A stretch of DNA of 64,000 nt from Ianthella basta. Lineage: Eukaryota > Porifera > Demospongiae > Verongiida > Ianthellidae. Below, in pieces: positions 1 to 64,000 of the stretch. The stretch lies in assembly GCA_964019415.1 (NCBI GenBank), contig OZ025889.1, positions 3,602,078 through 3,666,077 on the forward strand, written 5' to 3'. Position 1 is the stretch's first letter. Every line of letters begins with the position of its first letter. Position numbers and translations under genes: made by a program. The notes beneath the pieces are model-generated. The model was given only the letters and a program-made list of their open reading frames with translations. It was not told the origin of the DNA and made no database searches.

Positions 1-1970
1 AATTTGCAAGGATAAACCTAATAACTAGTGTACAGAGCACATGCAACAAAGCAGAAAGATGGGGAAATAGTAAGGCTGTACCTGTGGGTGTAAAAGAGAA
101 GCTGAAGAGCTAGAATGAGCATGCAGCTGCAGTAGAGGCCTAGGAGGTGCAGCAAAATGTTGGCAGATGTAGGGATGGTGAAAATGTACTCAAAGTCAGT
201 GCATGTTAATGACCTGGGTTTTGCATGGACCGGCTGGTCCCCCTCTTTGCATGGACCAGCCCTCCTCCTTCCTATGGTTTTTCCGCCAGGTGGTTTTGCC
301 ATATCTTGCAGGTACATACTGCACCATCCCTACATCTGCCCTTGTTTTTGGAGTAAACATTTTTATGCACCCTTGTTTCTCTACTTTTTATGGAATGCAA
401 ATTGCACATGGGCTGGTCAGCTATTAAGGCTTCCAAACAACAGTGGCAACAATGGGACATTCTCTGAATCATGACAGGGTGTGTAGCACCATAGACACTT
501 GTGTGTCTATGGTAGCACAATGTGGGTTGTGTCTGGGTGGGCAGCCTAGGGTAGGCTGTGGCAGGTTGGTCAAAGATATATTACAATTACTATGTTTGGA
601 TAGGCTGAGAGTTAGTTGTGATGCAGGCTAAGGTGGCAGAACAGGGGTTAGGGGCTGTAGCCCCCCCCCCCCCCCCCCCAATACTTGATCCAGGTAATTT
701 TGTCCATAGGTCCAGCTTAGCTTCGTCACCGAGCAGCTCCTATTAATCTTTGTTCACTGTCAGGAGGGATATGCTGGCTTTATGTAGCTATACAGCTACC
801 CACACCACAGGTGGTCTAGATGTAGCTATGGCCTCTACATACAAGAGAGTTGCACCATATATACCTACACCCCTGATGTAGGTTGTGGGGTGGAACCGGA
901 AGTGACAGCTAGCTAAAGCGCCAGCCGGAAGCAACCGCACAGTAATTGCAAATGGCTGTCAAATGGCATGACCATGGATGACCTTCGATAACGGCACGCA
1001 GACGAATGCCAGTCGAAGCTTGTCTTGTATTTACCTTGGAACAGTCATCTGACTGCATTGTGGAAGTATTGAATTGAAACTGAAGGAGGATTAGGCGAAT
1101 AACAGTGGCCAAAACGTGTGGTGACGTTGGCGTAAAACGGTGTCTTTCTCCCAGGAATGCCTCCCTAACTTCTGAAAACCTCCATTTGTGAACTTGCTCA
1201 CGGAGTCATCTAACCTACAAAAGGTCCTTACCTGTTAAAGTGCTGTAGAACTGAGGGTAAATTATTCTCTTACTCCCTATCGTTCATGTGCTACAGTTGA
1301 TGGTCCAGGAGAATAATAATGAAGAAGAAGACAAAACACGAAAAAGGTGTCAGCGCTTCCTTTACAATGGCGCGTGTTCGTGTGGAAGTAAGGATAGCTC
1401 TGTATACTGCACAACCTCCCTTCCTTGTAAGCGGTTTCTTGCGGTGGTTCTTACTACTGTTCAGGAGTAGCGCTATACTTTCCGTTTGTATTACAGCATA
1501 CAAACAACCGCCACCATCCCTACATAGACAGCACTACCGTGTTGTCTGATATAATAGACCAGTTGCTCGTAACTCAGGAATGTTGTAGTTAAGGCGATAA
1601 TTGCATATGACGTCATCACTGGTGGCAGTTTAATACATTGAAAAGATAGGGGGAAAGGTGTTGTACCGGCAGCCTTGAGCGCTTCGTGCTGAATGTCCCC
1701 ATTTTGATGGGAACATTTCACATGTATAATTTGTGAGAATTAATCCTCATGTTGTGATTTTGCTGCTGTGCTTGTCTCTTAATGTGAATGAAGTGAGTGA
1801 AGTGTTGGGTGGGTGTTTATTTTAGCAGTGCGGTGCCTTTGATCCATGCCACACCCTGTCACACACATCAATGTGATAGTGAACAATGTAATGTGATGTG
1901 GAGGGTGAGTGAATGGTGAGTGAATTCCTGTATCACTGTGTGAATACCATTTGATTGTTCTCTCCTGTAG
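1..1970. other. Noncoding / unresolved 5' region
   Basis: I see no convincing coding exon here. The stretch holds a poly-C run (about 661-679) and AT-rich DNA. The first exon(s) of the ankyrin-ZU5-Death gene that is readable from 1971 onward probably lie in or before this stretch. A short possible open stretch around 1300-1340 (Met followed by acidic residues) is not supported by a clear donor in phase, so it is not called. Confidence 0.4.
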
Positions 1971-2440
1971 TCTGAGACACCAGTGTTGTATGCTGCATGG
2001 AAGAATCACCTCCCTGTACTGAAGATGTTGGTGGAACATGGGGGAGATGTGTTTCACAAGAGGCCAGTGAGTCATACTCGTCAGTGTGTACCCACAATCT
2101 AATGCAACATTTCACTCATGATACTAACCATGTGCACAGGATTCATCCACTGCCCTTCACTTTGCTGCCCACTTTGGATCCCTTGAGTGTGTTGAGTACC
2201 TGTTGCCCCTCTTTGGAGAGAAGATGTTTGATATGAATGAATATGGATTGACGTGTCTTCACTATGCAGTTTTAGGTTGTAGCTTCCCAGTGATGAGGTA
2301 CCTCGTGGATGAGTGTGGATTTGACCTCAGCTTGAGAACTGCAGTGAGTTGCGGAGTTGCACATGACATTGTGTGCACACATTGGTGATTTGTTGTTAAC
2401 ACACTTCATAATTATTTTGTTTACACACACACACACACGC

Positions 2441-2495
<55 letters not shown>

Positions 2496-5400
2496 AACAC
2501 ACACAAACAGAAAGACAAGCCATATTAAGCCATATTAAACCGCAGCTGGTGTAGCTTATGTGTTTTTGTGACAGTACCAAACATGGCAGTGCTCTATGTG
2601 GGAACATGTAACATTGCATGTCTGCACTGTCCCACAGTCCCACTCTCATATCATCTCACTAGTGGTCACTCACACTTGCTGAGTACCAAGGACAGACTGT
2701 GTCCCACTCATGAGTGCACTTGTACTATTGTTGTGTAGCCTTATGTAGGTGCTCTTGAGCATTTTGTGTAGCCTTACCTTCTACTGCTCATGTTGTCTAT
2801 GCTTCCCTCTTTTCTGACAACACTACCCACTGACTTGTACAGTGCTGAATGTCTCTGTGTACCACCTGTGACGTCTTGTGAAGTGGTATTTGCACATGTA
2901 CCTCGCCACATCCAGTCTGTCTACCAAGTGCATGTCACCCTTCAAATGTGTTCTGTGTAGCGTGTGTTTCTGCACAAAGGTAATGTCATGTCTACCAACC
3001 TTCCTTCAGAGTGGCCATGACTGCTTCCTGTTGGCTTGTGAGGCAGGCTATGAAGAGATTGTCTGTGAACTGCTCACAGAAGACAAAGTGGACGGGAATG
3101 TGGTGGACAATGTGAGGAATTAACTAGTTCACTGTCTCTTTGTCCACTGTGTCATAGTTTGTGTCCCACATCTGCAGGATGGTCGTGGTGCTGTACACCT
3201 GGCATGTATAGGTGGTCATGCCCAACTTGTGAAGACACTGGTGGAGGAGTTTGGGATGTCACCAGATGTCAGAGATAATGTGAGCATTTTGACAGTGCAT
3301 AAACTGACATCTTAGCTCTTTTACATGGACATGCAACTGGGTTGACCTGAGTCAACTTGATATTCATCCTGTGACTGCATGCATAGGAAGCATGCAGCAG
3401 GTAAGCATGCACAAATAGTGGAGGGTATGGCAGAAAGACCATTTTATACATCTCTTCTATTGGCACTGTTGTTAGTCACCATCAATTCCTCGCCTGTGCA
3501 GCTCATCCACAATCTTCCTGTTTACCTGTCAGTGAATGTTTCTAACTGCCTGGAGTACAAAGTTGTCACTGGATGCCTATGTCTACCCACTTTTACCAGC
3601 AAAGCTGTAAACTTGCGTACATTACAAATTTGTTTGCATTCATGATGCAAGGTTTCTCTTTCGCAAATTCCTTGCTGCACTGTGTATGGTACTGTAGGTG
3701 GTAGTCTTGCATAGTCAGGACCCTTTCCTCCATTTCTGCTATCATGCAATAGGGAGGATAGGGTCTCCCTGACCAATGACATCAGAATATAAGAATGGAA
3801 GGGAGGTTTTTAGCTATGCAAGACTACATAGGTAGGTGGTTCATGTGCATCCACTTGTCACTGCAGAATGGAAAGAATCCTATTCAGCTCGCACCAGACA
3901 GTGCTCGTGCTGACCTTCTCAAAGCCCTCCACCAAGTGGACAGCAGTGTTCCCCAATGTATGCTATCTCACATCTACGTTCTCTACACTGCAAACCCACT
4001 TAGAATGAGTTAAACTCAGTCAGTCGTAACCTGTAACATGTCTGCACATGCTCCATGTTTACTCTCCTTCATACCCAGCCCATGAATCTGTCCTGGAGGA
4101 TGTCTGCTGGATTCCTTCAGGGGTAGATACCCTCTTCATCACACCATTTGGGGGAGTGTTCCCCCTTCAGCCTGAGGGTGGAGAGGAGGAAGGGGATGAA
4201 GAGATGATCCAGCTCCATGTACCTCAGGGGACAGTGAAAGCAGATGGAGAGGGAGTGTTGGAGGTCCGCTACGCAGTGATTCCTGATGGCCCATTCAGGA
4301 CTCCCGAAGGCTACAAGCTCTGCAGTATGGCAGTCTACCTCTACTACAACCCAGCCCGGACCATCAAGCCCTTCCACCTCCTCCTCCCCCACTGGTCTGG
4401 TGCCCCAAACCATCCTATGTTTGTTACCTCCCCCCACACTCTCCCAGAAGGGGAGCCATGCTACCCCTTTTGTTTGTTGGAGGGAGGAGAGTTTGGAGAA
4501 GGGTATGGGCTCCTGGAGGTTGATGGTCACTCCTCCCTGTTTGGAGCAGCCTACCGACTGGAGGATACCAGTAGGTACCTTGCATCACAGTGGGAGAGGG
4601 AAGAGGTCAACATCTTGTACTCTAAGGTGGCAATCACCTTTGACTCCAATGTCTGGATCAGGGTGAGTGTGTGTTGGGTCTTGCTGCCTTAGCCCTTTGA
4701 CATCATCTAGTTCTTCCCCAATTTAGATTCTGAAGAACCACTGGGGTGAGTGGGAAAAGCAACGCACTGCTCCATTTCAATTAAAAGAAGACTGTGTTGA
4801 AAGCAGTCTGACTGAGGACAGTGGGAGAGGGTGGAGTGCTTCAGTTGTTGGCGTGAACCGGGTGAGTAGGTGATTTCTTTGTTTTGTGTAGTATTTCATA
4901 TTTACTTGTGAATTGGTTTATGCAAAGAAACCTTTGTGGCTAGGTGTAGACATAGAGCAATTAAAACTTCACCAGCCAGGAACAGGAAAATAATGCCAAA
5001 CATTTCGACAGCTATACAGCTGTCATCATCAGCTGTCTTGTTTCTGGCTAGTGAAGTTTTAATTGCTCCGGATTGGTTTATTATTATACATGTTGTAGCA
5101 TAGGCTCTTCTTCTATCCCTTTTGCTTGGTAAAGGTGGGCCCTGAAGATCTTGAATATAAGAAACGCTATGACAGAGATGAGACAGAGCTGCAATTTGCT
5201 GTGGAGGAGCACATGTACCCTCTGGCCATTTCTCTTGAGGTTGTGCGGAGTGAGGTGCCCAAACATATGCGATCACACAAGCGCATTCTCCTTAGTGTCC
5301 ATGGTGCCATGGGAGGAGCAATGCACTTCCCAGTTGACTTCTTTGAGGAGAAGGAAGGTATGTCTTGACTGTAGTGTGTACTTGTACTTGTGTGCATTCA

Positions 5401-5639
5401 TGTGCTGGCAATGATTCAGGCAAATTTTACCATTCAACAGCTACTTACATAGCTACATAGATATGTTGTGTACCATATGCAGTTGGGTCACGTCTGCAGC
5501 ATTACTGTCCTTCCATGCACTTGTATGTGTGTCCTTACTCCACTGTAGCCCCCTCTGTTGTGGCTACTCGTGTACCTTCGGAGGAAGGTTCTACAGAGAT
5601 GTCAGTTTCTCCGGCATGTCAGGCTCCTGCTACTGGAGG

Positions 5640-5717
<78 letters not shown>

Positions 5718-6528
5718 CGTGTGCGCATGTGTGTGTGCGCATGTGTGTGTGTGTGTGCATGCGTGCGTGCGTGCGTGTGCACGTATGCAAGCTGTGTACC
5801 ATTGCTAATTCTAAAAAGTGTGACATGTGTAGTGATATTCCTTTGAATTCCTTCTTGGATGGTGCACCTGTAGTATAGTCAAGTACAATCACCATAACTC
5901 TGTTACTTATGCTTGAACATTGCATTCAATGATACACATCACAGACATGTATGCTGAGTGTATGACTTATAATTTGCTATGTGGGCTAATGTCAGCAGTT
6001 ACCATTCCAACTTTGCCCGTCTGTTGTGTGCAGGTAAGAGGGAGGTTGTCCAGAGCATGTCTGAGGTAGCTCTCATTGACAGGGACCCCGTCCTCTCACA
6101 CCCAGTGCACTGTGAGTGGACATGTGTACTTGTGTTGAGTTCACTGAAGTACTACAAAGACAACCTCACTGTTGTGTGCCAGGTGCTGTGCTTAGATTAC
6201 AGGGTTTGCTCAATAGTACCACCTTTTGTCCCCTTTGCAGCTTGTGGGAGATATGCCGTGCTCTTCCGAAAGTATGTCAGCAGACAAGGTGCTGGCAAGG
6301 GTAAAGCCATCCTTGAGTGGGTGGGACTTTCCCCACAGGAGATTAAATTGTGTTACCAAAGCAACCCTAGTAACGAGGAGGAAGCAATTCAAGATGGTCT
6401 GATCAAGTGGTGGGAGACTCGTGGTGACTGTTGCACGTGGCAGGTCCTCCTTGATGCGATGAAGTTTGCGGGTATCGCCCAGCAACACTGCACAGAGCTT
6501 GTGGAAGAGCTCCATCAAATGATGCAAG
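1971..6528 (+). CDS. Ankyrin repeat - ZU5 - Death domain protein (partial model)
   Basis: Eleven in-phase exons are seen: 1971-2066, 2140-2343, 3010-3111, 3178-3279, 3867-3957, 4079-4662, 4727-4861, 5135-5357, 5549-5638, 6034-6111 and 6241-6528 (about 664 residues). Exons 1-5 encode ankyrin repeats (TALHFAA, CLHYAV, AVHLACIGGHAQLVK). The 584-bp exon reads as a ZU5-like beta-rich domain (FGGVFPLQPEGG, VPQGTVKADGEGVLEVRY). The last exon is Death-domain-like (LEWVGLSPQEIKLCYQSNP, then W-x4-L). Known ANK/ZU5/Death proteins (ankyrin, UNC5 and PIDD relatives) are cytosolic or membrane-linked signalling scaffolds for apoptosis or immunity. Neither the start codon nor the terminal exon was found; the last exon ends in phase 1 at a GTGGGT donor. 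The introns carry an AC repeat, a TG repeat and a small MITE. The domain naming is by eye; the ankyrin part is certain and ZU5 and Death are probable. Confidence 0.75.
2420..2505. repeat. (AC)n microsatellite
   Basis: A run of AC dinucleotides with a few G interruptions lies in the intron after the second ankyrin exon. Confidence 0.95.
3700..3828. repeat. Short inverted repeat in intron
   Basis: A 14-bp sequence (GTAGTCTTGCATAG) near 3700 returns as its reverse complement near 3815-3828, inside the intron before the fifth ankyrin exon. It may be a small MITE remnant. Confidence 0.5.
4955..5068. mobile_element. Small MITE (114 bp) in intron
   Basis: Left arm 4955-4984 and right arm 5039-5068 are near-perfect inverted copies of about 30 bp (GAGCAATTAAAACTTCAC...). 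The centre contains a second short palindrome around AGCTGTATAGCTGT. It carries no coding capacity and lies in an intron of the ankyrin-Death gene, as expected for a miniature inverted-repeat element. Confidence 0.75.
5641..5780. repeat. (TG)n / (GC)n microsatellite
   Basis: A long TG run grades into GCGCGC and GTGC repeats immediately after the donor of the ninth exon. The long open frames in this stretch are repeat artefacts. Confidence 0.95.
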
Positions 6529-7870
6529 GTGGGTTACCTTTCTTTTGAAGTGCTCTTGCACACAATGCCAGTTGTAGCCTCCTGTGTGTATTGCGTTGGT
6601 GTGACATGTGTCCCACCACTACACCTGTGTGATTGATCTTATTATGTAGGTAACAAGTGACCAACCCACCAAACAACAATTTTGTGTTTGTTTCAAAGAG
6701 AAATACTTGTACAGGACAATACTGAATTACACAATTGTGTGTATTGTGTGACACATGTGCCTAGCACACATTTTACATTTGAATTGCAATACAGTAATAC
6801 TTGCCATGTTTCCTGTTTAAACTGTTTGTATTACTACACTTCTATTTTCCAATGTGTTTACATTGTACAGTGTATTTGGCAGCATGTGCCACATCATTAT
6901 ACATGATGTATCTTTTAACACTGCAACCAGTACCAGTGCATGGTCAGTCACGAAGTTCATGTGATGTGGCTGGATGTTTGTAGTCAAAGTCCTGGGCTGT
7001 CAAATGACATGACATATAAATCACTACATACATACATACACACATGTACATGCTGCAGCTACATACATACTGTATGCCATGAGTATGGATTAAGCAATCA
7101 ATCCCTCAATTCAGCTTGTATGTATGGTGGACGCATTACACCTATACAATATTATGTACATTAGCCTGCCCATGCATGTGGTTAGCTAGCTGTGATTGAG
7201 TGCATGCATATATACATACAGCATGATATTGTGCATGTGATGAGCATGAACCATGCAGTGTTTACACTTTGCAAACTGACAATGACCAATGTACAGTGGT
7301 ACAGATTTGCAGGCATGTAGCTGATATTGTTACAACATTGGTCTTCACTTTTGACTGTGTGCATTTCTTGTCAATGTCTATACAATGCATATGTTTAACT
7401 GCCTCCTAGCTAGCTGTAGTGTCCTGCTCACTAGTATTGTTACACTTCACTGGAGTGCTTTACACCCACATCTACAGCCTCATCTGGGGGATGTCCCTTC
7501 TTCACATGACTGTTGTTGTTGTTGCTATTGCCGTTCCAACACATGGAAATCTCCTGTTTCTATACATGAGTAGAGCCAAAATTATGAGATGCCTAGCAAT
7601 TAACAACCATAACCTCCAGATGTAATTGCCTGGTGTGATCAAATTTGGTACTCAATACCCTCAAGATTCGAACTATTAGCATGTGTATATATAGTTTCAT
7701 CCAATGTTTCCATATTACTTGGTGCAAAGCAATAGTTTTTAAGCAAGCCATGTTAGTAAACATTATGGAACAATGTATGAATTATGAGACACCATCAATA
7801 AAATTTAATCTTTCAAACAGCTGCCATATAACATTATGAAGAAGAGACAATACACACTTACACACAGGAG
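6529..7870. other. Intergenic / unresolved stretch
   Basis: No exon can be supported here. It should contain the missing end of the ankyrin-Death gene if that gene continues, but no acceptor in the needed phase with coding character was seen. A hydrophobic reading around 7450-7570 (TVVVVAIAV) has no family match I recognise. An AATAAA motif occurs near 7798. Confidence 0.4.
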
Positions 7871-8047
7871 TCACAAAAACATAGCTGGGATATCAAATTC
7901 ATTTACTCTTGTGCACTGAATATGGTACCAAGTGTCACATTTATCACAGCATATCCAACGAGCAGTTTCCAAATCACGCCTGCATACAGGACATTCAACA
8001 TCTTTGTCGGAGATGCAGAAGGCTTCAAATAGAGTGTCAATTAAGAT
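7871..8047 (-). CDS. Orphan PHD-type zinc finger exon
   Basis: On the minus strand, after a CTGCAG acceptor, a 58-residue reading ends at a stop (7871-7873). It contains CPVCRRD, then RWICCDKCDTWYHIQC, i.e. C-x2-C ... C-x2-C-x4-H-x2-C, the usual PHD finger ligand order (a Cys4-His-Cys3 finger binding two zincs, usually reading histone tails). It ends soon after the finger, so it would be the last exon of a gene or of a mobile element protein that often carries a C-terminal PHD. No upstream exon was identified in the foldback-rich DNA next to it, so it may be a relic. Confidence 0.6.
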   Translation of the reverse strand: MLIDTLFEAFCISDKDVECPVCRRDLETARWICCDKCDTWYHIQCTRVNEFDIPAMFL

Positions 8048-8565
8048 CTGCAGTATGACTGTCTTTCCTTGAGGTTTCCTTTAACTTAATGCTCCACTGT
8101 GTAATAGCCTTTACTTGTTTCTGTCCTTTTTATGCCATCCCTACATCCTTACAATTATTGTAGAAAATTTTTATTATTTCTAGTTTCTGTACTTTTTATA
8201 GTGGGCAGCTAAGCTTAAGCAACACACAGTCACTTAATCTCAACCATAGGGCATTGGTGCAGGCATTATACCTCATTTCTGTTATCCTAGAACTCAAGGT
8301 TTGGGCTAGCACCTAGGTTCCGCGTTAACCCAGCGAGGAACGGCGACCGGAAGCCAACCGTGGCTGGGAAATGCACGCACGACCGCGAAAGTCTTTCAAA
8401 CGGCGCGCAAGCTAACTGCTGCAGCTGCTAATAATGGCACCAGTCACTCCGGTTTCATCCGGTGTAATTACGTAATTTGAAAAAGGCGTCCGTCCCGCTT
8501 GGCCATAGCCTCGCGTAGCCAGTCTTTCGACATTTCCCACGTTTCGTCTTCTTCTTCTTCTTCTT

Positions 8566-8801
8566 CTTCTTTGACAGCCGTAGCGCACGAACCAGAGGGA
8601 CCAGGAGAATACTTCATCCACAATATTGCACCATTTTTGGCTGGCTGCATTCCTTTGTAGGTTAGAAGGCGGCGCGAGTTAGTGCGGAAGACGGCGCTTG
8701 CCACGACTCCTGCAGAATGCAGCCAGCCAAAAATGGTGCAGTATTGTGGATGAAGTATTCTCCTGGTCCCTATGGTTCGTGCGCTACGGCTGTCAAAGAA
8801 G
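8566..8801. repeat. Large foldback, 87-bp arms
   Basis: Arms 8566-8652 and 8715-8801 are inverted copies that differ at about two positions, separated by a 62-bp spacer. The surrounding 8300-8960 is unusually CpG-rich compared with the AT-rich neighbourhood. A TTC/GAA microsatellite (about 8546-8570) abuts the left arm. No gene is seen inside. It is probably a MITE or other foldback transposon, or the core of a larger palindromic element. Confidence 0.85.
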
Positions 8802-8959
8802 AATAAGGGCTCTGGTTTCATGTACCGCAGGCACGCTAGGTATTGCGCAAGTGGCCGGCAACCGCAGCCGCTGGACGACGACGCGCCGATGACGCGCAAC
8901 CCCTAGGAAACCGCCAGTTGCGCAAGGGGCATGACGCGAGGTTGGGGAAGCGCATGACG

Positions 8960-10770
8960 TGTATTACAGGGCATATACCCCGAACAATGTACAGAGATGT
9001 CAACCTCAGCTGCACAAAATCTTGATATGAATAATTTTCACATTCACATCAGCTAGACCATACACTTCACTCGGCACTGCCAGAGGGCTAACAGTCACAC
9101 ATAGAGGTACCTATATTGCATGCATGGCCAGATGCCATTTTGGAGTCTAGAAATATTTCTTTAAATAGTGGGCTCAACTGATCAGCGGCGGCAAATGGAA
9201 TGTTGCAGTCAACCATAACTGCTGCAACTTTGACCCAGTTGCTAAAGTGCATCATCAACTGTGTATTACTTTGAAAGGGAAATAGTCCTTAGACTCCTAG
9301 CGAAAGATGAACAACATTTCAAAAATAGGCCAGTGACTTGTGGAACTAATTCTTGAGATTTTTACTACTTTTCTTGAGTTCTTGAGATCAAGGTCACATC
9401 TGTGAGAGTTGACATGTCTGAATGTACCAGGCAGGCGCATGCACCCTGTGTGATGGAGCCGGACCGGTGCCATGCACTAACAGCCCAGGGATGCCAAACT
9501 ACCATCACCTTCTAGCAGAGGCCAAAGCATTGGTGCCACCACCTGTGTATAATGGAGGTAAAGTAGGGCGCTAGCCAGCGTTGCTACAGCACTCGAGCCT
9601 GGGGGCACGCCCCCAGCCCCCTCACAGGCCATGTAGGTTTGTAGGTGTGTGTGTGTGTGTGCAAGGGCATGCATGTGTATGTGTGGTAAGTGCAGTGCAT
9701 ATATGCGTAGTCAGTGGGTGGTGGGCAGCGCCTGCACACACTCCTGATGTGCAAGCTTGTATATAGTGCATGTGTGCAGGTGTCTGTCTGTGTGCTGATG
9801 TGTGTGTGCTTTCCTGTATGGGTGTGCTGGTGAAGTCGCTAGCCATGCAGCCAGTAAGCCGCTTACAGGAGAGGGGGGGCTGGATAAGTATTGTGGGTGT
9901 GTTCGTATGTGAGTATAGGTGCATGCGCATTGGCGTGGGCACTAACACAGCTGGATGCACTAAATGGCACCATCCTTGCCTAGGCTATACGGCATGTTGC
10001 CCGAGCTCTTCTAGCGAGAGCAGTCACCCAGAATGTAAAGCGCCATGCTCTTAGTAAGCAGCCTAAAAAGGTGCAATGGTACAGCTAGTGTGCCAAGTGC
10101 CCAGGTGGGAAAACCGGTACTATTTATAGTAAGCCAATGACAGAATATGCATTCCACTGTCACCACTAAGTGCACAGCACAAGCTATATTTATAGCTCTC
10201 ACAGAGCATTTGTGTTGTTTTGACATCCAACAGGTCACAGAGGACTAGGTCACATCACATCACATGACAGCCCATCACGCAAACACTGTCATGTGACAGC
10301 ATGTGCCTGGCACGTGACCAGGTTTTCTGTCACATTGTTGTGTGTAGTCACCTTTGTTGTAGCTCCGCTAAAATCACTCACACACACACAACGCACATGC
10401 ATACACACACACACATACACACAACACACATGCATACACATGCATGCACATGCATACACACACACATACGCACACAATGCACATGCATACACATGCACAC
10501 ACACACGCATACACAACACACATGCATACACACACACATTTGGTTGTATACTGTGTACTTACCCATTTACTGGTACATTGTGAGTGTCACTGTCCAGGTA
10601 TGCATGGCAACGTGTGTTGCTTGGTAACAACGCTACACACTGCCTACCGCACTGCTGTTCATGGGAGCATAGAGGTTGTGTGGGTAGAGTATATATATGC
10701 ACAATGGGTAGGGCCTTAGCTGTCATCACTACACACGTCTCTACGACCGTTTCCTCATCTGTGCTCCTAA
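8960..10770. other. Noncoding, microsatellite-bearing stretch
   Basis: No supported gene. TG-rich tracts occur near 9640-9710 and 9770-9810, and a CA-rich tract with ATGCATACACA variants runs from 10378 to 10540. Reading frames of up to about 110 codons here are repeat-driven. Confidence 0.6.
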
Positions 10771-10771
10771 G

Positions 10772-11367
10772 GTGACAAGATTGAATGTGGATGAACTGGC
10801 GGCGAGCAGACAGGCCTTGGCCACACTCTGCGATCACATGCAGGACTTCACTGCAGTGCTCCAGGTGATAAACAACAGCCACGATTCAACCGGCCCCCGG
10901 CAATACCTCCTGTCACCTGATGCTCTGTGGCTGTTTCGCGCATTTGAGGCCTGCCACATTGAGCATTTCAACACCACATGTGGCCTGGCTGAAGCTACAT
11001 CTGACACCCGTTTACAACACGCCGGATGGTACTGCAAAAGATTCCACGAGGCCACCAGCTGTTTGCGCAGCAGAATACAGCCGATGCTTTGCACCAGCTG
11101 CAATCTGCTGGGTTGGGTGCACTTGTCCAGAGTCGCAAAAATCAGATGACATACCACAAACCCCTGCCCACTGCAGACAATAAGCATGCTGTGGAGACGA
11201 TTCTAGCCCCCAACCACACGTGGGATGAGTATGTGAGCTGCTTCAGCAAAGTTGCCACACTAGCAATCCACCCCACCCTCTTCAATGCCCTGCTGTTGTC
11301 CTCTCCATTTGCTGCCCGACTGAAGGACACCTACAACATCGGGCCTGCATCCCTGGATGCTCCATGA
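10772..11367 (+). pseudogene. Frameshifted coding fragment, family not recognised
   Basis: Two adjacent open frames look like one protein broken by a frameshift between about 10995 and 11060. The upstream frame (from 10772) reads helical, protein-like sequence (LAASRQALATLCDHMQDF, SPDALWLFRAFEACHIEHF). The downstream frame (from about 11026) continues as QQNTADALHQLQSAGLGALV and ends at the stop at 11365-11367. The stretch around SAGLGALVQS...TYHKPLP has the look of a winged-helix wing. It could be a decayed mobile-element gene, a sequencing indel, or an unrecognised intron. I do not recognise the family. Confidence 0.4.
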
Positions 11368-11639
11368 CTGGAACTTCTGTGCTCGTAATAGCACTGATTG
11401 CCATGACTCCCTGCCCACATGTGGCAGTGTACAAGTAGCGCCATACGTAGTGTGATACTCTGCTGCACACATAACCTTGCCTCAGCGAAGCATTAGTTAC
11501 TCTACTTTTGTCATGTATTCACAACATGTTGCATCTCGTTCTCTGCTTGCACAAGGCCTACCATCAGGCACCCAGGCATTGCATGCTCCACTGTGTGTGC
11601 GTGCTTCCACATGTGCCCATGAATGCTTCCTCGGAGGGG

Positions 11640-13206
11640 GGTGGGGTTTAGACCATGCACGCTGTAGTGTGTCCCTGCCACATTCCCCGTCCCCTATAGC
11701 TAGCCCCACCTCCACCCACATGGGTGTGTCCCCAATGTGCATACGGCTGCAAATGTCCATTCTGCCACTCTGCAGTATGCAGCATATTTCCATTACTGCC
11801 CCTGCCCCTCATAGGTATAGCTCCTCCGCCGCCCACATGTACATGGGAATATCCCCAATGTGCAAGCGTCTGCTTGTGTCCAGTCGTCCTCAGATGAGGG
11901 GAGGTTAGACCATGCACACTGTAGAGTGTCCCCACTGCTTTCACTGCCTCCTATGCCTTGCCCCTCCGCCACCCAAATGGGGAAACCCCCAAAGTGGAAG
12001 CGGCCGCTTGTGTCCAGTGTTCCCTGGATGGGGGGGTAGACCATGCACGCTGTAGAGTGCCCCCACTACTGACCCCATAGAGCTAGCCACTTCTCCACCC
12101 AAATGGGGTTACCCCAAAAGGCAAGCGTCCACTTGTGTCCATTCTTCCTTGGCTGAAAGGGGGGGGGGGGGTAGACCATGCATTCTGTACAGTGTCCCCA
12201 TGGCACACATGTACACCCTTCCCCTATAGCTAGCCCCTCCTCCACCCAAATGGGAACACCCCTAAAGTGCACGCGCCCGCATGCATCCAATCTTCTTTGG
12301 ATGGGGGGGGGTTGATCATGCATACTGTACAGTGCCCCTAGGACACACCCCTATGCCTAGCCCCTCCTCCACCCACATGGAAATACCCCCAAAGTGCAAG
12401 CGCCCGCATGCTTCCAATCTTCCTTGGATGGGGGGGGGTTGATCATGCATACTATGCAGTGCTCCTAGGACACACCCCCTATGCCTAACCCCTCCTCCAA
12501 CCAAATGAGAATACCCCCGAACTGCAAGTGTCCGCATGCAGCCATCCTTCCTTCGATAAAGGGGGGGGGGGGGGGGGGGGTTTAGACCATGCACACTGTA
12601 GAGTGTCCCCAGGACACACACCCTATGCCTAGCCCCTCCTCCAACCAAATGGGAATACCCCCGAACTGCAAGTGTCCGCATGCAGCCATTCTTCCTTCGA
12701 TAAAGGGGGGGGGGGGGGTTAGATCATGCACACTGTAGAGTGTCTCAAGGACACACACCCTATGCCTAGCCCCTCCTCCACCCACATGGGAATACCCCCA
12801 AAGTGCAAGCGCCCGCATGCTTCCAATCTTCCTTGGATGGGGGGGGGGGAGACCATGCATACTATACAGTGCCCCTAGGACACACCCCCTATGCCTAACC
12901 CCTCCTCCAACCAAATGGGAACACCCCTAAAGTGCACGCGCCCGCATGCATCCAATCTTCTTTGGATGGGGGGGGGGGGGGGGGGTTTGATCATGCATAC
13001 TGTACAGTGCCCCTAGGACACACCCCCTATGCCTAGCCCCTCCTCCACCCACATGGGAATACCCCCAAAGTGCAAGCGCCTACTTGTGTCCAGTCTTCCT
13101 TGGATGGGGGGGGGGGCGGGGGGGGACCATGCATACTATACAGTGCTCCTAGGACACACCCCCTATGCCTAACCCCTCCTCCAACCAAATGGGAATACCC
13201 CCGAAC
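11640..13206. repeat. Tandem satellite, about 12 units of 127-145 bp with G-tracts
   Basis: Units recur about every 127-145 bp (starts of the GA[CT]CATGCA motif near 11651, 11909, 12036, 12174, 12314, 12441, 12585, 12723, 12851, 12990 and 13126; one degenerate unit lies near 11780). Each holds CCATGCAYACTGTA, a TAGCCCCTCCTCCA block, ATGGGAATACCCC and a G-homopolymer of about 6-22 bases, whose length explains the period variation. Open frames in this stretch are by-products of the repeat. The later units are more alike than the first two or three, suggesting recent expansion at the 3' side. Confidence 0.9.
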
Positions 13207-13244
13207 AGGTGAGAGGAGACTTTATTGTCCATCTTGTAGAGTCT

Positions 13245-13340
13245 CCTTCGCGAAAATGTTTATTCGCGAACATTTCTGATGCCCAATTTTGGCAGCGATT
13301 CGCGAACTTTTTAGGTCGCGAAAATTTTGCGATATAGCTA
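13245..13340. repeat. TCGCGAA-rich inverted repeat
   Basis: TTCGCGAA occurs repeatedly with AAAATTTT-like spacers in both orientations (near 13248, 13263, 13298 and 13316). It directly follows the last satellite unit and looks like a MITE end or remnant. Confidence 0.5.
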
Positions 13341-13620
13341 CGGTATACTTCTTGCCCATCCTCCCAGCATTCCTAACTCCCTCCTTCTCTTTGACTGTCT
13401 TCCAACTGATTCATGAAGCATTTTGACATACCATAATCTGCTCGTTATATACGTAGAATAATTTTGCAAGAAGTCATAGACTATACCACTTCTTCAGATC
13501 CACCGTGCAGTTCAACTCATGCAAGCTGCTCTAAATTGAGCTGCATGGGGTAACCAATAAAGGAACTGTGTAATATGTATAGCTACTCCACAGCAGCAAC
13601 AGTGCATCTGTCACCTCCTG

Positions 13621-13621
<1 letters not shown>

Positions 13622-13673
<52 letters not shown>

Positions 13674-13700
13674 GTGCGCGTGTGCGTGTGTGTGTGTGTA
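13622..13700. repeat. (TG)n microsatellite
   Basis: A pure TG run followed by GTGCGCG variants, in the intergenic DNA downstream of the tyrosinase gene. Confidence 0.95.
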
Positions 13701-14070
13701 GTTCTGCATGTAGTATGGTAACCTTCACAGTGTCATTAGTGCATTTTCATCTCTGTATCATTTACATTCATTTGATGGTAAAGTGTATCAGACTGCTCTT
13801 ATAAATGCATATGGTTGGCTATTAATAGGATTGGCATGCCACACTCAGAATTCTTTTAAACCAGCTATATATAATAGTTGTTCTCAACTCAAAGAAAGTA
13901 TATATAATCAATCTCTAAAACTAGAGCCTATAGTTTCATGTAAATCTCAATGCAGCAGCTACTTAAGTAACACACAATGATACTTATGCTATAATGTAAT
14001 TTAAACTCATTTAAACAGAAGCTATGTTAGTGTTTGCTGCCACTTGGGTACTTCCAGCTATTGTTACTAT

Positions 14071-15849
14071 TCAAGATTTTACTGTTGTCATTTCCATATC
14101 TCCCCCACCACTTGAATTCCGGGAATTTCTGTGGCAAAGGATGAATGCGATGAGACAGATGATAATGGCAATAGCAACTAGAAGGGGAACTCCTAGTCCA
14201 ACTCCAAGTCCCACTCCGAGAGGAAGAAGCGGATCAAGAGCACCTGTTTGTTGGATTGATACTGGGTCAGGGCAGGTCTCATTTGTACAGTCGATGCATG
14301 TGCCTCTAGCATCACAAATGGGACAACTGTTGTTGGTTGTGACACTGCTGCAGTCAGGTATGTTGTGATCTAAGATGTCTGCCACAATGAGTTCATCATA
14401 TCGGTATCCCCAGTCCTCTGCAACACGGTACTGACCTCCTGCTGTAATAAGTGGGAAGAAGGGCACAATGTAGTCATCACGGTTGTGCCCAGGGTGGCCT
14501 CCAGACACTGGAACATATGCTGGAAGAAGTGTTGAATCAGAGTTTCCTCCTGCAAACCTCTGGATCCAGCTCTCAAAAACTCGATCTACATTGCAGTGAT
14601 GCAAGTTGAATATCGGATCATTAACTGCTGCAGGAACATCATCCATTTGCCCTCCAACCCAGACATGAACGTTGTTGTGCATATGGGTCTGACGTGTATC
14701 CTGAGGCCCTGTACAAGTCACTGCTGAGCAGATGATGTTCCACCCTTCCAGTCGGCTTCGAAAGCTCTGACGAGGATCATCTACAAAGAATTTCCCTTGT
14801 GCATTGGCAGCATCGTAAGAGGGAGCAGAGATTGCAATCTTCACTTCATTTCTGTTTGGTAGGTAAGTCGTCCCTCCCCCTCTCTGTAGGGGCATTTGTG
14901 CAGCTAGGTCATCTGCAGGGTTGCAAAGCTTCCAATAGGCTGAACAGTTTAAACCAGGCCTCCAGTAGGTTATGTCACATATTGTGTGCCAGTCATCTGG
15001 GTTTAGTATATGCCCACTGACACTAACATTAGGGCCCATACTGTTGGAAGGTGTACCGTAGTATTCTGCAGTGAAGGGTGACAGGTCGCCTTCATCCCAC
15101 TGCCAGTAGGGGAAAGCGAAAGAGGCATTATTCGTGATTCTCTGGAACTCCTTCTCGACAGTGAGGAGGTATCGTCTGTGCCATACTGGGAACACAGGCC
15201 CCATATGGGCAAAATCTATTGTGACATTATTGTCCACTGTTCTGATGCAGGTGTTGCTAGTGTCATCGCGCGCCACGTAGTCGTGCAAGTAGATGAAGAA
15301 GTCGTAGGTGGATACATTCTGCAGAGCAACCGCTCCTGATGTGTAGTTTAGCGGTTCTTCTACAACCACACTCCAAAACCCCATCTCACTCTTGAGGTCT
15401 CTAGTCGCATTGATCACCGTCTGTTTCTCTGTGTCAGTGAGCCGAGCGAAGCTTTTGCGAATTACGGGTGTCTTCCTCGTACTGCAGTCGCTCCCTGTCC
15501 ACCCGAAGTCGCACTCGCTGCAGCCTACTCCGCCGTAATTGCCAGTACAGATGCAGATCCTCTCAAACACCACCGTCGGCCACAGGTAGCGAGCGTCAGC
15601 AGTCCCTTTCTGTGGCTGGTTCGGAGCGCCTTCTAGGATGGCATTAACTTCCGAATCAGCTCTTTCCCATTGAGCAGCTACTTGTGCAGTAATGTCCTCA
15701 CAGCTTCCTCTGGTCGGGCCACTGCAGTTGTTCGGGCAGCAGGTTTTCGTCTGTAAACTGTCTGGAGTGTTGCAGATAGCTGGGAACTGGGCAGACGTGG
15801 TCCATGGGGAAAGCAAAAGCACTAGCACCGCAGAGAACTGGAGTATCAT
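14071..15849 (-). CDS. Membrane-anchored tyrosinase, 592 aa, single exon
   Basis: A type-3 copper enzyme that would hydroxylate monophenols and oxidise diphenols to quinones for melanin or crosslinking. Seen: signal peptide 1-20; Cys-rich N-terminal part with an EGF-like segment (residues 98-123, CICTGNYGGVGCSECDFGW); CuA with H189 (IYLHDYV), H215 and H224 (FAHMGPVFPVWHRRY); CuB with H391, H395 (HNNVHVW) and H417/H418 (NDPIFNLHHCNVD); many N-glycosylation sites; a membrane helix near 545-572; and a short tail. The order matches the vertebrate tyrosinase/TYRP plan, including the FP-x2-C start of the mature protein. All six copper ligands are present, so it should be active. It has no introns although neighbouring genes are intron-rich, which may mean origin by retroposition or simple intron loss. 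Confidence 0.92.
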   Translation of the reverse strand: MILQFSAVLVLLLSPWTTSAQFPAICNTPDSLQTKTCCPNNCSGPTRGSCEDITAQVAAQWERADSEVNAILEGAPNQPQKGTADARYLWPTVVFERICICTGNYGGVGCSECDFGWTGSDCSTRKTPVIRKSFARLTDTEKQTVINATRDLKSEMGFWSVVVEEPLNYTSGAVALQNVSTYDFFIYLHDYVARDDTSNTCIRTVDNNVTIDFAHMGPVFPVWHRRYLLTVEKEFQRITNNASFAFPYWQWDEGDLSPFTAEYYGTPSNSMGPNVSVSGHILNPDDWHTICDITYWRPGLNCSAYWKLCNPADDLAAQMPLQRGGGTTYLPNRNEVKIAISAPSYDAANAQGKFFVDDPRQSFRSRLEGWNIICSAVTCTGPQDTRQTHMHNNVHVWVGGQMDDVPAAVNDPIFNLHHCNVDRVFESWIQRFAGGNSDSTLLPAYVPVSGGHPGHNRDDYIVPFFPLITAGGQYRVAEDWGYRYDELIVADILDHNIPDCSSVTTNNSCPICDARGTCIDCTNETCPDPVSIQQTGALDPLLPLGVGLGVGLGVPLLVAIAIIICLIAFILCHRNSRNSSGGGDMEMTTVKS

Positions 15850-17051
15850 TATGAGCTGTACAGCGTCAATTACATTAAATAATTAATACTACTGCACTTG
15901 GCTTCTCAAACTCGATTGCACAGTGGTAGGTGTTGATGGGGCGCTTATATAGTTAGAATGGAATGCAAACAGTTATTATAAGACAAAACATGAACAAATT
16001 AGGGGCTGGTGTGCAAATACATTTTCTTGCTTGACCTATTATAGCTGGATTCATGAGGGAGAGTACCAGCGTTTAGATTTCCCCAGTCACTGGTCATGAG
16101 GTGATGAGTCATGACCAAGTAAGGGATTCATACTGAGGGAGAGACCAAAAGGACCATCAAAGCCTAGCCAGATTCCCCCTTCACTGTAGTCATTGGCCCC
16201 AGTGAAAGCAACGAACTATACACCGCTCAGTATCCATGCTCTTATGTAATACTCAGGTACATTCACATACAGCTTCTAAACCTCCAGCTGTAAAAGTCTA
16301 TAGTTTTCCCCCTACCTTTTGTATTATCATGGCACAAACTTTGTTGCCAACACACATGAAGAAGTTGACCTCAGAAGAAGTACAGGAGAACCCAGAGAGA
16401 AGGAAAAAGAAGTAGTTGTCATGCAAAAACATACAGCATCAAGCAAAAGCGCAGGATTGCCAGCTATGCCAGATTTCACACACCAGCAGACAGGCATTGC
16501 AAATATATGCATTTACCTATATAGGAAGAATGTTAAATAGTGTCACATGCCAACTATATGCAGTACAAGGAAGCTGGGTAGTGATGCTCAGCAATTAGCT
16601 ACAATACGCGTGGAAGTAATAGCACTAGCAATTACATCAGCTATACATTACAATGTGTGTCTGTTACAGTATTATTTAATATCAGTGTTAGGCTAGGGTT
16701 AGGGTGTTGCTTTTAAATGATCATCATTTTCAAGATTTTTTGTATCACTCAATTGGCAGAAATGACAGCCAATTCCAGCTTTCATTTTCAAGCTGTGCTG
16801 AGCGCCTCTGCGCCTCTCTATTTCCTTGTTTGGAATCTTTTCGTGCCAGTATACAGGGTGGGTGCATCTTTGGAGACACTCATCTCGAATGAAAAAGAGC
16901 ATGCAGTATGACCGCGCAGCCGCTGTCCGAGTCAGTACCAGGCACCCGCTACATGAGGCGTCAGTATCATACACTCATGCTGGTCACGTGATGGCTAAAT
17001 GGCGTCGGATTCGGGCGCTCTACCACCAGCTGTACATTTGTCTGTTTTATC
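15850..17051. other. Intergenic region between divergent genes
   Basis: Separates the minus-strand tyrosinase from plus-strand transporter copy 1, so it should contain both promoters. I see no gene in it. The last 70 bp before the transporter start carry the E-box block described separately. Confidence 0.5.
16983..17008 (+). promoter_or_regulatory. E-box (CLEAR-like) plus TAAATGGCGTCGG block
   Basis: GTCACGTGAT lies 60 bp upstream of the start codon of transporter copy 1, followed after 3 bp by TAAATGGCGTCGG. GTCACGTGA matches the core of the CLEAR motif bound by MiT/TFE factors at lysosomal genes in vertebrates. The same two blocks with the same 3-bp spacing recur at 32361-32386. Function is inferred. 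Confidence 0.45.
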
Positions 17052-20000
17052 ATGTCGAGATGGCGAAGGACTTGTTGTCAGCTGTTTGAAGACAGCGGTG
17101 AGCACCGTGTTCTTGTATTCAAACTGTCCCTGTAGATTCGTAGCAGTATCCCGTGGCTGCCCAAGACACTCCACACCGGATAGCTAAGTACGTAGGGTAC
17201 GTGCGGCCCACTGCAGTGTATGGGGTGGGATCAATTGAGTAGTATAGTCTCCAATGGCATATTGTCTGGTAGAGTGGGCTCCACGTAGCCCCTCATCAAT
17301 CCGCATGCCAAGGCAGTTCACTTTCCCACTGGCCACACCGTACCACGCACTGTCTGTCTCTACAATTCCACTTCTTTGTACTTCGTCCTTTCCCTTAACT
17401 CTGTTCTTCCTGCTTAGGAGGAGCATCTGAGTCTTTGCTTCGATCTATCTGCACCATCCTGTTCTGCCACTCCTTCAAAATCCGTTGTCTAGCTTGTCAA
17501 CAGACCTTTTACATTAATATCACTGATGCAAGAGGTCATCAGACATGTCATCTGTGTATTGCTGAATCTCATAATGCTCCACCACTTGTGGTAGGTCATA
17601 AACTGGACTGCCTTACAAGACACATGTGCATCATTCTGGCCCCATGTGTTTGTACGTAGCTAGCGGTAAAGGGTTTCACCTAACCCTACCCCATATCTTG
17701 AATTGCTGACTGTATTGAATACTTGAACCAACTTAAGGTAGTAGGTACGGCTAAAAGCTTTCTTTAGGGTACATTGCTTTTGCCTATGCAACTCTCAAAC
17801 CATAAATCCACCAATGATGATTGTTACAAATGTGATAAAGAGGTAAATTTCCCATAATTTGGTGCCACTTGTTAATTGATCGGTGATTCCCTTATTGAGA
17901 TAATCTAAGTGAAAGTGAAAAATTATCACCTCGATTGAAGTCAAGCAACTCCAGGGAAATTCGATCTTCTTCTACCCCCAAAGGCTGAGATGGACCAAAC
18001 CTGGGATATACAATCTATAGACATGTGTGCACAAACCTATGGCAGCGATTTACTAGTTTGCATCTCGTTGTGGAGTTATTCTCTATCCTTTTTAACTTAC
18101 GAAATTTGCGATAACTCGATCACAGAAACGATTTTCCGTTATCGCTGCCATAGGAATCTGCCCAACATAATGCTCTACACTATGAAGCAAACCGCGTTTG
18201 GATCGGTTGTAACGCTTCAGACTAGATAGCTCTGCAACACCTTTAGCACGCACAGTGGTATGCCAGAGTAAGTGCCATTGAAACTTTTCGTACTCGTTAC
18301 CTAACCCAACGCTAGGAACAACCTTTATAACGCAGAATCCAGTAACTTTCAAGCTTTGCAAGTGGAAGAATCGCCCACAAGAGGCCGAAGTCTGCTATAC
18401 TTCCCTAGCCGTTGATTTGGAAGGCCAAATAGTTGTGGTTTCACACCTCATTTCACACCTGTCACCTTCCGTACCGTAAGTATAAACATCCCTGCTGCCA
18501 ACAGTCAGCAATTACAATTCAGACCATTAACACTTAGAGTTTGCCACAAATCGCCAAATTTTCATTCTTTCATAACTTGTGACAGCGTGAAGGTACAGAC
18601 TTGGAACTTTCAGTTAAGACTTCTGATGATGAAGATAACTCAACCACTAAAAATAAAGGCCAACTGATTTGGTCACTTTAGCCGTACCTACTACCTTAAG
18701 CTTGCATGCTTTAATAGTGTCCCATGCTTAGGGCTTTAACAGTTGAATGTACCACTCTTTGTTTGATGTGGCTGGCTGCAGTTTCAGGATTGCACTTCTT
18801 GCTACAGTGGGGATGTACCTGACCTTCTAGTTGTTGTGGGTATGCCACAATTCTGATGAACAATGCATTTAGCTGGGAGTGGGTCACTGAGCTAGTTGTA
18901 GTGTGTCCAAGGTGCACTGCACTGTTTATTATATTGCAATTGTACAGATGCTGAAGTTGCTCGCCTCAAGAGGAATTGGATGCTTGTCCATGGGAACAGC
19001 TTTGCCTTTGGACTATCCTTTGCCATTTCATATCCCTCACTCCACCAGTTTGTCACCACACCCACTGACATAGTGGCCAGTGACAGTGTAAGCTATGATT
19101 TGTACACACAAGCTGCATTAAGAGTCCTGTATTTTGCTACAGTACTGTAGGTTCAGGTTATCAGGTGTATGATGAACATTGTGTGTGCATGATGCAATTG
19201 GTAGCTGTCTTATCATTGCCATCCACCATGATATCCCTTTGAGATGAGCCGAAAGTACTGTGTTGCCATTCTTGTGGTTATGTATATGACGTATGTGGCA
19301 TGCTTTGCAGTGAGCATCAGGTAAAGCTAGTACTGTTGCAAAGAGAATTAATTAGGATGATTGCTGGCTTGTCTACAAACCTGTGTAAGGCATTATCAAA
19401 ATTCTGCACCATTGTACCTTTATTGTCTGAGTAAGGCAAGTCCCATCTGTGGGCTGCATGCATGGGGAATGGAACTTGTAGCCGATGTAGGACAGGTTGC
19501 AAATTAATGCCACATTAGTCAGTGTTCTCAGTTGTTGTTGTCAAGTTATGATCATCTCTCCAGTAGGGAGTAGCACATGGCCACAGTGAGATCAGTGGGG
19601 TTAGTACTTTGTGTGGCTGTCTATGGAAGTAAGTCATGTTGTTGATAATGAAATATTTCATCATGCAAGCTGAAAAGCAGTGAAGTGTACAGAGAAGTCA
19701 AAGGACTCAGCTGTGATGGCCTACCCTGTACTCATGAAGGCCTTTTACTACTACTCCCTTTCTTGAAGGAGCTGGGGACCAAGCTAGTCTACCACTGAAC
19801 ACGACACACACATGAAGGTTTCATAGGATGTAGCAATAGGGATATTCATTGCATTATATCTATACACGTAGCATTTCCAGAGCAGAACCAGCAGTTTTAT
19901 TTAGATGTCTGTCTTATTTTGAACCCGGTTCTAAATGCCATGGACTAACAGAAGAGAGGCCTGGGGGCTTCTATTCAAGTAGATATGGTGTACATGTAGT

Positions 20001-23000
20001 TTTAAACCATCCATGTGTATTGGAGCACTGTTGTTCCCTTCTCTTCTGCTGGTGGCATTGCAGATTCGCCCTGGACTGGGATTGGATGAGCCATTCTATG
20101 CATGGGCTGTGTCTGTGTATGGCATTGGGGAGCTGCTGTGTGCACTAGCATTTGCTGTAGCTCTCAAGTACTTCAGAGCAAAGTCACTGACTCTCCTCGG
20201 GCTCCTCTTTGTTATTGTTGGGAGTACAATTTACGGATCTGCCTCTGCTGGGTGGATGGTGATTGTGGGGAGGTTCCTGCAGGGTGCATTCCTTGGAGGT
20301 CAGTCGGCCCTTTTGAGGGTGTATCTCGGTGAGACGAGCAACATTGCTATTGCGTTAAAAGGAGAGGACCCACTGAAGTCACAGATCAAGAACACCAACT
20401 TTGTGATTACATTTGGATTCGCATCCATAGCTGTTGCTGTTGGGCCAGGTATGCATGTAAGCACTCTGACAGTGTGGGCTGATCTGTGTCTCTATCTCAT
20501 TCTGTTTTGTTTTGTAATACAATGTGCCCTGCGAAGTTGAAGCACACATGGACGTGCGTGGTGATGTAATGAGTGCATAGTCCATTCCACTGTTGTGCTC
20601 TTTCCCAGACTACTAGTCTCCTCCTTCCCTCAGGCATTGCTGCAGTAGTTGCTCAGTTCCCATCCATTGACCCCTTCCGCTGGTCTGGATGGTTCCTTGT
20701 CATCTTCTGCCTCTTTATGCTGGTCATGAATTGGCTATTCTTTGTGGAGCGGCCCTCTGATATCAACAGGAAACGAACAACTCTCTCACTGCGGTCACTG
20801 AAACCCGCCATTCCTATTTATGTATCCTGAGCCTATCATACTGTTGGTGTGTACTGTTGGAAAGGAATCCATAGTAGGGATACTGTGCTTGTTGTATGTT
20901 TTGGTGTTGCCACTGACTGTCAGAGAGGAAGAAGAGAGGAAACATCCACTCTGTCTTCAGCAATGTGGGATATAATCACATGCATGTGTATCTTCATGGT
21001 ACGTCTCTGCACTGCAGTCTCAGTGCTGCAACCGTACGTGGTGGATAAGTGTCCAAATGTACTTGGCATTTATCTGTTACTGTGGGGTTGCTAGAAGTAC
21101 TGGTTTTGCCATCCAAGTTGTGGTATTGGTAGATTTCTTGTCGTATAGGTTGATAAAAGTAGGTCATGTACTTATGTATGGGTATGTTAGATTTAAATAG
21201 TTCCCCTCATTTGGTACTCTGTATGTGCCTGCAAGCTGAGAGTACACTGTTTGATGCAGCCAAATCTCTAGCTGATTCATGACACCATGAACACTGCACG
21301 CATAGAATGAAGATCTTTTACAGAGAAAGATGGTGTATGTTCTGTACACATGCCAAGTCCAATGTTGTGTATTGTGACATCCTTAACATTCGCTTGCACA
21401 GTCAATTGTGTATTTTGTGATTGCATTTTGCATTGTCAATTTTGGATTTTCCATGATCGAGGCTCTGGTGAACCCGTTCCTTGGAGACAACTTTGGACTC
21501 AACATTGGATACATCTCCTATGTGTTTGCCAGTGCAGTGGCGTTCTTCGTTGTTGCAAACATCACAACGTAAGACTGTGCACATGAGTGCCTGCACGACA
21601 TGTTGGTGCTGTTACAGTACAAGAGTCAGTGTATTTGGTCAGCTCATGGTTGGTGTGAGTGCATGTGGCAGTTTTCTGTTTGGTAAATTGGGGATTAATA
21701 GCTCTTGCAACATATGCAGGAGAGGTAAGAGGGTTCAATAGGTTTTGGCATCCACTTTGGCTGTGTTGTTCGTGAATGGTGTGTCAAGGGTCTGAGTGGC
21801 TAGTGAGAGTCATTTCAGTGATGAAGACAGCCAAAGGTTGCTGAAACATACGTACATCACTGGATCACTATGAGGGTTTCCTTCTCTATTGCAAGTGTAT
21901 CACTAGCTGGATGTGCATGTGTATGAGATTCACATGTGTAACTGAATTTATTGGTTCTTTTCATTCAGGTATATATTTCAGAGGCTGGGAGTGTCTAACA
22001 AGAATATCTGCCTTCTGGGAATTTGTATGGGTATCTGTGGTAGCCTCATTATTTCAGACTGGCAGTCTGTTAGGGGCGATCCCTGTGATCAGTACAGCTA
22101 TGGGAGACTCAAGGCTGTGTCCTCCAATTTGACGTCCAATGACTCCTGTGGCAGTGCTGAAGAGGAAGCACTTCTTGGTGTGTTACAGCATGCATCAACC
22201 ACTTCTTGTTCTGTTAGTTACGTACTGTATGTGACACGGAAAACTTACCTCTTCCCACTGATTCCGTGTGGCAATGGTTGGAATTGGGCAGACGGTCGAT
22301 CTGATTCGATGTAGGCAGAGACGAAGATTCCCAAGCGAATAAATACGTACATAGCCTCCCTATGGTCACGAATGGAGGCAGCGTCAATTACTGATAGAAG
22401 CAGTATTGTAGTGGTCACCATTGGCGGAGCTTGACTGCTAAAGCAGAACGTATCTTGGAGGCACTGCCCAAAGGTATAGTATTTGTTCCACATTTCTGAG
22501 GGCACACTACGATTGCACACCACCAAACTCATTTCTCCAGTGGATATGAGATTGTCCAACAATGCATATCTGCTTTGGCTGAGCTCTGAGACCATCTGAC
22601 TTACTTAAGCTTCTTTTCCATTTTAGGGAGAGACATGATCATGTTTAACTTCCCTTTACATGTGAATTTAACATGGTATTTGCACATAAGGCAATCCAGT
22701 AGTGTAAATGTTAACCTGCGTATAGTGACCACTTGCCTCTGTGGCATTCCTTGGGTCACGGGAACATCTGTCATGTGAAAACCAATTGTATTCTACTCAC
22801 TGTAGGTACTTGCTGGCCTGAGTCCTGCAATGACTCCACCAGTAATGATCTCCTCTCCAACTGTACCTCCCTCCTGAGTGTGGCCGTTGAGTCGTGTCGC
22901 AACCACAGTGGTCCTCCAGATGAGTGCTTCTGGAACCAGTACTCCAGAGTCACTGGGATCTTCTGTAAGGAGTGTGAGAAGCTCTGCAGGAGTGAACGGA

Positions 23001-23114
23001 CTAGCCTCAACTTTGTGCAGTTCCTCATTGGTCTTGCTGTGTTTTCACCGGCATTTGCATATGGTCGCATTACCTTGTCGATACTGGCATCAGATGGTAT
23101 GGGAAAGGAAGGAC

Positions 23115-23200
<86 letters not shown>

Positions 23201-24181
23201 TTGTGTGTGTGTACGTGTGTGTGTGTGTGGGAGCATGTGTGCATGCATGCATGTATACATAAGAGAGTGTGTGAGTTAAATTTTGCTGGAAAAGATGGCA
23301 CAACCAGCTGACTACACTTACGATTTGGCTACACAATGAGATTAGAGATAAATCCAATTATGTCAAGTAGCAATCCTTCCAGCTGTCCAACAAGAATGGT
23401 ACAATAGCAGCTACAAACAGTTTAGACATTGGCGACACTAATCAATGTAGCATGTACATACATACTATTGATGGAGCATCTAACGATTTGCTGCCTGCTT
23501 TTAATATGGATATCTGATATGTAACTTTTGATACATTTGTGGTATATTATAAGCTGTTCTGTGTTATACTGCCTCACATTTGGTGCAGTAGCTTTTGTGC
23601 ATATGCATGTCTGCATTGTGTGACCTTTGTCTTCTCATTCCCCGCACTCCTCCTTCCCCCGCAGAGCTTTGTAATGGGCTTCATAGTAGCTAGTGGTGCA
23701 CTCGCCAAGATCTTAGGACCACTTTGGGGTGAGGTCAGAGACATGATGCTGTGTGCACCATGGTAATGGTTGTTGGATATGTTTATTACTTGCTTCTCTC
23801 TCCCGCCTGCACAAAGGTGATGCATTGATGCTGGCTGCAGGGAGACGCACCTATCTGCCAATGTCTGTTCTAGCTGGGATGTTGCTCATCACCTTTGTAG
23901 TATACATCTTGCTCTACCGTAAGCTGTCCCCTCCCCGCACCTTGACAAGTAATAGCAGTGACAGTCACAAAGATATCATGTCCATGCAAGTTATAGTGAA
24001 TGGCAACTGTGAGGCGGAGGAAGAGGAAGAAGCAGAAGTGAAGGATGGGGAGGGGGAGGTGGAGGCGAGAGTTGAGAATGAGAATAGGGAGAATGATAGA
24101 GAAAAGAAAGGTGAAGGTCATAGCAAGGTCTTCGGGGAAGAGTATGGTAGCAATACGAATGAGGAAGACACACTTCTCTGA
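17052..24181 (+). CDS. MFS transporter, CLN7/MFSD8-like, copy 1
   Basis: Ten exons keep phase throughout: 17052-17097, 18948-19087, 20064-20448, 20634-20821, 20924-20998 (weakest), 21402-21568, 21969-22177, 22806-23116, 23665-23728 and 23817-24181, giving 649 residues. Multiple membrane helices, the MFS-type GRFLQGAFLGGQ and a late ASGALAKILGPLWG (compare CLN7 TASGSGARILGP) indicate a major facilitator of the lysosomal CLN7/MFSD8 type. Exons 7-8 encode a long Cys-rich, N-glycosylated luminal loop before the last helices. The C-tail is Glu/Lys-rich. A long (TG)n follows exon 8. A paralogue with the same exon structure lies at 48860-55480. The substrate is unknown; human CLN7 has been linked to lysosomal chloride. 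The start Met gives a short basic N-terminus that matches copy 2 from Thr-Cys-Cys-Gln-Leu-Phe onward. Confidence 0.8.
17733..18699. mobile_element. MITE with TTAA target duplication (piggyBac-like)
   Basis: TTAA at 17733-17736 and 18696-18699 flank a 959-bp noncoding unit whose ends are perfect 19-bp inverted repeats (GGTAGTAGGTACGGCTAAA, from 17737; reverse complement ending at 18695). TTAA duplication is the hallmark of piggyBac elements, so this is probably a non-autonomous derivative. An internal hairpin (CCTATGGCAGCGAT ... ATCGCTGCCATAGG) lies near 18038-18154. It sits in intron 1 of transporter copy 1 and is absent from the corresponding intron of copy 2. Confidence 0.8.
23117..23232. 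repeat. (TG)n microsatellite
   Basis: More than 100 bp of TG starting directly at the donor of exon 8 of transporter copy 1. The equivalent position in copy 2 (54347 onward) has only scattered TG, so the tract expanded in, or was lost from, one copy. Confidence 0.95.
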
Positions 24182-24255
24182 TACTGTGTCCATACTTGTT
24201 GCTCATAAATTGACATGCTGATTGCGTAGAGACTCATTGCTACGTGGGATGTATT

Positions 24256-24350
24256 GTAGTTAGTGGGTAGTTCTTCAAATGCTTGCGTAGCAGAAATTCA
24301 CTGTAGTTCATTCTGCTACACAAGTACTCGAAGAACTACCCATTAGCTAC
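24256..24350. repeat. Foldback with 40-bp arms after transporter copy 1
   Basis: Left arm 24256-24295 and right arm 24311-24350 are inverted copies at roughly 85% identity around a 15-bp loop. It begins 74 bp downstream of the transporter stop codon, so it may be transcribed in the 3' UTR as a strong hairpin, or act as a terminator-like or MITE structure. Confidence 0.7.
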
Positions 24351-24908
24351 AAATTGACATGTCTTTGAACAATAATTGTAACTATTGCAATACAATGTCA
24401 TTTTACACTTCAATACCACCACATAAACCATTGGCACTACCACACATCAGCCATATTTATAATCTTTTTTTGCATTATCATTATTTTTATGTATAATATA
24501 TTGCTCTTGAGTGTGGTCATGTAAACCAGCACCAACAGGCCTGGCCACTATACTTGTACATGTATATGTGACATACATGCATGTGTGAATGCACCCACCA
24601 CCATCACAGCTGCCATGCAAGTGCACCATGCACCCATATGCATCACATGCCACCATGCACCCACTGTGGCCAACCATGGCCATGTGCACCATGCATGCAA
24701 CACAGCTTGCAGTGTACAGTTATTATACCACCGACCCTCCCATCCTCTATGCTACGTACGTATACTACCATTATAGCAGATGATCAGCAATACAGAATAC
24801 ACAAAGGTAGTGGTTCACCTGTGTTGGGGTACAGATGCATGTAAAGTGAACTGTTTTGAGTGTTTGCTATAAATTATACTATTGATGTAGGTAGTATGCT
24901 ATAATAGG

Positions 24909-27900
24909 TTAAGCATGATAAGAAGAAGTTTTAGAAGAGGATGAGCTTAAGGAAGTTGAGGCTGTACTGGAGCTGTGCACGGCCTGATGGAGTGATTTGT
25001 CCCTCATGTACTTTTCCACAACATCCCCTGGGGTGGCTGGTCCAGGCACAGGAACTTCCTCAACAGCAGGGAATTCAGGTTCACTCTCAGCCTCCATCAG
25101 GTGGCGAAACTGACCTAGTTCGTTCTCAACATACTGTAGGTCACTGAATGAGTCCCAAGTGTTACCTTTCTTGAGGTACTCCATCTGCTTTGCATGGTAG
25201 GCACTCACAGCCTCCATCAAAAGGACTGTACCTGCCACAGAACCACCAGGGTCCACCTTGTGGCTGCCTTTTCCTTGCTTGCCAGGTAGGTGGTTCAGTG
25301 GGATAATGGGGTCTCCCTCTACTTCTAGCTCCAGGTCACCCACCTGCTCAGTGACCTTGCCTCCAACTAAGACCATTGCCTTCTCGCTATGGCAGGGCCC
25401 CACTTCTGGAATGGGCACCAAGAATTGGATGTATGACTTGAATGGCTTGAAGTAGGTTAGTGCGTCACCATGACTCGAGAACTGCAGAATGTGGCCTGTG
25501 TCAAGGCCACACCAAAGTGTGTCCAAAACAGGGCAGAAGGCTGTAACAAGTGACGGGTGAACATCGATCCCTGTTGGGTGGGGCTTAGGAGACAAGACTT
25601 CTTGTATGTTCATCTTGAAGATCAGCTGCTTTCTCCTTGCATCCCAAGCTGACACAGTGATCCCCCCAACATGTACTCCCCATACAACCCCCTCTTGGTG
25701 GTCCAGGGCAAGCTGGCCAACACTGTGTGGCCTCTCAACAGAGAGAGACACGCTCCCTTCTTCCTTCAAGGTGTGATAGTTGTGGAAGCTGATGGTGGTC
25801 CCATAGGAGACCCACAGTTCTCTGTCAACCACCTGCAAGCCACTGATATCGAGCTCTGTGAGATACTTCTGCCGAGTCTGATGGCTTCCCAGTTCACAGT
25901 GAATATCATCTGTCAGCACGAACACACAGCCCTCCAGTGTGCCAATGAAGATGCTCTTGTCTTTCACTGACATGCAGCATGGGGAGCAATCAAACATGCG
26001 AATGGAGTGGGCATGAGACTTAGCCCTGGCATTGAACACGTCAATCCTGGAACCCTGCAAACCTTCCTGGCTAGCCACCCATAGAAAGTCATTGTGGAAG
26101 AGCATACACTTTAGCTGCCGTTTGTCACCAATCTGAATAGTGTGCATGTGGTGAAAGTTTTCTCCATTGAAGACTTGGAGCTCTGCTCCTTTGCTGCTGT
26201 CACAGCACACCCAGAACTCTGTGGGAGGAATGCTGTCAAGGATGTCCATGGCTGGGCGTAAAGGTGTGTCAGTGAGGTGGACTCTGTAGCAGGCATCTCT
26301 AATCGAGTGCTGGCTTCTCAGAGAGAGAGCCCCAATGGTGAGCTGTGCTAGAGGGTTGCAGAGAAGACGGAGAATATGTGGCATGTGTGGACGATTCTTG
26401 GGCCGGTACGACCAGCACTGCTTCATCACCATTGCGAGATATGGGACTCCAATCTTGGCCACCTTCACGTCATCAAGCTTTGGAAGATCCCCTCTTTCAA
26501 CTGCATTGTTGATCAACTCTTTTTTGGGGACGTTTGAGATGTGAAAGTCATATGGTGGGCACCGGGCTACCATCTGATAGAGCACCATCCCGAAAGAGAA
26601 TGCGTCTGCTGACTGGTCATATGTGGGGTGCTCGCTGCTCACTACTTCTGGTGCCATGAAGCCAGCAGTGCCGCAGCGACCCTTAGCTCCACTTGGTGTC
26701 ACCGCTATTGCAAGACCAAAGTCAGCAACCTTGCAGTTGACCAGGTTGTTGGCCCGCATTGACCACAGTAAGACGTTGTCTGCAACCAGGCCACGATAGA
26801 TGTATGACTTTTGGTGGAGGAAGGCTAACCCAGCGGCAATTTGGGCTGCAATTCGAAAGAGGACGATGCGTGGCAGAGGTGCAGTCTTCTTCACAAGGGC
26901 GGTTTTTAGGGTCCCTCCTGGAGTGTATTCGAGTACTAGTGCAAGATGTGGCAACTCCATAATCACTCCAAGCATTCCAACCAGGGACGGGTGGTGGCAT
27001 CTCTGGAGGATGATGGCCTCGTTTCGCATCTTTCTCAGTGCTGCACTTGCACCCTTGATGTACAGCTTCACTGCTACACTCTTCTCCCTATATGTGCCAA
27101 GATACACTTGACCAAAGCCTCCCATCCCAAGAATCTTGCTGTCTGCGTACACCACTTCTGAGTGTGGGAGCAAGAAGTCTTGGTTCAGGTCACCAAGGAG
27201 GATGTCTGGTGCCACCTCAGGAATGGTAATCCTGTGTCCATTGCAGCATGAGTAAATGAATTGGTCTTTGTTGGTTGTTGCATCTTCAACAGAGTGCCTC
27301 ACTTCAAATTCCTCCACAGTGTGGTCAATCCGCTCCATGAGAATTTCCTTCTGGAAAATAGCGGGTCTCGGATGTTTCTCCTGTAGACATGAGTAGCATG
27401 GGATCTGCTGTTTTGTGTGGTTCATGACTCCTGGAAACCACTCAACCAGGAGCTTCTCGCAAAGGTCAGTGATCTGGCCATAAATCTGCACACCCTCTGT
27501 AGTTGGAGTGGTTGTGATGCATACACCTCTCCACAGTGGGGATGCTATCTCCAAATTTAAAGCTCTCATGTCTTCTGACCCTTCCACCTCCTCTGAAGCT
27601 TCAATATCTTCCAAAGCTTCCACTTGGAAGAAGACAAGTGGACGAGCTCCTTGCCTTGAGTCTGCTGATGCACCATCATGGCTTGGTCCTTGATAGAACA
27701 TTCCTTTCTTCCAATACTTGAGGATGCTATCCCCTTTACTGATGCTACAAATGGGTGTGATGGAGTCCACCTGCTGTGACTCTCCTACTGGCCCAGGAGA
27801 GCACTGACTACTGTCATTGGAAGAGGACTGGATGCTGTATTCAACTCGTAGTGAACTGGATGACTGCAGATCTACCTGTGTGTAGTGGTCAAGTACGGCC

Positions 27901-30900
27901 CTCACACAGGGCACAGAGTGGAGTATATGCACAAGGAATCGGCTCCAGAAGCCAGGAGGAGTCAAGTGGCCAGGAGGGAAGACAAAGTGACGTTGTCGGC
28001 ATACCATGCCGGGCGGATCACGTTTGTCCGGTGGTCGTATGTCTGGTAGCATTGATGGGATGAGCAGGCAGTGCTTGGCAATTGGGATGGCCACCTCCAA
28101 ATGGTCCAGAAGAACCACAAACTGGTCTAAGAACCCAGCGTCTATCCCCTTCATGAGGTCCTTGTAAAGGATGTCAAGGTGCTTGGTCTCTATTATCCCA
28201 TGCTTTATACACAAGGAATTCTCCTGCGCTGTGACAATGGCAGACATCATCACAAAGAGCCAGTGTGGGTCGATGAAATAGAGGTCATTAAGATCATTCT
28301 TGCAGTCGTTAAAGTGCAGAACAGAGCCCACATCATGGAGGAAGGTGGTTGCTGCATGTATCTCATCATCTGTGTACAGGTCTGCCTGCTTTAGACTGCG
28401 GATCATCTTCTTGTACTCACTGCCATGCATCACTGGAGACATGGTCCCCATCTTCACCTTCTTGTGTAGTGTGAGAAGGTGCTTGTCCACCACTTGGTAA
28501 CTAGCAGGGATGGGCCGCTCCAGCAAGAGCTGAGGGTTTTCTGGCTTCTTGAGGAAGTGCTCCGGTTCAATGTACTTCCTTGCCTCCTTGTAGATGGAAC
28601 TGATCACATTGTCCAAGTTGATCTTCTCCATAAGGCCCACGTATGTGACTTTATCAACTAGAAGTAAGAGAACGAACAGAGTGTGAAGGAGGTGTACATT
28701 GTGCAAGACCATGCAGGAAGGCATGCAAGTCAAGAAATGCATTTCCACTGTATGACATGCACATGAAAGAGAATGTAGGAAACATAATAAAACATCTACA
28801 AATTACAAAATCCACTCACTCTGCAGTTTCATCTGCTGTGCTGCCAAATCCGTGACCTCCTGGAGGTAGTCAGGCACTTTCTCCTTCTCCTCTTCTGACA
28901 GCCTGTCGTAATGAGTCCCAATGACGATCACTCTGGACCCTGGAACATGTGCTGCAATGTTGTCCAGCCAGGACTTCACCTCTGCAATGCCCTCCCTCCT
29001 ATCCGTCATCTTCCACAGCAGGAGGTACAGGGACCGTTTGGTGAAGAAGCACTGGTGGGTGGCATAGTACATGTCTTGACCACCAAATTCCCACAGTGTG
29101 AATTGAATGGGAGAGCCAGCACCACCTTTGCAGGTCCATTCATTCACTTCACTTCTAACTATTGATTGGTTGTCAGTCTCTTTGACTTTCCTCCCAAGAA
29201 GACGTTTCACGAAAGTGGTCTTGCCCCTTGCTGCCTGGCCAACAAGCATGAGTTTCATGCGGTAATAAGGCTTTGCATTGGCGAGCAACGCTTCCAAGTA
29301 CCCAATGCAAGCTTTGAGATCTGCAGCCACCGTTTTGGGGGGATCAACGAGGTTGCCCAGTCCCTCAAATTTCAGTGTGTGCAGGTCTTTCAGGCGCCCC
29401 ATCTCCATAGGGAGCCTCTCAATGGCAGGGTTGTTCTCAAGACTGAGGTACTCCAACTTTGTGAAACCCCCCAAACACTCCAGATGTGTGGATAGCTGGT
29501 TGTGACCCAGGTCAAGCCATTTCAAGCAATGTGCCTCCACTATGGCCGGAAGTGAGTGGATCCTGTTATGGGCAAGGTTGAGCCACTGCAGCTTAGGCGA
29601 CCATCTCTGTAGCTCTGGTAGGCTTGTAATGCAATTGTGCAAAAGATTCAGCTCCTTGAGTCTTGGTAGCTCAAGAAGTGCAGGTGGGATGGAGCGGAGG
29701 GAGTTGTGTTCCAAGTTGATTACCTCTGTGTTCTTTAGAAAGGTGCCCAAGTCCTTGGGGAGGCTGTGAATTGTGTTGAATGAGAGGTACAAACATTCTA
29801 CGTAGCGGACGCGATGCAGCCAGGTTGATTTCACCGATTGAATCTGTAGTCCCTGCCACTCAACAGTATTCTTCTTGTCATCCACCTTGGTGTGAACCAG
29901 AATCTCTTCATACAGATGTGAGTCCTGCATGCTGGAGGCTTGAAGAATAGCATACTCGGTTGGGATCACACCTGCCCTCACACGCTCTTGCACTAGTTTG
30001 AAGTCTGCATCCTCGATATCAGGGTTCCGATATTGGCTGAGCTGACTGCCATACAGCCGGAGAACCAACTGATAATCTCTGGTTTTGACAGCTTTAAGCA
30101 TCAGCAACATGGCTCGAGCTGCGTGGCACCTGCCCTCCAGGGAGTGGGAGAGGGCCACCTCTAGGCTTATCTCCTTCGTTCTCTTCCCCTGTTTCATCAT
30201 CAGAGCCACCGTCTCAGGATTGTCTCGCTCAACTGATATAATGAGAGCTCTTTGCATGCATCCTCGCTCCACTGGGAGATCGCTTCTCTCAAAGAGCAAC
30301 TTCATCAAATCGGCATCATCTTGGTTAGCAGCTCGGAGCATAGCTGCATGGGAAGAGAGGAGCGATGGCACAGTCAGTCACCCATATTGTACCCACCTAT
30401 TCACGAGTACAGTGAAGAACTTAGCACAACAGTTTCATGAAACTTTGTAGAATAGAAGGTGTATCAATATCCGTAGTTACCCTTCTATCAGTAATTGCTG
30501 CTACAGTGACAGTGAGTTGACTGCCTACAAACACTTTGATTGAATTGTTATGACCATGCAGATTGTCTATATGGCAAATCATACATGCTGTACAGTACAA
30601 AATATACACTGATGGTTCATCCCTTTTACTAAAGGAGTGACATCTATAGCTTATAAGTATAAAGAGAAGTCGGGCTAAGCTCTGGGCTTGCCAAAGGCGA
30701 TAATTGCAGCTAGTAATTCAAAATTATAGTTACCTCACCTGCTGAAAACATCACTCGCAGAGTCTCAAATTTTGCAGCTGTCTCTGAGCTTTCAAGTGGT
30801 GTCTTCCCAAACTCATCTTTACAGTTGAGTTCCGCGCCTTGTTCAATAAGGAACTTGGCTACCTTGGTGTGGCCTCTTGCCGCTGCCAGGTGCAGAGCGC

Positions 30901-31351
30901 TGTAACCGTTATTGGTCTTGACGTTCACATAGCCATTGTCCAAAGTGACGTACTGGTCGTACCCCAGTAGCATCTGGATCACATCAAAGTGTCCTTCAAA
31001 TGCCGACTCATGCAGGGCTGTGTAGTTGAATACCCCAGCAGTCTGGAGCAGTTTGTCGGGTATTTCGCCTTGGTTGTTCTCCTTCAAGGCTTCGAGGTAT
31101 GTTCTTGCTTCTTCAACCTTCCCTTCACGGCATAAGCGGTTGAGAAAATACTCTTCTGATGGTGGACCGGGTGATGGGCTTTCTTCCCTAGCGCCCTGTG
31201 GCATGCTAGAAGGTGAGAGAAGCTTCATTTCTGTGTAACTAGGGTCTTCCATTGCACTAGAGAGGCAGGGAATAACAGCTAGGGTTGTCCACAAGAGAAT
31301 GGGTAGCAACTGCTGTATTCCTTGTTTGGTATTGCTCCCCACGAAGAACAT
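24909..31351 (-). CDS. LRRK-type ROCO protein (ANK-LRR-ROC-COR-kinase), kinase probably dead
   Basis: Three in-phase exons (31351-30739, 30343-28820, 28657-24909) give 1961 residues. Seen in order: ankyrin repeats (about 108-195), leucine-rich repeats (about 386-530), a ROC GTPase with P-loop GQAARGKT (about 577), WEFGGQD and GTHYD, a COR region, a protein kinase (about 1215-1475), then a beta-propeller-like C-terminal half. This is the LRRK1/LRRK2 plan: a GTPase-regulated kinase scaffold in the cytosol. In the kinase, GMGGFGQVY, VAVKLY and VADFGLA are intact, but the catalytic loop reads YRGLVADN where LRRKs have YRDLK..N, so the HRD aspartate is glycine and the following lysine is valine. 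It is therefore likely a pseudokinase that signals through the GTPase. A downstream Met (MEDPSYTEM) could be the true start instead of the hydrophobic N-terminus. Confidence 0.88.
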
Positions 31352-32360
31352 TGACCTTGGAGGGGGAGTAAAGACAGAAACAGAACGTGAAAGCCTATCT
31401 GCACATGTCCATGAATGTGCATTGAATGTAGCTACATTCAGTTCACTTCAGTGTACATTCAAGCATCCACACATAACGTGCATTCAAATTCACATCCAAC
31501 CAAATCGCCTTGCCCTACAGAGGTTGTCTTATCTTGAAACAGATATTTGACCGAAACAGAATGTGAAGGCTGTCCACACTTGTCTGTGAATGCACACATG
31601 CAGTGAATGTGCATTCATTTTACTTCAATGTGTATTCGAATGTCTGTTGCATTCAGCATTGAGGCACAGCGTCATGTGAGTCACATCCAGCCTAACCACC
31701 CTAACCTACCAAGGTGGTTTGATCCGGTTTGGCCCTTGGAGGAATGCCTAAATCACCCAAGGGGTGCCCTATTTGAATTCCTCAGTAGATTTACCTCAGG
31801 TGCCTGTTATCTGTGACACCAGTAGTGTGTAAAGAATTAGGCACACTTTGTCGATAAATGCAGCAGAATACCTCAACTGAAGAAGTTAGATTAGTTAACA
31901 GTGTAGCACATCCAGCTACCCATCTTGAGGTCTGGGTCAACCAAACACTCCCTCCAGTAGCTATAGTCAGATTTGTATGAAACCAAGGGCAATACTCGAA
32001 ATGATGCAATACCTCAAGGCTACCAATTTTAATAAGTAGCTACAAACTTTAGTGAATTTGGTGAGTCCAAGAGTCACTAAAAGTTGTACCCGCCAATCCT
32101 GGACTTTTCAAAATGCAAAAATTAGTTGCCGCTAAAATTTCAGCGTTAAGGTATTTTACACTGCCTAAATAGCTAGCTGACATGATGAAGAAACACTAGC
32201 TAGCTTGTTTGCTATGCAGCTACATGGGCAATCGTTGTGTTTTCCAGTCAGGAAGAGCATCTTTGTAGTACAAGTGTGCAAAGCTACGTAGCTGTTGTAA
32301 TAGCTAGCATGGGAATATGTCAAGTTAAGGTAGCTATTTGAGTCACTTTCCCCATCACCA
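31352..32360. other. Upstream region of the ROCO gene, no gene seen
   Basis: No supported coding sequence. A roughly 120-bp segment is repeated in diverged form (31440-31520 and 31590-31690: GTGCATTC, TTCAGTGTACATTC, CCAACC-type blocks). Around 32041-32160 there is a fragment of an AAATTT/GCCGCTAAAATT repeat resembling MITEs elsewhere in the window. Confidence 0.4.
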
Positions 32361-32460
32361 GTCACGTGATATATAAATGGCGTCGGCACCTTTCCCGTAG
32401 CTCACGGGTGTTTCGAAAGTAGCGCTGCCGGAATGTAAGTTTCTGCGCATGCGCAGAAAC
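32361..32460. promoter_or_regulatory. Candidate promoter: E-box block and NRF-1 palindrome
   Basis: GTCACGTGAT (32361-32370), then TAAATGGCGTCGG (32374-32386), and 50 bp further a perfect 22-bp palindrome (32439-32460) whose core TGCGCATGCGCA is the NRF-1 consensus. Such sites mark CpG-type promoters in animals. It lies 1 kb upstream of the ROCO gene (minus strand) and could serve it through an untranslated exon, or an unseen plus-strand transcript. Confidence 0.45.
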
Positions 32461-32856
32461 ACGTGACTTGCCCGAAGCCTGGCTAGCGCGGGCTGAAGTT
32501 TATTCGACTCTTTCCCCCTCGTACAATATACAATGGGCTTCAAGCACCTTATACTGTACGACAGAAAAGTATTTTCAGTTTACCTACAGCGTGCGATGGT
32601 AAGCCAAAGTGCATACGGCGTAAATTATGCTGTTTGCTTTATCCAACGATTTGTGAATGTAATAATTTTCCCCGGGTTTTTGTGATCAATTGTGTTAGTT
32701 AAATGTGAAGAGCAGATACGAAAGTTACTGTTGATCAACGTTTTATCTTGCTACTTATTTTTCTCAGCGCTTGTTTGGGGATTGTGTTTTGGCAAGTGTA
32801 TGTATATATGTTCCGCTCTTCGAATGCGCAATGCAATCTGGGAATACTGTGTGTAT

Positions 32857-33173
32857 TTCAGGACACTGGCATTGCTTGACTTGACTTGCTTGACAGGATG
32901 TGGCATGTCTTTACTTTTACTTGCTAGGTGTTAAGGCACACTCAAGCCCTGGTCACAGCAGCAGCTTCGAATGAAACCACTTTGTCGGCACCTAACACGA
33001 GTGAAGAAAACAGCAAGCATTGGGGTCATGATAGGAAGGGATACTCTTTTTCGCCATCAAATAGCTACGGTTTCATTCGAAACTGCTGCTGTGACGGAGC
33101 CTTGCATGTGCCCTAACGCCTAGCAAGAAAAAGTGGAGAGATACTTAGACCTCGCAATGCCAATGTCCTGAAG
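32857..33173. mobile_element. Foldback MITE (about 317 bp)
   Basis: Outer ends TTCAGGACAYTGGCATTGC (32857 onward) and its inverse (ending at 33173) pair, and an inner pair of about 58-bp arms (near 32921-32980 and 33062-33126) matches well, including CACAGCAGCAG and TTCGAATGAAACC. No coding capacity. The structure is typical of a foldback transposon. Confidence 0.75.
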
Positions 33174-33237
33174 TTTTCCTGCATTGTGTTGTACGTTCTA
33201 TAGATTGCGCAAATTCATAGAAAATGCAGAACTTATA

Positions 33238-33350
33238 TACAGTGCAAGTTATAAAATACAGTGCAAGTTATAAAATACAGTGCAAGTTATAAAATACAGT
33301 GCAAGTTTAAAATGCAGTGCAAGTTATAAAATGCAATATAACTTGCAATA
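33238..33350. repeat. 19-bp tandem repeat, 5 copies, ending in a hairpin
   Basis: ACAGTGCAAGTTATAAAAT is repeated about five times, then a reversed copy (ATATAACTTGCA) closes the array, so the last unit and the reversed copy can form a hairpin. Confidence 0.85.
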
Positions 33351-33955
33351 TTTATTATTACTAGCTCAGTACCTGCCCTTCGGGTGGAATACTTCCCAGC
33401 CCATTTGCAATTTACCTAATCAAAACTATTTTATTGGGATCCTTCTGTAGATTCTTTCTGTAAAACTCATTGGGCACAATCTTCTGATGTTGATTCATTC
33501 AAGCTCAGGGGTGAACACGCCAACCATAGTAGATCACTCCTTGGATTGTCATGATATAGTTTTCCATGTTTGGTTTTAAACTGAAGTCCACATTCAACGA
33601 AAATGCAGTGTTTACCCTATCTCTTAAATATGGGGGCGATGGTAAAGATGCAAGAACTCAGACAGAATGACTTTAAGCCAAATTTTAGCTAAACCATGTT
33701 ACTTTCATTACACTTATCTGTATCCTACCATGTTTGATTGCCATCCATCGAAATCAAAGGTGTATTCCCTGAACATTATCATCCATTGATTTTGTACAAT
33801 GAGATTTGAATACACCATGTGCAAAGCACACTGGGCTCCCTGCCCCTTGCATGCAGCTCTATAATAAAATTGTTGAATGTTGTGTGACACAATGCAGTAT
33901 ACATAGCCAGTAATGATAGTGCATTACAAGTAATAGTGCTATAGAATAGTTATAG

Positions 33956-36900
33956 TTACTTCTTACGCCTCTTTATTAGTGGTCGGGCTGCATCTGTGGA
34001 TGGGCATACTTGGAGCTGATGCTCCTGGAATATTAACCTAAGCTGCTCCTGTGGATTCCGAACAGATGCATATGTACGTCCTAAACTATTAAAAATGGCA
34101 TGGATGGACTCCGCACCCTGCTCTCCGTGAAACCCAGGACAAAAGTGCCACCTCTGCATCCAAGGCACAATGTGGTCTTCTAACATGTGCATTTTTGGTG
34201 TCACTGAAGCCAGTGGAAATTCTTCTCTGTAATATGCCATGAATTCTGTCACATCCAGTCCTGAAAATATATAAATAAATAAATAAATGGAAAAACTATA
34301 TATATATATATATTTATCAAGTCTTGTGATGTGTGCATGTGTTTTAACACATATATCTACAGCTTATGACAAGGTACAATTTAGTAACTTACGAAACTGT
34401 CTTATGCCCTCATCTGAAATTGGCTGTGCTTTACTGTAGGTGTTATGGCACTTGGCGAACAGTTGGAAAAGTTTTCGGAACTTCCTTGACGTAGTTTCAG
34501 CAGCTACCACCAAGGAGTGGTCTTCCCGAGGTATGGTAGTAATGCAGTCACATAGTTTGTCTATAGTATCAGCCTAAAATGCAGATCATTATTAACAACT
34601 CAGCAATCTAATTAACTTATTGCAGATTTAACATGTAATAAGTTACCTTGCAGCATTGGTGCACATGGTTGCCAACGAATGTGCTTCCATGATAGGCCTG
34701 GCGCTCTACCCCACATTCCTTCAGGGCCTTGTTCACTTGCTGCACGAATGGTCCTAGATGTAGTCTAAACTCAGGAGGAGTTAGAGACTGGACCTCCATT
34801 CTCTATATTGGAAAATACATAGCAGCAATTCACCATATCCTATTGTAAACTGGCAGTGATTCACTCTATAGACTCACTAGTCTGTCAGCTTGCTGCCTAA
34901 GGTGCTGTGCTTCCTGCATGAGTTGCTCCACTTGTTCCTGTACTTCACTGTTGTCTTGTGCATCCAGGGCAAACCATATAGCCAGTTGGTCATTGCTCTC
35001 AGCCATACTCTCGCACTGTTGTACCATATCTTCGTTGTCTGCTATCTTCTTTAGGGCTGTTATATAGGCATTGAAATGCTGGTTTGCCTCTGTAGATGTA
35101 GTTAGAGTTGCTGCTAGCTTCACATCCAACTCATGGCATGCCTCTTCGTATAGTTGAAATAGCCGTAGAAAGATCCCTAAACTAATGTGTAAGGCTGGTA
35201 CACACACCTAAATTGATGTACAACAAATGCCAATAGTTAAATTACATACTGTATAGCAGGAAATATTGACAGGCACACTCATATTACGAGTGTGCAGCCC
35301 ATGCATGCATGCACATGCGTTGCAGTTGATATGGCCCTGCTGAAATACCTACTGATGGAAGGACCTGTTCTCAACTGTGATGCTCTTTCAAAGAAGGAAA
35401 CAGAACAGGTGAACGAACGCATGAGGGGAGCTCTTGTGCTTGGTGAACAAGCGAAGGTAGGGAAGAAGCGCAGAGCGGCACGTACATCAGCTACACCCCT
35501 GATGAAGAGTGAAGATAGGGAAATATGCAGCTGAAAACGGGCCAGCCATAGCTACTAGGTACTTCACGGTACCTGGAACAACCGCATGATGTTCCCTGCA
35601 TTCGTAGAAATAGTGCACAAACAGCTGATGGCTTTTTCTCGAGACATGCCCAACGATGGCACTCTTTCGCGTCACTGCCACGGCGTATGGATCTTTCGTA
35701 TTGCTGCTTTCCCTCACACATGGCAACTCTTCATCAGCTGTTGGACTCCAGATTTCTTTATAAACATGGTGAGCATGAATGCAGCTCTCCACCTCCAAAG
35801 CCTCCATAGTAGCCGTTGACACATGCTCAAGCATCAATACACGCGAGTTGAGTGCAATTTTGTGACATCATTGGTCTTGGACTCGAAATCTGACAAATTT
35901 AAAACGCTCCAAATCCCTTTTTTCAAATCTGCCAAATTTGTGCCTGCCAATATTTCCCGCTATACGGTAGTGGCGGGGTTTTTAATTTGGTGGATTTTCT
36001 GAAAACCGTCAAACCGCCAAATTTAAAACCCCGCCAATATTTCCCACTATACAGTACGTACATACGTATTAATGCCAGACTGGCATGTTTACCTGATCCA
36101 GAGGGATGTTGAAGAAGTAAGGCTGGATGACGTTGTAGAAGAATTTTGCATTCTTGAGCATACTTCCTGCTGCCGTGAACTGGTGAAAGTCTCTCTCTAG
36201 TGTATGTATGGTTCGAGCTGCAGGTGTTTCTCTCACAGCAAGAGGAATTTTCATTTCTTGTGATGTGATGGTGCACCACAGACAGCAGTGTCGACCTGTG
36301 CAAAGTGAGAAGTCAGTTATTCTAAGGTTGACTAACAGTATTGAGGACTGGTGTATATAGCACAGTAGTGCTTACCAGTGGGCCCAGAGAGACCGAATAT
36401 TCTACACAGAAATTCGTAGTCTCCGAAAAGGAAGACTCGGATACGTTTGCCCCTTTATAAAGTAATGATGAGAGTGATTTAGTGATGTTACACATGTATG
36501 GTGTGTTTTAGGTGTTGCATACCTCCAAGTAGTGCCAGATTGTAGCCTGCTGACTTGATCAGTGTATGTGTCCAGTGCCAGATGTAGGTTGGTAGTGGAG
36601 TCTCCGGCCTTAAAACAACAGAAGACACAAGTCTTCTTTCCCGAGTTAGGTTTGTCTCGGTTGGCTATCTGCATCACAAATATACTATATGTACTAAAGA
36701 CACCCCAGGGACACATACACACAAATGATTACATCACCTGGAAGGACATCTTGAAGGAACCGCCTCCTTTGTCCCCTCCCACCTTCACCCAAATTTCATC
36801 ATTGGGGATAGCATTGTCATGCCATGTGAGTGCTTCAGTTCTGTGTGAAGGTAATTGTAGGACCTGTGAACATGCTGCGTGTGCTTGATGAACGAAGACA

Positions 36901-39900
36901 TACTGTATGTACAGTACATGTCACAAGAAACTTATGTCATTCCATTGAATTCTGCTGATATTCTGCGAAGCTGCTGCACAGCGCGCCGTGAAGCATCTAT
37001 GCACAGTCCGTAAATCGTCTGTCCAGAGTCCGAAAAATGTGTCCTGTCCGCAGCATTTCTGAACCAGTTTCACAGAACGTCAGCTAGGCGATGATTCTAG
37101 CGCACGAAATTGTTTCTGTAGCCATATTATACGTAGGTAGCTACTACAGAAAACATGGCGGACAAAGATTCTAATCATGTGCGATCAGTCGTATGATTCT
37201 TCTCAGCGAATCTGCGTATTCTCCATGGCGAATTTGCAGGCTATTCGTGAGGTTCTGTACAGACACCGCAAAAGTTTTTTGGAGTATTTGCGACCTACTG
37301 TAACTTTGCTGCCCATGTTTCGCATACTGCCCTACAGCGAATCTGCAGAATAATGTAAGTTTCTTGTGACAAGTACCATATGTGCATATAGTGTCTTAGA
37401 ACTTACTCTTCAAGCTCATCCAGATAGGATAGTATCCTTCGTACTAAATCTGGTGTGTACACACATGGGGCTGCTCTCAGTTCTTCTCCGTTCGAGGTCG
37501 AAAATGAGAAAGGCATAGTTTCCACTTCTGTGTCACCTGCAGACCACTTCTTTGCCAACTCTCTCTCCTTCTTCTCGCTGGCAAGCTTGACTCCCCACTT
37601 TGCCAACCACCTGTTCATTGCAGAATGGACAAGAGTTACGTAGGTATGAAGGATTCAACAAATGTGGAGCTTTCCTTTATTAGCAGCACTAGAATTCAAT
37701 GTTAACAGTTGTGTCTGGCTTTCATACAATGTAACATGTCCTGCATATGTAAATAGCTGCTATACATGAGTTTCTTATGGCAGAGATCATAACCAGTCCC
37801 ATGGCCCCATTATAGTACCTTTATTGAGGAATTCTCACCTACGGATGCTCCTCAGTTTCTTCCAAGGAATGGCAAGATCTGCCTTCATTGCCAGTATATC
37901 TGCTACAGGGGTCTCATGGGGAACTGTGATGCCTGCTTCCCTCAACAACGTGTCTCTTTCATCCCGGTTTTGTCGAATCTCATGTGCTAGTTGAATCCTA
38001 GCTGAAGATAAGTCACCACCACTAACCTTCTGGCGGAGGGCAGCCAGATGCTTCGATCTATTCATTAATGTGCGTGGGCACGCTTCATCACTAGGAATTC
38101 TGCCATGAACAATTCTTGTATATGTGAGTGGCTGCGTGTAATAGTGGAAATTGTAATAAATATCCAGGATGTGAAAACTGGATTGGGTAGCCAGTCAGTG
38201 TCTATATACAATATATCACATCATGGCAACCAGGTGATATCTGGTATGTGAAACATGTTGTATCACACTTCAACTTGATGTGGTGTGTATTATTTATATC
38301 ACACTTGAGTGTGGCATAAGTAATACATGTGTGTGAGTTGTGTAGCGTGTCAAACCACTAAGTTGTGCCAGCTCAGCATGTCTTTGGGGCCATAGTTTAC
38401 TTCAGCAATGCTGAACAAGCTCAAATGCCTAAAACCGCTATTCTTTCAGCCCTATAGTGTAAATAGTATGTAGTGCATTATATATACCACAGGAGCTATC
38501 TTCAACTGTGTTATGACATCACATCCCTAGTGGGTCAGTCGTCATATTTACATGGCCTGTGTGCATATATACCAGTTAAACGTCTTCTAGCTTGCATGCC
38601 CTACTTCAATAAGCCTGAACTGGATATGTGGACTAATTTACTTACTGGGCCTCCTGTTGGCAATGTGAGATCTTGATCTGTTGCCCTCTCACACCTTGAG
38701 TTTATCATTCGCCTGATGATGTGTGTGGCTGCTCTTTGTTCTATCATGGTAGGTGTTTTTTCAATTGGTGCATTTAGCACACTTCGTAGACTGATGGCTG
38801 ATGGTGTGGAAGGAGCTCTTTGGCTAGAGTTTACTTCCTGCTCCGGTGGAGAATCCATGTCCTGCTCCCGTGGAGGGTCTACGTCCTGCTCCGGTGGAGG
38901 GTCTACGTCTTGCTCCGGTGGAGGGTCTACGTCCTGCTCCGGTGGAGGGTCTACGTCTTGCTCCGGTGGAGGGTCTACGTCCTGCTCCGGTGGAGGGTCT
39001 ACGTCCTGCTCCGGTGGAGGGTCTACGTCTTGCTCCGGTGGAGGGTCTACGTCCTGCTCCGGTGGAGGGTCTACGTCCTGCTCCGGTGGAGGGTCTACGT
39101 CCTGCTCCGGTGGAGGGTCTACATCCTGCTCCAGTGGAGGGTCTACATCCTGCTCCAGTGGAGGGTCTACGTCCTGCTCCGGTGGAGGGTCTACATCCTG
39201 TTCTGGAGGTGCGCTTGCATTCATGTGCTCTGTAAGGTCTGTGGATGCAACATATTCTGCTTGTGATTTGGGGCGCCCTCTTCCCTTTGTCCGTTTTGGT
39301 GGCCTGCCTCCTTTCAGTTGCACATCTACTTTCTTACATGTGTTGCAGTCATGTCCTGTGTGTCTGCCCCACCTCTCTGGCTGGGTTGAGCAAGTGTAGT
39401 CATGCCCATCTCTTGCATGCTGTTCATAATGAATCATTGCCTTCATGGGATGGAGAGGGTACGTATAATTTGTATATAGTACTAGGATTGGTAGAATGCA
39501 TGCAATTTTTTCTTCTGCATGTGTTGATGCACACCACAATAGATTTACCTGTGCTATAAAGTGAACCTATATGGTCACCTGTCCTGTTATTGCTGACACC
39601 GTATACTGAGATTTTGAAATGATTCAATTTGGTAGTGTGGCAGCTGTCAGGATATCTGCCGATATAATAGCCCACCACTATTCCTCACCATGTATTTTTG
39701 GGGCATGGAATCTGCTTATTTAAAACCCCTGCATATAGCCATTTTCGGGCAATCTGCCTATTTTGTACCTGCCATGCCATTTCCCATTATACAACGGCTG
39801 TACAATATATATTATAGCTTACCATATAGCATGCATTGCAGAATTGCTTTGGATGTACTTCCTTCTGGTCCTCCTTTACTTGCACCTTAAAGGCAGCTTC

Positions 39901-40020
39901 CAACCTCTCAGCGTAATCAAGACAGTTGTATGTAACTCTGTACCGTTGTGACCTGGCCAGTAGTTTAGCACAAATTCTACACAACTTCATCAGATTCGTT
40001 CGATGAGCCTCCATATTCAT
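33956..40020 (-). CDS. RAG1-like transposase-related protein, 12 exons, 996 aa
   Basis: Exons 40020-39823, 39440-38646, 38131-37839, 37610-37407, 36840-36738, 36668-36523, 36452-36376, 36295-36093, 35207-34878, 34802-34647, 34573-34393 and 34260-33956 join with GT-AG borders and every phase matches, so the frame is intact. Seen, in order: CRIC ... HPKQFCNACY; HTGHDCNTC followed by a basic stretch; an 8-residue PPEQDVD-type repeat; GGDKGGGSFKMSFQ; LFGDYEFL; RHCCLWC; VPALHISLGIFLRLFQ; YHGSTFVGNHVH; TPKMHMLEDHIVP; GEQGAESIH. Vertebrate RAG1 shows the same sequence of features: CRVC...HPTEFCHNCW, HTPSCDIC, acidic catalytic residues, C-x2-C, ALHCDIGNA, H-x4-H-VP and SEGNESGN. Hence a DDE-type transposase of the RAG/Transib sphere, or a domesticated relative, is inferred. 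Terminal repeats were not found. Confidence 0.8.
35487..35837 (-). CDS. HIRAN-domain ORF nested in an intron
   Basis: A 116-codon frame reads VESCIHAHHVYKEIWSP ... DPYAVAVTRKSAIVGHVSR, the pattern of a HIRAN domain (HHVYK-W-P, then N-x-hydrophobic-D-x-x-AVAV and IVGHVP in family members). In Rad5/HLTF helicases HIRAN binds the 3' end of DNA; stand-alone copies of unknown role are frequent in sponges and cnidarians. It lies inside intron 8 of the RAG1-like gene on the same strand, next to a foldback MITE, which suggests later insertion as a retrocopy or part of a nested element. Splicing as an alternative exon is less likely because both ends lack clear splice borders in phase. Confidence 0.6.
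   Translation of the reverse strand: MMLEHVSTATMEALEVESCIHAHHVYKEIWSPTADEELPCVRESSNTKDPYAVAVTRKSAIVGHVSRKSHQLFVHYFYECREHHAVVPGTVKYLVAMAGPFSAAYFPIFTLHQGCS
35925..36058. mobile_element. Small foldback MITE in intron
   Basis: GGCGGGGTTTTTAATTTGG and its inverse CCAAATTTAAAACCCCGCC form a hairpin, and direct copies of GCCAATATTTCCC[GA]CTATAC lie at both sides (about 35946 and 36037). Related AT-rich GCCA blocks occur near 39720-39800 and 32090-32130. Confidence 0.65.
36913..37377. mobile_element. MITE-like inverted-repeat unit in intron
   Basis: GTAC-x2-GTCACAAGAAACTTA near 36914-36935 and its inverse (TAAGTTTCTTGTGAC-x2-GTAC, about 37356-37376) bound a 460-bp noncoding unit in intron 4 of the RAG1-like gene. 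Confidence 0.65.
38836..39215. repeat. 24-bp minisatellite, about 16 units, inside a coding exon
   Basis: TCCTGCTCCGGTGGAGGGTC plus TACG repeats every 24 bp. On the minus strand each unit encodes eight residues (PPPEQDVD and variants) in exon 2 of the RAG1-like gene, so copy-number change preserves the frame. The plus-strand frames through it are artefacts. Confidence 0.95.
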
Positions 40021-40790
40021 GCACTAACTGCTGCTATACTAAAACAGCTCTAGTTGCTCAACACCTGTTTTATACTATTCCGTACAGGAAAACACCCCCA
40101 CTTTTCCTGTCATGCTACTTTGTTTCCTGCATCCTTCCTAGTTGATAATCAGCAAGTAATTCATCATGCCTGTGCCTGTTCATTGAGTGGGTTGTGTAAC
40201 TACGTGCTGCCTGGCTGTTTTGCTGTTTTATATGCGCATTGTTTACCATTAAGCATTAACTTTAACTAGCTATGCTCATGCATGGCATTCTTGAATAGAT
40301 TATGTTTGTGAAACTTCACAGTAAGCTTCTGTGTTTTTCTCCCTTCTCAGGTACAATCTTACGTAGAAACATACTTATTTGTATAGAACAAAATCTCCAC
40401 ATTTTTCTTACTTGTTTATGAACTTTATGTTTACAATGTTGTATACAATGAATGTTTAAGTCTTGAACAATATGGATGTATGTATGTAATATGTATATGA
40501 ATATTATGTGCGGCAGTTGTGCACGACATTTGCATGCAGTCTAAAGATTTTGCATGTATTCTCTTCAGCTGTACATGAAAATCTAAGTGAGAGATTTGTG
40601 CAAGTTGTACATGATATACATGAGTACAATTGTTTGGTCATATAATTATATTGTTGATTGAATCATATAAAATTGTGATCATGAGTCAAAGCAAATGGAT
40701 TATACAATGTCATGCATTTGGGAAAATCGCAATGGCTTAGAGTTTGTGATTGTCATCAGTGCAATGCTAGCTTGCTATTGTCAGTTGGCT

Positions 40791-41676
40791 CTAGCATGCA
40801 GGTCTTTTCCGTTTGTACACTTGGCGTATGTACACTGGGGAAGGCCAATCCTGTTCTTGCAGTGGCTGTGCTTGCATGTCCGGGTACGTTGCTAGCCACT
40901 CTTCTTTAAACTCATATTCCCCGTCATCCTGCGCCTGCTCATCACATGCACTATCAGTCATCTCCCATTCTTCATCCGTGTTCTCTGCATAAAATTGCAT
41001 GGTGTTATAATTAATCACTGCATTTCACCATTTGGGCACGTTTTGAAACCAACATGATGACTCACTGGCTGCCTCTTCCTCAACATCAGAGCTGTACATG
41101 TTGAATGAGCCTGTGGACAGCATAGTGCATGTACATGCACGTGTACCCTATATTATATTATTATAATTATGACATTCAATTTTTTAAGAGTGTCAAGTTT
41201 GTGTGGTATATAATTATATAAGTTCTGAATAATATGCAGCTGATCAATATTGTAATACTCACTGTACAAATGCTCAGAGGGATGCGAGTGAGGACAAAGG
41301 CAGGGGCAGGAAGCCGTTGCTTCTTTGCTGCTGCTGCTTGGGCCTGTGCATGATTATATGTTCATTGATCAATTTAGCTAAATACAGGGAAATCCTATGA
41401 AGTTATAATACATTGTACTCACTGTCCAATTGCTCAAAAGCAATTGTGGGTGGATGAGGCTTTTGAGGTGTTGGTAGGAAGATATGCCGGTCTTCCTCCC
41501 ACTGGCTATAGCTAGCTATAATCTTAGATGGCGTCTCAGGCACACAAGTAACTTCTGGTAGTTCTTTAAAGTCACCCTTCTTAGCCTCCTGTTAGGCATT
41601 TAAATGAACATAATTAGCTACAAATTTAAATCTTTCCATTTGTATTAACTTAGTTTACCTTATCACTTTTCTCCAT
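40791..41676 (-). CDS. Acidic protein of unknown function, 5 exons, 167 aa
   Basis: Exons 41676-41659, 41588-41423, 41343-41263, 41110-41066 and 40984-40791 join in phase with standard borders (three donors read CA|GTGAGT). The product is acidic with Ser-rich and Cys/His-bearing parts (SYSQWEEDRHIFLPTP, SSFNMYSSDVEEEAA, NTDEEWEMTDSACDE). I recognise no family. It is on the same strand and 770 bp upstream of the RAG1-like gene, so it could be a partner ORF of the same element, or the two could be joined by an alternative donor before the stop. An in-frame Ser/Gln-rich reading upstream of 41680 suggests the start could be further 5'. Confidence 0.5.
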
Positions 41677-42685
41677 AGTTAGTTTCACGCACAGAACCAG
41701 ATTGTGCTTGGGGATTAGCTGAAGAACCAGACTCTCTAGCTTCTTGGGCAGTACTAGCTTAAGTATTACAGGTAGCTAGCCCATAACGTGTGCTATCTTG
41801 AGTTTAATCTGTACACATCCCGTGCAATTTCCTTTCACACATGCACACCCATGCTGACCCATCCACCCACACCAGCTCATGCACCTCCCACTCCTTCTCA
41901 CATAACTATTATGGTGCAAGTTGTATTATTATATTAATCTACAGTAATTAATTCTTGTATGATAATTGTATATAGCTATAGCTATAGCTATGCATGCATA
42001 ATAGCTAGCTAATTAGCTACAATAGCTATAAATAGAGGGTGGGGGTGGGGGAGGCTCTGCCCCCTAACTGAAAGCCCCATAGAATCTACTTGCACCCTTA
42101 AAAATAGCTATGTAGCTAGCTACTTGGCTAGCTAGCTATACAATTATGTTATGAACAGTGGTGGCGGAACATGGTTGGGTTTGGGGGGGCTGCTTATAGC
42201 TACTGGCAAAGCCAATCATACATGTGCCCATTATATTCAAGATACAGCCCCCTAGCCCCCCCCCCCCCCCCCCCCACCTACCGCCGCTACCGCCGCCCTA
42301 CGTTAGCTATGAATGAAAATGTTCCTTCACACATGCACATAGCTACAGGCATCACTGTCAGGGATTGCATTGTTATATACATGCAAAGCATTGTTCCCTG
42401 TATGTTGTCACTGCCACATGGGTACATGTGTACAGCCATAGCTATAGAGTTAGCTGAATTCTTCCAGAATCTGTAGGAAAAAATAAGTAGCAAATTGAAT
42501 TCAAGTGAATTCAGCTTAAAGTATCATTAGCTTGTGCTGGTATGTAGTGATTTCGTTCAGAAAACCCGGAGGAATGATAACACGATTATGTATAGCCAGC
42601 ATAGGGAAAACACACAAAGAGCTACGCCATTGTCTTGATTGCGCAATCTAGTTTTGTACGCGTGCGAAACACCCGTGAGCTACGT

Positions 42686-42776
42686 AGTCTCGTCCCCAGC
42701 CCACTTCCGGCCGCCATTTTGCAATGGCCCGAAAAGGTGGTCTGGCGACTATGGTCGACTTTCTTGGGCCTGGAAG
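42686..42776 (+). repeat. Left terminal inverted repeat, 91 bp
   Basis: Starts AGTCTCGTCCCCAGCCC and contains GCCGCCATTTTG (42710-42721), a match to the YY1 site. It ends 59 bp before the preferred start codon of the DUF6589-type gene. Confidence 0.95.
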
Positions 42777-42835
42777 CCAGTCTCGATTACGTAACACTGG
42801 TGGGAGCACCGAGGTGTGGAATTTGTACGGGCAAG

Positions 42836-45800
42836 ATGGCGGTGCAACGCTGTGCGGTGTGTTCCTGCAGCGTGGCAAATCCTTCTTTTCGCAGGCGAAT
42901 AGAAAGTAGCCCTCAGGTTCTCGCCTTTGCCAAGTCGGTCGGGCTTCGACTTGCAGAAACTGAAAGTAGCAACCAGTACGTGTGTCGAACGTGCTTTTCC
43001 AAGCTGGAGAAAGGCAGCAAGGCGGAGGGGACACTCCGATCTACTGTTCAAGACATTCTACGTTGTGCTGGACAGCCGCATGACGTTTCTGTCTCAATCA
43101 GGAGCATAAGCTGCGATCAAGGTACCCAAACACAAACGGATCGCGAGGAAGAGCAGCGCGACAGTAACCAAGGTGAACAACTAGCCAGCTACGCAGCTGA
43201 CTAGGGCCTTTAATCAAATAGCTATAAAATAGCTAACTACGACTCGCACCTTTGTGCTTGCTGTGGTTTCTTCATATAGACAGCAAGACTCCTAGTCCTC
43301 GCAAAAAGAGAAGACTGCAGGACAGAGGTGTGTTCCTCACACCACCAGGTAGCAAGAAGAGGTGTCACAGAAAAAAGCTTTTCCAAGACAGTCCCATGGT
43401 GCAGGTTAGTAAAAAAGTTAGCAGCCCTTTCTGCCGTAAACATCTGACTGTGGTGTAATAAACAGCCTCTATGCATTAATGCATTTAGGTAGCTGTAACT
43501 GCTAAAGGCAAAGTGAGGCGATTTCGTGTTCAGAGCAAGTATAAGAGACTGGTGATGTCTACTCGCTACAACAAATCTCCCTATACTGCACGTGTTATGC
43601 TTCGCAATAGCCCTCTAAGAAGACCAGTTGTGAGAAGCATTTGCAGCATCATTCGAAGGGAGGTCCACCAACTTTGTTCAATGAAGTATGGAGCATCTGT
43701 CCTTCGCGGTACTTCATCAGCAGCCCTCACTTCATTTTCATGGAGACCAGTTGTAATAGAACTAAAAGCTCGTGCTCCTGTTCTATATGATGTTCTCAAG
43801 GCTGTGATTGCAAGACCAAAGAAATCAACAGATGCTAGTGCCATTGGCATCGCAGCAGCTGTCATGCTGAAAGCCAGAAACAGGTTCTTCTCATTTCCAC
43901 AAGCTGTGACGTCAGTTCTTCTGTATGCTGGTCATTGCTCCAAGCAGGTTAGTGTGTCAAAATGTGTTTGTGAATAATACTTTGCTATTAATGTTAATTA
44001 TGCTATTTGTTTTAAATCTATCCAATAGGTATTTCATAGACTCAATCGTATTGGTCTATGTCTGAGCCACCGACAAACACTGAGGGTTGTTAGACAATTA
44101 GGAAATGATCATGATAGGGTGNNNNNNNNNNNNNNNNNNNNNNNNNNNNNNNNNNNNNNNNNNNNNNNNNNNNNNNNNNNNNNNNNNNNNNNNNNNNNNN
44201 NNNNNNNNNNNNNNNNNNNNNNNNNNNNNNNNNNNNNNNNNNNNNNNNNNNNNNNNNNNNNNNNNNNNNNNNNNNNNNNNNNNNNNNNNNNNNNNNNNNN
44301 NNNNNNNNNNNNNNNNNNNNNGGTAAAGCAATGGAAGAGTGCACAGGAGTCAACTGGCTCTACAACCGAACCAAACTTGGAGGTCACTGAGAATATCAGC
44401 AATTGGGAGGGTGAGAATGCAACAACTGAAGATGAGTCATTCTCCTCAACAGGTTAGGGGACAATTAAATGCATGATGTTGTCATTTATAGTTATATAAT
44501 TTTTTGTAACATTGTGCAGAGGAAGAGAATCACACTGCCACATCGGATTCGGATTCAAGTGAATCTCGAGATCTGTTCACTTCCAGGCCCATGGTGGCTA
44601 ACACAAGTCAACAGCTGCAGTCATTTTCCTACACCATTGTAGGAGACAATGTTGACAAGACTGTTTCACCACGCTGTATGACCACTGACCATCAGCGTCA
44701 GAGTCTACATTATTTCCATATGTATTGTGCAATGGATCGCATTGATTTTCGTCACCTGACAAATGATAAGCCAATTGCAGATGTATCCAGTCTCCCACTG
44801 TCAACCTTCCTTCCAAACTTGGAGGACAGCTCTGCTCTGCGTTCCAACTATGCTGTCCTGTTGGGTCGTGAAGTGGTGCAATCGCTTCCCTTCTTCAAGG
44901 ACTTTGGTGAATACGTTCCAAGCCACATTCCTCATAAGTACAGTACAGAAATGAGCAGAAAGTCCACTGTGGTAAGTTGAAAAAACACTTATACGAATAT
45001 TATATGCAAAGAACATCATCTATATAGAATGATATATAATGTTAGATGCATGCATGTGTATGCTTGCACATGCAGGTGCCTTTGGGTGTTATACCTAACA
45101 ATGAGCAAGTCACTGATGAGATGGTGTCAATTCTGGAGCATCTGCACCAGTACGTCCCTGTTGTGAAACATGGAGACTGCGCGGAGACGTATTCACCAAT
45201 TGCCTTTGGTGGAGATCAACTCACAGCAGCCAGAGCTCTGACAGCAAAGAAAGTGCGAGTTACCAGCCATGGTAAGGCAGCTTTGCGAGGACTTGTACCC
45301 TACTGTGCAGATTGGCATGCAAAGGTTAACTTCATTCAGGTTAGTGCCATGTAGGCATAATTATGCATAATTAGTATGAATTTAAATAAACATTAGTTTC
45401 AATGTATTGTTGGTTACATCACCTTTACAGATCATGTGGCTTCGGCTGTATAAGGGAGGATCTAGCATGGAAGGAGGGACCCTACAACAGCTGCGAAACT
45501 TAATTGGACGTCGCAACATTGGCTCGGAGACTGATGTCAAGGGACATGTCAATGAGATTGAAGACTTCCTTGAACTTGTTATCAGGTGCCACCTGATAGA
45601 AGCGACCCTACACTTTTTTGCCATGCGCAACACAACTGATACACCACATGCCAACACCTTCCCTCCTGGCTTTGCGTCTCTTCCATTTCACAAAAGGAAA
45701 GAGCTATTTTTTGATCGACTGCTTCGTATTATTGATAGATATGTCATTCCCAAGCAGTTCCTTCTGGAGCAGTCACAACAGCTACAGCAACCATCACCAG

Positions 45801-46633
45801 AAGATGTCCATAGGAATCCCCACTTCCAGCGTGTCACTCATGAGCACATGTATGGTGTAGCTCCTCCCCCCCCAGGGACAGCAACACGTCATCTGCCATC
45901 GACAATCCAAGAAGCACTAGATCGTCCAGAGGCTCCTCAATCCATCCAATGCACATCCGTGGATGGAGTCTTTGCATATGCATCTGCCGTTTTGAATGAT
46001 GGGCTCCTACTACTGGAGTTCAAAGATGCCATTAGAGAGGGAGATGGCCAACGAATTCTACGCTGCTGGAAAGCTTTTTTGCTTTATTTTCATTTTGCAA
46101 GGCATCATAACTATGCCAATGAAGCTGTAAGGATGCTGTCTGCTGTCTATGCATTGGCAACACCAAGGGTTGCTGCTCAGATAACCTGGAGCCGTGTGAT
46201 CAACACAAGGGGCCTTGCTGGGCATAACATCCCAGTTGACTTACACAATGAGCACCTCAATAGAGCCTTGAAGCAAGCTGTTTCAGGCCTGGGTGCAAAC
46301 ATTGCCAAGCAAACCATTCTGCAGTGTGGTCGAAGCCTAGATGGTCTCCTTAAAGTCAACAAGTCATTTGACGAAGAGCATGGCATACACCCTGTTTCCT
46401 TGGAGCACAGTTCACCATCATTGGCTAAAGATCAAAAGCTAATTATGGATCAACTTTCACGTTCCCGCGTATTTGACTATGTTCCAGGACGTGATCATCG
46501 GTCATTCCACGGAATCAAGCCCAATGCTGCACAGAAGGTGGACCTGACAAAGCTGTCAGAATGGATACGGCAGAAACAATCTGCCCTGCAAGCAGAACAG
46601 AACGTATCTAGGCTGTTCAAGCATCACTGTTAA
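42836..46633 (+). CDS. DUF6589-type protein, putative transposase of the TIR element
   Basis: Exons 42836-43172, 43280-43404, 43489-43947, 44029 to beyond 44121, a gap, an exon ending 44452, then 44520-44971, 45076-45339 and 45431-46633, all in phase outside the gap (about 1000-1090 residues). The start is the Met just before a zinc-finger-like CAVCSCSV...YVCRTC. The C-terminal part has the marks I associate with DUF6589: GDQLTAARAL, DWHAKVNFIQ, a long helical stretch, and a late His/Asn-rich region (NTRGLAGHNIPVDLHNEH). No biochemical function is known to me for DUF6589; its position with a helicase between perfect TIRs suggests the recombinase. Acidic motifs (HGDCAE, GGDQ, HNEHLN) could hold catalytic residues. 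Confidence 0.8.
44122..44321. other. Assembly gap (200 N)
   Basis: 200 consecutive N inside the DUF6589-type gene; the real length is unknown. Apparent frames through it mean nothing. Confidence 1.
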
Positions 46634-46658
46634 TTCCAACAAATTAACCTTAAAATAG

Positions 46659-47921
46659 TCAGTGATTAGATACAATCTTGAACATCTCAGCAGCTTGGCT
46701 ATGTGATAATCCACAAGATAGAAAACTGTCCACAGAATTGTATTTCCATTTGTTCTTTACGATATCATCAATAATAACATCAGTTATACCAGTAACTACT
46801 TCAATACCAAATAAAGGAGGGCAACTTTTATCATCAACTAGAGAGAGTCGAAAAGCTTCCAATGAAGCTTTTAAAGCTCGTTGTGCACTTGACCCAAGCT
46901 GATGTTGGGTTACTGCTGGGATGACTGGTGGAACAAGTTCCGGATCTGCTTCTGTCAACAGTAATGCTTGTACATCAAGGCAGTCATCACATTTGCATGT
47001 GCGGGAACACACATCACAGCATTTGTGGCAAGGATTGGGCTTGATGAAGTTGCCACCATCATACTCAGCCAGCAGCATTTCCCGCCTGCACTTGCTCTCA
47101 TTCAAGCAGTATGCTTTGCTGTCATCTGAGGGAGGATGATAGCCGCTGAAATCTGACCGGGAGAAGTATAGCATCGCTGTGGAATCTTGCCCATCACGTC
47201 CACATCTTCCGCTCTCCTGCAAGTATGCATCTATCGTACTGGGAGGACCCCAGTGGATAATGCAATGAACATCAGGTACATCTATACCCATGCCAAAGGC
47301 AACCGTTGCAACAATCACCCTAAGTGAACTCAAGGGGTTGCTGAACTCTGCAAGTATCCGGCCTTTGTCATCTTCATGCGATGCACTCGTGAACATGTCA
47401 CAAGTGACATCCCCATTCACAAACAGAGCATCACTCTTCCCAAGCTCATCAGCAAGGCATTCGTGGACATGCACTGCATCATCATATGTCCGACAAAAGA
47501 TAATGCATTTTTCGGCGTTTTTACCATGCTGACAAAGACCATGAACCAGTGGCTGCAGAGCAATGCGGACATCATCAGGCTTCACCCGAACAGTATATCT
47601 AATGTTGAGCTTGTTGGGCACTTTCAACACTACACTGCAATCTAACATGCATAAGCTCTTCTGGATAACCTTGCGGGTTCGGCGAGAAGCTGTTGCAGTT
47701 AGTGCCATTACATTGACAGTAAAGGGAATAATGGACCGAGCCTCACCAATGTTTTGATATTCTCTCCTGAATGATGGACCCCTGCAATCAGGACACAGGA
47801 TGTGGAAAAGGATGTGTATGACCATTTCAAATAGGACGTACACTTACTTCATGACACATACAAACACCACACAGCACCTTAACATACTGCACACACCTGC
47901 ACACAAACCAACACATTCACA

Positions 47922-47975
<54 letters not shown>

Positions 47976-48558
47976 CAGGGCAATAGCTGCACACTCACCA
48001 AATGTCAATGCAGTGAGCCTCATCAACAACAAGGGCTACAAAGTTGTCCACATACACTTGGGATCGAAACATGTCTCTTACTGCCAGGTCTTCAAGAAGG
48101 TACTCTGGTGATATGTACACTAATTGGTACTCTCCAGCAATCACAGCTGCCTTGTCACACGAATCTTGTCCCAGGAATGTGCACTTTAGTCCCCGCTTGT
48201 GGAACTTATCTACCTGATCCTGCATTAGCGCGATCAGCGGACTCACAACCAAGACGATGCAGCCACAGTCTGTCCCTCCAATAATCTGCAGATGCCGCCG
48301 AAGGTTGTCAAAGATGACAGGAAGACTGGCGAAGCAGAGAGACTTGCCCGCCCCTGTTGGGAGAGAAACGAAGACGTCACGTCCCTTTATGAAGTCCAAA
48401 ATCGCCTCTTCCTGGTCTACTGTGGGCTTCTCGTAGCCGAGCATTACGAATGCTTCCAGAATAGCATTGTTCACTGTGGCCGAAGGTAGCCTTGCGGCCA
48501 ATCTTGGGATTCGCACTTCTCCCATCGAAGCTGCCGTCTCGCTGCTCGAAGCTGCCAT
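46659..48558 (-). CDS. RecQ-family DNA helicase encoded by the TIR element, 560 aa
   Basis: Two exons, 48558-47999 and 47781-46659, join in phase to rebuild DEAHCIDIWGPSFR. Helicase motifs are seen in order: motif 0 (LGYEKPTVDQEEAI), I (LPTGAGKSLCF), Ia (VVSPLIALMQDQV), II (DEAH), III (ALTATAS), IV (CIIFCRTYDDA), V (VATVAFGMGIDVPDV), VI (YLQESGRCGRDG), then a RecQ-type zinc module (CRREMLL ... CHKCCDVCSRTCKCDDC). No HRDC domain is seen. It should be an ATP-driven 3'-5' DNA unwinding enzyme. It is shorter than host RecQ proteins and lies wholly between the element's inverted repeats, so it is element cargo or part of its transposition machinery. The intron carries an (AC)n tract. A CCAAT box in its orientation lies about 95 bp upstream. 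Confidence 0.92.
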
Positions 48559-48686
48559 CTCGCTGCTAGCATAGATCTATGCTGCTAGGTAGGTATGAAC
48601 GCCAGAGGTGAATGTTATGCATAACATGCCAGTAATGAGCTGTTGTGTAATCTGATTGGCCAGCACACATTCCTGCTGGGAATGGA

Positions 48687-48777
48687 CTTCCGGGCCCAAG
48701 AAAGTCGACCATAGTCGCCAGACCACCTTTTCGGGCCATTGCAAAATGGCGGCCGGAAGTGGGCTGGGGACGAGACT
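48687..48777 (-). repeat. Right terminal inverted repeat, 91 bp
   Basis: Reverse complement of 42686-42776 with a single mismatch. It includes the mirror YY1-like site CAAAATGGCGGC (48742-48753). Confidence 0.95.
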
Positions 48778-48788
48778 AGTAGCTACGT

Positions 48789-48830
48789 AGTCTCGCTCCC
48801 GGCGGCCGGAAGTGGACTGGGAAAGAGACT
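48789..48830. repeat. 42-bp mini-foldback resembling two fused element ends
   Basis: Begins AGTCTCGCTCCC and ends GAAAGAGACT. Read from either side it resembles the first 25-30 bases of the 91-bp repeat (AGTCTC, then CCCAG..CCACTTCCGGCCGCC on the reverse strand). It directly follows the second AGCTACGT. Probably a solo remnant or an extreme deletion derivative of the same family. Confidence 0.65.
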
Positions 48831-48859
48831 ACTTTGCCTGCGAACCGACATAAGTATCA

Positions 48860-51800
48860 ATGCTCAGGAATTCAAGGTCCCGATGTCGTCAGACTTGTTG
48901 TCAGCTATTTCAAGACAGCAGTGAGTGCTAGGGTCTACCAGATTGTGTTACCTGGGCGCCATCGTTACAATATCCTCGTTTACTATGAACTAAACCCCGG
49001 GTCTAGGTAACTATTAGCTAAGCCATGTTACTATATACCTCATATATGCGTACGAATGCGAAATGTCTCACGTAGCTGCGAGTACATGTCGAATGAACAC
49101 GTATCGCACTGTTTCTCCACACTGAACGTGACACGATACGTAGCTAAATGGATCTGTATGAGTCTCTCTCAGCCCAAAGCCGGAGCTAAAGACTTGTAGC
49201 GTTAAGTTGCTTGCCTGCTACACTACATGGTTTGGAGTTTGACTGCATGTACCCACTAGCTATTTGACATCCAGTTCTGCTGAGCAAGGGATTTAGCTGG
49301 GGGTATGTTATTTATTGAGTTAGTGTGTCTGAAATACGCTGCACTTGTGTACTCTATGCAGATGCTGAAGTTGCTCGCCTCAAGAGGAATTGGATGATTA
49401 CTCATGGGAACAGCTTTGCTCTCGGACTTGCTTTTGCCATTTCATATCCCTCACTCCACCAGTTTGTCACCACACCCACTGACATTGTGGCCAGTGACAG
49501 TGTAAGCTGACTCATGACATACATACATGCTCCCATAGGTGCACCTATTGTAGTAAGAGAGTCACGCCTGATGCTAAGTTGGTGGCACGCTATACAGTCA
49601 AACCTCGTCTCAGATGGTCACTGTGTAAGGTAGCCACCTCTCTAAAATAGCCAAACTCCCTGGCCCCAAAAGGCGGTAACACAGTCTGAACACAGTACTA
49701 AAACATTGTAGTCTACTTCTGCAATGCAGCCACCTCTCTATAAAGGCTAGTTGTGACTGGTCCACAGGTCAGACAGGTTCTATTCTACTTCTATTTTGTA
49801 TATTAGTAATTGTTTTAATCCGCGTTTTTGCTTGCCCTTCATGCAAGTAACACTATATACCTCCTAATTTCTGACCAAAGTGATCTTTAGAACATGTTAT
49901 GGGACTTTTTTGCTAAACTTTTATAGCAGCTGCCTTTAGAGTATTTCTGAATGGCCTAGGATTAGATTGTCATCGGGTGGGGGCCACTATGGTTGCCTTT
50001 AAGTGTTCTGGCTAAGGTAATCCGATATCATGGCAGTGTTGTTACAATCAAAGAACACTTAAAGTACTTCTCTCTGCACATGTATGGTGTGTGGTCTTAG
50101 ATCATGCTGTGTCAGTTTTGTGTGTTTTCTTCCCTGGGCACAGATTCGTCCTGGATTTGGGCTGGATGAGACATTCTATGCATGGGCAGTGTCTGTATTT
50201 AACATTGGGGAGCTATTGTTTGCACTCATATTTGCAGTAGCTCTCAAGTACTTCAGAGCAAAGTCACTGAGTGTCTTTGGACTGCTCTGTATTATCATTG
50301 GGAGTGTCATATATGGTTCTGCCTCTGCTGGATGGATGGTGATTGTGGGAAGGTTCCTGCAGGGTGCATTCCTTGGAGGTCAGGCGACAATAATGCGTAT
50401 CTACTTTGGGGAGACAAGCAACACTGCTATTGCATTAAAAGGAGAGGACCCACTGAAGTCACAGATCAAGAACACCAACTTTGTGATTACATTTGGTTTG
50501 GCAACTACAGCTATTTCTGCAGGACCAGGTATGTTTGCATGCTCACAGCACAGGATTGGGGAACATTGCTTATAGATATAATGTGTATTTCATTGTACTG
50601 CATGGGTTGATAACTTTAGTGGTTGCAGCGATCAGCCTGCCTGTCAGGTTAGTGGAACCTTGTATGAATTCAAATGTGCACTTGCAAAATTGTTGCAGTG
50701 CGAAGGTTGCAGTACATCTGATATAGAAATGATCATGTTACTGGTGCATAGTCCATTCCACTGTTGTGCTCTTTCCCAGACTGCTTGTCTTCTCCTTCCC
50801 TCAGGCATTGCTGCAGTAGTTGCCCAGTTCCCATCCATTGACCCTTTCCGTTGGTCTGGCTGGTTCCTTGTCATATTCTGCCTCTTCCTGTTAGTGGTGA
50901 ACTGCCTGTTCTTTGTGGAGCGGCCCTCTGATATCAACAGGAAAAGAACAACTCTCTCACTGCGGTCGCTCAAACCCGCCATCCCTATTTATGTATCCTG
51001 AATCCATTATACTGCATGTGTGTGTGCTGAACATGTACATGCATCTTTAGAAAGTGGATTGCCTGGGCCCTTTACTCCACGTCGGGCACTTTATGCATTC
51101 TGTATGTAGTGTTGTGTGAGCTGAGTGAGTGTGTACTGTGCAGAGTAGGTTGTTTGGCATGAGTGAGATTACAGTAGTTTCTAAGTTTCAATTTTTTGCC
51201 CAATTCAAACAAACAAACATTCAATCCTTGTAGATTGTTCCTTCCTACGATTAGTTGTATAGGGGCAAACAGAGCAAACTACATTGATATTGCTTTCATG
51301 ACACTTGCAGAAAGAGTGCACATGTATGGAGTGATTTCAGGGTGCTGCTGTGTTATAACATCCTTAACTTCACCTGCACAGTCAATTGTGTATTTTGTGA
51401 TTGCATTTTTCATTATCAATTTTGGATTTTCCACGATTGAAGCACTTCTGAACCCTTTCCTTGGAGACAACTTTGGATTTAACATTGAATACATCTCTTA
51501 TGTCTTCTGCTTTGTAGTGGTCCTCTTCTTCATCGCCAATGCCACAATGTGAGATACAATGCATGAAAACTGTAGTTGGCAGAATCAGTCTGTTTATGTG
51601 TGTGTTGTGCGGGATTTGTGCTTATGTACAGTGCGTATTTGCACATGTATGAATAATTAATGGTTGAGACAGCCTGTGTGTTGTAGTATTGTGGTAGACA
51701 ACATTCACTATTCAGGAATGCAGGCACAAAACTCTCAGATGAGCTGAATGATACTTCTTTGAACAATGGACACGAGGCTCGAGGGCACAAAGTGCCTGAG

Positions 51801-52196
51801 TTCCGAGTGGTCTAAATCACGTAGAGACGCTGATTGGTCGTTATTTAAGTGTTATAGATCCAAATCCGTTCGCTTACCGAATCATTTCGTGCTCCTCTCA
51901 CTTCTTGACGATGTACGCATGAAATACGTCATATTACAATGATAAATGCCCCCGCGAAGTTCCCACAGATTTTTATATGGGATTTTTAACTCCCCGCATT
52001 CTGCCTGCAACGTACTTTATCAGATTTATAAACTGCAGCGCTCTGCCCGCAACATACATTATGGGATTTTGAATCATGTGCGAAGCAATTGGAATGCTTC
52101 TCAGAGATTTAGAATCATCGTTGAGAGGCCCGTTACCATGGCAATGGAATCTTGTTGTGTTATGCTAGAAGCAAACACATCGGATGTGTATATATG

Positions 52197-52230
<34 letters not shown>

Positions 52231-55200
52231 CCGTACTGATCGGTTGTTAAGTTCACCCTCCTTATAAGCGCATATCATCTGTTAAGCGCACGTTTCTTCA
52301 CTGTTTTTCACCCTATTTGTTAGGCACCTAGCGATTTCTAAGGTTCATCTCTTCTATTGGGCACATGAAAGGACTCCCTAGTGGACTAGCTACTTGCCTG
52401 AAGTGTAATACTGTAAAATACTGTTGTAAAGTAGTGCTTAGATGAGACTCACTTACTGCATATCCTTTATTAGGCGCATATTTTCTTCCTGCCAGAGCTC
52501 TAAGCGCATGCACTTAACAACTGATCAGTACAGTATGTATCCATGTATTTGTGTATGTTTGTATGTATGTATGTATGTTTGTATTCATGTGTGCCCGTGC
52601 ATTACTGACTTTATTGGTTCTTCACTTTTCTGCTTCAGTTATACACTTCAGAGGCTGGGAATGTCTAATAAGAATATCTGCCTTCTGGGAATTTGTATGG
52701 GTATCTGTGGTAGCCTCATTATTTCAGACTGGCAGTCTGTTAGGGGCGATCCCTGTGATCAGTACAGCTATGGGAGACTCAAGGCTGTGTCCTCCAATTT
52801 GACGTCCAATGACTCCTGTGGCAGTGCTGAAGAGGAAGCACTTCTTGGTGTGTTACAGCATGCATCAACCACTTCTTGTTCTGTTTACATCTAGCACTTT
52901 AGTATATGAACTAGCTACTGGCTAATTATTGTTGTCGAACTATGTGTATACACATGAACGGTGTCCTACATATCTGGGCTTAGAAACTATTCTCTACTTC
53001 ATTCCACTGTTCGGGCCAAGTGGATGGTCATTGTGGAATGAAGCATACAATCACATCCCCCCCCCCCCCCCCCAAATGCCTCTGTAATTTTGCTTGTCAC
53101 TTTCATTGTGGTTGTCATGGCAGCCAGCTAGCTTGCTTTGTAGCAAATCTCTATAAGTCATTGGTTAGAACTTGGAATATGACATTAGTGAGGAAGCTCA
53201 AGAAAACTTCTGCAATCTCTGCAATCCAAAGTTTTGCTTTCAAACATTACAGATTTACCGTATATACTTCATCTTAATAGAGGTTAATCACTGCATGGGT
53301 ATTGAGTATTCATCAACACACACCCTACACTAATAGTGACCCCTGAGGAGGTCGAGGGACTGAAGTCAAATCTGTGGCAACCAGTTCCATTCAGTAAGGG
53401 CAAAACAGTTGTCTGGTTCAATTACCACTGGCTACCATCAATAGGACGTCAGTCATAGCTTACTGAGGTACTATGAGATTAAAGTTCGTCAGTCTAGGTT
53501 GTTGCAGTGGGTCACTGCAACCAACTGCCCCTTTTAAACATCCTTCGTCTTCACTGACACCAAGAGTAGTTAAGAGATGAGAGTATGCAACCTTGTATAC
53601 TCACCTGTAACAGCATTTTTCTAAGATGACGCAGCAACCTGTCACACGTGGGCATGGCAACGCTACTTAATATTCTGATGTAATGGATGAATACTATTAA
53701 CTCGATCCGCCAGTCTGTACATACTCAGCATTGATTGCACAACTCTTTGGTTTGTTAGTCGGGAGTTTCAACAATGTCTAGGACACCCCTGCAGTGCCTG
53801 TGAGATAGGATTATTAACTAGTGTTACCATGCCCATGTGTGACATGTTGCTGCGTTATTTTAGAAAAATGCTGTTATACACGCAGGGATACGCGCTGCAT
53901 ACTCTCATCTCTAGTCTACTCTTGCAGGCACTAAATGCACGGTAACTACGTACATGCTGTAATGCATAGACACTCATACTTATACGTATGCACATTTGAT
54001 GTGCCTATTCTTTACATACATTCTACTCACTGTAGGTACCTGCTGGCCTGAGTCCTGCAATGACTCCACCAGTAGTGATCTCCTCTCCAACTGTACCTCC
54101 CTCCTGAGTGTGGCAGTTGAGTCGTGTCGCAACCACAGTGGTCCTCCAGATGAGTGCTTCTGGAACCAGTACTCCAGAGTCACTGGGATCTTCTGTAAGG
54201 AGTGTGAGAAGCTCTGCAGGAGTGAACGGACTAGCCTCAACTTTGTGCAACTCCTCATTGGTCTTGCTGTGTTTTCACCGGCATTTGCTTTCACTCGTAT
54301 TACTATGTCGATATTGGCGTCAGATGGTATGGGAAAGGAGGGACAGGTGTGTAATGATATTTGTGTATGTTCACATACATACATGTGTAAATGTGTGTAT
54401 GTGTACAGTGTGCACCCATATATGTGTGTGTGTGCATGTGTATGTATAAACACATATGTTCAATTTTTGCATGTGTGGTTTGTGTATAATTATGTGGGTT
54501 GACAAATAGCAGTTACTGCGTAGAAGCTGAAAATCTTAAAACGTTTTGTAATATTTTGAAGGAGACTGTACACATTAAGTTTTGAATCCAGGTTCCCCTT
54601 AGTAATACTGTACTAGAGCAGACAAACCTTTTATTGATCTGAAATAACTGCTAGCTACTATTTGTAGCTGCATTATGGTGGAACGTGACACGGCTGGGGG
54701 ACTGCTTGGTGGCAAAGCCATGCAGTCAGCCCCTATAACCACTGTTCCCTGGATCTAGAATTATTGTTTTTTTTGGGGGGGGGGGCTACAATCCCCTAGC
54801 CTCCTGTTCTGCCGCCCTTGCTGCATAATGCATTAGATACCACCACAGACGTATCCTGTACTATATGCGTAAATGTGCATGTCTGCATGGCGTGGTCTTG
54901 TCATCAGTTCCCCACACTCCTTTTTCCCCGCAGAGTTTTGTAATGGGCACCATAGTAGCTAGTGGTGCACTCTCTAAGATCGTAGGACCACTTTGGGGTG
55001 AGTTCATGCAAACATGACACTGTGTCCGCGCTTGGACCATTGTCACCATAGAGTACTTCAATGCTAGCTGTGGTCATTGCTTCTCTCTCCTGCCTGCACA
55101 AAGGTGATGCATTGATGCTGGCTGCAGGGAGACGCACCTATCTGCCAATGTCTGTTCTAGCTGGGATGTTGCTCATTGCCTTTGTAGCATACATTTTGCT

Positions 55201-55480
55201 CTACCGTAAGCTGTCCCCTCCCCGCACCTTGGCAAGTAATAGCAGTGACAGTCACGAAGATATCATGTCCATGCAAGTTATGGTGAATGGCAACTGTGAG
55301 ACGGAGGAAGAGGGAGAAGTGAAGGAGGAGGAGGGAGAAGTGAAGGAGGGGCAGGTGAAGGAGGGGAAAGTGACAGAGAATGCTGCACATGAGAAGGAGG
55401 AGGAAGAAGAAGAGGTAAAGGAGAAAGATGATGAGGAAGATTGTGGCCTGGAGGAAGAATACATTGGCACTCTTCTCTGA
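48860..55480 (+). CDS. MFS transporter, CLN7/MFSD8-like, copy 2
   Basis: Nine exons in phase: 48860-48920, 49362-49501, 50144-50528, 50805-50992, 51382-51548, 52639-52847, 54036-54346, 54934-54997 and 55104-55480 (633 residues). It is a paralogue of the gene at 17052-24181 with identical exon lengths except the first and last exons. The 75-bp fifth exon of copy 1 has no recognisable counterpart; because that exon is phase 0-0, skipping it keeps the frame. Membrane helices, the MFS motif GRFLQGAFLGGQ, the Cys-rich luminal loop and the acidic tail are all present, so the copy looks functional. The start is the in-frame Met that fits phase 1 at the first donor; the alternative Met 28 bases downstream (MSSDLL) would put a stop in exon 2. 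The first exon begins 83 bp after the right end of the TIR element. Confidence 0.78.
52231..52532. mobile_element. MITE with about 19-bp inverted ends in intron
   Basis: GTACTGATC[G/A]GTTGTTAAG at 52232-52250 and its inverse at 52513-52531 bound a 300-bp noncoding unit with repeated TTAAGCGCA/TAGGCGCA motifs. An (ATGT)n microsatellite abuts the left end and a related one follows the right end. It lies in the intron before exon 52639 of transporter copy 2. Confidence 0.75.
53561..53929. mobile_element. Foldback element, about 100-bp arms, in intron
   Basis: CAAGAGTAG-x3-AGAGATGAGAGTATGC and the following ACAGCATTTTTCTAA-x2-T-x-ACGCAGCAAC (about 53561-53665) return inverted at about 53825-53929. 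The element is absent from the equivalent intron of transporter copy 1, so it inserted after the duplication or was lost there. Confidence 0.75.
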
Positions 55481-56122
55481 AGTTGATATCAACTTGATTA
55501 TTTTCACAACTTTTTATGTATGAGAATTTTTTATGCAGGTAGGGATGAGATTGATATTATTTATTCTTTTGTATATAATAACCTGATCATGAATTGTAAC
55601 TAAAATTGATAACTGTAGCAAATTAAAGCAGCTGGTTATTTAGCTATAGCTGATTAATTACTTTTCAATCTGATGGCAATCTTTCATGCGCTAAACATTA
55701 ATTTGATTTAGCTATAATTATAGGCCTAAATGAAGTTGATTCTTTATTATTATAAATTATATGCCTCTCTATAATTGCTCAATGTCATACGTGCAGTTTC
55801 ATGCATACATAATAATTATGTCAGTAGTAATTATAAGCAGCTAGCTATGACTAGCTATATTTACCATACAAGTGGTTACCAATATACATATACCTAGTGA
55901 GCTAAAGCTATAACTACGTATGCTAGCTACAAGCTTAAGAGGAGGAATGACTCAACAGATTAGCTGCAGATAGCTAGGTCTTGAGACTGAGAGGGACCTA
56001 TATTATACGTAGCTAGCTTAAAATTTCCTGTATAGCAGATAACACATACACGCTAGGGCTTTGTGTGCCTTAAACCATAGGGGACAGCCCGCAGCGAGCT
56101 ATTTTAATTGGAGCCCACCAAC
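55481..56122. other. AT-rich intergenic region
   Basis: Separates transporter copy 2 from the reductase gene; rich in TAGCTA motifs. No gene seen. Confidence 0.5.
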
Positions 56123-58704
56123 ATGGAGGACGAGGACTGGCTACCCCTGCCGCCCGAAGAGCCGCTTCCCAGCGACTGCTGCGGCTCGGGGTGCACTCCA
56201 TGCGTGCAAGACATCTACCAGGAGGAGCTGGCCAGGTGGAAGAGGCTGAAGGAAATGAACCCAGAGGAAAGAAGAATGTTCTTTGAGCAAGAACGGGAGA
56301 GGGTCGACGACCGTCTGGACGAAGTTCCCTCCGCGATCAAACCGAGTCGATACACATCGTTTGAAGTAGGCAATGTACAAAATGTTGCGGGCAATGCGAA
56401 CGTGTACAGGTTCAAGCTCCCCGCTGGCCACAAACTTGGACTCTCCCTGGGACAGCATATTGTTGCAAGGTGAGTGGTACTAGTTTAACGGAACATCTGT
56501 ACCTGTAGGTATCACTACGGCGTGGATGGAGAATGCTACTCTCGTGTTGCCCTCGCATAATGCACTAAGGATAGTGATATGTAACTAATGTACAATGATA
56601 CGTCGTTTTGGCTGCAAAGGATTTTGTCAGGTCAGGTGTGAAGACTCCTCCCACATACTTGTGATGTGCTTGTTTGGGGCCTCATTTGTAGCTATCTTGT
56701 AACTCTCTTACATGTGTGCAGAGTGTGGAATGATAAAGGACAGGCCATCACTAGGCAGTACACTCCAGTCAGTCCCCTAGACCAGCGGGACTGGTTTGAA
56801 GTAGTCATTAAGGTTGGTTCCATATGGGGTGCATGTAATGCACACAGTGATGTGCTGAGGGCTCAGGCCATGACAGTTGAAGTACTTAGTACTTGCGGCA
56901 GTGTTCAATTTGGACACTGTTGGGTTGCTACATATTCAGCTACCCCATGGCTACAGTTGGTGGAATGTCTTGTCTATACATAGTACTTGCATATGCAGTA
57001 TGGGGCCTCCTGGTGTAGTTGAAGCACTGTGGGCATGTGCGCATTAGGTTGATATTGCAGGATACTGTTATGTGAAGAGGAACATAATGTGTGCAAGGGT
57101 CTCTGCTTTGTCTTTATAGCTCTACCCAATTGGGGCAATGTCGCAGGAAATTAAACAATGGTGTGTAGGTTCTCAAGTGGAGTGGAAGGGACCATTTGGA
57201 GGCATTGAGTACCACCACAATCAGGTATTATATTTATTGTATATGTTTATTGTATACTCCACACATTAGACTCCCAATGTTTGCATGGAGTGCATGTGCA
57301 TATCTTCCAAGGCAGTGTAAGTCAGTAATATGTTTTGTTGCACTTGTGTTCCCTAATTTTTCTGTCAGTATCGAAGAATTCTGATGCTGGCGTGTGGAAC
57401 AGGTGTGGCACCAATGCTGCAAGTAGTAAGGTATGCTTTATCTGCTATTGCTTGTTGCACTATATTGTAGAGGAATCAGGAGGGACAGTACTTTGGGCCT
57501 GAATGATGACAATAAGACACGAATGTGTTTAATGTGGCTTGCAATATGTACATGTTGGCTTGCAGTGAATGTTTTGCATGATACTGTATGTGTGTACATT
57601 CTCAGCAGTCCTCCTTTATTGCTTTTTGTTGTATATAAGCACACTCAATCCTCCTGCTCCAATTGCTGTCTTGTGTTCTATGCACAATATAGGCACATTC
57701 TGAGCAACGAGGATGAAGAGACTCGCCTCCACTTGGTATATGCCTGTAGGACGCAGCATGACATTCTCATGAAGGACCTACTGAATGAGTACAGCTCATT
57801 CTGGAACTTCAGAGTCACCTACCACCTAAGTCAAGTAAGCTGCAGGAGGCCATGATGATATGTTTGCCATACCTTCATATTGCTATATATTAGCCAGCAA
57901 TCGCACAATGGCATACACTCATGCACTCATACATTCATACACTCATGTACTCTTACATTCATTCACTCACATACTCATGCAGTCATGCACTCCATAGACT
58001 CATACACTCATGCGCTAGTGCACTCATGCGCCCATGCACTCATACGCTTGTACACTCATGCACTCATACATTCATACGCTCACATACTCACGCACTCATG
58101 CATTCATGCACTCATGCACTCATGCACTCATACACTCATGCACTCATGCACTCATGCACTCATACACTCATACACTCATGCACTCATGCACTAATGCACT
58201 CATACACTCATGCACTCATGCACTCATACACTTACATACTCGTGGAATCATACACTCATGCACTCATGCACTCATGCACTCATGCATTCATACACTTACA
58301 CACTTGTGGAATCATGCACTCATGCACTCGTGCACTCATGCACTCATGCACCATGCACTCATGCACTCATACATTCATACACTCACATACTCATACATTC
58401 ATGCACTCATGCAAGTTAACTCCTTTTTCTATTTCAGTATATTATTTAATATCTTTGCTTCCTGTGCCTTTCTCCTGGCTAGTGCACTGAAGGTGCCCTT
58501 AAAGCTACCCCTGGACTAGTAAGGTACACAGATGAGGTTGTGTGTAGCCGACTGACTGAAGAACTAGTGTCACAGTATTTGGAATCTGTCTCAGTTGATG
58601 ACTGCTATATTGTGCTAGTGTGTGGAACTCGATCTTTTGATAAGGACATGATTAATTATGCAACAAAGAATGGTGTTAGTAATAGCAAATATCATAAATT
58701 TTGA
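56123..58704 (+). CDS. CYB5RL: NADH-cytochrome b5 reductase-like protein (CYB5RL type), 322 aa
   Basis: Six exons in phase: 56123-56469, 56722-56812, 57120-57224, 57369-57430, 57693-57834 and 58483-58704. The N-terminus carries the short oxidoreductase-like domain typical of CYB5RL (DCCGSGCTPCVQDIYQEEL), followed by the FAD-binding barrel with RQYTPVSP, the GPFGGIEY loop, the NADH-binding part with ACGTGVAPMLQ, and LVCGTRSFDKDMI near the end. It should be a flavoprotein passing electrons from NADH, possibly to cytochrome b5. The C-terminus ends naturally in KF followed by the stop. A 500-bp array of 8-bp repeats fills intron 5. All FAD and NADH motifs are intact. Confidence 0.9.
57905..58415. 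repeat. 8-bp tandem repeat (ACTCATGC/ACTCATAC)
   Basis: About 60 degenerate 8-bp units in intron 5 of the reductase gene. Since 8 is not a multiple of 3 and the unit lacks stops, several overlapping long frames appear; they are not genes. Confidence 0.95.
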
Positions 58705-58989
58705 TTGTACTTCATCATTTATTTCATTAAATGACACTGTATGTACAATGTATTCAGCATTAAATTCACAAACTTGTCTGCAGCAGTGCTATAAGCAGTA
58801 CATGTTCATTTCCTACAAACCAGCATGGTGCAGCCTGATGACTACTGTAGCTGATGGCAAGTTGAAATGTTGTTTTGTGCTTTGTAGCCACGTTATGTAC
58901 GTGTGCTGTCTGCCATATTGTTACGCGACACATTAAAAAGCTGCATTTGTTTTGCGTATGGATTAGCTACGTATTATTTTGCAGCCCAT

Positions 58990-59310
58990 GGCATAGTCTG
59001 TTCTATTCTTGCTACTGTCCTGCCTTTCACTGTATCGGTGGTGGCTGTTTGTCACTGAAAGCTGAAACTATCACAGATTTAAGAATATGGTGAAATTCTG
59101 GACTGTCTTCTAAGTTCGGATTCTTCATCGTTGTGGTACAGACCATCAATGTTGCCTCTAATGTCATCCTTCCTATTATGTACCCAAAAATCACATGAAT
59201 GAAATCTTCAATGACACTTTTTTCAGTCAGCATGGTTTTTGATGCAGCTCACTTGACTCTAAATCCCACTTCAGTGTTGATTCTTATCTTTTTTTCAAGC
59301 CAGCACCAAT
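58990..59310 (+). pseudogene. Fragment of a 7TM receptor gene
   Basis: Corresponds to the last third of the intact receptor at 59804-60745 (TM5 end to TM7), with long near-identical stretches (VVQTINVASNVILPIMY, VFDAAHLT). It is interrupted by indels around 59180-59230 and by stops (e.g. after RIW). No start or upstream helices are seen. It is a truncated, decayed member of the tandem receptor cluster. Confidence 0.8.
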
Positions 59311-59803
59311 ACAAGCTTCAGCATTGCAATTGTTGCCCTTCCAGGGGTTTTGGCTCTTACATAGATGCTTCTATTGGGACTATAGTTTCACTGCCCCTAT
59401 ATAGAAAATGTGGGTGTGTGGTATCAGACTTAGTTGTGCCCTTAATTGGCTTCGGGTATTATGTGCATAAGTGTGAGCTAGTCCTCTTTCCCCTTCCCTT
59501 TCATACTAAAGTACATCTTTGGGTTACAGCATATGGTAAACCAGTGTCTTAGAACTTCTGACCCTGTTCCATTCCATGATCAGTTCAAGCAGTCAGTAGT
59601 TGCACTGAAGTGAGGCATGTAGTGTACTGCATCACACTTCTACTGTATGATGCATGAAAGAGAATGCTGCCTAGCTTGCTGTGCTGCTCTATTGACATGG
59701 CTTCTTTGGCAGATATACTATAGTTGTTTGTCTTTGCCTAATGTACTGCCATTATGTCAGTGATTGCGTTACCATATTGATTGCCAGAAGAGAGAGGAAC
59801 ACC

Positions 59804-60745
59804 ATGAGCAACAGTACCTTCAATGCCTCGGAAGGTGGAGAACTATTGTCTGTCAGTCGGGACAGTGCACTTTTCCTCCTCCTCATCCTGATAGCCACAG
59901 GAAGCAATTTCCTCATCATTGCAGCTTTGATTGTGGACAGAAAGACCCAACAGTGTGTTCGAGTGATCCTTGTGAACTTACTCCTCTCTGGTGTGGTTTT
60001 GTCATCGGCAATAATGACCTATGACGTCTTTGTCATAGTGGAAGGATTCAATAACTACAGCACATGGTGGGATGTGGTTAAAGTGATTTTCTTCTTTGGA
60101 GGAACTGCACGTGTGCTCTTTGCCACAATGTACGCTGTAACTGTATTCCTTGCACTGAAATTCTGGGATAAACCAATCACTGCACCCGAGAACACCAAAT
60201 ACTTCATCATTACAGCAGTCATAGTTTGGACAGTATCCTTCCTCAGTGCTCTTCCACAAGCTTTTCATGTAGTCAGTGACACATACCTTGAAAGCTGTAG
60301 TTGCTATGCTTACGGAACAGCTCATGTTGTAGCACACAGCATAGTCTTCTCTATTTTACCTATTATTCTGTCTTTTGCTGTCCTGATGGTGACTGTTTGT
60401 CACCACAAACACAAGACTGAGATTGATGAAGACCGTGATAGAGTTTTAAAAGGCCTCCTTAGGTTTGGTTTCTTCCTCTTTGTGGTACAGACCATCAATG
60501 TTGCCTCTAATGTCATCCTTCCTATCATGTACCAAAATCTTGTGAATGAAATTTTTGACGACACTTACTTTTCTTTTAGCACTGTTTTTGATGCAGCTCA
60601 CTTGACCATAATTCCTACTCCAGTGTTGATTCTCATATTTTTCAAGCCAGCCCGTGATACTCTGACAAGGTGGTTGACTTGTAGTTTCCTTCGTCAGAAA
60701 TGTGCTACATCTACTACTTCCAGCGTAATGAAGAGTTCAAAGTAA
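59804..60745 (+). CDS. Seven-transmembrane receptor, 313 aa, single exon
   Basis: Seven hydrophobic helices are visible: TM1 SALFLLLILIATGSNFLII, TM2 VRVILVNLLLSGVVLSS, TM3 region ARVLFATMYAVTVFLAL, TM4 FIITAVIVWTVSFLSALP, TM5 VFSILPIILSFAVLMVTV, TM6 GFFLFVVQTINVASNVILP, TM7 IIPTPVLILIFFKPA. N-linked sites (NSTFNAS) lie in the N-terminus. A Cys after TM4 (SCSCYAYG) could pair with the TM3 side, but a clear DRY motif is missing and the TM7 end reads PTP..L instead of NPxxY, so it is a divergent rhodopsin-like or lineage-specific 7TM receptor. The start is the Met preceded by ACC, matching the paralogue at 63590. Ligand unknown. Confidence 0.8.
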   Translation: MSNSTFNASEGGELLSVSRDSALFLLLILIATGSNFLIIAALIVDRKTQQCVRVILVNLLLSGVVLSSAIMTYDVFVIVEGFNNYSTWWDVVKVIFFFGGTARVLFATMYAVTVFLALKFWDKPITAPENTKYFIITAVIVWTVSFLSALPQAFHVVSDTYLESCSCYAYGTAHVVAHSIVFSILPIILSFAVLMVTVCHHKHKTEIDEDRDRVLKGLLRFGFFLFVVQTINVASNVILPIMYQNLVNEIFDDTYFSFSTVFDAAHLTIIPTPVLILIFFKPARDTLTRWLTCSFLRQKCATSTTSSVMKSSK

Positions 60746-61660
60746 ACGTCACATAATCGAACTAATGGAATTTATACTGACGTGACAATGAAGTATCATG
60801 ACTGCATGTTGTAAGTTATGTAATTAAAGTGGTACATATGATTTTTCTTTCACCTTGTAATGTACTACAAATTGTATTCCTTACATTATGAAACACTGCA
60901 TTACCGTAATCTGCAGTTTGACAAACTGACTGTAACATTCTTTATAGCTATATGCTCTAGTATTTCCATGCAGATTAGCATGAAGATGTAATTATAGCTA
61001 TAAACATTATGTCATGCCTCCATAGGACACACTATATTGACAACTGTGCATCAGATTCTCCTCTGCTAAGTGAATACGTATTTCCCTTATCTGCTTGTTT
61101 CCGTTTTACACCTATTTTTACTAATAGGTGCTTTATTGGATGCCGATTGCCAACTAGGCCACTCTACACTCTCAATGTACATGCATACACTCCCCACAGC
61201 ATCATTTCTCTCCATAGAACAAACACACACACTGTAAAGTTGTCATTTGAAACCACCACCATTTTACTGTGCAAGGTACATTATGTGCTCACAGGTATAT
61301 ACAGTAGGGCTCTGAATGTGGTGCATAGCCACGCCATAAACACATTTGTACAGCTTTTATGTGCTTGTGGATCAGTGAACCAGTGCCAGTGGGCTAGGAT
61401 AGCAACAAATTGGTGAACTAAACTAGTTTACAGGTCAATGATGTTTGAGTGAATATGTTAAAATATCCTACATTGTCCTACATTGCCCTTCATTGTCCCC
61501 AAGCTGTTCGCTTTGCACTAGGTGGCCATTATAATGATGTAGTTAAGTGAAAGCTCTTTTCAAACCCCTGGCTACATGTCCCTGGAACTCATGCAGTGCC
61601 AATTTGCACACAGACAACATTACTTAGCATACTTGCAATATTATGTAACTATAGTACACA
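60746..61660. other. Intergenic region
   Basis: No supported gene between the intact receptor and the 19-bp minisatellite. Confidence 0.5.
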
Positions 61661-62445
61661 GGCAACATATGAGCACACAGACATTGTATGAATGCACAGA
61701 CAACATATGAGTACACAGGCAACGTACGAGTACACAGGCAATGTATGAATGCACAGGCAACGTATGAGTGCACAGGCAACGTATGAGTGCACAGGCAACG
61801 TACGAGTACACAGGCAACGTATGAGTACACAGGCAACGTACGAGTACACAGGCAATGTATGAATGCACAGGCAACGTATGAGTGCACAGGCAACGTATGA
61901 GTGCACAGGCAACGTACGAGTACACAGACAACGTATGAGTGCACAGGCAACGTATGAGTACACAGGCAATGTATGAATGCACAGGCAACGTATAAGTGCA
62001 CAGGCAACATATGAGTGCACAGGCAACGTATGAGTGCACAGGCAACGTATGAGTGCACAGGCAACGTACGAGTACACAGACAACATATGAGTGCACAGGC
62101 AACGTATGAGTACACAGGCAATGTATGAGTGCACAGGCAACGTATGAGTGCACAGGCAACATATGAGTGCACAGGCAACGTACGAGTACACAGACAACGT
62201 ACGAGTGCACAGGCAACGTACGAGTGCACAGGCAACGTATGAGTACACAGACAACGTACGAGTGCACAGGCAATGTATGAGTGCACAGGCAACGTACGAG
62301 TACACAGACAACGTATGAGTGCACAGACAGCATTTGAGTACACAGACAACGTATGAGTGCACAGACAGCATTTGAGTACACAGACAACATTTGAGTACAC
62401 AGGCAACGTATGAGTGCACATATGCAGACAACACTCCTTACTATT
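61660..62445. repeat. 19-bp minisatellite, about 41 copies
   Basis: The unit ACAGGCAACGTATGAGTGC and close variants (TACGAGTAC, AATGTATGA, ACAGACAAC) repeat every 19 bp. Because 19 leaves remainder 1 modulo 3 and the minus-strand unit has no stop in any frame, three overlapping minus-strand frames of 249-277 codons arise. They are artefacts of the repeat. Confidence 0.95.
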
Positions 62446-63589
62446 ATGTATGCTCATAGAACATTACGTACTGTAGCACATGGTAACGTACATGGTTTAT
62501 AGCATACATAGTATAGGTATTATCAACTCAGGCTTAAGCAATATAGCTAATCCTTTGCTGCTCTATCACTAAAAGAGAAGCACATGGTATATGCATAGGT
62601 ACAGTTGGATATAGCTATTATAATTATACACTGCGCCATGCAGTGCACCATTTGAACATCACCGCACACTCCACATACTGTAAGTAGTTTTGTGTTGTAT
62701 ATGTATGTATGTTTACATTGCCATTTATGGTACGTATATAACTCCACTTTGCAGTTGGGTGGGCATTGATCGGAAAGTTATAAAGGAGCTATAGGTTAAG
62801 CAGACAGCAATAATGGTGTGCCACTACCAAATTGGCAGATCTTACAGCATCATATGTAGCTACAGGCAGAGTGAAAATTGCCACATGCAAAAGGTGAGTT
62901 GTGTATAATTTGTTATTACCAGACCTAAACCCACAAAGATCAAAACTTTCAGTTCAATCTCTGGTGCATGGAAGTACGTGTGCCATATAGTGCAGTGTTT
63001 GTGTTAGCTATAGCTATAATATAGCTATACTGCGAACAAGCATGGCCTTTGACTGCACTCACTCTGCATCACATGGCTGGCTGGACAGTGCCAGTCAGCC
63101 AGTGCCATTTGCCAGTTCCAGTTGGACAACATTGGTGGTATGGATAGCATAGCAGCAGTTAGGTGGCAATGGCCAGATATAGTGCCAATATATAGTGTTT
63201 GCAATCACAGACAGATACCCACTTCTATTGACATGTACATGAACAGACAAACAAACAGACTAGGAGAGATTAAATACATATTAAGGATTATATAGCAATA
63301 TTCATGATAGAGCTATATGTTGATGTACGTCCTCCCATTCCTAGCTCAATTCAATATTGTTTTTGCAAATGTGCATCTCTCCACTTAGCCAACCTTGTGT
63401 ATAGACATACACAAAGTTTGCAGAGAGATGGATAAGATATGTGCATGTATAATATAATTGTGCATATGAAGCTATTTATAGCCATATGCCATCTATGGTA
63501 ATGTTTAACTGTGATGCCATACAATTTGTACACCTTTAGTAACATCAGTTTGCACTCTGAAGAAGGTCCCAGTGAAATCAAGCTTAAGC
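62446..63589. other. Intergenic region before the last receptor
   Basis: AT-rich with short TATAGC repeats. No gene seen; it should contain the promoter of the receptor starting at 63590. Confidence 0.5.
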
Positions 63590-64000
63590 ATGATGGATAA
63601 TATTACCTTCAATGCCTCAGATAGCAACCAACAACTATCGCCTGTCAGTCGGGACAGTGCACTCTTCCTCCTTCTCATCCTGGTCACCACAGGAACCACA
63701 ATCCTCATCATTGCAGCTTTGATTGCAGACAGGAAGACTCAGCAGTCTGTTCGAGTGATCCTCGTCAACTTACTCCTCTCTGGTGTAGTTCTGTCAGTTA
63801 CAATCATGATCTATGACATCATTGTCATAGTGGAAGGATTTGACTACTACAGTACATGGTGGGATGCGGTTAAGGTACTAGCTTTCTTTGGAGGAACTGC
63901 ACGTGTGCTATTTGCCACAATGTACGCTGTAACTGTATTCCTTGCACTGAAATTCTGGGATAAACCAATTACTGCACCTGAGAGCACCAAATACTTCATC
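63590..64000 (+). CDS. Seven-transmembrane receptor paralogue, cut by window end
   Basis: The first 137 codons of a receptor very similar to the one at 59804-60745 (SRDSALFLLLIL, VRVILVNLLLSGVVLS, GGTARVLFATMYAVTVFLA). The frame is open to the last base. TM1 to the start of TM4 are present. The start ATG is followed directly by a second in-frame ATG. Tandem duplication is the evident origin. Confidence 0.85.
   Translation, partial: MMDNITFNASDSNQQLSPVSRDSALFLLLILVTTGTTILIIAALIADRKTQQSVRVILVNLLLSGVVLSVTIMIYDIIVIVEGFDYYSTWWDAVKVLAFFGGTARVLFATMYAVTVFLALKFWDKPITAPESTKYFI

Follow-up and report, generated by a model that had tools for sequence, protein, structure and literature searches.

A DNA transposon that pairs DUF6589 and RecQ genes in a sponge genome, with probable membership of the AcademH lineage

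The window analyzed here, meaning the whole 64-kb stretch at C22:3602078-3666077, comes from a genome of 209 Mb in 96 contigs (Ianthella basta). It contains an element bounded by terminal inverted repeats which, by repeat comparison, occupy positions 42685-42776 (left, + strand) and 48687-48778 (right, - strand). Each repeat is 92 nt long, the two are 99% complementary with one mismatch, and they rank first among the 489 inverted pairs of the window. An earlier, sequence-only reading of the window had described 91-bp repeats with one mismatch; the mismatch stands, but the length does not, as the outer coordinates given there lay one base inside those found here. The element ends are TA...TA, and comparison of the flanks places the target-site duplications immediately outside them, TGAGCTACG at 42676-42684 and GTAGCTACG at 48779-48787, which agree at 7 of 9 positions. 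Inside the repeats lie two convergent, intron-bearing genes, DUF6589 (+) and RecQ (-), whose stop codons are separated by 25 nt; gene models and strands agree with the layout proposed previously. A run of 200 N at 44122-44321, within exon 4 of the DUF6589 gene, is an assembly gap with no bases missing, since a copy on contig C13, identical otherwise, spans it without additional bases. The true length of the element is therefore 5,893 bp, and the 6.1 kb first assigned to it is ruled out.

The DUF6589 gene model extends from 42836 to 46633 on the + strand and has seven exons, joined across GT-AG introns into a single open frame. Exon 1 (42836-43172) encodes a CxxC...CxxC motif and is followed by exon 2 (43280-43404), exon 3 (43489-43947) and exon 4 (44029-44452), the last with the N run inside it. 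On the combined basis of the gene model and alignment, exon 5 (44520-44971) contains a candidate first catalytic Asp (GDNVD), exon 6 (45076-45339) a candidate second catalytic Asp (GDQLT) together with DWH, and exon 7 (45431-46633) a candidate catalytic Glu (EHLNR) and the stop codon. The protein, 1,020 aa after gap removal, is a clear member of Pfam family PF20231 (E 5.6e-47; 160.8 bits, cut-off 27), an entry still described as of 'unknown function'. The zinc-finger-like motif proposed for its N-terminus was borne out in part: CxxC...CxxC is visible in the translation, but a Pfam search assigned no family at its cut-off to that region. The PF20231 profile had 58 matches in this genome, of which 57 exceeded the cut-off; 14 control genomes yielded no match, and a single-protein query against viral and GTDB prokaryote contigs found no relative.

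On the - strand, the RecQ gene is made up of exon 1 (48558-47999) and exon 2 (47781-46659), both placed by the gene model and a structure-database match, and encodes a protein of 560 aa. Among solved structures the top match is 1oyw (E 1.2e-43), the E. coli RecQ, and the next entries are named RecQ, Q1, BLM and WRN. DEAD and Helicase_C domains form an SF2 helicase core, and Walker A, DEAH, ALTATA, GMGID, GRCGRDG and CCDVC are all present; the cysteines of CCDVC belong to the RecQ zinc module. The description of this gene as a RecQ with the full motif set and zinc module was thus correct.

The sequence-only reading had called the element a recently active transposon and suggested a search of the same genome with its repeat. 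That search yielded at least 42 matches (40 of 524 candidates were scored), including further full copies and short derivatives. Exon 7 of the DUF6589 gene has 53 matches in the genome, four of which are at 100% (rounded) and free of stops. Four full copies were found: that in the window, one on C13 and two on C18. Outside the N gap, over blocks of 1,437 and 4,457 bp, the window copy and the C13 copy do not differ at all, and the latter occupies an unrelated site, which argues for recent movement, as the earlier reading had supposed; blocks of the C18 copies are 98.7–99.7% identical to the window copy. Among the 30 repeat loci examined, 23 are short elements of about 780 bp with both ends present, and the remaining seven are made up of the window copy, one end of an outer kin element, ends belonging to the full copies on C13 and C18, and two loci that have no complete partner end. 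These short derivatives, at least 23 in number, have a mean identity of 97% and a minimum of 88%. Because their majority sequence matches both end portions of the window element (94.5% over the left 345 bp and 90% over the right 459 bp), they are internal-deletion derivatives of a close relative. Several of the short-element loci match about residues 4–91 of RecQ. In one sister DUF6589/RecQ family, two copies at different sites are 100% identical over 5,391 bp.

Duplication of the target site was scored in 24 elements, namely the 23 short elements plus the window copy; two cases that had falsely been paired with another end close by were excluded. Perfect 9-bp duplications flank 19 of them, two match at 8 of 9 positions (L006 and L029), two at 7 of 9 (L028 and, as described above, the window copy), and one has no duplication (L023). 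The other three full copies, on C13 and C18, all have perfect 9-bp duplications, as do 6 of 6 copies examined (L071 to L076) from three sister DUF6589/RecQ families of 5.4 to 6.9 kb. The element is a DNA transposon; full copies, short derivatives and 9-bp duplications occur together in the same genome, in agreement with the original proposal.

Ends of kin elements are found unusually close to insertion sites, and some copies lie in or next to the ends of their relatives. One full copy on C18 has inserted into an end of a kin element, which carries GTCCGTTAC on both of its outer flanks, a 91-bp micro-element on C5 sits inside an end with TCTCGTTCC at both sides, and the window copy adjoins a 44-bp micro-element. 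For elements that were selected via their ends and have shared ancestry, a terminal 8-mer of the inverted repeat was found no more than 100 bp away in 7 of 64 flanks (32 elements). At greater distances, up to 1.5 kb, such an 8-mer occurred in 4 of 676 hundred-base bins. When the set was widened to six 8-mers, 11 of the 32 elements had one inside 100 bp. That RecQ-bearing transposons prefer to insert into, or next to, the ends of related elements, such that the family nests in itself, is a tentative reading that we consider rather unlikely. Under such a preference, transposase bound to resident ends might perhaps capture those ends as targets.

Residue conservation in the DUF6589 protein was judged from 18 non-redundant sequences, including that of the window and many partial ones, in a query-anchored alignment. 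GDNxD is kept in 9/9 of the sequences that extend over it, the second Asp (GDQLT) in 11/11, DWH in 11/11 and the Glu of EHxNR in 16/18. D491, D646 and E961, in a numbering that counts the 67-residue N gap, were picked by pattern as a candidate D/D/E triad; we infer this choice, since other acidic columns, D865 (15/15), D886 (16/16) and E918 (17/17), are equally conserved. Structure prediction gave poor models both for exon 5 alone (mean pLDDT 57.5) and for the 434-aa frame of a relative, which spans the second Asp through the Glu (mean pLDDT 60.7). The latter is confident only around the second Asp, where a strand at the Asp leads into a helix that is followed by a strand at DWH; this predicted strand-helix-strand order would suit an RNase H core and is no proof of one. 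A Foldseek search of the PDB returned no match at E 0.001, only short, insignificant ones to Prp8 RNase H-like entries at E 2.3–4.4. A candidate D/D/E kept among relatives makes the recombinase role first suggested for DUF6589 probable, and the protein is very probably the transposase of helicase-carrying Academ-type transposons. No link between DUF6589 and a transposase was found in print in a search of open-licence PMC papers.

To gauge how regularly the two genes occur together, the 53 DUF6589 matches were merged into 41 loci and 83 RecQ matches into 64. RecQ lies no more than 8 kb from 26 of the 41 DUF6589 loci, where chance would give about 0.005 per locus, or about 0.2 of 41; the count includes same-family copies, which are non-independent, as well as DUF6589 relatives whose identity is 51%, 43% or lower. 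The genes are convergent at 19 of the linked loci, on the same strand at six (RecQ upstream in three, downstream in three) and divergent at one. Within this genome, the terminal repeat is present many times over and DUF6589 and RecQ are recurrent neighbors, both outcomes favorable to the sequence-only reading. RecQ might still be a passenger that takes no part in the movement of a real transposon, and the 15 of 41 DUF6589 loci with no RecQ inside 8 kb fit that idea; one of them, C2:5203748, matches almost all of exon 7 and contains one stop. Many of the unlinked loci, however, are short or stop-bearing matches, and the linkage is kept in diverged families, for example at 43–51% identity in DUF6589 exon 7 and 39–41% in the longest RecQ match, and persists across several gene orders. 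The helicase motifs are also kept in the 15 RecQ loci scanned, several of which hold a partial gene: motif I in 11 with a looser Walker A pattern (a narrower pattern gave 5/15), motifs II, III and VI in 13 each, motif V in 11 and the zinc-module cysteines in 14. We consider a mere passenger unlikely, and the recurrent linkage and the retained motifs argue instead for a RecQ step in movement.

Terminal inverted repeats, a feature of the AcademH lineage of Academ, are present in the window element, in the other full copies and in the sister families. The lineage was reportedly set out by Kojima in 2020 (Mob DNA 11:15). In PMC10045372, AcademH is said to encode a helicase and to make 9- or 10-bp duplications, while AcademX encodes a nuclease and makes 3- or 4-bp duplications. 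PMC3627910 gives 'RecQ Helicase in Academ' with credit to Kapitonov et al., and PMC10799480 handles AcademH as a recognized label. The window element resembles AcademH, so described, in having a helicase beside its transposase candidate, a RecQ as named for Academ, and in its 9-bp duplications, which fall within the 9 or 10 bp of that lineage; AcademX, of the same superfamily, differs by its nuclease and shorter duplications. Its length is close to the 5,565-bp mean of curated bivalve Academ elements given in PMC10294476. Detail on the Academ helicase was absent from the accessible parts of PMC12730594, PMC10294476, PMC4522978 and PMC12210899, and a search of open-licence PMC papers found none on an Academ transposase in a sponge. 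Of the lineages encountered in the literature searched, only AcademH accommodates a helicase together with a 9-bp duplication; judged against published descriptions, the element is a probable, though not a proven, member of AcademH. RecQ-bearing DNA transposons have already been published, as Academ (PMC3627910), the AcademH helicase (PMC10045372) and KolobokH (PMC9587614) make clear, and the element is no new kind of transposon, contrary to the novelty implied at first.

Independent gain of RecQ by some other superfamily could be exemplified by KolobokH (PMC9587614). KolobokH, like the window element, combines a DD/E transposase and a RecQ helicase in one transposon, and one rhodophyte Kolobok has RecQ on the complementary strand. 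In KolobokH, however, RecQ lies downstream of the transposase domain, and the source states that KolobokH is known only from fungi. Kolobok elements have 5′-RR...YY-3′ ends and 4-bp TTAA duplications, as against TA...TA and 9 bp in the window element. Kolobok is disfavored because it makes TTAA duplications, the length of the duplication rules out KolobokH identity, and we regard an origin in another superfamily as very improbable. Spread of the gene pair by segmental duplication, with no transposon involved, might account for a contig that holds two full copies in opposite orientations at a distance of about 43 kb, but it is ruled out by the precise 9-bp duplication and the different, unrelated flanks of each copy, together with the dispersed short derivatives, and we give it virtually no credence.

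With considerable confidence, we propose that the window holds an autonomous DNA transposon that has moved recently and most probably belongs to AcademH, with a DUF6589 DD/E transposase, a RecQ helper and short copies moved in trans. The DUF6589 protein would recognize the 92-bp ends, cut at the TAGTCTCG... termini and join the cut ends to target sites whose two strands are cut with a 9-bp stagger. The transposon's own RecQ would assist, most likely by unwinding or remodeling the ends, the gaps or the replicating donor. The short copies of about 780 bp, which carry internal deletions, would be moved in trans, and movement would be by cut-and-paste, not copying. DUF6589, a Pfam family lacking a function, thereby gains a probable role as a DD/E transposase, and this one genome, which holds identical copies that moved recently alongside short derivatives and sister families that have diverged, provides a setting for testing what RecQ does in a transposon.

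DUF6589 and RecQ lie on one strand at several sister loci, diverged relatives of the main element in the same genome. RecQ is downstream of DUF6589 at C3:977653, C6:7519852 and C6:7530990, and upstream of it at C3:4512229 and C10:159355. At the first of these (C3:977653, fetched as L047), the two proteins are encoded in distinct reading frames and are not fused.

The main element, itself repeated, contains a run of 200 Ns (window positions 44122–44321) at which no bases are missing; the gap probably marks a place where the assembly was broken between contigs by a repeat with a near-identical counterpart.

Directly abutting the right target duplication, with no spacer, is a palindromic micro-element of 44 bp (window 48788–48831), whose ends, TAGTCTCG...GAGACTA, are of the same type as those of the main element. 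In a copy from one of the sister families (L071, C5:5047000–5054000), a palindromic micro-element of 91 bp (L071 positions 111–201) lies within the left end and is flanked on either side by TCTCGTTCC. The window holds a further inverted repeat at 8560–8807, with 93-nt arms that match at 97% and are separated by a 62-nt spacer.
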